The translations under genes were made by a program, and so were the position numbers. The notes below the pieces were generated by a model. The model made no database searches, was not told where the DNA came from, and saw only the letters and a list, made by a program, of their open reading frames with translations. This document shows, piece after piece, positions 1-64,000 of a stretch of DNA of 64,000 bases. This DNA is from Pseudomonadota bacterium (GTDB lineage Bacteria; Pseudomonadota; Gammaproteobacteria; Acidiferrobacterales; Acidiferrobacteraceae), in contig JAJYQN010000128.1 of NCBI GenBank assembly GCA_021794595.1, positions 62,001 through 126,000 of the forward strand, read 5' to 3'. Numbering within the stretch: position 1 is the stretch's first letter; each line of letters begins with the position of its first letter.

Positions 1-347
1 CTCGAGCGCAACGGTCTTCATGCTCAAACAATGCGGCATTTGCGGATTATGCGTCCACGGACTATGACACCCAAAAGGGGGCGTAGCACCAAGCGCCTGC
101 GGACGCTGCCTTGCGAGCATCTTCGCCAGCGAGGGACTACGTACGCCATGATAGGCAAAGGCCGTTCATATGGACCGCTTAAGGGTGGCGGCCCTTCGGA
201 GAAGGTGATCCGGGTCAATCGGCGCTTAGGCTCCAAGCAGAACGAAGCGCTGTACTAGCGCTCCGCCCACGGCCCCGTTTTTGGGCGCCTTTGCCGCGGG
301 CTTGCGGCGCGGGCTCGTCTCCAAACGGCACGGAGGAGGCGTGGTCT
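1..347. other. Region without a recognised gene, upstream of mnmG
   Basis: No protein family was recognised on either strand. The only open frames are about 70-75 residues, Arg-rich, lie on both strands at once and look like GC-driven noise. mnmG is often near the replication origin, so I looked for clusters of DnaA boxes (TTATNCACA) and saw none. The window may cut an upstream gene or an origin-proximal intergenic region here. Confidence 0.5.
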
Positions 348-349
348 CA

Positions 350-376
350 TTGCTGTTCCCATGCTCATGCTATCAT
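350..376 (+). promoter_or_regulatory. Candidate sigma-70 promoter of mnmG
   Basis: TTGCTG at 350-355 and an extended minus-10, TGCTATCAT, ending at 376, with a short 15-bp spacer. It lies inside the longest possible mnmG reading frame, which supports the downstream GTG start at 400. Inferred from sequence only. Confidence 0.4.
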
Positions 377-399
377 CTGGGCATGACGGAGAGGGGCGA

Positions 400-2259
400 G
401 TGGAGTACGCAGAACGCTACGAGGTGATTGTGATAGGGGGCGGCCACGCCGGCACCGAAGCGGCCCTTGCGGCCGCGCGCATGGGCCGCAAGACCCTGCT
501 GCTCACCCACAACATCGAAACCCTGGGGCAGATGTCCTGCAACCCGGCTATCGGCGGGATCGGCAAGGGACACCTGGTGCGAGAAATCGATGCCATGGGC
601 GGGGTCATGGGTCTCGCCGCCGATGCCGCAGCCATTCAGTGTCGGACCTTAAACGCCCGCAAGGGGCCGGCTGTGCGCGCGACGCGGGTCCAGGCTGACA
701 GGACCCGGTATAAGGCCGCCGTGCGCGGCTATCTCGAGCGCCAGGAGAACCTTCATATCTTTCAGCAGGCGGTCGACGACCTGTTGGTCGCGGGCGATCG
801 GGTCGTGGGGGTCCGCACCCAGATGGGGCTGACCATCCATGGCGAGGCCGTGGTGCTGACCACCGGGACCTTTTTGGCCGGTTTGATCCATGTCGGGCAG
901 GCCCACTATGCCGGTGGCCGGGCGGGTGAGGCGCCGGCCGCGACCCTGGCCGCGCGTTTGCGCGCCCTGCCATTTCGGGTCGGGCGGCTCAAGACCGGGA
1001 CCCCGCCGCGAATCGATGGCCGGACCATCGATTTTTCGGCGACCGAGGTTCAGGCTGGCGATGATCCGGCACCGTACTTCTCGTTTAGCATGCCCGTGCG
1101 GGCGCGCCAGGTCCCCTGCCATATCACTCATACCAACGAGAAGACCCATGCCATCGTGCGCGCCGCGCTCGACCGATCGCCGCTCTATACGGGCGCCATA
1201 GAGGGTGTCGGTCCGCGCTACTGCCCGTCTTTAGAGGACAAGGTCGTGCGGTTTGCCGACAAGGGCTCGCACCAAATCTTTCTTGAGCCAGAGGGCCTTG
1301 ATACCCCCGAGGTTTATCCGAACGGGATCTCCACCAGCCTCCCGTTCGACGCCCAATGGGACTTTGTGCGCACTATCCCCGGGCTCGAGCGGGCGGTGCT
1401 CACGCGCCCCGGCTATGCGATCGAGTATGACTACTTCGACCCGCGGGATCTGCGCCCGTCACTTGAAACGCAGGCCCTCCAGGGCCTCTTCTTCGCCGGG
1501 CAAATCAACGGCACGACTGGCTATGAGGAGGCCGCCGCCCAAGGCCTGGTCGCCGGGATCAACGCCGCCCTCAAGGTGCGTGGCGAGAGGCCTTGGTGGC
1601 CGCGTCGAGACGAGGCCTACATCGGGGTCCTGGTCGACGATCTCGTAACTCAGGGCCTAACCGAGCCGTACCGCATGTTCACCTCGCGCGCCGAGCATCG
1701 CCTGCTTTTGCGCGAAGACAACGCGGACCAGCGCTTGGGCCCCGCAGCCCGGCGCTTAGGCCTGATTAGCGAGGAGCGTTATGAGCACATCATGCGCCGC
1801 AACGCCCTCGTGGAGGCCGAGGTGGCCCGCTTGCGGGCCACCCTGGTGCGCCCGGGAGATCGGGCGCGATTGGTCCTCGGCCAGGATCTGACGCGCGAAC
1901 ATCAGGCCTTGGATCTCTTGAAGCGACCGGGCGTGGGCTATGATGCGGTCCTGAGTCTGATCGAAAGCGATGCGCCCGGGCTTTCCGACCCCAAGGCCCG
2001 GCAGCAATTGGAGATCACCGTGAAGTACGAGGGTTACATCGCCCGGCAAGGCGACGAGGTCTCAAAACAGGCCCGCCAAGAGGAGCTGGTCTTGCCGCCG
2101 GATCTCGATTATCAGGCGGTTCACGGCCTGTCGATCGAGGCCCGCCAAAAGCTCGCGCGCCATAGGCCGGTGACGCTGGGGCAGGCCGCGCGCCTGCCGG
2201 GCATGACCCCGGCCGCCGTCTCCATCCTGCTTGTCCACCTAAAGCGCCTGCGAGCCTGA
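400..2259 (+). CDS. mnmG: tRNA uridine-5-carboxymethylaminomethyl modification enzyme MnmG (GidA)
   Basis: FAD-dependent half of the MnmE-MnmG complex, which installs the carboxymethylaminomethyl group on the wobble uridine (U34) of several tRNAs in the cytoplasm. The N-terminus has the dinucleotide fold GGGHAG (residues 13-18) and the family signature [13 protein letters not shown] just after it; the C-terminal helical part with YEGYIARQ is also present. The frame is open from ATG 361, but I choose GTG 400: GGAGAGG lies just upstream, a candidate promoter sits at 350-376, and from this codon the residues line up one-for-one with the start of E. coli MnmG. Length of 619 residues is normal. 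First gene of a run with rsmG, parA and parB, a common origin-proximal order. Confidence 0.96.
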
Positions 2260-2260
2260 C

Positions 2261-2914
2261 ATGGAAGCGCTCGATGCCGCCCCGTGGCGCCGCGCCGCAC
2301 TCCGTTTAGAGGAGGGCAGTCAAGCGCTCGGCCGGCCCTTGGACGCCGAGGTTCGCCTGCGGCTCATGACTTACCTCGGGATCATGGGTCGCTGGAACCG
2401 GGTGTTTAATCTCACTGCCATCCGCGACCCCGAGGAGATGGTAACGCGCCACGTCTTAGACAGCCTCGCGGTTTTCCCGTACCTCCCGGCGGGGACGGTC
2501 TTGGATGTCGGCAGTGGTGCGGGTCTCCCCGGTATCCCGCTCGCCCTGGTCGAACCCGAGCGCGGCGTGACCTTGCTGGACCGGTCCCATAAGCGTGTCG
2601 ATTTTCTGACCGAAGTGGCGGCCCAATTGGGGCTCCCAAACGTGGAGCTCGTGTGCCAGCGTGTCGAGGACCATAAGCCCACAGCACCCTATGACGTGGT
2701 TATAGCGCGAGCCTTCGCGAGCCTCTACGACATCGTTATGGCTACCGATCATCTCTTGGCCCCGCAGGGTGTCGTGGTCGCCATGAAGGGCGCATTTCCG
2801 AGCGAAGAGCTCGCCACGATCGTCCCCCCTTACCGGGTCGAGGCGGTTCACGCCCTGTTTGTGCCCGGTCTGTCAGCGAAACGTCATCTCGTCGTCTTGG
2901 CGCGCCACGCATGA
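2261..2914 (+). CDS. rsmG: 16S rRNA (guanine527-N7)-methyltransferase RsmG (GidB)
   Basis: SAM-dependent methyltransferase that modifies G527 in the 530 loop of 16S rRNA; loss of it gives low-level streptomycin resistance in several bacteria. The SAM-binding motif VLDVGSGAGLPGIPLAL lies near residues 81-97 and RNLTAIRDPEEM-like family sequence precedes it. The 217-residue length is typical. It begins 1 nt after the mnmG stop and its stop overlaps the parA start by 4 nt (ATGA), so translation is probably coupled across the three genes. Confidence 0.95.
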   Translation: MEALDAAPWRRAALRLEEGSQALGRPLDAEVRLRLMTYLGIMGRWNRVFNLTAIRDPEEMVTRHVLDSLAVFPYLPAGTVLDVGSGAGLPGIPLALVEPERGVTLLDRSHKRVDFLTEVAAQLGLPNVELVCQRVEDHKPTAPYDVVIARAFASLYDIVMATDHLLAPQGVVVAMKGAFPSEELATIVPPYRVEAVHALFVPGLSAKRHLVVLARHA

Positions 2915-3693
2915 CGCGCATCATCGCGGTAGCCAATCAAAAGGGCGGCGTGGGAAAAACCACGACCAGCATCAATCTCGCGGCCTCGCTTGGCGAGCAA
3001 GGCCGGCGGGTGCTTTTGATCGATCTCGATCCCCAGGGCAATGCCACGATGGGGAGCGGGGTGACCGAGACCGAGGCCGGGGTCTATGACGTCTTGCTCG
3101 CGGATGCCGAGGCCGCGAGCGCCATCGTGCACCTGTCCTGCGGCTACGACCTCATGGCGGCCCATGCCGATCTCTCCGGCGCCGAGCTTGAGCTGGCCTC
3201 GGTGGCCCAGCGCGAAAGGCGGCTGGCCCTGGCCTTGCAGCCCCTGCACGATGCCTACGATTACATTTATATCGATTGTCCCCCGGCGCTCAGCCTGCTC
3301 ACCGTCAATGCCTTGGTGGCGGCCCATGCGGTGCTGATTCCCATGCAGTGCGAGTACTACGCGCTAGAAGGCCTGACCGCCCTGCTTGCCACCATCCGGC
3401 GGGTGCGCTCCTCGTTCAATGCCGGGCTCATGATCGAGGGCCTGTTGCGGACTATGTTCGATGCCCGCAATAGCTTGGCGGTCGAGGTGTCGGATCAGCT
3501 CGTGCGCCACTTCGGCGCGCAGCTCTTTCAGACCGTCATCCCGCGTAACGTGCGCTTGGCGGAGGCCCCGAGCCACGGCCAGCCCGTGCTTCAGTACGAT
3601 CGGACGTCGAAGGGGGCCCAGGCCTATCTGGCCCTGGCTGGCGAAATTTTGGCGCGGGAATCGTCCCATCTCCGAGGAGACAGCCCTTCATGA
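2911..3693 (+). CDS. parA: Chromosome-partitioning ATPase ParA (Soj)
   Basis: Deviant Walker-type ATPase that binds DNA non-specifically in its ATP state and, with ParB, moves the origin region during segregation. Residues 11-18 form the deviant Walker A KGGVGKTT with the signature lysine, and DLDPQGNAT near 38-46 is the typical switch I region; DCPP follows further on. 260 residues is the usual chromosomal ParA length. It overlaps rsmG by 4 nt and parB by 4 nt. The rsmG-parA-parB order is that of chromosomal rather than plasmid partition loci. Confidence 0.96.
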   Translation: MTRIIAVANQKGGVGKTTTSINLAASLGEQGRRVLLIDLDPQGNATMGSGVTETEAGVYDVLLADAEAASAIVHLSCGYDLMAAHADLSGAELELASVAQRERRLALALQPLHDAYDYIYIDCPPALSLLTVNALVAAHAVLIPMQCEYYALEGLTALLATIRRVRSSFNAGLMIEGLLRTMFDARNSLAVEVSDQLVRHFGAQLFQTVIPRNVRLAEAPSHGQPVLQYDRTSKGAQAYLALAGEILARESSHLRGDSPS

Positions 3694-4532
3694 AAGAGAA
3701 AAAGCCGCGCCTGGGGCGCGGACTCGATGCGCTCTTTGGCGATCAAGCCCCGGCCAGTCCGGCCGCCGAGACCTTTAGGATCCTGCCGGTCGAGCGATTG
3801 CAGCGCGGCCGCTATCAACCGCGCACCCACATGGCCCCCGAGGCCTTGAATGAATTGGCCGAATCGATCCGGGCGCAGGGGGTGGTGCAGCCGATCCTCG
3901 TGCGTCCGCTCAAGGAGGGTTTCGAGATCATCGCCGGCGAGCGCCGGTGGCGCGCGGCGCAGATCGCCGGTTTAAGCGAGGTCCCGGTTATCGTGCGGGA
4001 CATCCCTGATCAAGCGGCCATGGCCGTGGCCTTGATCGAGAACATCCAGCGCGAAGGATTGAGCCCGGTCGAAGAGGCCGCCGGCCTAAAGCGCCTACAG
4101 GACGAGTTCCATCTGACCCACCAGGAGATCGCCACCCATATCGGCCGCTCGCGGACTGCGGTGACCAATCTTTTACGGCTCTTGGGTCTCGAGGGCGAGG
4201 TGCGCGAGCTGCTCGAGAAGGGGCAACTCGAGATGGGGCACGCCCGCGCCTTGCTCACCCTGCCGCGTGCCGCCCAACTGGCCCTGGCGCGGGACATCGT
4301 GGCCGGTGGCCTGACCGTGCGCGAGACCGAGCGCCGCGTGCAGCAGCATGACCGCGGCCCACAGCCGAAGCCGGCGGCAGCGGACCCGGATGTCGTGGCC
4401 CTGGAGCAGCGCCTGAGCGAGACCTTGGGGGCCCGGGTTCGTATCCAGGCCAAACGCACGGGCGCTGGGCGCATCACCATCGACTATCATAGTATGGACG
4501 AGCTTGAAGGACTGCTCGGCCGGATTTCCTAG
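3690..4532 (+). CDS. parB: Chromosome-partitioning protein ParB (Spo0J)
   Basis: Site-specific DNA-binding CTPase that loads at parS sites and spreads, forming the nucleoprotein complex moved by ParA. The N-terminal domain has the conserved GERRWRAAQ box near residues 83-91, followed by a helix-turn-helix around 147-169 (HQEIATHIGRSRTAVTNLL), and a C-terminal dimerisation segment. Length 280 residues is normal. The start overlaps the parA stop (ATGA). I did not find a clear parS (TGTTTCACGTGAAACA) in the adjacent sequence by eye; parS sites often lie inside nearby genes in diverged form. Confidence 0.95.
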   Translation: MKEKKPRLGRGLDALFGDQAPASPAAETFRILPVERLQRGRYQPRTHMAPEALNELAESIRAQGVVQPILVRPLKEGFEIIAGERRWRAAQIAGLSEVPVIVRDIPDQAAMAVALIENIQREGLSPVEEAAGLKRLQDEFHLTHQEIATHIGRSRTAVTNLLRLLGLEGEVRELLEKGQLEMGHARALLTLPRAAQLALARDIVAGGLTVRETERRVQQHDRGPQPKPAAADPDVVALEQRLSETLGARVRIQAKRTGAGRITIDYHSMDELEGLLGRIS

Positions 4533-4545
4533 AAGGGAGGTATCA

Positions 4546-4860
4546 ATGAAGCCGTGGATCGCAGTCGCTGTCGTTTTGGCCCTAGGAGGCCTCGCCTGCG
4601 GGGCCCATGCGGGGCTCAAGACCTTGCGCCGCCAAGCGGAGAAGGGCAGTCCCCAGGCCGAACTTCAGCTCGGGGAGCTTTACCAGTACGGCGTGGGCCG
4701 GCCGGATCACCTGATCCACGCCCTGGCCTGGTACGACCGCGCCGCGCCCCAGGTGCCACGGGCCGCGGCGCTCGCCCGGCGCATCGCGGCCCTGCTGACA
4801 CCCTCCGAGCGTCAGCGCGCTGCGGCCTTGGCCTGGCCGCCCCTTGGCCCGCCACGATAA
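4546..4860 (+). CDS. Small secreted Sel1-repeat protein
   Basis: A 104-residue protein with an N-terminal signal peptide (MKPWIAVAVVLALGG, with cleavage after AHA) followed by a single Sel1-type repeat: a helix beginning LKTLRRQAEKG, then PQAELQLGELYQYGVG and ALAWYDRAA. Sel1 repeats are TPR-like protein-protein interaction units; no catalytic motif is visible. ATG 4546 has a strong ribosome site (AAGGGAGG) 5 nt upstream, better than the longer frame from 4504. It starts 13 nt after parB and could be transcribed with it. A related, larger Sel1 protein lies at 37864. Confidence 0.75.
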   Translation: MKPWIAVAVVLALGGLACGAHAGLKTLRRQAEKGSPQAELQLGELYQYGVGRPDHLIHALAWYDRAAPQVPRAAALARRIAALLTPSERQRAAALAWPPLGPPR

Positions 4861-4997
4861 GCGGTCTTGGGACGCATCTACCGAGAAAACGCCGCAGTGT
4901 GCCACCTGTAACCACGTAGCGGTTCCGGGGTGCGCCGCCGCGGTGAGGATGCAGTCACTGCGACTTCAGAATATCGGCTGACTCCCAGCGCATCCGG

Positions 4998-5255
4998 GTG
5001 GCCCGGATTCGGCGCGGCTGGTCGGTCGCCGATCTTGCCGACAAGGCTCGCATCAATCGCAACACGCTTAGCGCGCTGGAACGGGGCAAGCTGGGCACGG
5101 GAGCCGGCGCGTGCCCCACCGTCCTGTGGGCGCTCGGGCTCGACAAGTCCCTGGAAGCCATCGCCGATCCCGATACCGATTTGCACGGCAAGGCGCCCGA
5201 AGCGTCTCGTCGCCCGGTACGTGCGGGCAAGTCGAGGAAGGTGAGCGATGACTAG
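4998..5255 (+). CDS. HipB-like XRE-family antitoxin/regulator, possibly damaged at the N-terminus
   Basis: An 85-residue helix-turn-helix protein (GWSVADLADKARINRNTLSA near residues 7-26) of the HipB/XRE type, which normally represses its operon and binds the partner HipA kinase. The last codons overlap the hipA-like start by 8 nt, the usual hipBA arrangement. The start is uncertain: GTG 4998 is the first usable codon, but an ATG at 4949 opens a 10-codon frame (MQSLRLQNIG) that reads into the same region in another phase. A 1-nt lesion near 4979 may have removed the native N-terminus. Since the downstream toxin is clearly broken, this gene may be decaying too. Confidence 0.6.
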   Translation: MARIRRGWSVADLADKARINRNTLSALERGKLGTGAGACPTVLWALGLDKSLEAIADPDTDLHGKAPEASRRPVRAGKSRKVSDD

Positions 5256-6342
5256 GACTTCTGGGCGCGAAGCCTACGTCTACATCCAGCTTCCCGGCAC
5301 CCTGGAGGCGGTGCCAGCGGCACTGCCCAGGGTGCAAACGCTGTCCGACGGCACGCAGATTGGGCGCTTTCGTTATGGTGACCGCTACCTTCAACGGCAA
5401 GAAGCGGTCGCACTCGATCCGTTCCAGTTACCCCTGGACAAGCCTGTCTATGAGTTTACCCAGCTCAAGGGCATCCCCGGGGCGGTGCGGGACGCAGGCC
5501 CAGATGCCTGGGGTCGGCGCGTGATCGAACACAGGCTCGAGCGCAGCGCCGCCAACCTCCGGGAGATCGATTACCTGCTCCACGGCCCGCAGGATGGAGC
5601 GGGCTATCTCAGCCTCGGATTGAAGGCCGAGCCACCCGTCACCAAGCGCCAGTACAACCGCACGCATCAATTGGCCGAACTGATCGCGGCCACGCAGGCG
5701 ATAGAGGAAGGCAGGCCGATTACTGCGCACGTGCTCAAACGACTCGATCCAGGTACCAGCATGGGGGGCGCGCGGCCGAAAGCGAGGATGCGCAGCGCTT
5801 ATCGCTCGGCAAATTTCCCGCCAAGCATGATCGCGTCGATCTGCAACGGATCGAATTCGCCACGCTCGATCTTGCGCGCCGCTGCGGCCTGAGCGTTACG
5901 CAGGCGCGACTGCAGATGGTCGGCGACAGCGATGTGCTCATGCCGCAGCGCTTCGATCGCGACTATATGGTCTTCAACGCCGCCGTGACCAACAACAACG
6001 ATCACCGGCGTAACCACGCCCTGCTACGCAGGCAAAAGGGGTGGCGGCTGTCACCGGCCTACGACCTGGTGCCGGCACCCCTGGTCAGCCTGGAGCGCCG
6101 TGACCTCGCATTGACCGTCGGTAACTACGGTCGCACGGCCAGCATCTACAACCTGTTGTCGCAGGCGGGCCGTTTCGGGTTATCGCCGCAAGGAGCGCGC
6201 GGAAATCGATCGGCTCGTCGCGGTGCTGCGTCAGTGGCGCGAAACATTCTTCGCCTGCTGGGTAGCGGCCCGGGACGTGGCCACCATTGCTCCGGCCATC
6301 CTACCCGAACGCCTCTTCTCCGAAAGACCTCCAGGCGAGTGA
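5248..6342 (+). pseudogene. Decayed HipA-like serine/threonine kinase toxin
   Basis: HipA toxins phosphorylate glutamyl-tRNA synthetase or related targets. The first frame (ATG 5248) gives a good HipA N-terminal domain with the LDPGTSMGGARPKA signature, then loses phase near 5782. A second frame continues with GKFP, a DVLMPQRFDRDY-like segment and then directly FNAAVTNNNDHRRNHAL and LSPAYDLVPAP. About 60-100 residues normally between FDR and the NTDDH loop are missing, so there is an internal deletion. A second phase change near 6175 restores the first frame and runs to the TGA at 6340-6342. Two frameshifts plus a deletion make function very unlikely. Confidence 0.8.
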
Positions 6343-6800
6343 GGCGCGGTATCTGGTGCAGGGTGCGCGCCCGTCGAAACGCAGCGTGGCCATCGAAGAT
6401 AAGCGACAGCGCTTTCGTGCCACCGGGTAACGGGGCGACATCCATCGGGGACCATTTTGCTGAAGAGGATGGAGCCGGCCTTGCCGTGTTATCGTTTTGC
6501 GTCGCCAGATCCAAGGGGTGTGCTTTTGGCCGCGCACGACGACTCGCGGATACCGCCCGCCTTTATCAAGAGCGCGGCCACAGCAAAAGTCCGGATGTAT
6601 TGGCGGCAATCATACCCTTCTCACATCAACGAATGCGTGCTTGGCAAACTAAGGGCGACCATGTCTGCGCCGAGATCGAGGGCGCGAGGGCAACGGGGAC
6701 GTCCCGTCGCGCATACCGAGGGCCAGCGCACGCTTATGTCTGGAGCGGTGGAAGTGTCACCGCCTCGGAGCACGAAACTCCCGCCACAGGCTAAGCTTGA
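6343..6800. other. Gene-free scar between hipBA remnant and atp operon
   Basis: About 460 bp with only overlapping, composition-driven frames on both strands and no recognised family. Together with the broken hipA it looks like a site of past insertion and decay. The next features are a hairpin (6802-6827) and the atp promoter (6846-6875). Confidence 0.4.
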
Positions 6801-6801
6801 C

Positions 6802-6827
6802 GGGGACGGTTCATAAAACCGCGTCCC
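6802..6827. repeat. REP-like hairpin (GGGGACGGTT / AACCGCGTCCC)
   Basis: An imperfect inverted repeat: GGGGACGGTT at 6802-6811 and AACCGCGTCCC at 6817-6827 with a 5-nt loop. Similar GGGGACGGTT-type palindromes occur as dispersed REP elements mobilised by RAYT transposases in many proteobacteria. Only this copy was noticed here, so the assignment is tentative. It could also act as a terminator-like barrier upstream of the atp promoter. Confidence 0.35.
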
Positions 6828-6845
6828 TAGGCTACACTGATGGCG

Positions 6846-6875
6846 TTGACCATGACATAAGAGAACCCTTATACT
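6846..6875 (+). promoter_or_regulatory. Sigma-70 promoter of the atp operon
   Basis: TTGACC at 6846-6851, an 18-bp spacer and TATACT at 6870-6875: the best promoter match I see in the window. The predicted start near 6882 leaves a leader of about 30 nt before atpI. Confidence 0.75.
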
Positions 6876-6911
6876 GCGCGGCCGTTTAAACGCCCCCGAA
6901 TAGGGACAATA

Positions 6912-8068
<1,157 letters not shown>

Positions 8069-8105
8069 GTTTCCTTTCTTTCATTTTGACTTTGAGGAGT
8101 TGTTT

Positions 8106-8411
8106 ATGGTGGATCCGCAGCTGGTCTCGGTAATAGGGATGGTATATTCGTATACGGCCGTGGCTGTAGGCATCATCTTCGCGGGCGGTGCGATCGGCTC
8201 GGCCTTGGGCTGGGGGCTCATATGCTCCAAGTATATCGAAGGGATAGCGCGTCAACCGGAGATGTTGCCCACGCTGCGCGTGCAGATGTTCATCACGGCC
8301 GGACTTATGGAGTCGTTCCCATTTATCGCAGCAGCATTCGCCATGTACTTCACGTTCGTGAACCCGTTTGAAGGTGCTGCGGTCGCGGCTATCAAACAGC
8401 TCGCCCACTAA
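8106..8411 (+). CDS. atpE: ATP synthase Fo subunit c
   Basis: Proteolipid ring subunit with two transmembrane helices, 101 residues. The polar loop SKYIEGIARQPEML is canonical. The proton-binding carboxylate is a glutamate (Glu69, in GLMESFPF) where E. coli and most proteobacteria have aspartate, and the glycine-rich packing motif of helix 1 is reduced to LGWGLICS. ATG 8106 is chosen because GAGGAG lies 7-8 nt upstream; the frame is open further upstream but that part is the 3' end of atpB. A C-terminal tail of about 15 residues (NPFEGAAVAAIKQLAH) is longer than in E. coli. Confidence 0.95.
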   Translation: MVDPQLVSVIGMVYSYTAVAVGIIFAGGAIGSALGWGLICSKYIEGIARQPEMLPTLRVQMFITAGLMESFPFIAAAFAMYFTFVNPFEGAAVAAIKQLAH

Positions 8412-8436
8412 GCCGCCTCCGGGAAACCATTAACCG

Positions 8437-8907
8437 ATGCCTATATCCGTGACCCTCATCGTCCAGATGGTCACCTTCGCGGTGCTCATCGTCTTCATCA
8501 ACCGCTATCTGTGGGGGCCCTTGACCGCCATTATGGCCCAGCGCCAAAAGCGCATAGCGGATGGTCTGGCGGCGGCCGAGGCTGGTCAAAGGGCGCTTGC
8601 CGAGGTGGCCGAGCGTCAGGAGGAGGTTCTCGCCCTCGCGCGTGAACGCGCCGCGGAGATTCTCGAGCACGCCGAGCGCAGGTCCCGGGAGATTATCGAG
8701 GAGGCGCGCGAACGCGCCCACCAAGAGGGCGAGCAAATGCTGGCCATGATACGCGCCGAGGCCGCCGCCGAGACCAGTAAGCTACGCGAGCAGTTGCGCC
8801 AAGATGTCGCGCGGCTCGCCTTGGTCGGTGCCGAACGGATAGTCGGGCGCGAGATCGATCAACGCCTCCACGAGCGCTTGCTGCAAGAGGTCACGGAGAG
8901 ACTGTGA
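8437..8907 (+). CDS. atpF: ATP synthase Fo subunit b
   Basis: Peripheral stalk subunit: one N-terminal membrane helix (about residues 5-25, ending FINRYLWGPLTAIM) then a long charged, Ala/Glu/Arg-rich coiled coil reaching to F1. 156 residues matches the E. coli b subunit. 25 nt separate it from atpE; its stop overlaps atpH by 4 nt. Confidence 0.95.
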   Translation: MPISVTLIVQMVTFAVLIVFINRYLWGPLTAIMAQRQKRIADGLAAAEAGQRALAEVAERQEEVLALARERAAEILEHAERRSREIIEEARERAHQEGEQMLAMIRAEAAAETSKLREQLRQDVARLALVGAERIVGREIDQRLHERLLQEVTERL

Positions 8908-9434
8908 CGCATGACGAAAGCGAAGCCGTAGCGCGTCCCTACGCCCGAGCCCTTATGGCGGCGTCCGCAGGGAACAGGGCCGCGGTTCAGGAATGTCTGA
9001 TGGCGGCCGTTCGCGCCTTGTCCGACCCGGGTGTGGCCAAGGCGATTGCTAACCCGCGGATTGCGCGGGACGCGCTCGCCTTGGCGCTCACGTTTGATGT
9101 TCCGTGCGCATCGGTGAACGGGCTCGTCCGGCTTCTTTTGGAAAACGGCCGGCTGGGCTTTCTTCCCGGTATCGCTACGGTGTTCGCGGAATTGAAAGAC
9201 GCGTCTGACAATGTGGCGCGGGCTACGGTTACAAGCGCGTTTGCGCTCTCCGAGCAACAGGTCGATGGTCTGCGCGCAGCGCTTGCGCGGCGCACGCAAC
9301 GTCATGTGGAGCTCACCCTGGAAATCGACGCCAGCCTCATGGCCGGCGTCATCGTTCAGCAAGGCGATATGGTGCTCGACGGGTCGGCTCGCGGCCGGCT
9401 CGAAGCGCTGGCGCATGCCTTAAGCCCCTTTTAG
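8904..9434 (+). CDS. atpH: ATP synthase F1 subunit delta
   Basis: Joins the peripheral stalk to the top of the alpha-beta hexamer. 176 residues, with an N-terminal helical domain beginning [14 protein letters not shown] and the conserved C-terminal segment around [24 protein letters not shown] overlaps the atpF stop, indicating translational coupling. Confidence 0.94.
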
Positions 9435-9444
9435 AGGAATACCC

Positions 9445-10976
9445 ATGGCCCTTAAACCCAGCGAGATTTCGGACCTCATAAAGCAGAGGATCGAACAGCT
9501 AGCGCCTCCGACACCGACCCTGACCGGAACCATCGTCAGTCTGAGCGACGGCATTGCCCGCATCTACGGGCTAGCCGATGTCATGCAAGGCGAGATGTTG
9601 GAATTCCCCGGTAACACCTATGGTCTGGCGCTCAATCTCGAACGCGATGCCGTGGGCGCCGTCATTCTGGGAAGCTACGAGCATTTGGCCGAGGGCGACA
9701 CGGTGCGCGGAACAGGACGCATCCTCGAGGTCCCCGTGGGCCCGGAGTTGCTGGGCCGGGTGGTTGACGCCTTGGGCCAACCCCTGGATGGGCGAGGCGA
9801 CATCAACGCCAAGGCCGCCTCGCCGGTCGAAAAAGTGGCCCCGGGCGTGCTGTCGCGCCGTTCGGTCACGCAAGCGCTTCAGACCGGGATTAAGGCCATC
9901 GACGCCATGGTCCCCGTGGGTCGCGGTCAACGCGAGCTCATCATCGGCGACCGCCAGACCGGGAAGACCGCGCTTGCGTTGGATGCGATCCTTGCGCAGC
10001 GCGGCACCGGGGTCATGTGTATTTATGTCGCGATCGGCCAGAAGGCCTCGAGTGTAGCCGCCGTGGTTCATCGCCTGACCGAGATGGGCGGCATGGAGCA
10101 CACCATCGTGGTGGCGGCGACCGCCGCTGACTCGGCCGCCATGCAATATCTCGCGCCCTACACGGGCTGTGCCATGGGCGAGTACTTCCGGGATCGTGGC
10201 CAGGACGCCCTTATCGTCTACGACGATCTGACGAAGCAGGCTTGGGCCTACCGCCAGATCTCGCTCCTCTTGCGCAGGCCTCCCGGCCGCGAGGCCTATC
10301 CGGGCGACGTGTTTTATCTGCACTCGCGCCTGCTTGAGCGCGCCGCGCGCGTGAACGAGGCCTATGTTGAGAAGCAGTCGGGCGTTCAAGGCCGCACGGG
10401 CTCGCTTACCGCCCTGCCGATCATCGAAACCCAGGCCGGGGACGTCTCGGCATTCGTGCCGACCAACGTCATTTCCATTACCGATGGGCAGATCTTTCTC
10501 GAGACCGATCTCTTTAATGCTGGCATTCGGCCGGCGATCAACGCCGGTCTCTCGGTATCGCGGGTCGGCGGCGCCGCCCAAACCAAGATCATGAAGCGCC
10601 TGGGAGGCGGCGTGCGTCTTGCGTTGGCCCAGTACCGGGAGCTTGCGGCCTTCGCGCAGTTCGCCTCGGACCTTGATCCGGCGACCCGCAAGCAGATCGA
10701 TCGTGGGCGTCGGGTGACCGAGCTCATGAAGCAGACCCAATATAACCCCATGTCGGTCGCCGACATGGCGCTTTCGCTCTTGGCGGCCAATAGCGGCGCC
10801 TTGGACGATCTGCCGGTCGAGAAGGTGGGTTCCTTTGATAGCGCCCTGCGCGCCGCAGCGCGCGCCGAGCATGCCGCCATGCTCGCGCGTATCGACGAGA
10901 CCGGGGACTACAACGACAGTGTAATCGCTCATCTCACGCGCTTTATCGAGACCTTCAAGGCCAAAGGGGCTTATTA

Positions 10977-10977
<1 letters not shown>
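9445..10977 (+). CDS. atpA: ATP synthase F1 subunit alpha
   Basis: Non-catalytic nucleotide-binding subunit of the F1 head, 510 residues. Walker A is [10 protein letters not shown] (about residues 170-179). N-terminal beta-barrel sequence ([17 protein letters not shown]) and the C-terminal helical domain are complete. A weak ribosome site (AGAGGAA) precedes ATG 9445, 10 nt after atpH. The atpG start overlaps its stop by 1 nt. A large antisense frame across this gene is a codon-usage shadow. Confidence 0.97.
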
Positions 10978-13222
<2,245 letters not shown>

Positions 13223-13225
13223 ACT

Positions 13226-13669
13226 ATGGAGACCTTCCGCCTCGATATCGTCAGCGCCGATCGCGCACTCTTTGCGGGCCGGGCCGCGTTCGTGGTGGCG
13301 CCTCTGGCCGAGGGCGAGGCCGGATTCCTGCCGGGCCATTCACCGCTGCTTGGTAGACTCAAGGCAGGCGCCTTGCGGATTCGCGACGAAGCCGGCGCCG
13401 AGCAGGCGTTTTATGTGAGCGGGGGTTTTGTCGAGGTGCAGCCGGATCGGGTGATTGTCTTGGCGGATAGCAGCGAGCGCGCTGCCGATATCGACGAGGC
13501 GCTGGCCTTAAAGGCTGTCGCAGACGCCGAGCAGGCACTACAAGACCGTCTGGAAAATGTCGACTATGCGCGCGCCGAGAGCGAGCTTGCCGAGGCGGTC
13601 GCGCGGTTGCGCGTGGTGCGCGTTCACAAGAGCCACGGCTCACGGCTGCCGTCCGATCACGCGGGCTAA
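13226..13669 (+). CDS. atpC: ATP synthase F1 subunit epsilon
   Basis: Lower-rotor and regulatory subunit, 147 residues: an N-terminal beta-sandwich (FRLDIVSADRALFAG, EGEAGFLPGHSPLL) followed by the two C-terminal helices that can inhibit ATP hydrolysis. Last gene of the atp operon; 3 nt after atpD. Its TAA overlaps the strong ribosome site of the next reading frame, so the isomerase may be co-transcribed. Confidence 0.95.
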   Translation: METFRLDIVSADRALFAGRAAFVVAPLAEGEAGFLPGHSPLLGRLKAGALRIRDEAGAEQAFYVSGGFVEVQPDRVIVLADSSERAADIDEALALKAVADAEQALQDRLENVDYARAESELAEAVARLRVVRVHKSHGSRLPSDHAG

Positions 13670-13673
13670 GGAG

Positions 13674-14149
13674 GTGCGTACGCTGTTCGCCAAGGATAAG
13701 GTCGTTTCCTTAAGCTATACGCTGCGCGCTAGATCCGGTGAGATCTTCGAGCATGCGGATCTCCCCATCTCCTACCTACATGGCTCCGGCCAGGACCTGT
13801 TCGATAAGATCGAACGGGCGCTCGAGGGCCTGTCGGTGGGGGATTCGGTCGAGGTCGAGCTCTCGCCCGCCGAAGGCTTCGGCGAACACGATCCCAATCT
13901 CACCTTTACCGACGACATCGAGAACGTGCCTCCCGAGTTCCGGCAGCTCGGCGCCGGGGCCGAGGCCGAGAACGCCGAGGGCGAAGCGTCCATTTCGTGG
14001 TCACGTCCATCGAAGGCGGTAAACTCACGATAGACGCCAACCATCCGCTTGCCGGTCAGACGGTCCGTTTCGATGTCACTATCCAGGCTATCCGTGACGC
14101 CACCCCGGACGAGCGCCGCCTGGGAAGGCCGGTACAGGCCATGCATTAG
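13674..14149 (+). pseudogene. SlyD-like FKBP-type peptidyl-prolyl isomerase, interrupted by a frameshift
   Basis: The first frame gives an FKBP/SlyD N-terminal half (VVSLSYTLRARSGEIFE, LEGLSVGDSVEVELSP, AEGFGEHDP) and breaks near 13990. The native continuation (FVVTSIEGGKLTID, NHPLAGQTVRFDVTI) runs in another phase to TAG 14147-14149. One missing base near 13990 would explain it, giving an intact protein of about 158 residues. The start is also odd: AAGGAGG at 13668-13674 is excellent, but the only in-frame candidates are GTG 13674, which overlaps it, and CTG 13683 at ideal spacing. This is either a recent pseudogene or a sequencing error. Downstream of atpC in the same direction. Confidence 0.75.
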
Positions 14150-14168
14150 CGCCTCCGGCCTTCGGGCA

Positions 14169-14197
14169 TTGCCTTTAGCCCATAAGATCGCTCTAAT
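14169..14197 (+). promoter_or_regulatory. Candidate sigma-70 promoter of glmU
   Basis: TTGCCT at 14169-14174, 17-bp spacer, TCTAAT at 14192-14197. The ATG of glmU begins only 8 nt after the minus-10, so the transcript could be nearly leaderless. Confidence 0.5.
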
Positions 14198-14205
14198 AAG
14201 GCTCT

Positions 14206-15576
14206 ATGCAGGGCTCGCTTTCATCTCTTGAAGTGGTTATTTTGGCGGCCGGCCAAGGCCGGCGCATGGCCTCTGCGCGCCCTAAGGTTCTGCACACGCT
14301 TGCCGGCCAACCCTTGCTCGCCCATGTTTTGAAGGCCGCCCAGGAGTTAAAGCCCCAGGCGATTCATGTGGTCTATGGCCACGGGGGCGACGCGGTACGC
14401 GCGGCCTTCCCGCAAGCGCCGGTCAACTGGGTGTTGCAAGCGACCCAGCGCGGCACGGGCGATGCCGTGCGCTGCGCCTTGGCGCAGCTCGGGGCCAAGG
14501 CGCGGGTGCTGGTGTTGTTGGGCGATGTTCCTCTCATCACGAAGGCTACCCTCGAGGGACTGTGCGCCCGATCGGACTCGGGCCTCGCGCTTTTGACCTT
14601 TCAGGCGTCGGGCCCCAATCAGTACGGGCGGATAGTTCGCAATAGCCAGGGCTTGGTGGAGCGTATAGTCGAGTGGCGCGACGCGAGTCCCGCCGAGCGC
14701 GCTTTAACCGAGGTGAACAGCGGCATTCTCGCAGCGTCCGCCGAAAATCTCCGCCGGTGGTTGCCGCGACTGACCTCGGCCAACGCCCAAGGCGAACTCT
14801 ATCTTACCGATATCGTGGCGCTCGCGCGGGCCGATAAGGTTGCGGTCGAGGCCATTCAGCCGGCGGCCTTGCACGAGGTGCAAGGCGTCAATTCGCGCAG
14901 TGATCTGGCCGCGCTCGAGCGGGTCTATCAGTACGAGTCGGCGCAGGCCCTGATGGCCGCCGGCGTCCAGCTTATGGACCCGAGTCGCCTGGATGTGCGT
15001 GGCACCCTGACCGCTGGCCGCGATGTCTTGATTGACGTCGATTGTGTCTTCGAGGGCGACGTCACGTTGGATGACGGGGTGACCATAGGCCCCCATTGTT
15101 TTGTTCGTAATAGCCACTTAGGTCAAGGCGCGCATATTGAGTCCCATAGCGTGATCGATGGCGCGCAAGTCGGTCCGCGCGCGCATGTCGGTCCTTTTGC
15201 TCGTCTCCGCCCCGGCACCCATCTTGCCGAAGAGACCCGCGTCGGGAACTTCGTCGAGGTGAAGGCCTCGTCGGTGGGCGCCCATTCCAAGGTAAACCAT
15301 CTCAGCTATATAGGGGATGCCACCATCGGCGAGCACGTGAATGTCGGGGCGGGGGTCATTACCTGCAATTACGACGGTGCCCGTAAGCATCGGACGATCA
15401 TAGGCGACAAGGCCTTTATCGGCTCGGATAGCCAGCTTGTGGCGCCGGTCGAAGTAGGACAAGGTGCCACCATAGGCGCGGGATCGACGGTTACCAAGGA
15501 CGCGCCCGCAGGCGAACTGACCTTAAGCCGTACGACCCAAAAGACGGTCAGCGGTTGGCGCCGCCCGGAAAAGTAG
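14206..15576 (+). CDS. glmU: Bifunctional UDP-N-acetylglucosamine pyrophosphorylase / glucosamine-1-phosphate N-acetyltransferase
   Basis: Makes UDP-GlcNAc, the precursor of peptidoglycan and lipopolysaccharide, from glucosamine-1-phosphate, acetyl-CoA and UTP. The N-terminal nucleotidyltransferase has the LAAGQGRRMASARPKVLH loop (starting near residue 12); the C-terminal half is a left-handed beta-helix of hexapeptide repeats with NFVEVKAS, HLSYIGDA and YDGARKHRT. 456 residues is normal. Start ATG 14206 has only a weak ribosome site (AAGG). Paired with glmS 26 nt downstream, giving consecutive steps of the pathway. Confidence 0.97.
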   Translation: MQGSLSSLEVVILAAGQGRRMASARPKVLHTLAGQPLLAHVLKAAQELKPQAIHVVYGHGGDAVRAAFPQAPVNWVLQATQRGTGDAVRCALAQLGAKARVLVLLGDVPLITKATLEGLCARSDSGLALLTFQASGPNQYGRIVRNSQGLVERIVEWRDASPAERALTEVNSGILAASAENLRRWLPRLTSANAQGELYLTDIVALARADKVAVEAIQPAALHEVQGVNSRSDLAALERVYQYESAQALMAAGVQLMDPSRLDVRGTLTAGRDVLIDVDCVFEGDVTLDDGVTIGPHCFVRNSHLGQGAHIESHSVIDGAQVGPRAHVGPFARLRPGTHLAEETRVGNFVEVKASSVGAHSKVNHLSYIGDATIGEHVNVGAGVITCNYDGARKHRTIIGDKAFIGSDSQLVAPVEVGQGATIGAGSTVTKDAPAGELTLSRTTQKTVSGWRRPEK

Positions 15577-15602
15577 GCGCCTAAGTCATCAAGGAGTGAT
15601 TT

Positions 15603-17432
15603 ATGTGTGGAATTGTCGGTGCCGTGGCTCAGCGCAATGTCGTCCCTATTCTCATGGAAGGGCTGCGGCGCCTCGAATATCGAGGCTATGACTCCGCGGG
15701 CGTTGCGATTATCGATCGTGACCACTGTCTCGCCCGCACTCGCTCGGTCGGCAAGGTGCGTGATCTCGAGGCGCGTCTCGATGCCCAGATGGATGGCGTG
15801 ACCGGCATTGCCCATACCCGGTGGGCGACCCACGGCCGCCCCGCCACCGAAAACGCCCACCCGCACGTCTGTCGCAAGACCGTTGCCCTCGTCCATAACG
15901 GCATTATCGAGAACCACGAGGCGCTCCGTAAGGAGCAGCTGAAGCTGGGTTACGAGTTCACCTCGGAAACCGATACCGAGGTCGTGGTCCACGAGATCTA
16001 CCGCCGGCTCGAGGAGACCGGAGATCTGTTGGCGGCGGTGCGTGCGGCCCTGCCGGCCTTGCGCGGGGCCTATGCCCTCGGCGTTATCACAAACCACGAG
16101 CCGGGGCGACTTGTGGCGGCGCGGCGCGGCAGCCCCTTGGTCATTGGCATCGGTATAGGCGAGCACTTTATCGCCTCTGATGTGGCCGCGCTTTTGCCGG
16201 TTACCCAGCGGTTCGTCTTTTTAGAAGAGGGCGATGTCGCCGACATCACTCGCGACGCGGTCACGATTTATAACGCCCAAGGCGAGCGCGTGGAGCGCCC
16301 CATAAAGCAAAGCGAGCTGTCGTCGGATGCCGTGGCGCGCGGCGAATACCGGCACTACATGTTAAAAGAGATCTATGAGCAGCCGCGCGCGATTGCCGAT
16401 ACCCTTGAGAACCGAATCGGGCTTCACCACGTCTATGACGAGGCCTTCGGGCACGGTGCCCCGGCGATCTTCGAGTCGATCGAGGCGGTGCAGATCGTGG
16501 CCTGCGGAACAAGCTATCACGCAGGCCTTATCGGGCGATACTGGCTGGAGGGTCTCGCCGGGATCCCGTGTTCGGTCGAGGTCGCAAGCGAGTTTCGTTA
16601 TCGTAAGCCCCGGGTCGCCCGCAATGCGCTCTTTGTGACCCTGTCTCAGTCGGGCGAGACCGCCGATACCTTGGCGGCCCTGGCCCATGCCCGAGAGCTG
16701 GGCTTTGCCCACACCTTGAGCATTTGCAACGTCCCCGAGAGCTCGCTTGTGCGGGGCTCCGAATTGAGCCTTATGACCCAGGCCGGTCCCGAGATCGGGG
16801 TGGCCTCGACCAAGGCCTTTACCACCCAACTTGTGGCCCTGCTTTTGCTGGTGGCAGTCCTCGGTCGTCGTCGCGGTCTTGAGTCGGACGGGGAGGCGCG
16901 CATCGTGGGCCTTTTGCGGACCTTGCCGGGCTTGGTCGAGCAGGCCCTGGCCCTTGATGCCCATGTTCAGGCGTGGGTGCCGTTTTTTGCGAACAAGCAG
17001 CATGCCTTATTCTTGGGGCGCGGTACTCAGTATCCGGTGGCGATGGAGGGGGCCCTGAAGTTAAAGGAGATCTCCTACATCCATGCCGAGGCCTATCCTG
17101 CCGGGGAATTGAAGCACGGACCGCTGGCGCTCGTGGATGCGGATATGCCAGTGGTGGCGGTTGCCCCCAATAACGAGCTTCTGGAAAAGCTCCAGTCGAA
17201 CCTCCAGGAGGTGCGAGCGCGCGGCGGGGAGCTCTTCGTGTTCGCCGATGCCGATAACGGCATTCGTGAGGATGCCCAAACCCATGTGATCGTGGTGCCT
17301 CCGACCGACGATCTTCTGGCGCCTGTCGTTTATACCGTTCTTTTACAGCTTTTGGCCTATCACGTCGCGGTCTCCAAGGGCGCCGATATCGACCAGCCAC
17401 GCAATCTCGCTAAATCGGTCACCGTCGAGTAA
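15603..17432 (+). CDS. glmS: Glutamine--fructose-6-phosphate aminotransferase (isomerising)
   Basis: Converts fructose-6-phosphate and glutamine to glucosamine-6-phosphate, the first committed step of amino-sugar synthesis. Cys2 in MCGIVGAVAQRN is the glutaminase nucleophile; two SIS sugar-isomerase domains follow, with CGTSYHAG and SQSGETADTLAAL, and the family C-terminus DQPRNLAKSVTVE. 609 residues is normal. AAGGAGTG precedes ATG 15603. The last codons are the sequence recognised by TnsD of Tn7-type transposons; see 17457. Confidence 0.97.
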   Translation: MCGIVGAVAQRNVVPILMEGLRRLEYRGYDSAGVAIIDRDHCLARTRSVGKVRDLEARLDAQMDGVTGIAHTRWATHGRPATENAHPHVCRKTVALVHNGIIENHEALRKEQLKLGYEFTSETDTEVVVHEIYRRLEETGDLLAAVRAALPALRGAYALGVITNHEPGRLVAARRGSPLVIGIGIGEHFIASDVAALLPVTQRFVFLEEGDVADITRDAVTIYNAQGERVERPIKQSELSSDAVARGEYRHYMLKEIYEQPRAIADTLENRIGLHHVYDEAFGHGAPAIFESIEAVQIVACGTSYHAGLIGRYWLEGLAGIPCSVEVASEFRYRKPRVARNALFVTLSQSGETADTLAALAHARELGFAHTLSICNVPESSLVRGSELSLMTQAGPEIGVASTKAFTTQLVALLLLVAVLGRRRGLESDGEARIVGLLRTLPGLVEQALALDAHVQAWVPFFANKQHALFLGRGTQYPVAMEGALKLKEISYIHAEAYPAGELKHGPLALVDADMPVVAVAPNNELLEKLQSNLQEVRARGGELFVFADADNGIREDAQTHVIVVPPTDDLLAPVVYTVLLQLLAYHVAVSKGADIDQPRNLAKSVTVE

Positions 17433-17434
17433 GG

Positions 17435-17453
17435 ATAAGCCCTGGGGGCTTAT
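17435..17453 (+). terminator. Hairpin directly after glmS
   Basis: Perfect 8-bp stem, ATAAGCCC (17435-17442) and GGGCTTAT (17446-17453), 3-nt loop, 2 nt after the glmS stop. No T-tract follows, possibly because the Tn7-like end starts 3 nt later. Likely the original glmS terminator stem. Confidence 0.55.
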
Positions 17454-17456
17454 ACG

Positions 17457-17510
17457 TGTGGGATGAGAACAAAGTTGGTAACCAGATAATAAAGGTGGCA
17501 ACTTTTCCGT
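17457..17510. mobile_element. Probable Tn7-family transposon end at attTn7
   Basis: TGTGGG begins at 17457, 25 bp after the last base of glmS, which is where Tn7 inserts. Two tandem 14-bp units follow, ACAAAGTTGGTAAC (17469-17482) and ATAAAGGTGGCAAC (17489-17502), 11 of 14 identical and spaced exactly 20 bp. They resemble the TnsB-binding repeats of Tn7 ends (ACAAAATAGTTGGGAACT type). The 5 bp before it (ATACG) would be one target-site duplicate. No tns genes and no matching second end were found before the next gene, so this looks like a relic or solo end. Confidence 0.6.
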
Positions 17511-18110
17511 ATGTCTCAGACGCGACAGTGTCGAAAGGGAAGCCATCCAAGGCATTGATATCGATCCGCGGCCGAAGAGGCCTATCGCGCTGAGCGGTCT
17601 TTTGAAACGACAGAAGTTGCATTGGGTCATTGCAAGCTACTTTGTTAGGGAAACTCCGACGTTTATTGGTGTCACAAAGCGACTAGGCTTTTAAGGACAC
17701 GATTAGCGCAAGGCTACTGTCCGAAGACTTTTGATGGACGACACGGATGTCCCGGCCCTCGTCCGGGGAATGTTCGGAAGGTCCCGCGGTGAGCTGAGCG
17801 AAGAGGGGATCGCAGATGCAGGCGAGCTGGCTTTCCGTACGAGCCAATGGGGCCGATCGGCCGCAATGGCTCGACAGCGGTCACCTGGGGGATAAACCAC
17901 CCAAGTCCGCTTAGGCCAATTATGCAGATCGCGCGATTATGTGGGTCTGCGCAGAAGTGCCTAGAGGGGGTCCTAGCCGGAGTCAAGTCGAGGGATGTGA
18001 GCACGCGCGGACGCCCGTTTTACCGCCTCAATGGCTCTGAGCATCGCTCACGGAGCCGTTGCCCCCACCTTATTTTCGTTCCATAAACAAATCGAGCCAC
18101 CCTGGGGCGG
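17511..18110. other. Gene-free stretch after the Tn7-like end
   Basis: About 600 bp with no recognised coding sequence on either strand and lower coding regularity than the neighbours. A 53-codon frame from ATG 17734 is open but matches nothing I know. It probably represents decayed transposon cargo or transposon arm. Confidence 0.4.
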
Positions 18111-18113
18111 TTA

Positions 18114-18160
18114 AGTCCCGGGGCCCGAATCTGCGCCCGGCAAAGGGCCGCTCCGGGACT
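18114..18160. other. Inverted repeat enclosing a GC-rich loop upstream of a membrane-protein gene
   Basis: AGTCCCGG at 18114-18121 pairs perfectly with CCGGGACT at 18153-18160; the 31-nt loop has its own GCCC/GGGC pairing. It lies upstream of the TATAAT box at 18195, so it is a DNA-level or separate-transcript element rather than part of that mRNA leader. Function unknown. Confidence 0.35.
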
Positions 18161-18194
18161 ATGACGTCTGCCCCGGGAGCGGCTAAACTCCTCC

Positions 18195-18200
18195 TATAAT
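18195..18200 (+). promoter_or_regulatory. Consensus minus-10 (TATAAT) of the 18230 gene
   Basis: A perfect TATAAT 29 nt before the start codon. No convincing minus-35 is seen at 16-18 bp, which suggests either an activator-dependent or a weak promoter. Confidence 0.4.
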
Positions 18201-18229
18201 AAAAACCGTAGCCCCAATAAGGGAGGGGT

Positions 18230-19240
18230 ATGAACGTCCTACGCCTATTCGCTTATCGCCAGAATTTCGATGAGATTCACGCAACGGCCCATGAAAGCCC
18301 CGGGTACTTTGTAAGGCTCTATGTCTTGCTGACGCTAGTGACGAGCGCCACTGGCAGCGCGTGGTGGTATTACTATCAAATGAAGGCCGCGCCTGACCTC
18401 AGTCCCGTTGGCTTTTTTATTATGGCCTGCCTCGCCAATTATCTGGGCCTCCTTTTTCTGGCCACGATGGTCTCCTGGGGGCTTGCCCGCCAAAGCCGCA
18501 AATCGTGGGGCGTGGCCTTGCCCGAAGAGGGGAGGCTCGCCTTCTTTCGTCCCGGCGTGTGGGCGGGCCTTACGATCGGTTTGCTCTACTCGTTCCCGCT
18601 CTGGGTGGTGGGCCTGGCCTTAATCGCAGCCCATGTCCGGACGGGCTTCGGTGTGCAGGGGATATCCGGCCTCGTCGCTTTTATTTATGGCATTAAGGCC
18701 GTGCGTGATCTGTACGGAGTCCCCCGGAAACGATATCTGTATCTTTTCGTGGTATCGCCCCTTCTCATCGTCGCACTGATTGGTATCGTGCTCGCCATTG
18801 CCATACCCCAGTGGCTCAACTACGAGCGTTTGGTGGAGGCGGCACAAGCTCACGCTTCCCCCGTCTCGGAACGGACCAAGATCTCCCCTCTCGCCCAGCT
18901 GCGGCGAGATGACGCCTCGTGCACAGGCGGCCTGCCGCTTCGTCTGCCGCTCCATGTCAGCCGTTGGTACGCCGGAACGGTGGTCGGGTTTATGCCGCGG
19001 TTGCTGGCCTTATCAATCGTCTTTAGGAGCGAGGCGCAGGTGCACGGCACTCTGGAGCCGGCCTATATGTCGAACCAGCGGGTCTTTATTCATCCCGCTC
19101 ATCTCGGTCCCCGCGCGCGCTTCATCGCGGTGGTCCCGGCCGGCTTATCCGTGCGTTTGGGCGAGAGGGTGCGGGTCGCCGGGGCGCGCGCCTCGCATAG
19201 ATTCGCCTGCCAATATATCCCGAGCTTAGTGATGCCTTGA
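18230..19240 (+). CDS. Polytopic membrane protein, Yip1-like N-terminal half, unknown function
   Basis: 336 residues, not recognised with confidence. Five or so hydrophobic helices are visible between residues 25 and 200: LYVLLTLVTSATGSAWWYYY, a segment near 60-80, one near 115-135, one near 145-160 and a strong one (LLIVALIGIVLAIAIPQWL) near 180-200. The remaining 135 residues are soluble and contain two Cys (CTGG near 225, FACQY near the end). A cysteine-flanked extracytoplasmic domain is possible. GGGAGGGG precedes ATG 18230. It is transcribed towards the pspA operon and is convergent with it. Confidence 0.6.
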   Translation: MNVLRLFAYRQNFDEIHATAHESPGYFVRLYVLLTLVTSATGSAWWYYYQMKAAPDLSPVGFFIMACLANYLGLLFLATMVSWGLARQSRKSWGVALPEEGRLAFFRPGVWAGLTIGLLYSFPLWVVGLALIAAHVRTGFGVQGISGLVAFIYGIKAVRDLYGVPRKRYLYLFVVSPLLIVALIGIVLAIAIPQWLNYERLVEAAQAHASPVSERTKISPLAQLRRDDASCTGGLPLRLPLHVSRWYAGTVVGFMPRLLALSIVFRSEAQVHGTLEPAYMSNQRVFIHPAHLGPRARFIAVVPAGLSVRLGERVRVAGARASHRFACQYIPSLVMP

Positions 19241-19392
19241 AAGGCAGGCGCATAAGCGTCTCAGTAGAAACGCGTATCGCGTTAGGGGTGACCCGGACAT
19301 GGACGCTGCGAGCGGGGCGGACGGATGGAGGCGCCGGCGACCCAATCGCCTCTAGCCACTTATAGAGCCGAGGCGGCCTGTCTGAACCGTGG

Positions 19393-20088
19393 CTATTTTT
19401 TGATCTCGGCCTTCAGGCGCTCCAAGTCCGAATCCACAGCACTCCCGGAGCGCAGCTTGGCGAGTTCCTTTTCCGCCTGCGAGCGATCGTCTCCGTCATC
19501 CAGTACTCCGCTATCGGCCAGCGAATCGACGGCCTGGGCGCGGGCCTGCATCTGCTCGGTCTTGTCCTTGGCGCGGCGCACGCTCTCGCCCACCCCGCCC
19601 AGTTTGTCGCTCAGACCCGACAGGGACTCATTAACCTTGACCTGGGCCTCGGCGCTCCCATACTGGCTTTTCAGGACCTCTTTTTGGGTGCGGAAGGCGT
19701 CGATACGGTCCTGGAACTTGTGCTCGTAGTCGACGAGCTTCTGGACTTGGGCCGCGATGTTGTCGCGCGCCTCGGTCAGCGACGCCAGTTTGACGGCTGC
19801 GGCCTGTTTTTGGGTGAGGGCCGCGCGCGCTAGGTCCTCGCGGTTCGATTGCAGGGCGAGCTTGGCGTCGTTTTCGCAACGGGTCACCTCCGCCTGCGCG
19901 CTCGCCATTTGTTGTTCGAGGACCTTTTGTTCCGTCACCACATCGGCTAGGTGACGGCGCGTCTCCTGCAGCCCTGACAGCATTTTTTCGTAAGACAGAT
20001 CCAGCGTTTCGTTCGGGTCTTCGGCGGCGTTGATCAGTTTATTGAATTTCGCTTCGATCACTTCGGTGGCGCGTTTTAAAAGGCTCAT
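19393..20088 (-). CDS. pspA: PspA/IM30 family membrane-stress protein
   Basis: 231-residue, almost wholly helical and heptad-rich protein (MSLLKRATEVIEAKFNKL start, then long charged coiled coil), the hallmark of PspA/Vipp1 (ESCRT-III-like) proteins that bind and stabilise the inner membrane. The N-terminal amphipathic helix is present. It is the last gene of a minus-strand group with two YbjQ-type proteins and a small unknown protein, 12 nt downstream of the 20101 gene. No PspB, PspC or PspF is nearby, so the E. coli regulatory circuit is absent here. GGAGG is visible before its start (20089-20096 on the complement). Confidence 0.9.
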   Translation of the reverse strand: MSLLKRATEVIEAKFNKLINAAEDPNETLDLSYEKMLSGLQETRRHLADVVTEQKVLEQQMASAQAEVTRCENDAKLALQSNREDLARAALTQKQAAAVKLASLTEARDNIAAQVQKLVDYEHKFQDRIDAFRTQKEVLKSQYGSAEAQVKVNESLSGLSDKLGGVGESVRRAKDKTEQMQARAQAVDSLADSGVLDDGDDRSQAEKELAKLRSGSAVDSDLERLKAEIKK

Positions 20089-20100
20089 AGGAGGCCTCCC

Positions 20101-20925
20101 TTAGTCGTTTACAGGGATAACAATTTGCGGCACCAATCGTTCGGGAATGACGGCCGCGTCCTCGATCGGCTTGACGGCCGTGCCGATCGCAAAAAATTCG
20201 ATCACATGCGGTTGCCAGTTGTGTGAGCCCTCGTGCAACTGGACTGCGACAACGCCCTCGGCCCCCGACTCCTGCGCCTCTTGTTGCATACGCTCCATCG
20301 CGAGTTCGCGGGCATCGTACATGGCCTGGGTAAAGAGCGGCATTTCGACGTTACGCCCGAGATTGCCGAGCGATTGCATCATGCTTTGGTGGGCGACGTG
20401 GTAAACGCAGGACCCCATCACCAGCGCCAGCGGCCGATAACCCGATTGCAAGAGCATCCAGAAGTCTTGGCCGGAGAGATCCGAGGTAAAGGGTTTGCCC
20501 GCCGGCCCCTTGAATCCCGGGTGGCCCTTGCTGTGGGCGATGGCGGTGCCCACCGCCAGAAACTCCAAGATGTCCTTGTCCCAGTCCATGCGTTTTACTT
20601 CGAGGCGCACGCCCACCACGCCGTCGGCGGATAAGGACTGCGCCTCTTGCTCCATGCGACTCATCGCCAACTCGCGGGCCTCGTACATAGCTTGTGACAA
20701 CACCGACATCTCTTGGTTCTTGGCCCAGCCGGCGTACTGGATGCCGGTATGGTAAATACACGAGCCCACGACCAAGCCCAAAGGCTCGAATCCGGCCTCG
20801 CCCACCATCAGAAATTCGTTGACTGAGAAATCCGAGGTGAATATCCCGCCGTGACGACTGGTGTCGCGCAATCCCTTGAGGCGTTCTACCGCATGCTGGG
20901 GCAAGTCGCCCGTGACGTCGCTCAT
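20101..20925 (-). CDS. Tandem YbjQ (DUF74) domain protein
   Basis: 274 residues formed by two copies of a YbjQ/DUF74-type domain. Each copy has the motif GSCIYH or GSCVYH (near residues 55-60 and 170-175), then an AMYEARELAMSRMEQEAQ or AMYDARELAMERMQQEAQ helix and a strand block ending FLAVGTA or FFAIGTA. DUF74 proteins form small oligomeric rings and were once labelled heavy-metal-binding; the function is unsettled. The frame extends upstream, but ATG 20925 has AGGAGG at the right distance. One nt separates it from the stop of the 20927 gene, so the two are coupled. Confidence 0.8.
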   Translation of the reverse strand: MSDVTGDLPQHAVERLKGLRDTSRHGGIFTSDFSVNEFLMVGEAGFEPLGLVVGSCIYHTGIQYAGWAKNQEMSVLSQAMYEARELAMSRMEQEAQSLSADGVVGVRLEVKRMDWDKDILEFLAVGTAIAHSKGHPGFKGPAGKPFTSDLSGQDFWMLLQSGYRPLALVMGSCVYHVAHQSMMQSLGNLGRNVEMPLFTQAMYDARELAMERMQQEAQESGAEGVVAVQLHEGSHNWQPHVIEFFAIGTAVKPIEDAAVIPERLVPQIVIPVND

Positions 20926-20926
20926 G

Positions 20927-21826
20927 TTACAAAACCTCCTTGGTATTATCGGTGGCCGCCAAAAGCGCGGTATCGCGCACGTTGAGGACCGGACGCACGC
21001 CAAACGGTTTGCGGCTGCGGGTATCGTGGATGACGGCCGTGCCGAGCGCTATGTGACGCGCCAGGAATCGCGGATAGGGATTATTCTCGTCGGGCTCGAT
21101 GCGATAGAGCTCGGAGTGCTGGGTGTGAGCCAGTACCCCCGTGCCGAGACGCACCCCATCGTCGCGCAGCTCCTGCAGGGCCTGGCGACGGACTTGGGTC
21201 AGGAAGGTGGAGAGCCCACTGAGCTCCTGGTTCCAGTAGCTCGGCGCCATCCCGGCCGCATAGCCGGTGGCGACAAACCAGTTAAAGTGGGCGCCTATTG
21301 CCACTCCCACCGGGACGATGCCAGATTCCAAGAGCCGCGCAAACTCCAGAGCCGAGACTGTCGCCAAGGCCGGGTTTGTGGACTCCGGGAGGGCGTCCAT
21401 GCGAACGGCGGTCCCCAAGACCGCGTAGTCCATGTGATCCTCGTTTCCGGCGCCGGCCATGCGTTTGGTCTGCATGGTGATATCGACCACGGCGTTCGCG
21501 CCCATGAGGGCGGCCTCCAGCCGCAGGCGGTCGATCGCCGTGTGCCAGCCCTCGTAGTGGCCGCGGGTCCACGAGTAACCGTAGTGGAACCAGCAGTTGC
21601 CCGACACGAGTCCCAGGGGCCGAATCCCGTGGGAGCGCTGCGCGAGGAGTCCCGCCGGCGATGCCGTGCTGACCCACGGACGCTTGCAACTCATGGTCTC
21701 CGCGAGCCGCGTTTTGACGAAGCCCGGCAGGCTCCCATGGCTGAGTGCTTGCTCCCATTCCGCGCGCCGAGCGTCCGTCGTGGCGTCGTCTTGCGGGCCC
21801 TTTCCGAATCGACCAAATAGTGACAT
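20927..21826 (-). CDS. Second YbjQ (DUF74)-like tandem protein
   Basis: 299 residues, clearly related to the 20101 product. The first domain has GNCWFHYGYSW in place of GSCIYH, followed by RLRLEAALMGANAVVDI and YAVLGTAVR; the second has GVAIGAHFNWF and HIALGTAVI. The cysteine-histidine motif is thus altered in both copies, so this may be a structural partner. N-terminus MSLFGRFGKGPQDD is polar. ATG 21826 follows a clear AAGGGGA site. Confidence 0.72.
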   Translation of the reverse strand: MSLFGRFGKGPQDDATTDARRAEWEQALSHGSLPGFVKTRLAETMSCKRPWVSTASPAGLLAQRSHGIRPLGLVSGNCWFHYGYSWTRGHYEGWHTAIDRLRLEAALMGANAVVDITMQTKRMAGAGNEDHMDYAVLGTAVRMDALPESTNPALATVSALEFARLLESGIVPVGVAIGAHFNWFVATGYAAGMAPSYWNQELSGLSTFLTQVRRQALQELRDDGVRLGTGVLAHTQHSELYRIEPDENNPYPRFLARHIALGTAVIHDTRSRKPFGVRPVLNVRDTALLAATDNTKEVL

Positions 21827-21834
21827 GGGTCCCC

Positions 21835-22221
21835 TTAAGACGTTAGGAAATCGTGCAGGATGCCGCGCGCGTTCTGCATGTTCCCAGACAGGGTGCGCAG
21901 ATCGTTTTCGAGCGATTGCAGCCAAAGATCAAGCGGCAGGGTCTCGTTTTTCACCACCACGCCCCGCACCTCGTGCTGACGGCTCGTCTGGACGTGCGGG
22001 TTGTGCGCGTCCAGCACATAGCGTCCGCTGTCGGTTTGTACGGTCACGCCCGTGATATGCTTATGGGCCTTCAATAGGCCGTCACGCTTGCGGTCCACTT
22101 GGACGCGTCCGGGCAGGGCCTGCTCAAGGCGAGCGGCCAAGGCCTCCAGAAACGCATGAAGATCGGTGTCCGCGCGTCGAATCCAGGCGGCGTGGAGGTC
22201 AAAACTGTTGATCTCGTCCAT
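21835..22221 (-). CDS. Unknown conserved-looking protein heading the pspA/YbjQ operon
   Basis: 128 residues, soluble, not recognised. N-terminal helices (FDLHAAWIRRADTDLHAFLE), a central strand region (RVQVDRKR, ITGVTVQTDSGRYVLDA) and a C-terminal helix with LDLWLQSLENDLRTLS. ATG 22221 with GAGGGA upstream is better than the in-frame ATG 22242. It lies 8 nt upstream of the YbjQ gene, so it is almost certainly part of that operon and by context in envelope stress. Confidence 0.6.
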   Translation of the reverse strand: MDEINSFDLHAAWIRRADTDLHAFLEALAARLEQALPGRVQVDRKRDGLLKAHKHITGVTVQTDSGRYVLDAHNPHVQTSRQHEVRGVVVKNETLPLDLWLQSLENDLRTLSGNMQNARGILHDFLTS

Positions 22222-22367
22222 GTTTTCCCTCAAAACACCCACTCTCTAGTTGACACCACTTAAGACGCTATTGCAACGTGTGCGGCGCGTCCGCGCTCTT
22301 GGCGCAGGCGTGCAGGCGCCCTGAAACCCGGGTATTTTCGCGGGCCGCCAACAGGTACACTCCCGCC

Positions 22368-24503
22368 ATGGAATCCCCTTTAGTAAACGGGCTTAACGAG
22401 GCCCAGCTCGGAGCCGTGACCGCGTCCCCGGGCCCGGTTCGCGTATTGGCCGGTGCCGGGAGCGGCAAGACGCGGGTTCTCACCCAACGCATTGCTTGGC
22501 TCGTCGAGCAAGGCGTGTCTCCGTTCGCTCTGATCGCTGTCACCTTTACCAACAAGGCGGCGATGGAGATGCGCCGACGCATCGAACGTCTGTTGTCGCA
22601 ATCGGTGTCGGGGCTCTGGATCGGGACCTTTCACGGGCTTTCGCATCGGTTTTTGCGGGCCCACTGGCGCGAGGCCGGCCTCCCCGAGGCCTTCCAAATC
22701 CTCGATAGCGATGACCAGCAGCGATTGATCAAGCGCCTATTGCGCGCCCAAGGCTTGGATGAGGCCCGCTTCCCTCCTCGCCAAGTGCAGTCCTTCATCA
22801 ACGGCCACAAGGACGCCGGGCGACGGGCCCAGAAGATGAGCCCGGGCCCCGATCCGACGCAGCGCGCCCTGCTTCAGATCTATCAGGCCTACGAGCAGCT
22901 GTGCCGAGATCAGGGCCTAGTCGATTTTGCCGAGCTCCTGCTGCGCCCGCTCGAGCTCATGCGCACCCAGGCCTCCTTGCGCGAGCACTACCAGAAGCGG
23001 TTTCAGCATACTCTGGTCGACGAGTTTCAGGACACCAATGCCGTTCAGTACGAGTGGCTGAAGGCCTTCGGCTTCGGCGGCCACTTGTTTGTGGTCGGTG
23101 ACGATGATCAATCGATCTACGGTTGGCGCGGCGCCGAGATCGAAAACATCCTGCGCTTCGAGCGCGACTTCCCCGGCACGCGCACGATCCGCCTGGAGCA
23201 GAACTACCGCTCGACCGCGCGCATTTTGGGGGCCGCGAACGCTGTCATTGCCCACAATAGCCAGCGGCTCGGTAAGACCTTGTGGACCGCGGGTCGGGAA
23301 GGGCGACCGGTGGCCGTCTATGAGGCCTATAGCGGCATAGACGAGGCCCGGTTCGTGGTGGAGCGCATCCGCCGGCTGTTATCGGAAGACCTGAATCCGC
23401 GCGACATCGCGATCTTATATCGTTCTAACGCCCAATCGCGTCTTTTCGAAGAACTTCTGGTGCGCGCTGGCATCCCCTATCGGGTCTACGGGGGTCTGCG
23501 CTTCTTCGACCGCACCGAGATCAAAGACGCCCTCGCTTATTTGCGACTGGTGATGAACCGTCATGACGACACCGCCTTTGAGCGCATCGTCAATGTTCCA
23601 ACCCGGGGTATAGGGGCGCGGACCGTGGAGAACCTGAGGGCTAAGGCCAAGGCCGAGGGCACGTCTTTGTGGACAGCGGCCTTGGCCTTGACAGGGGAGG
23701 GCGGCCTCGGTGGAAAGTCGGGTACCGCGATTCGGGTGTTCGTGGCCCTGATCGAACGCCTCGGCGCGGAGACCGCCGGCTCGGCGCTCGATATCGTAGT
23801 CGAGGCCATCATTAAGGCGACCGGGCTTCTCGAGTATTACCGGGAAGAGGGCCGCGAACGCGGCGAGGCCCGCGGCGAGAACTTGGACGAGCTGGTCTCG
23901 GCGGCGCGCTTTTTCGTCGCCGAAGAGCACGAAGGCCAGGATATCGTCGAGTTCCTGGCGCATGCAGCCCTTGAGGCCGGGGAAGGGCAGGCCAGCGAGG
24001 GCCAAGACTCGGTCCAGCTCATGACCCTCCATGCGGCCAAGGGCCTGGAATTCCCGATCGTCTTTTTGACCGGCCTCGAAGAGGGCCTGTTTCCGCACGA
24101 GCGGTCCGTTCACGACGAGGCGCGCCTCGAGGAGGAGCGGAGGCTTTGCTATGTCGGGATCACGCGTGCCATGCGCGAGCTGACCCTGAGCTACGCCGAG
24201 ACGCGACGCATCCATGGCCAGGACCTCTACTGCGCGCCCTCGCGGTTTCTGACCGAAATCCCGGACGAGCTGTTAGAGCACGTGCGGCCGCGCTCGCAGC
24301 CAGAGTCTGGGGCCGGGCCCGGCGTCTCGAGCCCGGATCGGGTCGGCCCCACGATTGGCGGCCGGGTCGCCCACGCCACCTTCGGGGAGGGCGTAATCAT
24401 CGACTGCGAGGGGCGTGGAGAGCAGGCGCGGGTCCAGGTTCGGTTCGCCAGTTCGGGGGTCAAATGGCTGGTCTTGGCCTATGCCCGGCTCACCATACTT
24501 TAA
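22368..24503 (+). CDS. uvrD: DNA helicase II (UvrD)
   Basis: Superfamily 1A 3'-5' helicase for nucleotide-excision and mismatch repair. Walker A AGAGSGKT at residues 28-35, motif II VDEFQDTN, GDDDQSIYGWRGA (motif III region), QNYRSTARIL (motif IV), LMTLHAAKGLEFP and VGITRA (motifs V-VI). The C-terminus (VIIDCEGRG, SGVKWLVLAYARL) is the UvrD-specific tail rather than Rep. 711 residues. ATG 22368 fits the family start; a TACACT box ends 6 nt before it, with no ribosome site, so it may be leaderless. Divergent from the pspA operon. Confidence 0.96.
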   Translation: MESPLVNGLNEAQLGAVTASPGPVRVLAGAGSGKTRVLTQRIAWLVEQGVSPFALIAVTFTNKAAMEMRRRIERLLSQSVSGLWIGTFHGLSHRFLRAHWREAGLPEAFQILDSDDQQRLIKRLLRAQGLDEARFPPRQVQSFINGHKDAGRRAQKMSPGPDPTQRALLQIYQAYEQLCRDQGLVDFAELLLRPLELMRTQASLREHYQKRFQHTLVDEFQDTNAVQYEWLKAFGFGGHLFVVGDDDQSIYGWRGAEIENILRFERDFPGTRTIRLEQNYRSTARILGAANAVIAHNSQRLGKTLWTAGREGRPVAVYEAYSGIDEARFVVERIRRLLSEDLNPRDIAILYRSNAQSRLFEELLVRAGIPYRVYGGLRFFDRTEIKDALAYLRLVMNRHDDTAFERIVNVPTRGIGARTVENLRAKAKAEGTSLWTAALALTGEGGLGGKSGTAIRVFVALIERLGAETAGSALDIVVEAIIKATGLLEYYREEGRERGEARGENLDELVSAARFFVAEEHEGQDIVEFLAHAALEAGEGQASEGQDSVQLMTLHAAKGLEFPIVFLTGLEEGLFPHERSVHDEARLEEERRLCYVGITRAMRELTLSYAETRRIHGQDLYCAPSRFLTEIPDELLEHVRPRSQPESGAGPGVSSPDRVGPTIGGRVAHATFGEGVIIDCEGRGEQARVQVRFASSGVKWLVLAYARLTIL

Positions 24504-24509
24504 GGGGGA

Positions 24510-24539
24510 TTGGAAAGCCGCACTTTAGGCGCCTATAGT
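24510..24539 (+). promoter_or_regulatory. Candidate sigma-70 promoter of the GGDEF-like gene
   Basis: TTGGAA at 24510-24515, 18-bp spacer and TATAGT at 24534-24539, 29 nt before the start codon. Confidence 0.5.
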
Positions 24540-24568
24540 TCGAAGGGAACCTAAATCCGGAATGAGCC

Positions 24569-25351
24569 GTGAATTTTTCGATGTTTACCAGTAAGCGGGG
24601 CGGCTTTCCGCCCGGACGCGCCATGGGCTTGATTGCCGTTTTGGTGTTTTTTGTGGCCCTGAGCGTGACCCTCCTAAGCCTGGCCTGGCCACACTTGTGG
24701 GGTTTGTTCGTCGTCCTCCAGACAGCGGTGCTTGCGCCTTTGCTCTACGCCCTGGTTTGGCGACCGTCCGCGAAGGCCGAGCCCTTGTCGGAGGTCCCGC
24801 CGCCGCAGGGGACCGGACTGGTCGACGAGCTGACGCGCACCCTGAACCGACGCGGCATCACCTCGAGTCTTATCGAGGCCATGGCCCAGTCCCAGCGTTA
24901 CAGTACGCCGGTATCGCTGGTCCGCATGAGTGTTGACGGGGTCGAGGAATTGATCGAGAGATTGGGAGTCGAGACCGAGGGCGCGATCCTCGAGTCGGTG
25001 GCCGCCACCTTGGGCGAGGTCTTGCGACTCCCCGATCGCTTGGGACGTTATCAGGATTGGGAGTTTCTCGTGGTTCTTCCCCAGACCCGCTTGGAGCAGG
25101 CCGCTATCGTCGCCGAGCGCCTGCGGGCCGCAGTCGTTGCCAACCCCATTCTAGTGAAGGGCGAGGGAGCCACGGTTACCCTGAGCGGCGGGGTGGCCGA
25201 GTTCGGCCGGGGCCAGGATTTGGAGCGGTTTTTGGCCAATGCCTGCGAGGCCTTGCGCCAGGCGCAAAAAGAGGGGGGCAATCGGGTCTCATCCTTCAAG
25301 CCTTTGCGCGCCAAGGGCGCCGCTTCCGCCAAGGGCGTCTCCTCGTCTTAG
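24569..25351 (+). CDS. Membrane protein with a degenerate GGDEF domain
   Basis: 260 residues: two hydrophobic helices (about 18-40 and 45-64), then a GGDEF-family fold starting DELTRTLNRRGITSSLIEAM near residue 88. The signature loop that should read GG(D/E)EF is RYQDWEFLV, so the catalytic glycines are lost and diguanylate cyclase activity is unlikely; no RxxD inhibitory site is seen. It may sense GTP or c-di-GMP or act as a scaffold. Start GTG 24569 (GGAATGAG upstream); ATG 24581 is an alternative. It converges on and overlaps the 25348 gene by 4 nt. Confidence 0.7.
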   Translation: MNFSMFTSKRGGFPPGRAMGLIAVLVFFVALSVTLLSLAWPHLWGLFVVLQTAVLAPLLYALVWRPSAKAEPLSEVPPPQGTGLVDELTRTLNRRGITSSLIEAMAQSQRYSTPVSLVRMSVDGVEELIERLGVETEGAILESVAATLGEVLRLPDRLGRYQDWEFLVVLPQTRLEQAAIVAERLRAAVVANPILVKGEGATVTLSGGVAEFGRGQDLERFLANACEALRQAQKEGGNRVSSFKPLRAKGAASAKGVSSS

Positions 25352-26079
25352 GAGGTCTCGCCCACCACCCCTCCCAAGCGCAGGGTCCCGTAGCTCACAT
25401 AGACTGCGAGCGTAAACGGTATGAGCGTGACTGTCGCCACGACGATCCGGATCCAGGGCTCGCCGTAGAAGGCCAGGATCAGGGGGAGGGCCAAGATGAG
25501 GCCCAGGGCCCCTATCGGGATCGGGTGCGCGCGCCAAAGGGCCACCGTCCGCTCCAGGGCGTCGACCGGTTTCAGGGCGCCCAAGACCACCCCTGCCAAG
25601 ACATAAAGCGCGGTGGTGACAAGGCCCACCTGCAGGCTCCAGAAGGCTAGCAAGAGCACGGCCGTAAAGCCCGCGCCGACCGCGCCACGATGGGCAAAAA
25701 GGCCCGCCAGGGTGAGACCGTCGATGCCCAGCATCATGGCGACGACACTTAAAAAGACCCACGCCCCCAAGAGGATGGTCGCCACACTCATGACCGGCAA
25801 GGCGAGGTCGCGGTCCCGCAGGGCCCCTATAAAGACATCCGCGGCCCGGACCAACGGCCTTTTGATGGGGCGGGGGTTCGCGGCCTCCTTCAAGACCCCT
25901 GCGATCACGGCCGGCGTGAAAAACACGAGGAGCACCCCGCCTACGAACGGCAGGCCTAAGACCAGGGCCGCCAGGATGAGATACAGAGCCGTGATTCCGG
26001 CCCACCAGGCGATATGAGAAAAGGCGAGGGTATAGGCACTCCTGACCCAGGCCGTCACAGTCACGATGTCCTTGTCCAT
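25348..26079 (-). CDS. Polytopic membrane protein, BPSS1780-like family
   Basis: 243 residues with about six hydrophobic helices and the family pattern of a short N-terminal cytoplasmic start (MDKDIVTVTAWVRSAY), a first hairpin of helices (LYLILAALVLGLPFVGGVLLVFFTPAVIAG) and a basic loop ANPRPIKRPLV. Members of this family are uncharacterised inner-membrane proteins of proteobacteria. It ends overlapping the GGDEF-like gene and is 15 nt downstream of thrB, so it is probably co-transcribed with thrB. Confidence 0.65.
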   Translation of the reverse strand: MDKDIVTVTAWVRSAYTLAFSHIAWWAGITALYLILAALVLGLPFVGGVLLVFFTPAVIAGVLKEAANPRPIKRPLVRAADVFIGALRDRDLALPVMSVATILLGAWVFLSVVAMMLGIDGLTLAGLFAHRGAVGAGFTAVLLLAFWSLQVGLVTTALYVLAGVVLGALKPVDALERTVALWRAHPIPIGALGLILALPLILAFYGEPWIRIVVATVTLIPFTLAVYVSYGTLRLGGVVGETS

Positions 26080-26094
26080 AGGGTACTCACCGCT

Positions 26095-27072
26095 TCACGG
26101 TCGCTGCGTGTCGGCTTGGGCCCGTGGCCACAAGTGGCGAAGGCGCGCAGTTTCGCTTCGCCGCGCATCGAGGATGCGCCGAAAGACCATTGGGTCCTTA
26201 GTGTGCGTCAGCTCGCCCGGTCTTGGGAAGTGGAGGTCGCCTAAACGCGACAACCAGAAGCGCAAGGCTGCGGCGCGTAGCATGGCTGGCCACGCCCCGC
26301 GCTCCATGTGCGTGAGTGGCCGCTTGCTCTGGTAGGCCGAGACCAGGGCCTGCGCGCGCTCGAAATCCAGGTGCCCGTCCGCGACGCTGCACCAGTCGTT
26401 CACGGTAATGGCGAGATCATAGAGCCAGGTGTCGGTGCAGGCATAATAAAAGTCGATCACCCCGGTCAGCCGTTCCCCGTCGAACAGGGCGTTGTCGCGA
26501 AAGAGGTCGGCGTGAATGATGCCCCGGGGCAGGTCGGCGAAGCGATAGAGGGCCTGGAAGCGAAGTTCCTCGCGCAACCGCGTCTCGTCTTCGGCGGCGA
26601 GGTGGCCTGTGAGCCGGCCTGCGGCCTGACGCCACCACTGAGGCCCCCGTGGGTTAGGGCGAGCGAGTCCGAACGTGCTACCGGCCTTATGGAGCGACCC
26701 CAGGGCCTGCCCTATGGCGGCACAGTGCGCGGGATCCGGATTCATGACCGAGGCCCCGTAGAGTCGGGTCACCAGGGCTGCGGGCTTCCCGTGCAGGGAG
26801 GCCACGTACTCCCCGCCCGTATGGCGCTGCGGGTGGGCGCAGGGGACGGCGTGTTCGGCGAGAAAGGCCGTGAGATCCAAGAAGAACGGCAAGTCTTTGG
26901 GAGAGACCGTCTCAAAGATTGTGAGCACATACTCACCCTTATCGGTTGAGACGAAGTAGTTCGTGTTCTCGATGCCGCTCTCGATGCCCGTAAAGGACAC
27001 CAGGGTGCCGGCCGAGTAGTGCGTGAGAAACCGCGCAAGCTCCCCGTGTTCGATGCGTGTAAAGACTGACAT
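26095..27072 (-). CDS. thrB: Homoserine kinase, ThrB aminoglycoside-phosphotransferase type
   Basis: 325 residues. Phosphorylates homoserine in threonine synthesis. This is the APH-fold ThrB of alpha- and gamma-proteobacteria, not the GHMP-kinase type. Seen: MSVFTRIEHGELARFL start, GIESGIENTNYFV, catalytic loop GIIHADLFRDNALF and metal-binding VIDFYYACTDTWLYDLA. No other threonine gene is adjacent. ATG 27072. Confidence 0.93.
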   Translation of the reverse strand: MSVFTRIEHGELARFLTHYSAGTLVSFTGIESGIENTNYFVSTDKGEYVLTIFETVSPKDLPFFLDLTAFLAEHAVPCAHPQRHTGGEYVASLHGKPAALVTRLYGASVMNPDPAHCAAIGQALGSLHKAGSTFGLARPNPRGPQWWRQAAGRLTGHLAAEDETRLREELRFQALYRFADLPRGIIHADLFRDNALFDGERLTGVIDFYYACTDTWLYDLAITVNDWCSVADGHLDFERAQALVSAYQSKRPLTHMERGAWPAMLRAAALRFWLSRLGDLHFPRPGELTHTKDPMVFRRILDARRSETARLRHLWPRAQADTQRP

Positions 27073-27091
27073 ACTGGATCGAGCGCCCCTC

Positions 27092-27844
27092 TTAGAGGTT
27101 CAGCTGGATCTCCTTTTCCTCTTCGGACGGCTCGAACCCGCTCAATTCATAATACCGGAAGATGGCATCGACCACATCGTCGGGCTTGTCCAGCATGACA
27201 AAAAGCTCCATATCGTTGGGGCCGATTACACCGTCTTTGATCATAGTGTCGCGAAACCAGTCCACAAGGCCCGACCAAAACGGGGTATGGACCAGGATGA
27301 TGGGAATGCGTCGACTTTTGCCGGTCTGGACTAAGGTGAGGATCTCCATCAGCTCATCCAGGGTCCCAAAGCCCCCCGGCATCACTACATAGGCTGTGGC
27401 ATACTTGACGAACATGACCTTGCGCGCAAAAAAATGCTGAAAGGTCAATCGGATATCCTGATAGGCGTTGCCCGCCTGTTCGTGCGGCAGGCTTATGTTG
27501 AGGCCTACGCTCGGCGAGTGGCCGGCATACGCGCCCTTATTGGCCGCCTCCATGATTCCGGGACCGCCGCCGCTCACGACGCTAAAGCCCGCATCCGACA
27601 GCTTGCGGGCGATCTCCTCGGCGAGCACGAAGTAGGGGTGTCCGGGCGCGATGCGTGCCGAACCAAAGATGCTGACCGAGGGCCGGATCTGGGCCAATGC
27701 TTCAAAGCCTTCGACAAACTCCGCCATAATCTGGAAGATCTTCCAGGCTTCCCGCGACAGTGCGCCCTCGTGTAAAGGGGCGTCCGCGTGCAGGGCCGAC
27801 GGCTTTCTTTTGATAACAGCTTTGTGAGGTTTTGTGGACGTCAT
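27092..27844 (-). CDS. LOG-family nucleotide 5'-monophosphate phosphoribohydrolase
   Basis: 250 residues with the two signature motifs of the LOG/TIGR00730 family: GGGPGIMEA at 92-100 and PGGFGTLDELMEILT at 156-170, including the catalytic-site Glu164. Family members cleave cytokinin riboside monophosphates or other nucleotides; the bacterial role is often purine or stress related and the substrate here is unknown. The first 25 residues are basic and family-variable, so the true start may be internal. Its start codon region overlaps the polA start by 11 bp on the opposite strand. Confidence 0.9.
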   Translation of the reverse strand: MTSTKPHKAVIKRKPSALHADAPLHEGALSREAWKIFQIMAEFVEGFEALAQIRPSVSIFGSARIAPGHPYFVLAEEIARKLSDAGFSVVSGGGPGIMEAANKGAYAGHSPSVGLNISLPHEQAGNAYQDIRLTFQHFFARKVMFVKYATAYVVMPGGFGTLDELMEILTLVQTGKSRRIPIILVHTPFWSGLVDWFRDTMIKDGVIGPNDMELFVMLDKPDDVVDAIFRYYELSGFEPSEEEKEIQLNL

Positions 27845-30503
27845 AACAGAGACCGAGAATCCTGGGCAGTTGCTGCTGTTGGTGGATGCCTCATCCTATC
27901 TGTACCGGGCGTTTCATGCCATGCCCGATTTGCGCAACACCCGAGGCGAACCGACTGGCGCGGTGTACGGAGTGGTGAACATGCTGCGCAAGTTGCGCTC
28001 CGATTACAAGCCGGCGCGACTGGCCATGGTCTTTGACGCCCCCGGTGGCACGTTTCGCGACGACCTTTATGTCGACTATAAGGCCACGCGCACCGGCATG
28101 CCGGATGACCTGGCCGTCCAAATTCCGCCCCTTAACGAGCTGATCCACGCCCTGGGCGTCCCGATTCTGGCGATCCCGGGTTTCGAGGCCGACGATGTGA
28201 TCGGGACCTTGGCTACGATGGCCTGCGCGCGCGGTTTTCAGGTCGTGATCTCGACCGGCGACAAGGATATGGCGCAACTCGTGGGCCCGCATGTCACCCT
28301 GATCAACACCATGACCGATCAGGCCCTAGACAGCGCCGGCGTACGCGTCCGCTTCGGGGTCCCTCCGGAGCAGATCGTGGATTATCTCGCGATTGTAGGC
28401 GACAAGGTCGATAACGTGCCGGGGATCCCGGGCGCCGGGCCCAAGACCGCGGTTCGCTGGCTCACCACCTATGGCTCGCTCGAGGGACTTTTGGCGCACG
28501 CCCCAGAGATCCCGGGGCGTCTCGGAGAGGTCCTGCGGGCCCATCAAGAACAATTGGCCTTGGCCCGGACGCTTGTGACCATCCGTTGCGATGTGCCCCT
28601 GCCTTTGGGCCTTGAGGACCTCGTGCCCGGGGCCCCCGATCAGGAGGCCTTGCGACGCCTGTACGGTCAGCTCGAGTTCAAGGCCTGGCTTAGGGAATTA
28701 GGCCCTGGCCGCTCCGACCAAAAGTCGCCGGCCGCCGTCCTCGTAACTGAACTGTCCGCACTCAGCGCGCTTGTGCTGCAATGGACGAAGGCCCCGCTTT
28801 TGGCCTTCGATCTGTGGGCCGAGGACGGGGAGATGGCGGCGTGGGTGGTGGGCACGAGCGCATCTTGTGCCCTCATTCCGGTCCAAGAGGGCCTGTTCGC
28901 ATCGCTCAGACCCGCGGATGTGTGGGCGGTCTTGGCCCCCGTATGGGCCGATGCCGGAACGGTCGTAGTCCACGACGTGAAGCGCCTACTGCGCCTTCTC
29001 GGGCCGGGTTCCGGCGCCGCGCCCGGGACCGCCGAGGATGTGATGCTCGCGTCCTACGTGCTAGACAGCGGCGCGCCGAGCCACGATCTCGCCACCTTGG
29101 CGCTCAAATATCTGGGGCGCCCGGTGGCCACCGAGGCCACGGTCCGCGGCCACGGTCGCGAACTGCGTGCACTTGCGGACATCCCCCCGCCCGAAATCCT
29201 CGCGGCGGCGGCGGATACGGTGCAGGGCCTGTGTGAACTGCATGAAGAACTCATGACGCGTCTTGCGAAAGAACCGGGACTTTCCTCGATCTATCGGGAT
29301 ATCGAGCGACCCTTGGCCCCGGTGTTAGCGCGCATCGAGGCCAACGGCGTCCCGATCGATTGCCAGATGTTGAAGGCCCATAGCGCCGAGCTGGCCGAGA
29401 CCCTGAAGACCCTAGAGGCCTCGGCCCATGAGCTCGCTGGAACCGCTTTCAATCTCAATTCTCCCGCTCAGATCCAGCAAATCCTCTTTACCGATCTGAA
29501 GTTGCCCATCAAACGGCGAACGCCCAAAGGCCAGCCCTCGACCGCCGAGGAGACCTTGGCCGAGCTGGCCCTAGATTACCCGCTCCCCCAGCTCATTTTG
29601 GATTATCGCGGGGTCGGCAAGCTCAAAAGCACCTATACCGATAAATTGCCGCTCATGTGTGACCCGCGCACGGGCCGCATCCATACCCACTACCATCAAG
29701 CGGTGGCCGCCACTGGCCGGCTTTCCTCAAGCGACCCCAACCTCCAAAATATCCCGGTGCGTACGCCGGAGGGGCGGCGTATTCGTCAGGCCTTTGTGGC
29801 CGGGCCCGGCAAGCAGATCCTCTCGGCGGACTATTCCCAGATCGAGCTGCGCCTCATGGCCCATTTGTCGGCAGACGAGGGTTTGGTGCGGGCCTTCCGC
29901 GAGGGTCGGGACGTTCACAGGGCTACCGCCGCGGAGGTCTTTGGGGTGGCGTTGGGCGACGTAACGGACGATCAGCGGCGAGCCGCCAAGGCCATCAATT
30001 TCGGCCTCATGTACGGCATGTCGGCCTTTGGGCTCGCGCGCCAGTTGCGCCTCGATCAGGCCCAGGCCCAGGGCTATTGCGACCTCTATTTCAAGCGCTA
30101 TCCCGGCGTTCAGCGCTATATGGAGACCATGCGCGTCCAGGCTCGCGAGCAAGGCTACGTCGAGACCCTGTTCGGGCGCCGACTCTATATCCCCGATATC
30201 AAGGCGAGCCATACCGCTCGTCGCCAGTATGCGGAGCGGACCGCGATCAATGCGCCCTTGCAGGGGACGGCCGCCGACCTCATCAAAATGGCGATGCTGA
30301 CCGTTGACGCCTTTATGGACGAGGCGGGCCTTAAGGCCCGCATGATCATGCAGGTCCACGACGAGCTTGTTTTCGAGGTCCCTGGGGACGAGTTGGTGGC
30401 CCTTCAGGAGGGGGTTGTCGCCCGAATGGAGTCGGTCGCCAGTCTCTCGGTGCCGCTGATCGTCGATTGTGGGATAGGCGCGAATTGGGACGAGGCCCAC
30501 TAG
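27834..30503 (+). CDS. polA: DNA polymerase I, with a degenerate 3'-5' exonuclease domain
   Basis: 889 residues. The 5'-nuclease domain is intact (VDASSYLYRAFHAM, STGDKDMAQLV, GDKVDNVPGIPGAGPKTA), and so is the polymerase domain (SADYSQIELRLMAHLS, AAKAINFGLMYGMSAFGL, MQVHDELVFEV). The middle domain has lost its exonuclease residues: the ExoI motif FDTET reads FDLWA, and the later motifs lack the conserved Asn and Tyr positions. Proofreading by this enzyme is therefore unlikely, as in Taq polymerase. Start GTG 27834 has GTGAGG 5 nt upstream. Terminator at 30613-30647. Confidence 0.96.
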   Translation: MDVITETENPGQLLLLVDASSYLYRAFHAMPDLRNTRGEPTGAVYGVVNMLRKLRSDYKPARLAMVFDAPGGTFRDDLYVDYKATRTGMPDDLAVQIPPLNELIHALGVPILAIPGFEADDVIGTLATMACARGFQVVISTGDKDMAQLVGPHVTLINTMTDQALDSAGVRVRFGVPPEQIVDYLAIVGDKVDNVPGIPGAGPKTAVRWLTTYGSLEGLLAHAPEIPGRLGEVLRAHQEQLALARTLVTIRCDVPLPLGLEDLVPGAPDQEALRRLYGQLEFKAWLRELGPGRSDQKSPAAVLVTELSALSALVLQWTKAPLLAFDLWAEDGEMAAWVVGTSASCALIPVQEGLFASLRPADVWAVLAPVWADAGTVVVHDVKRLLRLLGPGSGAAPGTAEDVMLASYVLDSGAPSHDLATLALKYLGRPVATEATVRGHGRELRALADIPPPEILAAAADTVQGLCELHEELMTRLAKEPGLSSIYRDIERPLAPVLARIEANGVPIDCQMLKAHSAELAETLKTLEASAHELAGTAFNLNSPAQIQQILFTDLKLPIKRRTPKGQPSTAEETLAELALDYPLPQLILDYRGVGKLKSTYTDKLPLMCDPRTGRIHTHYHQAVAATGRLSSSDPNLQNIPVRTPEGRRIRQAFVAGPGKQILSADYSQIELRLMAHLSADEGLVRAFREGRDVHRATAAEVFGVALGDVTDDQRRAAKAINFGLMYGMSAFGLARQLRLDQAQAQGYCDLYFKRYPGVQRYMETMRVQAREQGYVETLFGRRLYIPDIKASHTARRQYAERTAINAPLQGTAADLIKMAMLTVDAFMDEAGLKARMIMQVHDELVFEVPGDELVALQEGVVARMESVASLSVPLIVDCGIGANWDEAH

Positions 30504-30647
30504 GAACTTCTGTGTGGGGCGAGGGTCTACAGGGGTAGGACGATTATGTCCTTTGTCCGCTTCTCCTCCCTGAGCGGGCAACCTGGGTCGCTAGACCTGG
30601 GACCTTGTTGTACCCCGGGCCCCCTCTTTGTGCCCGGGGGTTTTTTT
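30504..30647 (+). ncRNA. Candidate small RNA between polA and engB (Spot 42/ErsA position)
   Basis: The 144 bp from the polA stop to a strong terminator contain small stems (AGGAC/GTCCT around 30538-30553, CCTGGGTC/GACCTGGG around 30582-30601) and an unpaired pyrimidine run, TTCTCCTCCC at 30561-30570, that is complementary to Shine-Dalgarno sequences. E. coli Spot 42 (spf) and Pseudomonas ErsA occupy the same locus between polA and engB. No clear promoter was identified, so it may instead be just the polA 3' UTR. The call rests on synteny and structure, not similarity. Confidence 0.35.
30613..30647 (+). terminator. Rho-independent terminator after polA
   Basis: CCCCGGG (30613-30619) pairs with CCCGGGG (30633-30639), followed by seven T at 30641-30647. 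The clearest intrinsic terminator in the window. Confidence 0.85.
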
Positions 30648-30685
30648 GGCCATTCTCCGTTTTGGGAATGGCGGCCGTGCGGGGC

Positions 30686-31282
30686 CTAAAAGGGTGCTCC
30701 ACCATCCAGTTTCAAGAATCCCAGAATCAGCGCTTGTGCCTCTTCCACCCCTTCTTGGCTATGGGCCGAAAACGGCAAGAAAAAGGCATTGGAAGGCGCG
30801 CTTTTCGCCATCTCACGCGTCTGCTTCGCGCGTTCGCTACGATTGACTTTGTCGGCCTTCGAAAGCAAGACCAGGATCGGGAGATCGGCGCGCTTCACCA
30901 GCAGCGCCCGGTCTTCGGCCTTCAGGCCATGACGGATGTCGGCGAGCAGCACCAAGGCCTGCAGGCTCCGCCGTTCGGACAGGTAGTCGGAGATCAAGGT
31001 CAAAAAGCCCTGGCGTAAGGCCTGTGGCACCTTAGCGTAGCCATAGCCGGGGAGGTCGATGAGGTGGTGACTCGCGTCGAGCGCAAAGACGTTCAGTTGT
31101 TGGGTGCGCCCTGGCGTCTTGCTCACGCGCGCGAGCCCCGCTCGGCCCGTTAACACGTTGAGGGCGCTGGATTTCCCGGCATTGGAGCGGCCGGTGAAGG
31201 CCACTTCGTATCCGGTGTCGGGGGGCAGATCGCGCAGTCGCACGGCTCCGGCTACGAATGCCGCGTCATGCAGACTGGGCAT
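30686..31282 (-). CDS. engB: Ribosome biogenesis GTPase EngB (YihA/YsxC)
   Basis: 198-residue GTPase required for 50S subunit maturation. G1 GRSNAGKS at residues 31-38, G2 threonine in SKTPGRTQQL, G3 DLPGYGYAKV, G4 LSKADKVN and a G5-like PFSA are all visible. Convergent with polA, as in many gammaproteobacteria. Its ATG overlaps the 3' end of rnd by 17 nt. Confidence 0.95.
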   Translation of the reverse strand: MPSLHDAAFVAGAVRLRDLPPDTGYEVAFTGRSNAGKSSALNVLTGRAGLARVSKTPGRTQQLNVFALDASHHLIDLPGYGYAKVPQALRQGFLTLISDYLSERRSLQALVLLADIRHGLKAEDRALLVKRADLPILVLLSKADKVNRSERAKQTREMAKSAPSNAFFLPFSAHSQEGVEEAQALILGFLKLDGGAPF

Positions 31283-32372
31283 GGAGATTCCCCATCTCGG
31301 CCAAGAGCCGGGCGCCTTGCGGCCCTAAGACCTCGGCCCGCCAACCGTGCACCAGGTTTCCTGGCGCCCCCCCTTGCACTATCTCCTTTAAGACCCGCCG
31401 CGAGCAGAGGACCCCGGCCTCTATGGCCAGGGCCTTGGCGCAGGCGTCGACATGGGCCGCGAGTGCCGCATAGAGGCGTTCTTGCTCGGGATCGAGGCGC
31501 GGCAGGGCCCATGGGTGGCGCGGCCTGTCTCCGGCGCTCTCGATGGTTGCCATGACCGCGTCTCCCCAGCGCTCGAGACTCTGGGGATTGAGGCCGCGGT
31601 GGGCGGCGAGCTCGGTGGGACTCTTGGGCGGATGCGCTGCGAGTTCGGCCAGCAGCGCGTCCGGGAGGACCCAGTTACGCGGAAGGTTGGCCTCTTGGGC
31701 CGCGGCCTCGCGCCACACCAAAAGATCCTGAAAAATCGCCTGACCGGCCGGTGACAGGTTGGCGCCTTGGCGGTAGCGATGTACCAGCTGGCCGGGATGA
31801 AAGCGGTAGAGCCCAGGGTCGGTTAAGGCCGCGCAGTCTTCGATAAGCCAGTCCATGCGCCCCAGGCGCACCAGTTCCGACTCCAGTTTGTCGCGTAAGG
31901 GGTCCAGGTAGCGGACATCGTCTTCAGCGTAGGCGAGTTGCCGTTCGCTCAAGGGCCGCAGCGCCCAGTTCGTGCGCGTGGCGTCCTTGTTCAGTTCCAC
32001 CGAAAGCCGTTGCGCCACGAGCTTCGCATACCCGATCTGGTCGGGGTGGCCGACCAGGGCGGCCGCGATCTGGGTATCGAAGAGAGGCTGGGGCAGGTCC
32101 TCGGTTTCTTGTAGCAAGAGCTCGAGGTCCTGACGGCCGGCGTGCACGATCTTCAGGCCTGGTCCCCGCAAGGCCTGCGCGAGGGGCCGGATATCGACCT
32201 TAAGGGGGTCTACCAACACCAAGGCATCGGGAAGTGCCAGCTGCACCAAGCAGAGCTCGGCATAGTAGGTGCGTTCGCGGACGAATTCGGTATCGAGGCC
32301 CACCCATGAGGCCTTTGTCAGGGCGTGGCATAAGGCCTCAAGGGCCTCTTGGTCGATCAGAAGTTCAGTCAT
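31266..32372 (-). CDS. rnd: Ribonuclease D
   Basis: 3'-5' exoribonuclease that trims tRNA 3' ends, 368 residues. DEDD catalytic residues begin with Asp27 and Glu29 (GLDTEFVRERTYYAEL), followed by HAGRQDLELL, LAYAEDDVRYLDPL and a C-terminal HRDC domain. ATG 32372 gives the family-typical start, although no good ribosome site precedes it and the frame is open to ATG 32417. Confidence 0.94.
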   Translation of the reverse strand: MTELLIDQEALEALCHALTKASWVGLDTEFVRERTYYAELCLVQLALPDALVLVDPLKVDIRPLAQALRGPGLKIVHAGRQDLELLLQETEDLPQPLFDTQIAAALVGHPDQIGYAKLVAQRLSVELNKDATRTNWALRPLSERQLAYAEDDVRYLDPLRDKLESELVRLGRMDWLIEDCAALTDPGLYRFHPGQLVHRYRQGANLSPAGQAIFQDLLVWREAAAQEANLPRNWVLPDALLAELAAHPPKSPTELAAHRGLNPQSLERWGDAVMATIESAGDRPRHPWALPRLDPEQERLYAALAAHVDACAKALAIEAGVLCSRRVLKEIVQGGAPGNLVHGWRAEVLGPQGARLLAEMGNLHAQSA

Positions 32373-32402
32373 GAACGGCGCAGTGTAGAGGGATGGGCGG
32401 TT

Positions 32403-32430
32403 TTGTTCCAGCCGCAAAGCAGTTTATTAT
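32403..32430 (+). promoter_or_regulatory. Candidate promoter of the 32482-mpl unit
   Basis: TTGTTC at 32403-32408, 16-bp spacer, TATTAT at 32425-32430. The next ATG (32437) opens a 14-codon frame that stops at 32481, immediately followed by ATG 32482, so the message could be leaderless with a tiny upstream frame. Confidence 0.4.
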
Positions 32431-32481
32431 GCCTGCATGCCTTTGAACCCGCTTTTGCCCCTTGTTCTCGTGCGCCGTTAG

Positions 32482-32982
32482 ATGGCTGCACTTCTCGGGC
32501 TTTTTCTGGACATTAGTTTCTTATCGGGGCGCCCGCAGGACTTGCCGGCCTCCCGCAGTCTGCCGATGGTGACTGGGGTTCTGGCGTTTTTGACGAACTA
32601 TGCGGTGGATACCGGGTTTACCCAGAATGGCCAACGGCTCGATTTCGCGTTAGCACAGACCTCTTTGCTCGGTCTTTGGATAGGGCTTGTCTTGTCGGCG
32701 CGGCGCCTGTGGGTTCGCTACGGACAGACCATGTCGGCGGTATATGGGAGCAATGTCCTGATCAATCTCATTACCTGGCCACTGTCCTTTGGCCGGGGCT
32801 TTGGGGCCTTGGGATCCGAGATCTTGGCGATTGCCCTCGCGGTCTGGTTTGTGGCCATCATCACCAAGATCCTCTGGCATGCCGTCGAACTCCCGCTGGT
32901 CTTGAGCGCCCTGATGAGTTTCACCGGGGTCCTTGTGAGCGGCTGGGTATTGATCACCCTTTTTCCGTTACCACTGAGCTAA
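32482..32982 (+). CDS. Small polytopic membrane protein, unknown
   Basis: 166 residues, about four hydrophobic helices (LPMVTGVLAFLTNYAV, FALAQTSLLGLWIGLVL, ILAIALAVWFVAIITKIL, a C-terminal one), with a basic loop SARRLWVRYGQ. Not recognised. ATG 32482 has no ribosome site but directly follows the stop of a 14-codon frame, suggesting reinitiation. The TAA overlaps the mpl ATG (TAATG), so it is coupled to mpl. Confidence 0.6.
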   Translation: MAALLGLFLDISFLSGRPQDLPASRSLPMVTGVLAFLTNYAVDTGFTQNGQRLDFALAQTSLLGLWIGLVLSARRLWVRYGQTMSAVYGSNVLINLITWPLSFGRGFGALGSEILAIALAVWFVAIITKILWHAVELPLVLSALMSFTGVLVSGWVLITLFPLPLS

Positions 32983-34337
32983 TGCGCATCCATATCCTAG
33001 GAATTGGCGGGACCTTTATGGGTGGCCTGGCCTTGATAGCCAAGGTCGCCGGCTTTCATGTGACGGGCGCCGATCGCGGGCTCTATCCGCCCATGAGCGA
33101 TCAGCTGCTGGCGAGCGGCATCGCGGTGACCGAGGGTTACGCGGGCCTCCCTGATCCGCTCCCCGATCTGGTGGTTATAGGCAACGCCCTCTCGCGGGGT
33201 AATCCGGCCGTCGAGCAGGTTCTCGATCAAGGGCTTCCCTACACATCCGGTCCGCAATGGCTGGCTGAACAGGTCTTGAAGGACAAATTTGTCGTGGCGG
33301 TGGCCGGGACTCATGGCAAGACGACCGTCACGAGCCTGGTTGCCTGGATCCTCGAGGAGGCGGGTCTTAGGCCCGGATTCTTGATCGGTGGCGTCCCGAC
33401 CAATTTCGGGGTCTCGGCGCGCTTGACCGAATCGCGGTTCTTCGTCGTCGAGGCCGATGAGTACGATACCGCCTTTTTTGATAAGCGGGCCAAGTTTGTC
33501 CACTATCGCCCGCGGGTCGCGATCCTCAATAATCTTGAGTTCGATCATGCCGATATCTACCCGGATCTTGCGGCGATCTCCCGGCAATTCCAGCATCTTT
33601 TACGCACGGTGCCGAGTCAAGGGCGGGTCATAGCCAACGGCGCTGACCCGGCCGTGGCCGAGGTTCTGGCAAGCGGGGCCTGGACTCCGGTCGAGTATTT
33701 CTCGCGGGCCGATGGGTGGCAGGCCAAGCCCCTGGCCGCCGACGGCAGTGCTTTTCGGGTGTCGTTTGCGGGTCGGGACTACGGCGAGCTGCGCTGGGGC
33801 CTCTTGGGGCAGCACAATATCGCGAACGCCCTAGCGGCCTTGGGCGCGGCGCGGTTCGCGGGCGTGGCGCCGGAGGTGGCGATTGAGGCCTTGGGCCGCT
33901 TTAGCGGTATCAAGCGGCGGCTCGAGGTCCGGGGTCAGGTGCGGGGGGTCACGGTGTACGATGATTTTGCCCACCACCCCACGGCCATCAAGACGACCCT
34001 CGAGGCGCTCAAGGCCCGGGTCGGCTCGGCGCGGGTGCTGGCGGTGCTCGAGCCGCGCTCCAACACCATGCGCCAAGGCGTCCACCGCGACACGCTTGCG
34101 CCCTCTCTGGATGGGGCGGACGGGGTCTATGTCTATGCGCCAGCCGATATCGGCTGGGACGTGGAGGCCGCGTTTGGTTCCCAGCGTCCCAAGTCCCGCG
34201 TCTATCAAAGCCACGAGACGCTCCTTTCCGACCTCGTCCGCGAGGCGCGCTCGGGCGACCACATCTTGATCATGAGCAACGGCGGCTTTGCCGGCCTCCA
34301 CGGGCGTCTGCTGAAGGCCTTGGAACCTACATCTTGA
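32982..34337 (+). CDS. mpl: UDP-N-acetylmuramate:L-alanyl-gamma-D-glutamyl-meso-diaminopimelate ligase (Mpl)
   Basis: Recycles cell-wall tripeptide by ligating it to UDP-MurNAc. 451 residues of the Mur-ligase fold: MRIHILGIGGTFMGG start, ATP loop AGTHGKTT at 108-115, EADEYDTAFFDKR, NNLEFDHADIY and the Mpl-type YDDFAHHPTAI and EPRSNTMR. The frame extends upstream, but ATG 32982 overlaps the previous stop and matches the family start. It converges on the 34327 gene with an 11-nt overlap. Confidence 0.95.
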   Translation: MRIHILGIGGTFMGGLALIAKVAGFHVTGADRGLYPPMSDQLLASGIAVTEGYAGLPDPLPDLVVIGNALSRGNPAVEQVLDQGLPYTSGPQWLAEQVLKDKFVVAVAGTHGKTTVTSLVAWILEEAGLRPGFLIGGVPTNFGVSARLTESRFFVVEADEYDTAFFDKRAKFVHYRPRVAILNNLEFDHADIYPDLAAISRQFQHLLRTVPSQGRVIANGADPAVAEVLASGAWTPVEYFSRADGWQAKPLAADGSAFRVSFAGRDYGELRWGLLGQHNIANALAALGAARFAGVAPEVAIEALGRFSGIKRRLEVRGQVRGVTVYDDFAHHPTAIKTTLEALKARVGSARVLAVLEPRSNTMRQGVHRDTLAPSLDGADGVYVYAPADIGWDVEAAFGSQRPKSRVYQSHETLLSDLVREARSGDHILIMSNGGFAGLHGRLLKALEPTS

Positions 34338-34818
34338 TTCCGCCGTGGATGTACTGGGAGAAACGCGCGACGTCATTGCTCACGCGCCGAAAGAGGTGAT
34401 CGAGACTAATCACCGCGTGCTCTAACAGATTCACGGCGATATACGGGTGCTCCACCCGCATGCGTTTGTATTTGGCGCGCGACAAGAGCAGAACCCGGGT
34501 GTCGTCGGTTTTGGCGCGCATGCGCGCCGAACGCGGCTTGCGATCGAAGAACGACATCTCGCCCATCAGTTCGCCGTCGGTCATGCGCCCGACCTCGTGT
34601 TCCTCCCCCCCATCGTCGTAATAGAGAGCGACCTCACCTTTCACCACGAAATAGAGCGCTTCGCCTACCTCGCCTATGTCCGCTATGATGGCGTTCTTGC
34701 GAAACTGGACAAGCTCCGTGTACTCAAGGAGTGTCTCAACCTCCTTGATCGTCAGCGATTCGCAAAGATATTGGTGAGTAAGAAACTCCGCTAGCTCAAC
34801 CTTGGATTTTACGGTCAT
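34327..34818 (-). CDS. Cyclic-nucleotide-binding-domain protein without a DNA-binding domain
   Basis: 163 residues: a single CNB beta-roll (GEVGEALYFVVKGEVALYY, GELMGEMSFFDRKPRSARMRA as the phosphate-binding cassette) flanked by helices. No Crp-type helix-turn-helix follows, so it is not a transcription factor by itself. Ligand unknown. ATG 34818 is preferred over 34881 because the family sequence starts near it. Divergent from the dsbA-like gene. Confidence 0.8.
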   Translation of the reverse strand: MTVKSKVELAEFLTHQYLCESLTIKEVETLLEYTELVQFRKNAIIADIGEVGEALYFVVKGEVALYYDDGGEEHEVGRMTDGELMGEMSFFDRKPRSARMRAKTDDTRVLLLSRAKYKRMRVEHPYIAVNLLEHAVISLDHLFRRVSNDVARFSQYIHGGIKM

Positions 34819-34888
34819 ACCTGGTCCCCGCGACGGCGCGCATTTTGGCGGTAGAATAGCCTCTGTCTGCGGGGAACACAAAAGCGGC

Positions 34889-34894
34889 TACAAT
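34889..34894 (+). promoter_or_regulatory. Minus-10 of the dsbA-like gene
   Basis: TACAAT 40 nt upstream of ATG 34935; minus-35 is poor. Confidence 0.4.
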
Positions 34895-34934
34895 AGAGAC
34901 AGTCCCTAATGATGAACACTAAGGAGATGGTGTA

Positions 34935-35570
34935 ATGAGGAGATACTTGGCCCCGGCCCTAGGCGTGCTTTTGGCTCTCACGATGGCGGCAGCCCAAGCG
35001 AATGTGGTCGAGAGCATGGAGTATGTGCGCGTAAGCCCCGCTCAGCCGGTACCACCGGGCCCGAAGATCGAGGTCCAAGAGGTCTTTTGGTACGGTTGTC
35101 CCCACTGCTTTCATCTCCAGCCGGTGCTTAATCGCTGGCTCGCGCATAAGCCCAAGGACGTCGTCTTCTCGCGCCAAGCGGCGGCCATCAGCCCCTATTG
35201 GTTGCCGCAAGCGCGCGCCTTCTTTGCCTTCAAGGACTTAGGCCTCGTGCCCGCGCTTCACGATAAATTCTTTAACGCGATCCACATCCATCATGAGGTT
35301 TTGGATAACGTCGCCACGATCTCGCGGTGGGTGGCAGACCACAGCCGGGTTTCGGCGGCCCGCTTCGCCCAGGTCTACCGCTCCTTTGCCGTGGGTCTTG
35401 CGGTCCGTAAGGCGCGCCAACAGCAAGACGCGGAGGGTATCCACTCGGTCCCGACGTTTATCGTCGACGGGCGCTACCGTACCAACCCGAGCCTGGCCGG
35501 GAGTCGGCGCCAGATGATGCGGGTGGTCGATTACTTGATCCGCAAGGCGCAGCATTTGAAAGGTCGTTGA
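34935..35570 (+). CDS. dsbA: Periplasmic thiol:disulfide oxidoreductase, DsbA family
   Basis: 211 residues. Signal peptide of about 22 residues (MRRYLAPALGVLLALTMAAAQA), then a thioredoxin fold with active site CPHC (Cys55-Cys58) in FWYGCPHCFHL and the cis-proline segment HSVPTFIVDG. Catalyses disulfide formation in exported proteins. AAGGAGATG lies 7 nt before ATG. No DsbB is adjacent. Stop overlaps a TTG that could start the next gene. Confidence 0.92.
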   Translation: MRRYLAPALGVLLALTMAAAQANVVESMEYVRVSPAQPVPPGPKIEVQEVFWYGCPHCFHLQPVLNRWLAHKPKDVVFSRQAAAISPYWLPQARAFFAFKDLGLVPALHDKFFNAIHIHHEVLDNVATISRWVADHSRVSAARFAQVYRSFAVGLAVRKARQQQDAEGIHSVPTFIVDGRYRTNPSLAGSRRQMMRVVDYLIRKAQHLKGR

Positions 35571-35572
35571 CC

Positions 35573-37204
35573 GTGAACGCCGCCCAGCTCTTTGTCCGGT
35601 GTTTGGAGAACGAGGGGGTTCGCTACATCTTTGGGATTCCGGGGGAGGAGAACCTCGGGTTGATGGATGCCCTGCTCGATTCCTCGATCTCTTTTGTGAC
35701 GACGCGGCATGAGCAGGGCGCGGCCTTTATGGCCGACGTCTACGGGCGGCTGACCCATAAGGCCGGCGTGTGTTTGGCGACGCTCGGGCCGGGTGCCACC
35801 AATCTTGTCACTGGCGTTGCCGATGCCAATATGGACCGTGCCCCGCTGGTCGCCATTGCCGGTCAGGCCTCGACCTTGCGCCTTCATAAGGAGTCGCACC
35901 AGGTCTTAAACCTCGTCAATCTCTTCGCGCCGATTACCAAGTATGCGGTTCAGGTTCTCGAACCGGAAACGGTAACGGAGATCGTCCGCAAGGCATTCAA
36001 GCTCTCGCAAATCGAAAAGCCGGGGGCGTGCTTTATCGATTTCCCGGAGAACGTGGCCGCAAAGCCGGTCTCGGGCCTGCCGCTCAAGGTCCAGGTCGCG
36101 GCCGCTCCTTACCCGGCGGCATCGCAAGTGGCGGAGGCCGCCACGGTGATTGCAGCCGCAAAGTTCCCGATCATTATGGCCGGCAACGGAGTGATTCGTG
36201 GCCGGGGCTGCGAGGCCTTGCTGCAGTTTGCCGAAAAGCTCCAGATTCCGGTCGCCACAACGTTTATGGCCAAGGGTGCGATTCCGGCCTCCCACCCCTT
36301 GAGTCTCGGCACCGTGGGTTTACAGGCCCACGACTACATCTCCTGCGGATTCGATCGCGCCGATGTCATCATCTGTATTGGCTATGACATCGTCGAGTAT
36401 CCGCCGATCCTCTGGCACCGTACCGCAGACCGGCAGATCGTGCATATCGATCTGCGCGCCGCCGAGGTTGATACCCATTACATCGTGACCTCGGGCGTGA
36501 TCGGGGATTACTCCGCGACCTTGCCGGCTATCGCCGAGCGCATTCCTGCTCGGACTGCGAATGCCTCGCGCAATCTGCGCGAGCTCATTCGTCGCGAACT
36601 GACCACCTTTTGCGATAATCAGGCGTTTCCCGTAAAACCCCAGCGCATCGTGGCCGATCTGCGCGCGGCGCTCGATGTGGAGGACATCGTCCTATGCGAT
36701 GTCGGCGCCCATAAGCTGTGGATGGCGCGACTCTATGATGCCGAGCACCCCAATACCTGCATCATATCGAATGGTTTTGCGAGCATGGGCATTGCCGTGC
36801 CGGGTGCTGTGGCAGCGGCCTTGGCCTGTCCCGGAAAGCGGGTCGTCGCGGTCACCGGGGACGCGGGCTTTCTGATGAACTCCCAGGAGATTGAAACCGC
36901 GATGCGCCTCGGTGTCGCCTTCGTGGTCCTCATATGGAACGATCACTGCTACGGCCTTATCGAATGGAAGCAGCAGCTCCACTATAAGCGCACCGGCAAT
37001 GTCCAGTTCACCAACCCGGATTTTGTGCAGTACGCCAAGGCCTTTGGTGCCGAGGGTTACCGCATAGAGCGGGCCGAGGATCTGTTGCCGACCCTGAGAA
37101 AGGCCCTCGAAACCCCCACCGTCACCTTGATCGATTGCCCGGTCGACTACACCGAGAACATTCGTCTGACCGAGGAGTTGGGCCAGATGATCTGCCCCAC
37201 ATAG
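35573..37204 (+). CDS. Acetolactate-synthase-like thiamine-diphosphate enzyme (large subunit type)
   Basis: 543 residues. ThDP glutamate in TTRHEQGAAFMADVYGR, PYR/PP-domain motifs LGPGATNLVTGVADA, DVGAHKLWMAR and the ThDP-magnesium motif VTGDAGFLMNSQEIETA. No regulatory small subunit is adjacent and the sequence resembles catabolic AlsS more than biosynthetic IlvB, so it may make acetolactate for acid resistance or acetoin; other 2-oxoacid chemistry is possible. Start GTG 35573 (AAAGG upstream) or TTG 35567, which overlaps the dsbA stop. Confidence 0.82.
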   Translation: MNAAQLFVRCLENEGVRYIFGIPGEENLGLMDALLDSSISFVTTRHEQGAAFMADVYGRLTHKAGVCLATLGPGATNLVTGVADANMDRAPLVAIAGQASTLRLHKESHQVLNLVNLFAPITKYAVQVLEPETVTEIVRKAFKLSQIEKPGACFIDFPENVAAKPVSGLPLKVQVAAAPYPAASQVAEAATVIAAAKFPIIMAGNGVIRGRGCEALLQFAEKLQIPVATTFMAKGAIPASHPLSLGTVGLQAHDYISCGFDRADVIICIGYDIVEYPPILWHRTADRQIVHIDLRAAEVDTHYIVTSGVIGDYSATLPAIAERIPARTANASRNLRELIRRELTTFCDNQAFPVKPQRIVADLRAALDVEDIVLCDVGAHKLWMARLYDAEHPNTCIISNGFASMGIAVPGAVAAALACPGKRVVAVTGDAGFLMNSQEIETAMRLGVAFVVLIWNDHCYGLIEWKQQLHYKRTGNVQFTNPDFVQYAKAFGAEGYRIERAEDLLPTLRKALETPTVTLIDCPVDYTENIRLTEELGQMICPT

Positions 37205-37376
37205 CCTTCGCGACCCCAACGGGTCCGGTCCCGGTGTTCGTCTCTCACGGTTTCCCGGTTTTTGATCGGATCGCGTTCCGTCGAGACCTATCTTATCGGC
37301 TCCGATTCCCGCAGCAAGGACGTTTCCCTTGCGCAATGGCGGGTCCCGTGACGGCTCAGGAGGGCCGGTCGTGGCC

Positions 37377-37393
37377 GGACAGACTGTCCTTTT
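37377..37393 (+). terminator. Weak hairpin plus T4 after the acetolactate-synthase-like gene
   Basis: GGACA/TGTCC 5-bp stem with a 3-nt loop and TTTT. It would end the rightward gene just before the convergent small membrane protein. Confidence 0.35.
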
Positions 37394-37634
37394 AGCCGAG
37401 CCTGTTCCCGGTCGTGTTGTCATTACTGGCGATCAGCAACAAGACCCCGCCTACCACCACGGCGCCGGCGCCCACCCACAGGGGGATATTGACGTGATGT
37501 TTCTTTTTGACGGAAAGCGAGAGTGGACCGAGCTGCGCTTCCTTGGATTTATGGGTGTAACTGAATCCGCCATAGACTGCGCCCAAAATCCCCAGGATGA
37601 CTAAGATCATTGCGAACACCCTTACTCCTTTCAT
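37392..37634 (-). CDS. Small two-helix membrane protein, DUF3185-like
   Basis: 80 residues: helix 1 FAMILVILGILGAVYGGFSY, a basic linker with LGPLSLSVKKKHHVNIP, helix 2 LWVGAGAVVVGGVLLLIAS. This layout is common among small inner-membrane proteins of unknown function. ATG 37634. It is convergent with the preceding gene. Confidence 0.7.
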   Translation of the reverse strand: MKGVRVFAMILVILGILGAVYGGFSYTHKSKEAQLGPLSLSVKKKHHVNIPLWVGAGAVVVGGVLLLIASNDNTTGNRLG

Positions 37635-37863
37635 TGCATCACCCCGCTGGCTTTAATGAGGTGAAGCTACCACAACCGCAAAGGTTTCTGTCCAGCCTAA
37701 GGTCGTATGCTCTACCGCGCGTTCCCGGGCCACCTGTTGGGGACACTGGCCTCATCGGTGGAAGCGCGAGCAAGGAGCCTCAACAGGCGTTACAATACCC
37801 AAAACCTGCCTGGCCGCGGTCGGCGACAGGGAGCTTGGTCGAAGCAAAATACGGGGAGCGATT

Positions 37864-38514
37864 ATGCGTCGCACGAGATCGGAACATTTTTTGTGGGCCA
37901 CCATGCCGTGCCTTCTTTTCACGTCCACAGCGGGGGCGGTGACTGTCAAGACGCCTGGTCATGTTGAACGCTCCGCGACGCATGGCGCCCGAAAGGCTCT
38001 GCGCCAACTCAAAATCCAGGCTCACGGCGGAAACCGTATCGCCCAGTTTAATCTTGCGAATGATTGGAACACCGGTCACGGTGTCCCAAAAAACTTTACC
38101 AAAGCCGTGTTCTGGATGCGCAAGGCGGCGCTCCAGGGATTTGCCCCCGGAGAATACATGCTCGGCTATTATTACGCCCGCGGTCAGGGCGTCCCCCCGA
38201 ATGCGGCGCAGGTGGTGTATTGGTGGCGCAAGGCGGCCCGGCAGGGGTATGGCTTAGCCGAGGTCAACCTGGGATTTCTCTATGAGTACGGGGAAGCCGT
38301 TCCACAAAATTATGCGAAGGGCACCTATTGGTGGACGAAGGCGGCCCGACAGGGGGATAGTTTGGCGCAGACCAATCTCGCCTACCTCTACCAGCACGGT
38401 CAAGGGGTCGCGCGGAGCTATGCCAAGGCCCTGTACTGGTACAAGAGGGCGGCCGCGCAAGGAGATGCCGCAGCGGCACATGATTTGGCGCTGCTCCCTC
38501 ACCAAAAACCGTAG
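37864..38514 (+). CDS. Secreted Sel1-repeat protein
   Basis: 216 residues with a signal-like N-terminus and four or five Sel1 repeats of about 36 residues, each with an A-x-x-x-L-G-x-x-Y-x-x-G core followed by W-x-x-K-A-A: AVFWMRKAALQG, VVYWWRKAARQG, GTYWWTKAARQG, ALYWYKRAAAQG. Sel1 arrays are solenoid adaptors, often periplasmic. ATG 37864 is preceded by a GGGAG site. No partner gene suggests its target. Confidence 0.85.
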   Translation: MRRTRSEHFLWATMPCLLFTSTAGAVTVKTPGHVERSATHGARKALRQLKIQAHGGNRIAQFNLANDWNTGHGVPKNFTKAVFWMRKAALQGFAPGEYMLGYYYARGQGVPPNAAQVVYWWRKAARQGYGLAEVNLGFLYEYGEAVPQNYAKGTYWWTKAARQGDSLAQTNLAYLYQHGQGVARSYAKALYWYKRAAAQGDAAAAHDLALLPHQKP

Positions 38515-38553
38515 GAGATTCCGCCTTCGTAGGCTCTACAAGAAGAAGCCGCA

Positions 38554-39132
38554 TTAGGGAAAACCGTCCTTCTTCATTTGTGCCAGGCGGGCCCGCGTGC
38601 TGGCAGCGCCAGCCTTAAGCGCCGCCGTCTCGGTCGCTAAAGTGGCAAGGGTTGGGGAAGACAGAGTGGAAGACGGTAAGGCGCCAGGGCAGCTAGGGGC
38701 GACCCAATGGCCCCGCAGAACCGCGTGTATCGCTGTCGTGCGACCCAAGAGGGTCTGTGTCCGGGTCCAGGACCCGTGTAACACATCGTGGTGTGCGCGA
38801 TCCGCAAACGTATATCGACCGTGATCTACAATGGTCGTTTGTCCAAGATGGAGGTCATCGTGCCATGCCACTTGGGTTTTCTGGATCCCGCGCTTTATGT
38901 GTATGGTCACGGGACCGCTAGGTCCCCCGGCGGAACCCAATACCGCGATACCCTTTTGACCTCGGCCCAGGTCCTGCAAACAACGCAGCCCGTGGCTCGT
39001 GAACCGCAGGGAGCCCGTAAATACCTCTCGGACTGCCCATAAGCCGGGGCGAAAGCCGGGGGCGGCCCATGCCCCTTGGCATGCCACTACCGCCAAGAAG
39101 ACCCAGATTGTGGCGAACGCGCGTGTTTTCAT
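38554..39132 (-). CDS. Exported DUF3617-like protein
   Basis: 192 residues with a signal peptide (MKTRAFATIWVFLAVVACQGAWA), then GFRPGLWAVREVF and a CLQDLG motif, an arrangement seen in DUF3617 exported proteins of unknown function. The C-terminal third is Ala/Ser/Thr-rich. ATG 39132 begins the signal sequence. It is divergent from the similar gene at 39479. Confidence 0.6.
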   Translation of the reverse strand: MKTRAFATIWVFLAVVACQGAWAAPGFRPGLWAVREVFTGSLRFTSHGLRCLQDLGRGQKGIAVLGSAGGPSGPVTIHIKRGIQKTQVAWHDDLHLGQTTIVDHGRYTFADRAHHDVLHGSWTRTQTLLGRTTAIHAVLRGHWVAPSCPGALPSSTLSSPTLATLATETAALKAGAASTRARLAQMKKDGFP

Positions 39133-39478
39133 AAATGTCCTTAGTGGTGAAGCTTGGGCGTTGGGCACTGACATCGATGGCTGAGCGGGATCCACGCGTA
39201 TGGACGGACGGGCGGCCCCGGTTGTCAATCTCTCCGTGCCGCGCTACCCCTGTCGGCGTGGATCTGTACCGCCGCCCGGTCTCGCGGTGCTCGGTTCCTT
39301 CCGATCGCGCCGCCGCGGGCGACATCATCCCCTCCCGGAACGCTCCCAGAGCGGCCTCGTATTCCCCGGTCGCTACGGTCCGTACGCCCTCTGCGGACTT
39401 AAGCTTGACGAGACCCCGATCTTACCGGCACGCTTTGGGGACAACAATTCCTTTATAAAAAGAGCCAGGGAGATAGCC
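39133..39478. other. Divergent intergenic region between two exported-protein genes
   Basis: 346 bp, GC-rich, no gene recognised. A TATAAA box at 39454-39459 precedes the rightward gene by 20 nt; no clear minus-35. No shared operator was identified. Confidence 0.4.
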
Positions 39479-39892
39479 ATGCGTCTGTCGGGACTTGTAT
39501 TGATAACGGTTGCCTTGAGGCTGCACGCAGCGATCCTCGCCCAAGGACAATGGCGCGTGACGGTCCATAGTCCTTACCTCGATACCACGTACACGACCTG
39601 TGATCGCGGCGTCGCCGCTTCACGCTGGATGGTGCGCGAGACCGGCCAAAAATGCCATGTGGTTTTTTGGCGGCAGACAGGACAAGTCATCCAGGGGCGC
39701 GAGGTCTGTTACCAGGCTATGCCGAATGGCGGTGTTACGGCGATGCGCACCGATATCCATTTGACTCTCGGACCACACCATAAAAGTTATTCCGGTTATC
39801 TTGTCGCTCACGTCCACACGTCGGTGGGGGTTTTTACGAGCCAAGAGTCCCTCGTGGCTCGTTGGTTGTCGCCGATCTGCGCCTCCCGCTAA
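39479..39892 (+). CDS. Exported small protein, DUF3617-like
   Basis: 137 residues: hydrophobic N-terminus (LSGLVLITVALRLHAAILA), then GQWRVTVHSPYL and three conserved-looking cysteines (TTCDRG, KCHVVFW, REVCYQAM). It resembles the divergent 38554 product in the opening G-x-W-x-V strand and the cysteine placing. ATG 39479 follows AGGGAGATA. Function unknown. Confidence 0.6.
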   Translation: MRLSGLVLITVALRLHAAILAQGQWRVTVHSPYLDTTYTTCDRGVAASRWMVRETGQKCHVVFWRQTGQVIQGREVCYQAMPNGGVTAMRTDIHLTLGPHHKSYSGYLVAHVHTSVGVFTSQESLVARWLSPICASR

Positions 39893-40213
39893 ACATTGGC
39901 TGGCGCATCTTCCCTTCTAGCCCGTAGGCCAAGGGGCAAGCGGGCTCTTTAGCCTTGCGCGGCTTTTGATTTGTCCGCACAAGATGCGCGCCGCTGTCGT
40001 GGGCCGAAAAATTTATGGCTACTATGGTGTAAGAGGGTGACGCGATTACGCCGGGAACCGATGGGGAAGAGCGCGGGCATGATCTGTGTGCACAAGTCAC
40101 TCTAAGGGGCTCGCAAGGGGAGTATTGCTTTGGCCTATCGATCGCGCCACTATGATCCCGCTACCCGTCTTCCTAGGGAGCCTTTGCTCCCACTCATACC
40201 ACAGGGAGCTATT

Positions 40214-40726
40214 ATGAAAGACTTGCCCCCAGCGCCAGAAGACCGTGAAACTTTAGGTGAGGCGTACCGAGAGTTGCTCGGAAAGGCCCTACAAAAAGCC
40301 CGACACACGGGCGCCCTTCTCCATCACGTGATCAGCGAGACGCGGGACGAGCTTGTTGCTATGGGCCAAGTGGGCGAGCGTGAGATAGTCCAGTTAGAGC
40401 AGTACCTCAAGCGTGATCTAACGGATGCCGCCCACTATCTGGGTAGAACCGGTCGCGAACTGGCGGATTGGTTAGGCTTCGACGCGGCCTTAACGGAAGA
40501 AGCGTTCTTGAATATGTTTTCCGAAGCTGCCAATAAAACTACGGCAGAGTTGCTCCAGCTCAAAATCCAAGCGGACGCGGCTGGCTACCACACAGGCGAA
40601 ATGACGGGCCTAGGAACGTTGGTCTGCGATCACTGCAATGGCAGCCTCTCTTTTTATAAACCAGGCCACATCCCACCCTGCCCGAGTTGCCACAACACGC
40701 GGTTTCATCGCCAGAGCATGGCATGA
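40214..40726 (+). CDS. Zinc-ribbon protein, YbeL/DUF1451 family
   Basis: 170 residues: a long helical N-terminal region (ETLGEAYRELLGKALQKA, ELVAMGQVGEREIVQLEQYLKRDL) and a C-terminal zinc ribbon, CDHCNGSLSFY and CPSCHN, two CxxC pairs. This is the layout of E. coli YbeL. Function unknown. ATG 40214 with CAGGGAG upstream is preferred over the longer frame from 40130. Confidence 0.85.
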   Translation: MKDLPPAPEDRETLGEAYRELLGKALQKARHTGALLHHVISETRDELVAMGQVGEREIVQLEQYLKRDLTDAAHYLGRTGRELADWLGFDAALTEEAFLNMFSEAANKTTAELLQLKIQADAAGYHTGEMTGLGTLVCDHCNGSLSFYKPGHIPPCPSCHNTRFHRQSMA

Positions 40727-41028
40727 CGCATGTCGATCACGCCTTTTGTCCGCCGACATTTCTCCGGATACTCCCTGCCAAGCGGATCCATGCCGCATGG
40801 TAATGGGGATCTTATGCCAGGACCTTTTTCGGCAGAGACTGTAGCAGACCGCAAAGTGACAAGGACACGGCGCGCCTCTTGAGGCGTCGCAACCGTCCAT
40901 CACTTAGTCACAAGGGCTCAACTCAAAGCGTGGCTTGTGGCATTGATTCGTGTCTGCGGCGCTCATGGGTGCAGAGGCCCTTTCTTTGCGTAAGCCGTTT
41001 AGCGGCGGGAGCGTTCGTTAGCCGGACC
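40727..41028. other. Intergenic region, nothing recognised
   Basis: 302 bp between the zinc-ribbon gene and the convergent MFS gene. A small CGCCTC/GAGGCG palindrome at 40873-40886 is the only structure noted. Confidence 0.4.
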
Positions 41029-42504
41029 TTATCCCTCGGCGCCCGAGGCCTTGCTGGACCCTAGCCGGGAAAATAGCCCGATCGATGCGACCAAGGCGAA
41101 AGCGAGTATGGCTAGTGCGAAGCGGAACTCACGGTAGGACCGGGCAATGCCCCCCGATGCCATGAACGCCCCGAAGACCGCAACCCCAAACGCCCCCGAT
41201 ATTTGACGAAAGAAGTTCACAACGGCCGAGATCATGCCGCTTCGTTCTGGGTCCACCGAGAGCAGCGCAAGAGAGGTAATCATCGGCGTAATGAAGCCAA
41301 TGCCAAGCGATACCACTACGAATGCCGGCAGCATTTCGCTGTATCCGCCGTCTACCGCAGGAAGCGCAAGCCAAACCATGCCGGGGATCAAGAACGCCAA
41401 GCCCACAGAAATAGAGCGATCCGGGCCGTGCCCCGTGCTGATTCTGGCGCTTAGCATGTTTGAGAAAACCAGCGGCAATGTCATCGGGATGAAGGCCAGA
41501 CCGGCTTGCAGCGCGGTCATCTTCAGGTCATAGCGAAAATAGAGACTCGAATAAAACACGATTCCAAAGTAAATGAAGTTGATCAGACTCCCCAGCGTAA
41601 CGGCGCGTTGAAGCCCAAGATTGCGGAACATATCGAGCGGGATCGCGGGGTCCGTGAGCCGCAGTTCGACCACGACAAAAACGGCGAGCCCCGCGGCGGC
41701 CACGGCGAGAAGCGCGGCGTGCGCAACCGAACGCATGTCCGCGTAGTTAATGATAAGGAAGAGAAGGGCCGCCGAGAAAAGCAGAATGAGCGCTTGGCCG
41801 ATCCAGTCCTGTCGGCGTGTGGGTCTTTGCGGCGCGGCTTTGACCGCGCGCGCCGTGATCGCCATGCCCAGAAGGCACACGGGAAGGTTTATGATAAAGA
41901 TGTACCGCCAGTTGGTAAACGAGGTGATGACCCCACCCAAGATAGGCCCGCACGTGAGCGCCGCCCCGCCGAACGACATCCAGACGGAAAGAAGGACTAA
42001 ACGCAGTCTTTTGTCGTCGACAAAAGACCCATTTATGACCGCAAGCGAGTTCGGGACGATAAAGGCGGCGCCAAAGCCTTGGAAAAAGCGCGCGGCCTGC
42101 ATGGTGGAGATCGTAGGCGCAAGAGCGCAGGCCAGGGAACCCGTGAGGAACAGGGCATAACCTATGATCAAAAAACGCCTGTTGCCATAGCGATCGCCCA
42201 GTATTCCGGCCGATAGCAGAAGCACCGAAAAGGACAGGGTGTAGGCGTTGACGATCCACTGCAGCGCCGCTACGTCGGCGTGATAAGAGGCCTGAATCGC
42301 CGGCAGGCTTAGGTTGACTATCGATACGTCAAGCTGGACCGCGAAGTAGCCAAGAGATACCGCAACCATAAGTGGCACGAGCTGCGATAAAGGCATCCGA
42401 CCGGTGGGTGCGCTCGCTTGGCCCGTTGCGGTTATGTGGGCGAAAGTTTCGTTCGAGGAATCTTCGGCAAGCGGTGTACGCACGATCTCAGTCTCGTTCT
42501 CCAT
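41029..42504 (-). CDS. MFS drug exporter, DHA2 (EmrB/QacA) family
   Basis: 491 residues, fourteen predicted membrane helices starting near residue 45. DHA2 features are visible: LDVSIVNLSLPAI in helix 1, LQWIVNAYTLSF, the loop motif GDRYGNRRFLIIG and a motif-C-like GPILGGVIT. Proton-driven export of drugs or other amphiphiles is the family role; the substrate is unknown. No membrane-fusion partner or regulator is adjacent. It lies next to mobilisation genes and may have come with them. Confidence 0.88.
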   Translation of the reverse strand: MENETEIVRTPLAEDSSNETFAHITATGQASAPTGRMPLSQLVPLMVAVSLGYFAVQLDVSIVNLSLPAIQASYHADVAALQWIVNAYTLSFSVLLLSAGILGDRYGNRRFLIIGYALFLTGSLACALAPTISTMQAARFFQGFGAAFIVPNSLAVINGSFVDDKRLRLVLLSVWMSFGGAALTCGPILGGVITSFTNWRYIFIINLPVCLLGMAITARAVKAAPQRPTRRQDWIGQALILLFSAALLFLIINYADMRSVAHAALLAVAAAGLAVFVVVELRLTDPAIPLDMFRNLGLQRAVTLGSLINFIYFGIVFYSSLYFRYDLKMTALQAGLAFIPMTLPLVFSNMLSARISTGHGPDRSISVGLAFLIPGMVWLALPAVDGGYSEMLPAFVVVSLGIGFITPMITSLALLSVDPERSGMISAVVNFFRQISGAFGVAVFGAFMASGGIARSYREFRFALAILAFALVASIGLFSRLGSSKASGAEG

Positions 42505-42679
42505 GGTTATGGGTTAGACCAGCGCACCCGGATTTCGCTGGTCGCAGGTGCCGATCGGATGTTAACCCGATAAGGTATCATGGCAGAAGCCGCACGTAGG
42601 CCTTGTGCGATCAACCGGTATCGATGGACATCGGGGTTTCAGGTCCGCCAGGGATCCATGCTCCGGCCCCCGTCGCGCG

Positions 42680-43444
42680 CTAGCGGTCGCGGGAAAACCT
42701 TTCCCGAGCCCGCTGCCGTTTACGCCCAACATTGTCCCGGCGGCGCAGGCGAAGCCGCAGCCACGCGGGCCACTTATGTGAGCGCCGGATGGTGGACAGG
42801 GCCCGTAAAGCGGCGAGCCTTTGTCCTTGGCGCGTGATGACGCCGTGCTTTGCCAGGGCGTGTGCCGAACCCAAATGGAGCGAGCCTCCCCCGCGACCAG
42901 GATCAGATGACGCCGTCAGCCCCTGGCGGTCACAGTGCCTGCGCCACACAGCGTGGAGGCCGACAAGCCAGGCGCGCCGGTCCCAATTTTTGTCCGCGGG
43001 ACCAAGGCCCTCTGCGTCCCAAGTCGGAAAGCTTACCAGGGCATGGACATGGGGGTTCCTGGGGTGGTCGAGATGGACGTGCCAATCGACCGCGTGGCTG
43101 CGGGCCACGAACTCGTCTTCCAGGAATCCGCGCACAAGGAGGATCTGGGACTGAAGCGACCAGCCACGCGGCAAGGGCACAATGAGTTCGCGGGCAAGCC
43201 GCGCATTGGCGCGGGTGAGACCGGCCTCGACGGCGTTCCAGAGGCGCCCCGAATCGCGTAAGGTCGGATTCACGCAGGCGGGGAGCCGCAGCTCGGAGTA
43301 GGCAAGCCCGGGCCGTTTCCTAAAATTGAAGGTCCGTCCTAGTCGTTCGTCGTAGAGGCACCGGCGTCCGCAGTAAGCGGCCGCACGCACGGCACTTTGC
43401 CCCTGGCCACGGGAGATGTTGCGTACATAGAGGGCGGTATTCAC
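42680..43444 (-). CDS. MobA/MobL-family relaxase (short)
   Basis: 254 residues. Family features: the QSAVRAAAYCGRRCLYDE segment (16-33), LWNAVEAGLTRANARLARELIVPLP and the histidine cluster WHVHLDHPRNPHVHAL (121-136) that binds the metal for nicking at oriT. Only the relaxase domain is present, followed by a basic tail; helicase or primase extensions found in plasmid MobA are absent. It is divergent from the coupling-protein gene, 43 bp apart, a plausible place for an oriT. Confidence 0.8.
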   Translation of the reverse strand: MNTALYVRNISRGQGQSAVRAAAYCGRRCLYDERLGRTFNFRKRPGLAYSELRLPACVNPTLRDSGRLWNAVEAGLTRANARLARELIVPLPRGWSLQSQILLVRGFLEDEFVARSHAVDWHVHLDHPRNPHVHALVSFPTWDAEGLGPADKNWDRRAWLVGLHAVWRRHCDRQGLTASSDPGRGGGSLHLGSAHALAKHGVITRQGQRLAALRALSTIRRSHKWPAWLRLRLRRRDNVGRKRQRARERFSRDR

Positions 43445-43487
43445 GCGGGGTCCTCGGTGATGGGAGGGTAGGCCGCGAACATAGCGT

Positions 43488-45146
43488 TTGCTAGCTTGCC
43501 GTTTTATCCGGAGAAACCCGGCGGCCCCCGTGAAACCGAAAGCGTCTTTTCAGGCTCGCAACCGCGCCGACCGTCGCCGCCTGCGCGCGCTTATCGACGC
43601 CGGCGAGCAAGTCGAGGCGCATGGCCTCTTGCACCAAAAAGACCGGCTTGCCGAATGTTTGTCTGGCGGGCGGCGCGCCCATCCTTCTCCTGTCAGACCA
43701 GGGTCCCCGACTGCCGGCGGTTGGGATGCCATCCCGCGAGGTCGGACGCTCGCGCGCCCCCGATTACGTGTGCGGCGTCTCTATCGTGTGTTCACGGCCC
43801 TGGCCTGCTTGGGCCTCCCCGCTGTGGCCCTGGGCCGACTCTTATGCCGCTTGCATCCGTCCCCCGAGCCACCGAAGACGCTCACGGTATGGCTTGGCGT
43901 CAGCACAGGCCTTCTCCCCAAGCGTGCCCGTTATCGCGACCAGGGACGCTGCCCGGTCGTTCTGGGTCTGTCGGATTTGGGACAAAATCTCCTCGTCTTG
44001 GGTGGAATTGGCTCGGGCAAGACGACCTCTGTCATTCAGCCGGTCTTGTGGCAGTGTTTGCGCCAAGGCGTGGGCGGCTTGATCTTTGACATCAAGGGGG
44101 ACTTCGGGGCCGCCGCTATGGGCCTGGGACGCGCCGCCCAGCGCACCCTGACCTTGATCGGCCCTAAGCGCCGGGCCTTTAATCTCTTGCGTGGTCTAAC
44201 CCCCGAGGCCGCCGCCGGTTTCTTAAAGTCGGCGCTTTTACTGACCGGTTCCCCGAGCGATCCCTTCTGGATCGACACCGCGGTCGAGCTCTGCCGCAAT
44301 GCCCTAGGGGTGCTGTCTTTCCTCCCCGAGCACTATAGCTTGGCGGGCCTTTACGACTACCTCTTCCATGATGAGGCGCGCGAGCGCTGGGATCGGGAAC
44401 TCGCCGATGAGGCCGTGGGTTTGAGTCCCCAGGCGCTGCGCCTTTTACGCAGCTACCAGTCCTATCATGAGGGCGTGTTTACGCGCTTTGATGCTAAGGT
44501 GGTGGCGGGCGTCCTGGCGAGTGCCGCCCAGGTGCTGACCCCCTTTACTCACCCGGATCTGATCGACGCCTTTTGTCCTCCGGTCGATGCGCTGACCATA
44601 GACACCCTGGGTGCCGGCGACATCTTTCTCGTCGATCTCCCGCTGGCCGTGTGGGGCGTGGGCGCGAAGGTCATCTACACGTTTATCAAACTTCGGTTCT
44701 TTCAATACATGCAGAGGCGCCCGGCCTCGGAACGAACGCGCCCGGTCTTGTTTCTTTGCGATGAGTATCAGGAAATCGTGAGCGCCAACAAAGACGGCCT
44801 ATCCGACCTCAACTTCTGGGACAAGGGCCGCGCCTTCGGCACTCTCGGCGTGATATCCGCCCAGTCGATCGCAAGCTTTTATGCCGCGCTCGGCGATCGC
44901 GATCTCGCCGACACCTTGCTGCAAAATTTCCGTCAGAAGCTCTGTTTGCGCACCGACGATCTCCACACGATCCATTTTTTTGAGAGGGTATTGGGGCGTG
45001 CCGTCTACGACCCGCCGCGCGCCACGACCCTTGTCACCGCGCTTGTCGTCCGCAGACTCCATGGCCGTCAAGCGCTCGCGGTCTTGTCCCAAGGCGGGGA
45101 GGCAATAGAGGACGTGATCGACCTACCGACCGTGTTTGTGGATTAG
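43488..45146 (+). CDS. Type IV coupling protein-like ATPase (TraG/VirD4 family)
   Basis: 552 residues. One N-terminal hydrophobic segment (VFTALACLGLPAVALGRLL near 100-120), Walker A GGIGSGKTT at 172-180, FDIKGDFG, Walker B VLFLCDEYQE near 419-428 and the SAQSIASFY arginine-finger region. In conjugation such ATPases pump the relaxase-DNA complex to the secretion channel. No type IV secretion genes are nearby, so it would rely on one elsewhere. The start is uncertain: TTG 43488 or GTG 43530, neither with a good ribosome site. Codon use in the first 100 residues is unusually Arg/Ala-rich. Confidence 0.82.
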   Translation: MLACRFIRRNPAAPVKPKASFQARNRADRRRLRALIDAGEQVEAHGLLHQKDRLAECLSGGRRAHPSPVRPGSPTAGGWDAIPRGRTLARPRLRVRRLYRVFTALACLGLPAVALGRLLCRLHPSPEPPKTLTVWLGVSTGLLPKRARYRDQGRCPVVLGLSDLGQNLLVLGGIGSGKTTSVIQPVLWQCLRQGVGGLIFDIKGDFGAAAMGLGRAAQRTLTLIGPKRRAFNLLRGLTPEAAAGFLKSALLLTGSPSDPFWIDTAVELCRNALGVLSFLPEHYSLAGLYDYLFHDEARERWDRELADEAVGLSPQALRLLRSYQSYHEGVFTRFDAKVVAGVLASAAQVLTPFTHPDLIDAFCPPVDALTIDTLGAGDIFLVDLPLAVWGVGAKVIYTFIKLRFFQYMQRRPASERTRPVLFLCDEYQEIVSANKDGLSDLNFWDKGRAFGTLGVISAQSIASFYAALGDRDLADTLLQNFRQKLCLRTDDLHTIHFFERVLGRAVYDPPRATTLVTALVVRRLHGRQALAVLSQGGEAIEDVIDLPTVFVD

Positions 45147-45209
45147 GCCGAAGAGGGGATAGCGAAGCGAGGCTTCGCCCGCTAGCATCGGTGGCCACGG
45201 AGGTCGACT

Positions 45210-47174
45210 ATGGCACAGAAGAAGAGGCTGCCGTTGTGGGCAAAGGTCACGAGTGGTGTGGTTCTGCTGGTCGTCATTACGCTGGCGATTCTCGTGGCCC
45301 TCGCCCCGTCTCTCCTTAAGACCGCGATCGAACACGAGGGGAGGGTGAAGCTCCATCGCCGGGTCGTGATCCACGGACCCGTTACTATCGATTGGTCGAC
45401 TGCCCCAAGGATTACCGTAAACTCCCTGACTATTGCCAATCCCCGCTGGGCCCCCGGCCGCATGGTGAGCGTAAAGCAGTTGCGTCTGCGCGTGGCCCTG
45501 TGGCCCTTGCTTCATGGCCGTCTCGTCTTGCCCGAGCTTATCCTTCGCCGGCCGCGCGTCCACCTCGATAAGCCTTCGCCCACGCGCGCCAATTGGGTCT
45601 TCACCCCCCACACCAAGGCCCATAAAACATCGACTGCGTTCCCACAGATCGGGCGTCTTGTCATCACCCATGGCCTAGTCACGGTGAACGATACGCAAGC
45701 CCACACCCAATTGGTCCTGACGGTGCGCGGTCGCACGCCCTCGACTCATCTCCTCCTGGCGGGCCACGGCCGTTATAAGGGCTCGCCGTTTACCCTGACA
45801 GGCGCCCTGGGATCGCCTACGATCGCGACCAAGCCGTATGCCCCCTACCCAGTCTTGGTCGAGATCCGCATCGGGCGCTTCTTTGCGCGCATCGACGGCG
45901 CCTTGACCGGGCCGCTCGCGCTTAAACGGGTCAATCTTCATGTGTTGCTGGTGGGTTCAGGCCTTGGGCGCGTCAATAAGGCCGTGAACCTCCCGTTGCC
46001 GGAGACCGGGCCATTTAGGATTTCGGGACAGCTGACATATGCCCATAAGACTTGGACATTGGCCCGTTTCCGGGGCCTTGTCGGCAAGAGCGATCTTGAG
46101 GGCACGATCAGTGTGCGCCCCGGCCACCCCATGGACCTTCATGCGGTACTGATCTCGCACCGTCTCAATTTCAAGGATCTCGCCGGCTTTGTGAAGGCCA
46201 AGCCGAAGACGGTCCATGGCCACGTGCGGGTCGTGGCCCACGCCCAAAGCGCCAAGAAGGCCCTACCCGCGAAGCCTTATAAGCGCAGCCACCTTCTCAA
46301 GCTCAATGCCGATGTCGTTTACCACGCTGAGCATGTGTACGCCTCGCACATGCGCATCCAGGATTTGGCCACCCACCTCGTACTGCAAAATGGCGTGGTC
46401 CATCTAGACCCCCTGAATTTCGGGATGGCCGACGGCCTCGTTCATGCCGATCTCACCATGAACGCCTCCCGCCCCCTCTACGAGACCGAGCTGCGTGCCA
46501 TTGCCCGCGGCCTGCGCCTGCGTCTTTTGTTTCCGAAGATCAAGTTTAAAAGCGCCGGCACCGGTCGCATCGGGGGGCGCCTTGCGCTGGCCGCGCCCGG
46601 AAATTCCATCGCCGCCATGGCCGCCCACGCCACCGGTCATCTCGGTCTTGCCCTTGCGCAGGGCAGCGTGAACAACCTCTATGTGGCGCTCGCCCAAATC
46701 CACGTCGGCAATGCGGCCTTGGACTGGCTATCCGGCATGAAACAGGAGCGCATTCCGTGCGCCGTGGCCCGCTTTGGGATGCGCAACGGGCTCGTGAAGA
46801 CCCGCACCTTCCTGGTCGATACGCCGGCGGCGAACATTCTCGGAAAGGGCACCATCAACATGAGAAGCCAGACCTTGCACCTCACCATTTACACAAAGCC
46901 CAAACACGTAAGCCTTATCAGTGCCCGTGGGCCCTTGAAGGTCGGCGGAACGTTCAAGAAGCCGACCTTCAGCGTAGACCGAACCGCCTTGATCGAGCGG
47001 GCCGGGGTGGCGGTGGCCCTCGGGGCGCTCTTGACTCCGGCTGCGGCGCTTTTGCCTTTGATCGACACCGCGCCGGGTCACAAGGTCGACTGCCCGGCGC
47101 TTTTGCAGAAGGCCGGCCCCAAGGCGCGAGCCGAGGCTTTGAAGGCTATCGCCAAACGCACCAAGTCCCATTGA
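45210..47174 (+). CDS. AsmA-family protein
   Basis: 654 residues. N-terminal membrane anchor (VTSGVVLLVVITLAILVALA) followed by a long beta-rich periplasmic region with the AsmA opening, VVIHGPVTIDWSTAPRITV and VKQLRLRVALWPLLHGRLVL, and the C-terminal AsmA-2 domain (VNNLYVALAQI, GTINMRSQTLHLTIY). AsmA-like proteins are bridge-like and take part in phospholipid transport to, or assembly of, the outer membrane. The central region is unusually His- and Lys-rich. It is alone; the next gene is convergent. Confidence 0.88.
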   Translation: MAQKKRLPLWAKVTSGVVLLVVITLAILVALAPSLLKTAIEHEGRVKLHRRVVIHGPVTIDWSTAPRITVNSLTIANPRWAPGRMVSVKQLRLRVALWPLLHGRLVLPELILRRPRVHLDKPSPTRANWVFTPHTKAHKTSTAFPQIGRLVITHGLVTVNDTQAHTQLVLTVRGRTPSTHLLLAGHGRYKGSPFTLTGALGSPTIATKPYAPYPVLVEIRIGRFFARIDGALTGPLALKRVNLHVLLVGSGLGRVNKAVNLPLPETGPFRISGQLTYAHKTWTLARFRGLVGKSDLEGTISVRPGHPMDLHAVLISHRLNFKDLAGFVKAKPKTVHGHVRVVAHAQSAKKALPAKPYKRSHLLKLNADVVYHAEHVYASHMRIQDLATHLVLQNGVVHLDPLNFGMADGLVHADLTMNASRPLYETELRAIARGLRLRLLFPKIKFKSAGTGRIGGRLALAAPGNSIAAMAAHATGHLGLALAQGSVNNLYVALAQIHVGNAALDWLSGMKQERIPCAVARFGMRNGLVKTRTFLVDTPAANILGKGTINMRSQTLHLTIYTKPKHVSLISARGPLKVGGTFKKPTFSVDRTALIERAGVAVALGALLTPAAALLPLIDTAPGHKVDCPALLQKAGPKARAEALKAIAKRTKSH

Positions 47175-47211
47175 GCTCTCGACGGCGCGCACGGACATCT
47201 CCGGTCGCGAC

Positions 47212-47913
47212 TTAGGCCTTCACGCCCTCGACGATCAAAAAATCCGAGCGCTCGATGGCCTCGATACCGGCGATGCGGCTGACCAAAAACGGCTCGCGCT
47301 CCACCTCGGTAAATCCATTCTGTTCCATCAGGTCCACGAGTTGAACCTCATCGTACTGCCATTTATGGAAATGACCGAATGACATGATCAGGTTTCTTGC
47401 TGTACAGATGTCGTCGAAATACATCTGCACGTGGCGGCGCAGGCGCTCGGGACGGCGCCTCGGACGCGCGGTCGCATGCTCTTCCGCGAATATCTCGAGA
47501 TAGCGTCGCCAAAACTCCACGCCGTCCGGAACGCAGAGACGCAAGACACCGCCTTTGGCCAGCACCCGATAACACTCGCTCGTAAGCCGTTCGGCGTCTG
47601 CGTATCTCAGGTGTTCCCAGACCTCGCCTGCGTATATGGCGGCGATCGAGCCACTGGCCCAGGGCAAGGGTTTTAGGAGGTTGTGGTAAACAATGGAGGG
47701 TTTGAAGGCGGTCGGCGCGATAAGGCCCAGACGAACGAGCAGCCGATCGAGCGGCGAGGCCTGTGCCACGAGCCAGGCCCTGTGACTGCCGTCCACGTTG
47801 ATCCAGTCGTCCTTCATGACCGGGCCGCAACCCAAGTTGACTCTGGGCCCGGAAGGCCCGGCCCGATGCTGTACTGCGCCTTCGCTTGTGACGCGATCCG
47901 CAAGTTCTGGCAT
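47212..47913 (-). CDS. Class I SAM-dependent methyltransferase
   Basis: 233 residues. Opening SAM motif VNLGCGPVMKDDWINVDG (near 25-42), then LPWASGSIAAIYAGEVWEHL and VLAKGGVLRLCVPDG, the pattern of methyltransferases in sugar, polysaccharide or lipid modification clusters. Substrate unknown and no cluster is visible here. ATG 47913 with GGAGGTCGT upstream. Confidence 0.85.
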   Translation of the reverse strand: MPELADRVTSEGAVQHRAGPSGPRVNLGCGPVMKDDWINVDGSHRAWLVAQASPLDRLLVRLGLIAPTAFKPSIVYHNLLKPLPWASGSIAAIYAGEVWEHLRYADAERLTSECYRVLAKGGVLRLCVPDGVEFWRRYLEIFAEEHATARPRRRPERLRRHVQMYFDDICTARNLIMSFGHFHKWQYDEVQLVDLMEQNGFTEVEREPFLVSRIAGIEAIERSDFLIVEGVKA

Positions 47914-48104
47914 ACGACCTCCGTGTCGATAAAAGGTATTGGTGTCCGCTACGTGTTTATCCTCACCCCCACCGTGCCAGCCTCTTATGGTGCGCCAAGC
48001 GAACTACGCGGTCTATGGTCCCTGCGGGGGATAGAGGCGGCCCTGAGCAATAGGAGGCCTTAGGTGCGCGGCGGTGCTGACGGGACGGCTCTGCCCCCGC
48101 TTAT

Positions 48105-48130
48105 CTGGATCTCGGGCCTGGATCTCGGGT
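48105..48130. repeat. Short direct repeat CTGGATCTCGGG x2
   Basis: Two adjacent 13-bp units (48105-48117 and 48118-48130) differing in the last base, just past the 3' end of the sulfur operon. Probably replication slippage. Confidence 0.5.
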
Positions 48131-48159
48131 GCGACGGGCATGCCTCGGAGGAGAGCAGC

Positions 48160-49350
48160 CTACGCGCCTTTGTTTGGGTCTACGGCCTCGTGGCGCGGGG
48201 CGAGTGAGGCGCTCACGAGGCGCAGAATCATCGCTGCTTGGCGGGCGCCGTCTTGCACCACGGGGTCTGTGAGGAGTTTATAGAGCCCCTTGACCCCGCC
48301 CTCCGAGGATGGCTGGTCGGCGCTCGCGGTTCTCATGGCGGCCCATAGGGCCCCGATTCGTTGCCAGCCGGGCCCGTTTTCGGAAGGGGCTGCGATCCTG
48401 CCTACCGTTTCCTGCAAGGCCGCGCTTCCGCCGGCGGCCCGCCACACCTCGGTCAATGTTACAAGCCCGCCGCCGACGTCGCGCAGGACCGGGAAAAGCC
48501 CCATGCGCCGCCAAGCGAGCAAGAGCTCCACGATATCGCCCGCAAGTCCCCCGAGGTCTTGGTCCGTGAATGTCTGACTCGCGGCGACCCAGGCGCCCAC
48601 CGCCGCCTGTCCCGCCGGGCCCGCGAGAAAGGCCTCGGTGTGCCGGATCCATGCGGCGAGCTTGTGGGCCAAGGCGAGATCCTCGCGCACCGTATCAACG
48701 AGTGGACCCAAGGCCGCCACAAGCCCGGGACTGGTTGCGCTGATATGCCGGAGGCTTGCCGCAAGAGAGGGCAGATTGTCCGCCAAAAACCGTAAGGAAC
48801 CGCTTTCTGACAGGGCCTTTAAGGTCTGCGCGAGCTCTTGCCCGAGGGTCGCGAGATCCAGGCCTTCCGTGGCCGTCGTCGCGGTCACCCAGGCCTCGGA
48901 AAGCGCTTGGCCGACAGGGCCGGCCAAGAGCTCCTCGAGGGCGTGCAGTCGTGCGGCAAAACCCCGCAATACCTGGACGTCCCGCCCCAGGCCTTCGGCG
49001 CTTACCACCGCCTTTTGGATTGCGGCGGCGTCGAAAGGGACGGCATCTAAGGTGTTTTTCAGGGTGCGTGCGTTGTCGGCAATGGCGGCCCACAGGCCGG
49101 CATCGGACAGTGCCTCGAGCGCGCGTGAGACATCCTGGCCCAAGGTCTTCCCATCCTGTCCCTGCACGACGGCCGCGGCCTTCAGGACCCAGTCGCTGGC
49201 CGCCTGGCCCAAGGGTCCTTTTCCGGCCTCTTCCAGGACCATGATTCGGTCGGCAAGACGCGCTAAGGCCTGCCACTGAGCCGGGGTGAGGGGAGTGTGC
49301 GGCACCGACCCGACGCCGTGTGCGCCCCCCGTGGGGAGTGGTCCGCTCAT
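48160..49350 (-). CDS. DUF1641 protein with three internal repeats, SQR partner
   Basis: 396 residues, helical and Ala/Leu-rich. Three copies of a unit of about 73 residues start near 29, 131 and 231 (period about 100), each with GPxGQAxxxWV followed by LGQxxxxxLxAL and a hydrophobic helix. The C-terminus, GGVKGLYKLLTDPVVQDGARQ, is the DUF1641 signature. DUF1641 genes are often next to sulfide:quinone oxidoreductases or formate dehydrogenase-like genes, and the product is thought to be an accessory or anchoring subunit; no cofactor motif is visible. Its start is 3 nt after the SQR stop. Third gene of the SOR operon. Confidence 0.72.
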   Translation of the reverse strand: MSGPLPTGGAHGVGSVPHTPLTPAQWQALARLADRIMVLEEAGKGPLGQAASDWVLKAAAVVQGQDGKTLGQDVSRALEALSDAGLWAAIADNARTLKNTLDAVPFDAAAIQKAVVSAEGLGRDVQVLRGFAARLHALEELLAGPVGQALSEAWVTATTATEGLDLATLGQELAQTLKALSESGSLRFLADNLPSLAASLRHISATSPGLVAALGPLVDTVREDLALAHKLAAWIRHTEAFLAGPAGQAAVGAWVAASQTFTDQDLGGLAGDIVELLLAWRRMGLFPVLRDVGGGLVTLTEVWRAAGGSAALQETVGRIAAPSENGPGWQRIGALWAAMRTASADQPSSEGGVKGLYKLLTDPVVQDGARQAAMILRLVSASLAPRHEAVDPNKGA

Positions 49351-49353
49351 GAT

Positions 49354-50634
49354 TTAGGCGGCAAAGAGCCGCTCCGCCAAGAACTGGGCCGCGTCCAGGC
49401 CCCAGGGGGGAATCTTGCCTTGGGTGCGAAAGAAGAGGTCCTTGTACTGCATCTTAAGTAGGTAGGGTACGCGGCCCATTTTCAGGATCTGGGTGTCGCC
49501 GCCGAACCAGGAATTCGAACGAATGTAAAAGGCCTGTTTATCGCCCATGTCGCCTATGCAGTAGACCAGGGGTTTTAAGGGCTCGCCGGCGAACTCGGCG
49601 CTGACCCGTCCGAGATCCCGGGCGATTTGCCTTCCGACGATCTCGCTCTCTTGGTGCCCTATCGCCCCTAATTTTGGGACCGTCACCGCAGCCGCGTCAC
49701 CGCAGGCCAGCACCTCCGGATACTTGGGGTTGCGCATCAGCATATCGGTCACCACGAAGCCTTCTTCATCGCAAAGCGGGAGCCCTTTCATAAAGGCGTG
49801 CGGCACCCAGTCCGGAAGTAGGATCTTGAGCTCGGCCCAGAGCCCCTCACCGTTCGCAAAGCTCACGCCCTCGGCCGTGACCTCGGTGATATCGCCCACA
49901 TTATTACGATAGTGAAAGCCCATCTTGCTGGCGATCCCGAGCAAGGCGTTAACGACCTCCTCACCGGCGTCTTCTGCGATAAGGCGCCCAGGGGTGAATA
50001 CCGTGATCTTGTCGGGGCCGCCAAAGCCGTGATTTTTGAGCCAAGTCGCCATCGACATCATGATCTCAACCGGTGGTCCTTCGCAGGCGGCATCGGCCAT
50101 CGGAACGAGGTCCTTGACGGCCGTTCCCTGGTGGAAGCGGGCCGAGCCCACGGCGATGGGTCCGCCTTTATAACCGCCGTCGAACAAGGCCCGCCGGAGC
50201 TTGTTCGCATAATACGTGTCGGAGACCGCGTGCCCGTGTTCGGCAAAGCCCGCGATGCGGTCGTAGGCGAGGCGACAACCGAAGGCGACGACCAAATAAT
50301 CGTAGGTCATCGTCTCATATGCCGATCCCTCGCGTTCCTTGGGTGTAAATTCGACCGCCCGCGTATCGGGATTGATGCCGCGCACCTCGCCTTGGATAAA
50401 GTCCACGCGCGCCTCTTGCCAGGCCTTGTAGGTATCCATTCTGAGGCTCGCCGCCGGATCGCGGTTCTCGAAGACCTCTCCGGGGATATTCGGGATGAAT
50501 AAAAGATAAGGGTTGCGGTCTATGACCGTGATTTCGACCGCGTCGCCGGCGTATTCCCGGATTTTCTGGGCACTGGCGAGTCCCGCAAAGTTTCCGCCCA
50601 AGACCACCACTCTCGGTTTGCCGTTTGTCATCAT
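49354..50634 (-). CDS. sqr: Sulfide:quinone oxidoreductase
   Basis: 426-residue flavoprotein of the two-dinucleotide-binding-domain family. FAD motif VVVLGGNFAGLAS (9-21), VIDRNPYLLFIPNIPGEVF and the second FAD contact EVLACGDAAAV. Cysteines suited to the sulfide-oxidising redox centre are Cys184 (ADAACEGPP, matching the conserved mid-sequence active-site cysteine) and Cys359 (PLVYCIGDMGDKQ); Cys120, 288 and 311 are also present. It oxidises sulfide to sulfur or polysulfide at the cytoplasmic membrane and reduces quinone. 9 nt downstream of SOR, which produces sulfide. Distant family members are NADH dehydrogenases, but the context favours SQR. Confidence 0.85.
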   Translation of the reverse strand: MMTNGKPRVVVLGGNFAGLASAQKIREYAGDAVEITVIDRNPYLLFIPNIPGEVFENRDPAASLRMDTYKAWQEARVDFIQGEVRGINPDTRAVEFTPKEREGSAYETMTYDYLVVAFGCRLAYDRIAGFAEHGHAVSDTYYANKLRRALFDGGYKGGPIAVGSARFHQGTAVKDLVPMADAACEGPPVEIMMSMATWLKNHGFGGPDKITVFTPGRLIAEDAGEEVVNALLGIASKMGFHYRNNVGDITEVTAEGVSFANGEGLWAELKILLPDWVPHAFMKGLPLCDEEGFVVTDMLMRNPKYPEVLACGDAAAVTVPKLGAIGHQESEIVGRQIARDLGRVSAEFAGEPLKPLVYCIGDMGDKQAFYIRSNSWFGGDTQILKMGRVPYLLKMQYKDLFFRTQGKIPPWGLDAAQFLAERLFAA

Positions 50635-50643
50635 GAACGCCTC

Positions 50644-51615
50644 CTAGCGGACGAGATGATCCCGCCACGTGCCTTCCTCCATCATGGAGGCGAACAGCAT
50701 GTAGTAGGGACCGCGGTTGATGTGTGCTAGCACGCCTTGATCGTGGATCTTTCGCGCCTCGTAATTGACGAGTACCTTGCCTAGACCCTGGTGCGCCAAC
50801 TCCGGAGCCTCCCACTCCATATGGACAAAGTATTGCGCCGGGGTCGCGGCCGGAATTGGCGGGTGGTCGAGAGGCTTATCACCATAGTTCGTTCCGTACT
50901 TCGGCGGGTTGGCCCCAAGCGTTGCCTTGGTCATTCCCTGCGGGTCCAATTGAAACGACCCGATCGCCGACACCCCGATTTGCTTTAAAAGCATCCACCC
51001 CAACATGCCGGGCGCATGCGCCATGAGCCACGTCATGGTGTCTTTGACCCCCTGCTCGAAATCCGTCTCATGACCGTGCATGACGCTGTGATCACCAAGC
51101 GCTATGGTGCGGTTGGGCAAGGCGAGTTTTGGCACCGATTGTTGGGCGCCGGCGCGCTCCATCATGATCTGCGGGACATCCGTCATGCCAATCGATGGCG
51201 GCAGGTCGGAGGCCCGTATCTCGTAGAGCGGCTCCCAGGGCCCCTCGACCACCATGGCCAAGCAGTGCGAGCACAATTCGTAGATCGTGTCGAACTGCAG
51301 GTAGTGCATCTCTTCGTGGGATTTGGCGTCTTTCCAGACGGTGTATTGAAACATGCCGATCGGGTTCAGGGTCGCGCGCATGTCCAGGGCGCCACCCCCA
51401 TAACGCCCGGCCATCGGATGAATGCCGGTCTGAAGGAGTTGGTCGAACCCAAGAAAACCCGGATGGGTGGCGGTCGTGATACAGACCTTGGGCCCAACCT
51501 TGTGCATGGCCTCATAGCTTTCCGGACGATTGGCGATGCGTGCCATGTTGATCGCTATGATGGGGTTTGTGCCGTTCCCCTGGGCGGGGCCGCGAGGGGG
51601 TGGGCTATCGACCAT
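50644..51615 (-). CDS. sor: Sulfur oxygenase reductase
   Basis: 323 residues. Cytoplasmic non-haem iron enzyme that disproportionates elemental sulfur with oxygen to sulfite, thiosulfate and sulfide without external cofactors, as a hollow 24-mer. All six well-studied residues of the Acidianus enzyme are conserved with a constant offset of 14: Cys45 (VGPKVCITT), His100 and His104 (HEEMH), Cys115 and Cys118 (CSHC) and Glu128 (GPWEPLYEI). The extra 14 residues are a Pro/Gly-rich N-terminal extension. GGAGGATG precedes ATG 51615, and a TTAAGG/TAGGAT pair about 45 nt upstream on this strand is a weak promoter candidate. First gene of the operon with sqr and DUF1641. Confidence 0.95.
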   Translation of the reverse strand: MVDSPPPRGPAQGNGTNPIIAINMARIANRPESYEAMHKVGPKVCITTATHPGFLGFDQLLQTGIHPMAGRYGGGALDMRATLNPIGMFQYTVWKDAKSHEEMHYLQFDTIYELCSHCLAMVVEGPWEPLYEIRASDLPPSIGMTDVPQIMMERAGAQQSVPKLALPNRTIALGDHSVMHGHETDFEQGVKDTMTWLMAHAPGMLGWMLLKQIGVSAIGSFQLDPQGMTKATLGANPPKYGTNYGDKPLDHPPIPAATPAQYFVHMEWEAPELAHQGLGKVLVNYEARKIHDQGVLAHINRGPYYMLFASMMEEGTWRDHLVR

Positions 51616-51760
51616 GGCATCCTCCGTGGCTAAAGGTCTTATCCTAACGCGGCCCGGCCTCTCCTTAATCCGACCTAGGCCGGTGCCGGTCGCCGGGTTT
51701 TACGAGCCCGGAATTTGCCTCGCTTTTGGCCTACACTGAAAACAGGCGGTTTACGCCGGG

Positions 51761-52606
51761 ATGTGTCGCATGGCGATTCGCCGTTGGTTTGCCCTTAAGG
51801 CCATAGCTTGGCTCACGACCGAACGGCCAAGCAGTCCCATGCTCGAATCGCTTGCCGACCACGAGGCCTTGATGCGCATGGTTCGTCCGGGCGATGTCGT
51901 GCTGATGGAGGGCATGACGCGCGTGGGGGCCATGATCAAGACCATAGGCCAAAGCACATGGTCGCATGCGGCCTTGTGCGTGGGCCGCGGGGACGAGCTA
52001 TCGGACCTTGGTCACGACGACCTTTTGCCGGCCGCCGTTGGCCCCTGGCCGCAAGGACCGCTATTGTTGGAGGTCCTATTGGGTCAAGGTGCGGTACTCA
52101 AACCCTTGCGGGATTATGGGCACACGCATCTGCGCCTTTGTCGCCCACGCGGGCTCGCGCCCGCCGATCGGGCCGCCGTCGTGCGCTATGCCCTGGCGCG
52201 CATAGGCTATGGTTATGACCTACGCCAGCTGCTCGACCTCGCGCGCCTGACCTTGCCCTGGCACTTTGTTCCCCGACGTTTCCGCTCCGGCCTTTTTGCG
52301 CGCAGCGAAGGGCCCCATACCCGCACCGTTTGTTCGGCTTTGATCGCCGAGGCCTTTCAGTCGGTGGGCTTTCCGATTCTCCCGATGCTCGTTCGGCATG
52401 GCCACACGACCTTGTGGTATCGTCGCGACAGTCGTTTTTCACTTCCGAAGGATTTCGATATTTCGCCCTTTTTCGATATCATCAAAGTGACGCCCTTGGC
52501 CTACCATCACTACCGGTCGGTCGTGTGGGAGACCGAGGACGCGCCGTCCTCGGTCGAGGTGCCGAGGACGGCGGACCCTATCATCCCGGACCGCGGCTCG
52601 GGCTAG
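51761..52606 (+). CDS. YiiX-like permuted NlpC/P60 (papain-fold) hydrolase
   Basis: 281 residues. The circularly permuted papain-like family has its histidine before its cysteine: WSHAALCVG (His near 69) and TVCSALIAEAFQSVG (Cys near 190) fit. Members act as amidases, acyl hydrolases or lipid-modifying enzymes. No signal peptide is obvious, though the first helix (WFALKAIAWLT) is amphipathic. ATG 51761; ATG 51770 is an alternative. It is upstream of the beta-oxidation operon, separated by an inverted repeat and a promoter. A role in releasing fatty acids is possible but unproven. Confidence 0.78.
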   Translation: MCRMAIRRWFALKAIAWLTTERPSSPMLESLADHEALMRMVRPGDVVLMEGMTRVGAMIKTIGQSTWSHAALCVGRGDELSDLGHDDLLPAAVGPWPQGPLLLEVLLGQGAVLKPLRDYGHTHLRLCRPRGLAPADRAAVVRYALARIGYGYDLRQLLDLARLTLPWHFVPRRFRSGLFARSEGPHTRTVCSALIAEAFQSVGFPILPMLVRHGHTTLWYRRDSRFSLPKDFDISPFFDIIKVTPLAYHHYRSVVWETEDAPSSVEVPRTADPIIPDRGSG

Positions 52607-52613
52607 CGTCCTT

Positions 52614-52643
52614 GTAACGAGACACCAAGGGATCTCTCGTTAC
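52614..52643. promoter_or_regulatory. Perfect 9-bp inverted repeat overlapping the beta-oxidation promoter
   Basis: GTAACGAGA (52614-52622) and TCTCGTTAC (52635-52643) with a 12-bp spacer. The right arm covers the candidate minus-35. Two readings: an operator for a TetR-type fatty-acid regulator, or a terminator stem for the preceding gene (8 bp after its stop, but without a T-tract). Confidence 0.55.
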
Positions 52644-52668
52644 GCACGTCCCGCCACCCGTCTATACT
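52640..52668 (+). promoter_or_regulatory. Promoter of the beta-oxidation operon
   Basis: TTACGC at 52640-52645, 17-bp spacer, TATACT at 52663-52668. The leader would be about 13 nt; GAGGG lies 7 nt before ATG 52688. Confidence 0.5.
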
Positions 52669-52687
52669 CCGCTATGAGGGCAAGAGC

Positions 52688-55600
52688 ATGCAGAAGAACC
52701 CCGAGGTTCTGATCATAGGCGGCGGTCCAGCGGGGATCGCCGCGGCCTTACGTTTGGCACGCGCCGGGGTTCGCACCTTGCTGCTGGAGGGCGCGGAATT
52801 CGTCGGGGCCGAGAACTGGTCGGGCGGGGTTTATCATGCCGAACCGCTTTTGCGGGACGATGTGTTAGGCACCGAGGCCTTTGCCAAGGCCCCCAAGGAG
52901 CGGCGCATCACGGCTCGCCAATTGCTCATTCATGATGGGGCGAACTGTGGCGGGTTCGAGGCGCGCGCGGTAGAGCATAACGACTACGGCGCGGCGTGGA
53001 CCGTACTGCGACCGAAGTTCGATCGCTATTTAGCTGCCTACGCCATTCGCTCTGGCGTGACTATTCTTCCCCGCACGGCCGTGACCGCGCTGCGTTATGG
53101 GCAAGGGCGGGTGGTCGGCGTGGAGACCGCGCGCGGATCGCTTTTGGCGCCGGTGGTGTTTTTGGCCGAGGGCGACGCCGGGCAGCTCTTGAGTCGGGCC
53201 GGCCTTGAGCGGGGCGGCGTCCATTACGCGCAGGGCATAAAGGCGGTGTTCGCGCTTCCGGCCTCGGTCATAGAGGAGCGATTCTCGCTCGCTCCTGGCG
53301 AAGGCTTGGCGCAGGAGTGGCTCTTGCGCAATGGGTCCTTTCAGGGGCGTTTAAAGCCATTAAACGCCACCGGCTTTCTCTACACCAATCGCGATAGCTT
53401 GTCGGTGGGCCTGGTGTTGCCGCTCGAACGCGTTGCCGACCACGGTCCGGTCGATCACCCACAACTCTTGAATCACTTCCTGCGCCTCCCCGAGGTAGCC
53501 ACCCTTTTGGAGGGGGCGCGCCAGATCGCCTATGGCGTAAAGGTTATTCGGTCGGGGGGTTTGAGCGAGGGGGCGAGTTGCGTCCATGACGGACTCGCCG
53601 TCGGCGGCGCCCTATTGGGGCTCGGGCAAGAGTTCCCCTATCCGAATTTCATGGGCCCGGCCGCCGCCACTGGGGTTGCGTTCGCAGACGCGGTCCTCGA
53701 ATTGCGCTCGCGCAAGGACTATTCCGCGGCGGCCTTGTCGGAGGCCTATGGCGGCCGTTTGCTGCGCGGCACCGATTACCAGAACGCCCAGTTCGCGCGT
53801 ACTTGGCCTCGGGCCTTGCACGAGACCTCGCTGATGTTCGAGCACTTGCCCGAACTTGTGGGGGCGCTGGGTTCGAGTCGGGCCACGCGTGCGCGGGCGT
53901 TTGCGCGGACCGCCTTGTCCCTGACTCGCGATGGCGCGACCTTGTCCGCGGCGGCGGCCGTACCGAGGACGCCCCGGACCACCGACACCCCACCGCTTGC
54001 CGTCCGTTGGCTCTATGCGCGCTCGGCCAGACTCGAGAATGTCGCAGTGGAGGGGGCGGCGTTTGCTTATCTCGCGCGCGCCATCGGCTATCTCTATGGG
54101 CGCGGCCTACCGCTCCTGGAGACCCGGGTCGCGGCGATTTATGCCCGGCCGTGGCGGGGGGCCGCGGCTTACGCCCTGGCGCGGAGCGCGCCTTTGGTTG
54201 TGGCTGGAGGAGCAGCGTTTTTGGGGGACCTTGTCGCGGTGGCGGCGCGCTCGCGCTCGGTCCTTGCGGACCACCCTTATTATCAGAGGGCACGGTTGTC
54301 GCGGGCGCAACTGTCCTGGGACCATGAGCCGCCTTACTCCCCCCTGACTTGGCTTGCGCCGCTAGGTCGCCTGCGCCCCGATGTGCGGCACTTAAGGGTC
54401 CCCTCCGATTTAGCGAGCGCCCAGGCCCAGCGCCTGCGCCGTGTATGTCCGGCCGAGGTCTACAGTCTCGGAAGTGCGGTGGCGGGCGCTGGGACCGTTC
54501 CGGAAAACTGTATCAAGTGCGAATCCTGCCGGCTGACGGTGCCGGGCATCGATTGGAATCGGCTGAGTAGCCATCGGTTCATCTACGAGTTGCCCGATGC
54601 CCGGCGCTTCGGTCTAGATGGGAGCGCCCAGAGCGAGATCGAACCCAGTTGCCCACCGGTGCTCGAAGACCCCGCCTTGCGGGAGATCTACGAACTCGTG
54701 AAGAGCCGCCCCGTGGCCCCCGGACCGCTCTGGCGACAGGCCCTGCGTTCGGCGCTTATGACCGCCATCGCAGACCCCGAGCGCGCCGTGGCGCTGTGCG
54801 ATCAAGGGGCTTGGGGAGGCCTGGAGGCGACTCTTTCCGGCCTATTGCCCTGGACCCGCACGCGGCCGGCGGCGCGCTCCCCAGAGCCCCGCTTACGCAA
54901 CCTGCTTGCGCGACTCTTTCCGGCTGCGCGGCTTGCCACCATGGCTGCGGGGTGGACTGCCGCCGATAGGCAGGACCTTGTGGAGTTTTTGCATCGCGGT
55001 GGCGAATCGCCCGAGGTCTTGCTCGCGGCCCTGGCTGAGCATGCGCCGGCACTGGGGTTCGTTGCCGCGCACCATCTCTTGGCCGAGGACCACCGCGGCC
55101 AGCGTTTGGCGAACCTCACGGCACTCGTGCACATCGAGTCCGACGGCCTGTCGGACTGGTTGCCGGATACGGGCGGAGTCTATTGGGGGAGACACGGAGC
55201 TCTCGACCTTAAAGCGACAACGGGCGCAGCCGGGCTCGATGTCGCGCGCCCGATCCGTGCGCGCGTGGCGGACCAGGATGGCGAGCCGTGGCACATAGGA
55301 CCCTTATTTGCCCGCTATTATATGGCCCTTATGGAAGGCTTCGGGCGCGCCTTGCTCGCGCGCGCCAGCGCCTACGCGCTTAGCCGCAAGCAGTTTGGCG
55401 AATCCTATCGGGACCGAGAAGGTCGGACTGCGATCATCAAGTTCGGGGCCGTCAAGCGCTTAGTGGCGCTCATCGAGTACAGCCTGACCCTGGCGCGTGC
55501 GATGTCGGCGGCCTGCGATCAGGATCCGCAGGCCGTAGTCGGCCTTCTCAAGGCGCGTTTTGGCGTGTCGCAGGACGGTGTCGCGTGGGTCGCGGGCCAG

Positions 55601-58600
55601 GTGTTTGGGGGTATTGCCTACTCCGAAGACGATATATTGGCCCCCCGTTACCGCGACGCGATGGTGTTCGCGCAATGGCCCGGGGCCGTGCCTTTGGGCA
55701 CCGACGTCCCCTGGGAGGCGACCCTTTGGCGTAAGGCCCTGCACCACGGTCCGGAGGCCTACTTTCTGCGCCACGGCCTTTTTATCGCGCCGCCCCCGGC
55801 TCTGCTGCCGCCCTTGAGGCACCGCCTACGCGGCCTCACGATGCCTGCGGCAACCCCCTTTCCTTACCAGAGCGGCAGCTTTCTGCTAGGCGACACCTTG
55901 AACCCGGATGTGGTTTTTGTGCCTGAGTACTTCTTGGCGGATCCGCGTTTGCGGCAGATGCGGGCCCAGGTCCTCAGGCTTTTGCGCAGCGGCTTTCGCG
56001 ACCCCGAGGGCGGCCCGTACGGCCGCTATATCGATCGGCTCCATGGCATGCCGCCGGCCGACATCGACCGCTTGCGCGTCTTCAAGGCCTTCGCCACGGT
56101 GATCCCTGAGGCCCTGGGGGGCAAGGGTCTTAGCAAGGCTGAATACGCGGTGCTGACGAGCCTGCTCATGGGTCGCGCCGACACCTCCGTGGGTCTTCTT
56201 GTCATGGCGAGCACGAGTATCGGCACGATGCCGGTCTTGCTGGCGTTGGACAAGGATCTTCCGCGACTCGGTGCCGAATTGGCGGCCTTTCCGGGGTCGG
56301 CCTTTGCCCGGCTCCAGGCCTTGTGCGTGCGTCTGCGGGGCCTTAGCGCGCGTCCGCGCGCCAGCGCTATCAAGGCCACGATCCGGGCCCTCGAACGGCT
56401 CTTCAAGGGCTTGTTTTTGGGTCACGGCTCGGCGCTCAAGTATCTGGCCCGGGATGTATTGCTCGATTTCCGCGATCTGGTGGCGGTCGCCCGGGCCCGC
56501 GACCTGGATGAATTGGACCTGAAGACTCAGGCCTTGGCTCGGGGCCTCATGCGCTTGTCCGAGGCCTTGGACGAGGAGCGGGCCATGCTTCCCGGCCGTG
56601 TGCTTGCCCATCAACATTTTTTAGCGTTTCTCGCCCACGGTCAGATCAGCGCCTTCGCCCTGACCGAGCCTAACGCCGGCTCGGACACCGGCGGCGTCAC
56701 TACGCGAGCGCGTCGTGTGAAGGCCCCTCTTACCCAAGATGCCCTCGGCCTCTGGCGCTTTAGCGTAGAAGGGGGTTCCCGCGTCTTGCTCGACGAACGG
56801 CGGCTCGATCTGAGTGGTCCGGTCGTGACCTACCAATTGTTGAACGAAGCGCGTGCGCGCCTCGACGATAGTGGCTGGGATAAGGAACGCCAGTGTGGCA
56901 AGCGCCGCCTAGTGCTCGATTCCGGGATGAGCTACGAGTACGACGATATCGGCATACCGACTGCGACCGACCACGGTTTTGTCTACGACCATTACCAGCT
57001 GTCCGGCGCCAAGATGTGGATCACCAATGGCTCGCTCGCCGATCGCTACTGCTTGTATGCCCAGACCGAGTGGGGCGAAACCGGCTTCATGGTCGAGCGT
57101 CGTTCCGAGGGCCTGCGCATCGGTCAAAACGAACGCAAGCTGGGCCAGCGGGCCTCGCCTACCAACGAATTGAGCCTGTCTTCGGTGCGGGTGTGCGTAA
57201 GTCACATCATCGGCTACCGAGGGCATGGCCAGGTGAGCGCGCTGGAGACCTTAAGCGTGGGCCGCGGCGGTCTAGTGGTCGGCTGTGGGAGCCTGCTTGA
57301 GCGTCTCCTCAAGGACTATGGTCCGCTTTTGGCAAAGGCCCCCGAGGCCTTGGCGCTTGCGCGTTATGAGTATGAGCGCATACGCACGCTCGGCGCCCGT
57401 CTCATGGGCCTCATGGACCGGGCCGATCTTACGGCCGGCGACTTTCGCATGGAGGCCGCGCTCTCCAAGTTCCTGGCCTCCGAAGGACTGCATCGCGTGC
57501 TCTTGGCGCTCGAATCGGCACGCGGGCCGATGGCGGCGGCGACTTGCGAGCTTATCGAGAAATGGCGCCGCGATGCCCGTATCCTCAATATCTATGAGGG
57601 CACCAACGAGATCCAACGGTTCCTGGTGTTAAAGGATGTGCCGGGGCTCTTTACGGCGATTGCGACGAAGAAGACGACTGGCAGCGAGGGTCTGGATCGG
57701 GCCTTGGGGGTCTTTGCCGATTTCCTGGCCCCCCGCCTCGAAGACCTGAAGACGCGGGTGGCCGTGGACGGCGATTGTGAAATCACCTGGTTCCCGGTGG
57801 TCGATTGGCTGGGCGAACTTTATGTGTGGGCGGCCTTGGTGGAACGGCGGCTCGCGCTTGAGGCCCAGTCCGTGGACTGTGATTATCTGAACACGCTTAC
57901 CGCCCTGGAGGCGATGGTCGAGCGCGCCACGGGGGCCCGTGCCCAGGCGGTGGCGGCGCTTTTCAAAGACGAACGGCTCTATGATGATGCGGTCCGCAGC
58001 CTCTGTGAGCGAGGGGCGACGCCGCTGTCCCCGCAGGACGGCGGTATCGAGGTCGGCTTCTCGGGAAGGATCGTCGTTCTGGTGCGTGGCGTGGCGGCGC
58101 AGTACGGTGCCGACGACGTGCGCCTGGACAATGAGGATCTCGCCGTTCTCGATCTGGCCCTAGAGGCGGCTGATGCGCACGCCGCGATCGAGATCATCGT
58201 AGTCACCGTCACCGAGGCCCCGTGTCCGGATCTGACCCAGCGGCTGCGCGCCGCCGGCGCGCGGGTGACGGCGTTCGTTAGCATGGGGTGGCCAGATGCA
58301 GCGCAGGTGGCCACCGCGCTCGCCGATTGGGAGCCCGATCTCGTGCTCGCGGGCCCCGGCGACCCGCTCTTTCTGCAAGCGCTGAGCGGGGCCTTAGGCG
58401 CCACTTATGTCGATCGCGTCACCGCCATCAAGGCCCGCGGCCGTCGGGGTTACGGGATTGTGCGCGCGGGCCGCTGCCGCCCCATAGCCGCGCAGCGCAA
58501 GCTCGTTATCAGTGCGGCCTTTAGTGCTACCGGGCGCAGCGATGAGTTTCCGGTAGCGGATTGGCTGAAGGTGTTAAAGGAGCCGACCACCGAGACCGTG

Positions 58601-59689
58601 GTAAGCGGCTATAAGGTGAGGCCCCACCGTAAAAACAGTGGCCCCGAGAAGGCGCCGGCACACATCGAAAGCCCAGAGGCCCTGGCCGATTGGCTGCGTA
58701 TCCAGGGGCGCGGCGTGGCTAAGCTCGGTGCGCGCATGGTTCCGGGAAAGGTCCGGGACCTGCCTCTGACTGTGGCCATCGTGGGGTCCGGGACCGGGGC
58801 CTTGGGGTCTCTTTGGGTCGCGCGCGCGTGGGACCGGGACGCGGGAGCACTCTGGCTTGCCGGGGCCGCGGATGATGTCCCCCCGGCCTCCGTTGAAGGC
58901 CCGGTCGTGCGTGTCGTGGGCCAAGCCGCGGTGATCCCCATGGCCCGTCATCTGGCCCCGTGGCTGAAGGGGAGTCCGCGCCTGGTCTTGCCTTATGACC
59001 GGGCGGATTTGGCGGCCGCGCTCTCCCACATCTTGGGCCGCCCCCTCTATTTGGGCGTGGCGGGACGGAGCGGGGATAGCCTCATTCTTGAGCGAGGCGA
59101 TTTGGCCTGGCTTACCGCCTGTCCTGAGACCGCGATCCTTGTCGCCACGGCCGAGGCTCCCGAATTACCGCAAGCCAAGACCTGTGCGGTGGATGATTGG
59201 ACGCCGCTTAGGGGGTCTCCGGGGACCTTGGCGCGGGCCTTGGCGCGCCAAGAGACCGATGGCATATCGGGCGCCGAGGTGATTTTGGATGTGGGCTTTG
59301 GGGCGGCCGACGCCACCTTTTTCGAGAGACGGATTTTACCGCTTCGCGAGCGACTCTCGGCTATGATGGGTTGTAAGGTCTTATTGGGAGCTACGCGCAA
59401 GGTTGTTCAGGAGAGTAAGCTCTTGTCCCTTGAGCATCAGATCGGTCAGACCGGGACCCATGTCGCGCCGCGCATTTTGCTGGCCGTAGGGGTGTCGGGG
59501 GCCCCGCAACACCTCGTCGGCATTGGCAGCGGTACGCAGGTGGTGGCGATCAATAAAGACCCGGAGGCGCCCATATTTACCGCCGATCGGGGCGCGCAGC
59601 CTGTCATTCGCTGCCTCGGGGATGCGCAGACGTGGGTGGAAGGGCTATTGGCGGCCATTCCGACATCAGGGATTGAGGAGGGGGTATGA
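52688..59689 (+). CDS. Giant fusion: ETF-quinone oxidoreductase, FixX-type ferredoxin, acyl-CoA dehydrogenases, ETF-beta, ETF-alpha
   Basis: One uninterrupted frame of 2333 residues. 1 to about 420: FixC/ETF-QO flavoprotein (GGGPAG at 11-16, GAENWSGGVYH). About 555-640: 4Fe-4S domain with Cys587, 608, 611 and 614 (CX2CX2C as in ETF-QO and FixX). About 665-1010: acyl-CoA-dehydrogenase-like segment with RKQFGESYRD and VFGGIAYSEDD but no catalytic Glu. About 1050-1780: complete acyl-CoA dehydrogenase (FALTEPNAGSDTGG from 1323, AKMWITNG from 1441, IYEGTNEIQRF with catalytic-position Glu1637). About 1785-1990: ETF-beta-like, AMP site and docking loop remodelled. About 2020-2325: ETF-alpha with intact FAD segment (IGQTGTHVAPR, INKDPEAPIF). 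It should carry electrons from acyl-CoA to quinone at the membrane. Overlaps thiolase by 4 nt. Confidence 0.92.
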   Translation: MQKNPEVLIIGGGPAGIAAALRLARAGVRTLLLEGAEFVGAENWSGGVYHAEPLLRDDVLGTEAFAKAPKERRITARQLLIHDGANCGGFEARAVEHNDYGAAWTVLRPKFDRYLAAYAIRSGVTILPRTAVTALRYGQGRVVGVETARGSLLAPVVFLAEGDAGQLLSRAGLERGGVHYAQGIKAVFALPASVIEERFSLAPGEGLAQEWLLRNGSFQGRLKPLNATGFLYTNRDSLSVGLVLPLERVADHGPVDHPQLLNHFLRLPEVATLLEGARQIAYGVKVIRSGGLSEGASCVHDGLAVGGALLGLGQEFPYPNFMGPAAATGVAFADAVLELRSRKDYSAAALSEAYGGRLLRGTDYQNAQFARTWPRALHETSLMFEHLPELVGALGSSRATRARAFARTALSLTRDGATLSAAAAVPRTPRTTDTPPLAVRWLYARSARLENVAVEGAAFAYLARAIGYLYGRGLPLLETRVAAIYARPWRGAAAYALARSAPLVVAGGAAFLGDLVAVAARSRSVLADHPYYQRARLSRAQLSWDHEPPYSPLTWLAPLGRLRPDVRHLRVPSDLASAQAQRLRRVCPAEVYSLGSAVAGAGTVPENCIKCESCRLTVPGIDWNRLSSHRFIYELPDARRFGLDGSAQSEIEPSCPPVLEDPALREIYELVKSRPVAPGPLWRQALRSALMTAIADPERAVALCDQGAWGGLEATLSGLLPWTRTRPAARSPEPRLRNLLARLFPAARLATMAAGWTAADRQDLVEFLHRGGESPEVLLAALAEHAPALGFVAAHHLLAEDHRGQRLANLTALVHIESDGLSDWLPDTGGVYWGRHGALDLKATTGAAGLDVARPIRARVADQDGEPWHIGPLFARYYMALMEGFGRALLARASAYALSRKQFGESYRDREGRTAIIKFGAVKRLVALIEYSLTLARAMSAACDQDPQAVVGLLKARFGVSQDGVAWVAGQVFGGIAYSEDDILAPRYRDAMVFAQWPGAVPLGTDVPWEATLWRKALHHGPEAYFLRHGLFIAPPPALLPPLRHRLRGLTMPAATPFPYQSGSFLLGDTLNPDVVFVPEYFLADPRLRQMRAQVLRLLRSGFRDPEGGPYGRYIDRLHGMPPADIDRLRVFKAFATVIPEALGGKGLSKAEYAVLTSLLMGRADTSVGLLVMASTSIGTMPVLLALDKDLPRLGAELAAFPGSAFARLQALCVRLRGLSARPRASAIKATIRALERLFKGLFLGHGSALKYLARDVLLDFRDLVAVARARDLDELDLKTQALARGLMRLSEALDEERAMLPGRVLAHQHFLAFLAHGQISAFALTEPNAGSDTGGVTTRARRVKAPLTQDALGLWRFSVEGGSRVLLDERRLDLSGPVVTYQLLNEARARLDDSGWDKERQCGKRRLVLDSGMSYEYDDIGIPTATDHGFVYDHYQLSGAKMWITNGSLADRYCLYAQTEWGETGFMVERRSEGLRIGQNERKLGQRASPTNELSLSSVRVCVSHIIGYRGHGQVSALETLSVGRGGLVVGCGSLLERLLKDYGPLLAKAPEALALARYEYERIRTLGARLMGLMDRADLTAGDFRMEAALSKFLASEGLHRVLLALESARGPMAAATCELIEKWRRDARILNIYEGTNEIQRFLVLKDVPGLFTAIATKKTTGSEGLDRALGVFADFLAPRLEDLKTRVAVDGDCEITWFPVVDWLGELYVWAALVERRLALEAQSVDCDYLNTLTALEAMVERATGARAQAVAALFKDERLYDDAVRSLCERGATPLSPQDGGIEVGFSGRIVVLVRGVAAQYGADDVRLDNEDLAVLDLALEAADAHAAIEIIVVTVTEAPCPDLTQRLRAAGARVTAFVSMGWPDAAQVATALADWEPDLVLAGPGDPLFLQALSGALGATYVDRVTAIKARGRRGYGIVRAGRCRPIAAQRKLVISAAFSATGRSDEFPVADWLKVLKEPTTETVVSGYKVRPHRKNSGPEKAPAHIESPEALADWLRIQGRGVAKLGARMVPGKVRDLPLTVAIVGSGTGALGSLWVARAWDRDAGALWLAGAADDVPPASVEGPVVRVVGQAAVIPMARHLAPWLKGSPRLVLPYDRADLAAALSHILGRPLYLGVAGRSGDSLILERGDLAWLTACPETAILVATAEAPELPQAKTCAVDDWTPLRGSPGTLARALARQETDGISGAEVILDVGFGAADATFFERRILPLRERLSAMMGCKVLLGATRKVVQESKLLSLEHQIGQTGTHVAPRILLAVGVSGAPQHLVGIGSGTQVVAINKDPEAPIFTADRGAQPVIRCLGDAQTWVEGLLAAIPTSGIEEGV

Positions 59690-60978
59690 GTGCCAGGGTG
59701 TTTATCGTAGACGGGTCTCGCACCCCGTTTTTGAAGGCCCGCAACGAGCCAGGTCCTTTTAGCGCGGCAGACCTCGCGGTGATGGCTGGCCGCGCCTTGT
59801 TGGCCCGGCAATCGTTTCGTGCCGAGGATCTCGACGAGGTGATTCTCGGCTGTGTCATTGCCGCTCCCGACGAGGCCAACATCGCCCGCATCGTGGGCCT
59901 GCGTTTGGGCACGGGTCCGGCGGTTCCGGCATTTACCGTCCAACGCAATTGCGCATCTGGCCTCCAGGCCATAGCCAGCGCCTTCGACCGCATAAGCTCA
60001 GGGCGCGCCCATCTCATTTTGGCCGGTGGCACCGAGGCTATGAGTCGCGCTCCTATCCAGTGGAATATCGCCATGAGCCGCTGGCTCGCGCGTTTCTCGC
60101 GGGCCAAGAACGTCGAGCAAAGACTGAAGTCGCTCACCGATTTTCGGTTGAGTCACTTAAAGCCGGTGTTTTCCTTACTGCTGGGCCTAAGCGATCCAGT
60201 GGTCGGGCTGTCCATGGGCCAGACCGCCGAGATCGTCGCCCATCGCTTCGCGATCGGACGCTTGGCCCAAGATAGCTTTGCCCTGCAAAGCCACCAGCGT
60301 TTGGCGCGGGTCCAGGAGGCGGGGATGTTGCGAAACGAGATCGAACCGGTCTACGAGTCGAACGGCACGTTTCATGTCGAAGACGATGGTGTGCGTCCCG
60401 ATACGACGCTCGAAAAGCTGGCCCAACTCAAGCCGGTTTTTGATCGTCACTACGGCACCGTGACCTCCGGTAATAGCTCGCAGATCACAGACGGTGCAGC
60501 GCTTCTCGTGCTCGCGAGCGAGACGATGGTTAAGCGTGAACGGCTTCCGGTGCTGGGCGAAATCCTCGACCATGCCTGGGCCGGGGTTGATCCGGCGCAG
60601 ATGGGTCTTGGACCCGTGCACGCCACCGCCAAGCTCCTGACCGCCCATAAGCTTGGCATCGACGACATCGCCCAGGTCGAATTAAACGAGGCGTTCAGCG
60701 CCCAGGTCCTGGCCTGCCAGGCGGCCTTTGCGAGCGCCGACTATGCACGCGAGGAACTGGGGCTCGCCGCGCCCTTGGGGGCCATCGATCCTGCGCGACT
60801 CAACCCCCAGGGCGGGGCGGTGGCCCTGGGCCATCCGGTCGGTGCGACTGGCGCTCGACTCGTCCTCCATCTCGCGCGCTCCTTGCAGACCCAGCCCGGG
60901 GCATTGGGGCTTGCGACTTTGTGTATCGGCGGAGGACAGGGTGGAGCAATGCTTGTGCGGGCAGGAGGCCAGTTATGA
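59686..60978 (+). CDS. Acetyl-CoA C-acyltransferase (thiolase, FadA/FadI type)
   Basis: 430 residues. Cleaves 3-ketoacyl-CoA to acetyl-CoA and a shortened acyl-CoA, the last step of beta-oxidation. The catalytic set is complete: Cys89 (VQRNCASGLQA), His383 (AVALGHPVGATG), Cys413 (LCIGGGQGGA) and the NEAFSAQ loop. The length resembles FadI-type enzymes with a long loop. Biosynthetic thiolase activity is possible, but the operon argues for degradation. ATG overlaps the previous stop by 4 nt (ATGA). Confidence 0.94.
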   Translation: MSARVFIVDGSRTPFLKARNEPGPFSAADLAVMAGRALLARQSFRAEDLDEVILGCVIAAPDEANIARIVGLRLGTGPAVPAFTVQRNCASGLQAIASAFDRISSGRAHLILAGGTEAMSRAPIQWNIAMSRWLARFSRAKNVEQRLKSLTDFRLSHLKPVFSLLLGLSDPVVGLSMGQTAEIVAHRFAIGRLAQDSFALQSHQRLARVQEAGMLRNEIEPVYESNGTFHVEDDGVRPDTTLEKLAQLKPVFDRHYGTVTSGNSSQITDGAALLVLASETMVKRERLPVLGEILDHAWAGVDPAQMGLGPVHATAKLLTAHKLGIDDIAQVELNEAFSAQVLACQAAFASADYAREELGLAAPLGAIDPARLNPQGGAVALGHPVGATGARLVLHLARSLQTQPGALGLATLCIGGGQGGAMLVRAGGQL

Positions 60979-63002
60979 CGGTGAACAGTTGGTCGTTATC
61001 CGAGAGTGACGGTATCGCGGAACTCGTTCTCGACGTCCCCGGACGTAGCCACAATGTCTTGTCGCGCGAGGTCTTGGCAGAGCTCGATCAAGTCCTGGCG
61101 ACCATCGAGGGGCGACCGTTGCACGGTCTCATCATTCGCTCGGCGAAGCCGCGGAGCTTTATCGCGGGCGCCGATGTCCATGAGTTTCGACGCATTCTCG
61201 ATGCCGCGCGGGCCGCGGAACTGACCCGCGCCGGGCAATTGGTTCTCCGACGATTGAACCTCCTGCCCTATCCTACGCTGGCCTTGATCCAAGGGCCGTG
61301 TCTTGGTGGTGGGCTTGAATTGGCGCTCGCTTGTAGCTATCGGATCGCGTCCGATAGCGAGCGCACGATTCTCGGCTTACCTGAGGTCAAGTTAGGCATC
61401 CATCCGGGCTTTGGCGGGACGGTGCGGCTGCCGGCCTTGATAGGCCCTTTGCCCGCCTTATCGCTGATGTTGAGTGGGCGCACGATTGCCGCGCGACAAG
61501 CCCGCAAACTGGGGCTTGTCGACGAGTGTGTTCCAGAACGGCACCTACTGGCCGCGGCCCGCGCCAGGCTTAAGCAGGTACCGCCTAAGGGTCGTCCGCC
61601 TTGGCATCAGGCCTGGCTTGCTGCCCCCTGGTTACGGCCGTATGTGGGCGCGTATATGCGCCGACAATTGCAGGCCCGGGTCGATTGCGGCCATTACCCG
61701 GCGCCCTGTCGGCTCTTGGGACTTTGGGCCCGCCAAGGGTCCCTCGAGGCCGAGGCCTTGTCTTGCGCGGAACTTGTGGTCACTCCCGCCAGCCGCCATC
61801 TGGTGCGCCTCTTCGAGTTGTCTGAGGAGTTGAAGCGTTCAGCACGCACCGGCAGTGCCTCCCCGGTCCGTCACATCCACGTCATAGGGGCCGGGGTGAT
61901 GGGCGCCGACATCGCGGCGTGGGCGGCCTATAAGGGATTTTCGGTAAGCCTACAGGATCGGGAACCCAAGGCCCTGGGGCTTGCGGTCAAGCGCGCCCAT
62001 GCGCTTTTCGCCGACAAACTGCGCGGACGCTCAGCCCAGGCGGCGCGCGATCGGCTGTTTGCCGATCTGAAGGGCGACGGCTTGGGCGGCGCGGATCTCG
62101 TCATAGAAGCGATTATCGAGGATCGCGACGCGAAGCGCGGCCTCTTGGCCGAGGTCGAGCGCCGAGTGTCCGAGCAAACCGTCATCGCGACCAACACCTC
62201 GAGCATCCCCTTGGACGACTTGGCCGCCGATTTGCGCTTACCGGGACGGTTGGTCGGCCTGCATTTCTTTAACCCCGTCGCGAAGATGCAGTTAATCGAG
62301 ATTATAGCGGGGACCAGCACGGCAGACACCGCCCTGGCGCGGGCCCGGAGCTTTGCGGTGGCCCTCGATCGTTTGCCGATCGATGTGCAAAGTGCCCCGG
62401 GCTTTCTTGTGAATAGGGCCCTTATGCCCTATCTGCTGGAGGCCGTAGTCTTGGCCGAAGAGGGCGTGCCGCTTGCGGATATCGATCAGGCGGCGGTGGC
62501 CTTCGGGATGCCTATGGGCCCGATCGCCCTTGCCGACACCGTGGGTCTCGACATTTGTTTATCGGTCGCCAAGACTTTGAGCGCGGCCTTGGGGCTACCG
62601 GTACCGAATCTTCTTGCAAGTAAGGTAAGCGCCGGCGAATTGGGCAAGAAGTCCGGACGCGGCTTTTACGTCTACCCGATCAAGTCGCCATTTTTTACGC
62701 CCAAGCGGCCGCCGCCCGATCCGGTGATTTCTGAGCGCCTTATCCTACGGCTCTTAAACGAGGCCGTGCGGTGCCTGCGCTGCGGGGTCGTGCCCGATGC
62801 CGATATCGTCGATATCGGCTTAGTCTATGGAACCGGCTTCGCCCCTTTTCGTGGAGGACCCTTGGGCTATGCCGAGACCTTGGGCGCATCCGAGATCAAA
62901 AGCCGCTTGACGGAGTTGAGCGCGCGCTTTGGCGAGCGCTTTCTTCCGGATGAGTCCTGGTCTCAAGAAAATCTCTTCGCGCGCCGGGTGCTCGGACCAT
63001 GA
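60975..63002 (+). CDS. Bifunctional enoyl-CoA hydratase / 3-hydroxyacyl-CoA dehydrogenase (FadB/FadJ type)
   Basis: 675 residues. The N-terminal crotonase domain has SFIAGADVHEF, the oxyanion-hole segment GPCLGGGLELALAC and the second catalytic Glu in LGLPEVKLGIHPG. The dehydrogenase domain has HVIGAGVMGADIAAWAAYKG for NAD and VGLHFFNPVAKMQLIEI with catalytic His and Glu, then the C-terminal dimerisation repeats. Carries out hydration and oxidation steps. The length is slightly shorter than E. coli FadB (729). ATG 60975 overlaps the thiolase stop (ATGA). Confidence 0.94.
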   Translation: MTVNSWSLSESDGIAELVLDVPGRSHNVLSREVLAELDQVLATIEGRPLHGLIIRSAKPRSFIAGADVHEFRRILDAARAAELTRAGQLVLRRLNLLPYPTLALIQGPCLGGGLELALACSYRIASDSERTILGLPEVKLGIHPGFGGTVRLPALIGPLPALSLMLSGRTIAARQARKLGLVDECVPERHLLAAARARLKQVPPKGRPPWHQAWLAAPWLRPYVGAYMRRQLQARVDCGHYPAPCRLLGLWARQGSLEAEALSCAELVVTPASRHLVRLFELSEELKRSARTGSASPVRHIHVIGAGVMGADIAAWAAYKGFSVSLQDREPKALGLAVKRAHALFADKLRGRSAQAARDRLFADLKGDGLGGADLVIEAIIEDRDAKRGLLAEVERRVSEQTVIATNTSSIPLDDLAADLRLPGRLVGLHFFNPVAKMQLIEIIAGTSTADTALARARSFAVALDRLPIDVQSAPGFLVNRALMPYLLEAVVLAEEGVPLADIDQAAVAFGMPMGPIALADTVGLDICLSVAKTLSAALGLPVPNLLASKVSAGELGKKSGRGFYVYPIKSPFFTPKRPPPDPVISERLILRLLNEAVRCLRCGVVPDADIVDIGLVYGTGFAPFRGGPLGYAETLGASEIKSRLTELSARFGERFLPDESWSQENLFARRVLGP

Positions 63003-64000
63003 CCGTCGTGGGCCTGGACTCGGCGACCCTGCCCACACTTTTCGCCGCACGGGCGGCAAAAAGCCCGAACGCCCCGGCCTACGCCGGTTTTGAACACGGC
63101 GCGTGGCGCCGCTTTACGTGGGCCGAGGCCCAGGAAGAGGTGAACCGCATGCGTGAAGGGCTCGCGCGCGCGGGCCTTAATCCCGGCGACCGTGTCGGTC
63201 TCTGCGCCTATAACTCCCCGCATTGGGTATTCGCCGACATCGCGGCACTGTCGCTGGGGCTCACCGTGGTCCCGTTGTTTTTTAACGACCGTCCCGAGAA
63301 TACCGCTTACTGCCTCAAGGATGCCGGGGTCCGTCTTTTGTTGGTCGACCGCCCCCCGGCGCCCGAGGTCTTGGCCTGTGGCCTGAAGGCGATCTTGGGC
63401 TTAAAGGAGGTGCCGGGCGTCGTCTCTTGGGACCAGGGCCTATCCGAGCGCGCCGCGCGCGCGTTCGTAGATGAGTCCTGCCCCCTGGCGACCATTGTCT
63501 ATACCTCGGGAACAACGGGCCGGCCGAAGGGCGTGATGCTGAGTCATGCCAACATCATGGCCAACGTCGCGGCCCTCATGGAGGCGATACCCGAAGTCGC
63601 GGCCGGCGAGCACAGGTTTTTATCGTTTCTCCCCTTGTCCCACATGTTTGAGCGCACGGTCGGCCAGTACGTGGCCATGGCCATGGGTGCCGAGACGATA
63701 TTCTCGCGCGGGATAGCCGAGTTGAGCGCCGACCTAAAGGTAGCGAGGCCCACGATCCTCGTGAGTGTCCCGAAGATATTCGAGCGCAGCTATGCCCGGA
63801 TTCAAGAGAGTCTGAAAGACGCGCCGTTCAAGGCCCGCTTGGTCGCGCACACCGCCGATTTGGGTTTTCGGCTTCGCCGCGGCGCGCTCGATTGGACGGA
63901 GCGTCTCGAGGCGCGCGTCACAGACCTGCTCGTCGCCCGATCGATCCGTCGGCGCTTGGGGGGGAGGTTGCGTTTTGTGTTTTTGGGGGGCGCCCCGGCG
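62999..64000 (+). CDS. Long-chain acyl-CoA synthetase (AMP-forming), 3' end beyond the window
   Basis: At least 334 residues visible; the frame is open at 64000. ANL-superfamily adenylate-forming enzyme: N-terminal FTWAEAQEEVNRMREGLARAG, the P-loop YTSGTTGRPKGVMLSH (from residue 168) and LPLSHMFERTVGQY, typical of long-chain (FAA1/FadD15-like) synthetases. It activates free fatty acid to acyl-CoA, feeding the preceding genes. ATG overlaps the FadB/FadJ-like stop by 4 nt, so all four genes are probably translationally coupled. Confidence 0.9.
   Translation, partial: MTVVGLDSATLPTLFAARAAKSPNAPAYAGFEHGAWRRFTWAEAQEEVNRMREGLARAGLNPGDRVGLCAYNSPHWVFADIAALSLGLTVVPLFFNDRPENTAYCLKDAGVRLLLVDRPPAPEVLACGLKAILGLKEVPGVVSWDQGLSERAARAFVDESCPLATIVYTSGTTGRPKGVMLSHANIMANVAALMEAIPEVAAGEHRFLSFLPLSHMFERTVGQYVAMAMGAETIFSRGIAELSADLKVARPTILVSVPKIFERSYARIQESLKDAPFKARLVAHTADLGFRLRRGALDWTERLEARVTDLLVARSIRRRLGGRLRFVFLGGAPA

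Follow-up and report, generated by a model that had tools for sequence, protein, structure and literature searches.

Sulfur oxygenase reductase (SOR) converts elemental sulfur in the reaction 4 S + O2 + 4 H2O -> 2 H2S + 2 HSO3- + 2 H+, which conserves no energy, and sulfide:quinone oxidoreductase (SQR) catalyzes H2S + Q -> S + QH2. The corresponding genes of Acidithiobacillus caldus MTH-04 form a sor-sqr cluster (ACAL_1435-1436), and the published model assigns the H2S made by SOR to SQR (PMC3440390, PMC6335251). The same coupling has been described for the Sulfolobaceae, where a strain with sor, tqo, and sqr was reported (PMC11323534). The locus presented here lies in a window of 64,000 nucleotides (the whole stretch of DNA that was analyzed). 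As in A. caldus, sor adjoins sqr, which is annotated as such in that strain. The A. caldus region also has a gene drawn as "hyp," whereas the gaps in the window measure 9 and 3 nt and the last of the three genes was identified as DUF1641 type. Since both the A. caldus cluster and the coupling of SOR to SQR via H2S are in print, the main idea of the initial annotation, that sulfide made by the first enzyme is consumed by the second, is not new. The points that go further are the placement of this SQR in a bacterial sister clade and the pairing of DUF1641 with SQR.

DUF1641 proteins have been described beside other enzymes. In Bacillus subtilis ForCE1, a formate dehydrogenase, ForC1 depends on the cofactor-less DUF1641 subunit ForE1 (8rqz) to bind and reduce menaquinone (PMC8808070). 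This resembles the present case, although the partner in ForCE is a molybdenum enzyme and not a flavoprotein. In YjlD-YjlC (9pxk, 9snk), as here, a flavoprotein of the SQR/NDH-2 fold occurs together with a DUF1641 protein, but YjlD is an NADH dehydrogenase rather than a sulfide enzyme, and YjlC has 140 to 176 aa in the entries compared with 396 aa for the apparently internally duplicated window protein. A DUF1641 protein and the adjoining FAD oxidoreductase of Ignicoccus hospitalis were co-induced (10- and 5-fold; PMC3149612). A pairing of DUF1641 (or COG2427) with sulfide quinone reductase was not found among the open-access papers that the search covered.

The host is an acid-loving bacterium. 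All three genes lie on the minus strand, with sor (50644..51615) encoding the SOR of 323 aa, sqr (49354..50634) the SQR of 426 aa, and the third gene (48160..49350) a divergent DUF1641-family protein of 396 aa that is proposed to be a membrane- or quinone-coupling subunit of SQR. The sor-sqr junction (50635..50643, minus strand) comprises 9 nt, with a ribosome-binding-like AGGAGG overlapping the sor stop codon, and the junction between sqr and the third gene (49351..49353, minus strand) comprises 3 nt. The coordinates, the shared strand, and both spacings agree with the initial annotation. A promoter was expected in the 145-nt gap before the divergent neighbor (51616..51760), where a sigma-70 scan found none, and no minus-strand terminator-like site appeared in the scan. 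Judged from this layout, sor, sqr, and the third gene are very likely carried on one transcript.

The arrangement is conserved within the genus. SOR was found in 10 of 14 genus genomes, the window's own included, and all 10 contain a same-clade SQR (each >820 bits) and keep the order sor-sqr-third gene, far beyond chance. This SQR is absent from three of the four SOR-negative genomes; in the last of these, a contig end carries a fragment of it. The sor-sqr gap is 9 to 10 nt in eight of the nine other genus loci, and the gap after sqr is 3 nt in six of the nine; apparent gene overlaps in L017 and L021 were an artifact of mechanically choosing the longest start. The surroundings of the block are likewise kept in the genus: one flank has a methyltransferase gene, joined in most cases by an AsmA-like gene, and the opposite flank has a giant ETF/acyl-CoA dehydrogenase fusion. 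A second genus of the family retains no more than a broken sor-sqr. The dN/dS values (0.04 to 0.30 for SOR, 0.05 to 0.09 for SQR, and 0.29 to 0.53 for the third gene) indicate purifying selection throughout, from which it was deduced that each of the three is a real gene and that the third evolves fastest.

The assignment of SOR was supported by a full-length domain match to PF07682 (E 1.7e-131, 438 bits, model positions 2 to 300 of 300); NF047630 of NCBIfam scored 278 bits, under its equivalog cutoff of 400. Among solved structures, 6qpa is nearest (E 6e-150), with 68% identity over the aligned part compared with 40% to an archaeal SOR. C45, H100, H104, C115, C118, and E128 correspond to C31, H86, H90, C101, C104, and E114 of Acidianus ambivalens, so that, as had been claimed, all six active-site residues (cysteines and iron ligands) are present at a constant offset of +14; relative to the A. 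ambivalens numbering, the protein has a short N-terminal extension. In the SOR tree, the genus sequences group with SORs of Thioalkalivibrio, Thiotrichales, Smithella, and Desulfobacca, all of them unlinked to sqr, and the nearest ones outside the genus are of the Thioalkalivibrio/Smithella type. Archaeal SORs form a clade apart from the bacterial ones in this tree, from which Sulfobacillus-type SORs were left out. A phylogeny had been suggested as a check on transfer from archaea; a recent transfer is unsupported, the bacterial and archaeal clades being separate within that sampling.

The best solved relative of the window SQR was 3h8i (E 3e-50, 174 bits), compared with ~1e-15 and 61 bits for the type I SQR of A. 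ferrooxidans and ~1e-4 for NDH-2. This entry was deposited as "NADH oxidase," and we take it to be the SQR of Acidianus ambivalens (type V, SqrE; 3h8i/3h8l), which agrees with its three cysteines at positions 129, 178, and 350. Among solved enzymes the window protein is thus closest to type V, types III, IV, and VI lying outside the full comparison. The equivalents of the catalytic C178 and C350 are kept as C184 (in ACEGPPVE) and C359 (in YCIGDMG), and both are invariant in every clade sequence covering those positions. The position of C129, in contrast, is occupied by Ser138, so that the third cysteine of the A. ambivalens enzyme is lacking. Serine or threonine was found at this position in all 33 bacterial tree sequences, SOR-linked or unlinked, whereas the seven archaeal sequences and 3h8i have cysteine, and the branch between the two clades is long. 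It was concluded that this SQR is to be placed, by its sequence, in a bacterial sister clade of archaeal type V SQR (SqrE) rather than in type V proper. Because the substitution occurs regardless of sor linkage, it marks the bacterial clade and not the association with SOR.

The initial annotation had named NADH dehydrogenase activity as the outcome that would count against its scheme. That the flavoprotein could be an NDH-2 or another disulfide oxidoreductase is suggested by the Pfam result, which consists of the general Pyr_redox_2 domain only, by the NDH-2 chains among the PDB matches, and by the match of the DUF1641 profile to an NDH-2 partner. This reading was already disfavored and is most improbable, given the E values of 3e-50 for SQR structures against ~1e-4 for NDH-2 and the invariance of both SQR redox cysteines. 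Furthermore, PIAVGSARFHQG stands where the second GxGxxG motif for nucleotide binding would be located, and with the NADH-binding motif absent and both redox cysteines present, the sequence favors SQR over NADH dehydrogenase. The predicted structure (pLDDT 45) was too poor for a fold search. On the strength of these residues and relationships, SOR and SQR very probably have the activities assigned to them, including oxidation of sulfide with a quinone as the putative acceptor.

The third protein required a more indirect assignment. PF07849 (DUF1641) gave no match to it even at E 10; the label DUF1641 was therefore not supplied by the standard model, and its support is indirect. Homologous genes follow the same-clade SQR gene in genera including Acidithiobacillus and Halothiobacillus. 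PF07849 recognizes several of the encoded proteins, and against such SQR-adjacent proteins the third protein gave phmmer E values of 2.5e-15 and 7e-11 and a BLASTP value of 7e-12. Its C-terminal motif is GGVKGLYKLLTDPVVQDG, and the pattern GG..GL..LL.D..VQ is nearly invariant across the aligned family. Of the original claim of a DUF1641 protein, the relationship to recognized family members and the conserved C-terminal motif thus stood, while the Pfam model itself did not recognize the sequence. Two stretches of the protein align to overlapping parts of a shorter relative, and the family alignment has an extra block present in the host genus, from which the protein looks internally duplicated; family lengths range from about 200 to 400 aa.

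The profile built from this family matched YjlC (9snk_B, 3e-6) and an "NDH-2 membrane coupling protein" (9pxk_E, 5.5e-6), in each case across the C-terminal GL..LL.DP..Q motif. The same entries hold the NDH-2 YjlD, which is matched by SQR, and the printed YjlC stretch passes PF07849. An archaeal DUF1641 member gave a weak match to ForE1 (7e-4). The profile also matched designed PPR repeat proteins at similar E values, so the YjlC values alone would be weak without the motif and the gene order; a PPR identity was set aside, as these matches consisted of many weak, sub-significant repeat pieces. The predicted structure (pLDDT 47) was too poor for a fold search. The missing direct Pfam match, together with the fast evolution and an identity of 38% to some genus members, could be taken to mean that the third gene encodes an unrelated helical filler whose motif reflects chance or remote resemblance. 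We consider this very unlikely in view of the phmmer and BLASTP matches (2.5e-15 and 7e-12) to bona fide DUF1641 proteins encoded at the equivalent position, the near invariance of the motif, and the location behind sqr that archaeal and bacterial genomes share. Homology and gene order would make a membrane- or quinone-coupling (docking) partner of SQR the more plausible role for the third protein.

Linkage outside the genus was assessed from a scan of named genomes that yielded 33 SOR loci. A same-clade SQR gene adjacent to sor occurs in Halothiobacillus, several Acidithiobacillus, a Rhodanobacteraceae MAG, Thiomonas, Sulfuriferula, and two further MAGs, arranged as sor-sqr-DUF or as sqr-DUF-sor, and divergently in one Acidithiobacillales genome. 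When reading frames within 6 kb were clustered, sqr and the DUF gene were by far the most recurrent neighbors of sor across proteobacterial genera. Linkage is not obligatory, since SQR of this clade is absent from 11 of 27 SOR-positive bacterial genomes outside the genus and located away from sor in 5 of the 27. Among 31 Acidithiobacillales genomes, the same-clade SQR was present in 12 of 12 with SOR versus 8 of 19 without it (Fisher p 0.0014, kinship uncorrected). A DUF1641 gene follows this SQR in all seven SOR-less Acidithiobacillales genomes inspected and also, directly, in all seven SOR-positive archaeal genomes examined, which are related to A. ambivalens and have sor elsewhere; Pfam confirmed the family for each of the four archaeal proteins submitted (of the seven). 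The occurrence of sqr-DUF1641 without SOR in the one group and away from sor in the other led to the deduction that it is the older unit. The best reading of these distributions would be a conserved sqr-DUF1641 pair that sor has joined in some lineages. Gene identity and conserved linkage give good support to the sulfide recycling originally put forward for the locus; its unit was redefined as this pair with sor added, and its coupling proved to be published already. At least seven changes of the linked state were counted on the SOR tree. Grouping every linked SOR into one clade was rejected (AU p 0.0013), and a tree leaving the Thioalkalivibrio/Smithella group outside the linked SORs was not (p 0.35), so that gains and losses of linkage are not separable.

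The same distributions bear on which way the sulfur flows. SQR-DUF1641 could serve environmental or general sulfide, with sor burning the sulfur made by SQR (H2S -> S -> sulfite) and recycling being secondary; SQR without SOR in 8 of the 31 Acidithiobacillales, with the DUF gene in each of the seven inspected, and the separation of SQR-DUF1641 from sor in archaea are both in favor of this. Both directions belong to one cycle, however, and neither in the genus nor in the Acidithiobacillales was SOR found without a same-clade SQR, and we regard a primary role in the oxidation of environmental or general sulfide as the less likely reading. A different proposal, that SOR, SQR, and the DUF1641 protein form a single membrane complex channeling sulfur and sulfide, would fit the very tight gene order kept in the genus and the occurrence of linkage to sor in different arrangements. 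It is unlikely, as no SOR sequence feature suggests docking and many SORs are unlinked. In addition, among 12 linked loci outside the genus, SOR divergence showed no correlation with SQR divergence (Spearman 0.03); the overall value of 0.71 was driven by the genus. It is similarly doubtful that the elongated, apparently duplicated DUF1641 protein might tether SQR, and via SQR the SOR shell, in a membrane-bound module with sulfide and sulfur exchanged without release.

Overall, the three genes are probably best explained as a unit for cytoplasmic oxidation of elemental sulfur with energy recovery, composed of SOR, SQR, and a docking DUF1641 protein. SOR would convert sulfur, oxygen, and water to sulfite and H2S, and SQR would consume this H2S, returning sulfur to the pool and passing two electrons per sulfide to quinone. 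The sum of both reactions would be 2 S + O2 + 4 H2O + 2 Q -> 2 HSO3- + 2 H+ + 2 QH2, a net yield of about one quinol per sulfur atom oxidized to sulfite. The third protein would dock SQR to the membrane or to its quinone, the role that the label of YjlC gives for NDH-2 and that ForE1 has for a formate dehydrogenase. No N-terminal signal was seen by eye in SOR or SQR, which fits a shared cytoplasmic side.

The polysulfur product release of the A. ferrooxidans SQR has been tied to C128, the counterpart of A. ambivalens C129, with C160 and C356 responsible for the redox chemistry (PMC6335251). The consistent change from Cys to Ser/Thr marks the bacterial SQR clade, whose members may release their product differently from the archaeal enzyme. 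DUF1641, a small family already associated with NDH-2 and with a quinone-linked formate dehydrogenase, would gain a concrete, testable role in sulfur metabolism from its place directly behind one SQR clade in archaea as well as bacteria.

On the sor side of the block's flanks, a giant ORF runs in a single frame for 2333 aa on the plus strand (52688-59689). Its Pfam matches comprise an FAD domain resembling that of ETF:quinone oxidoreductase, together with acyl-CoA dehydrogenase domains and one for ETF-alpha; genes for a thiolase and a 3-hydroxyacyl-CoA dehydrogenase come next. A homologue of this ETF/acyl-CoA dehydrogenase fusion was observed at all nine of the other sor loci of the genus, being complete or nearly complete at seven, split in two at one, and ended by the contig edge at one. 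The divergent neighbour of sor (51761-52606, plus strand) gave a weak C92 amidase match of 26.5 bits, below the cut-off of 27, and among the genus loci compared, L022, from the closest relative, is the only other one where it was found next to sor.

Elsewhere in the window, a TTG-start ORF on the plus strand (43488-45146) matched the type IV secretion coupling-protein domain TrwB_AAD_bind, which suggests a conjugative or mobile region nearby.

In Acidithiobacillus sulfurivorans (genome G453, sor locus L044) there are two SORs as well as two SQRs from the window's SQR clade, with one of the SOR/SQR pairs linked. A protein of 524 aa that appears to be secreted is encoded on the minus strand at L035:6936-8510, and proteins related to it are encoded close to sor at three further loci: L038, L039, and the archaeal L143. 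For the second genus of the family, a sor-sqr remnant was observed at about 1690-2719 of L023, with the gene order unchanged and with stops and frame breaks; this is apparently a copy in decay.
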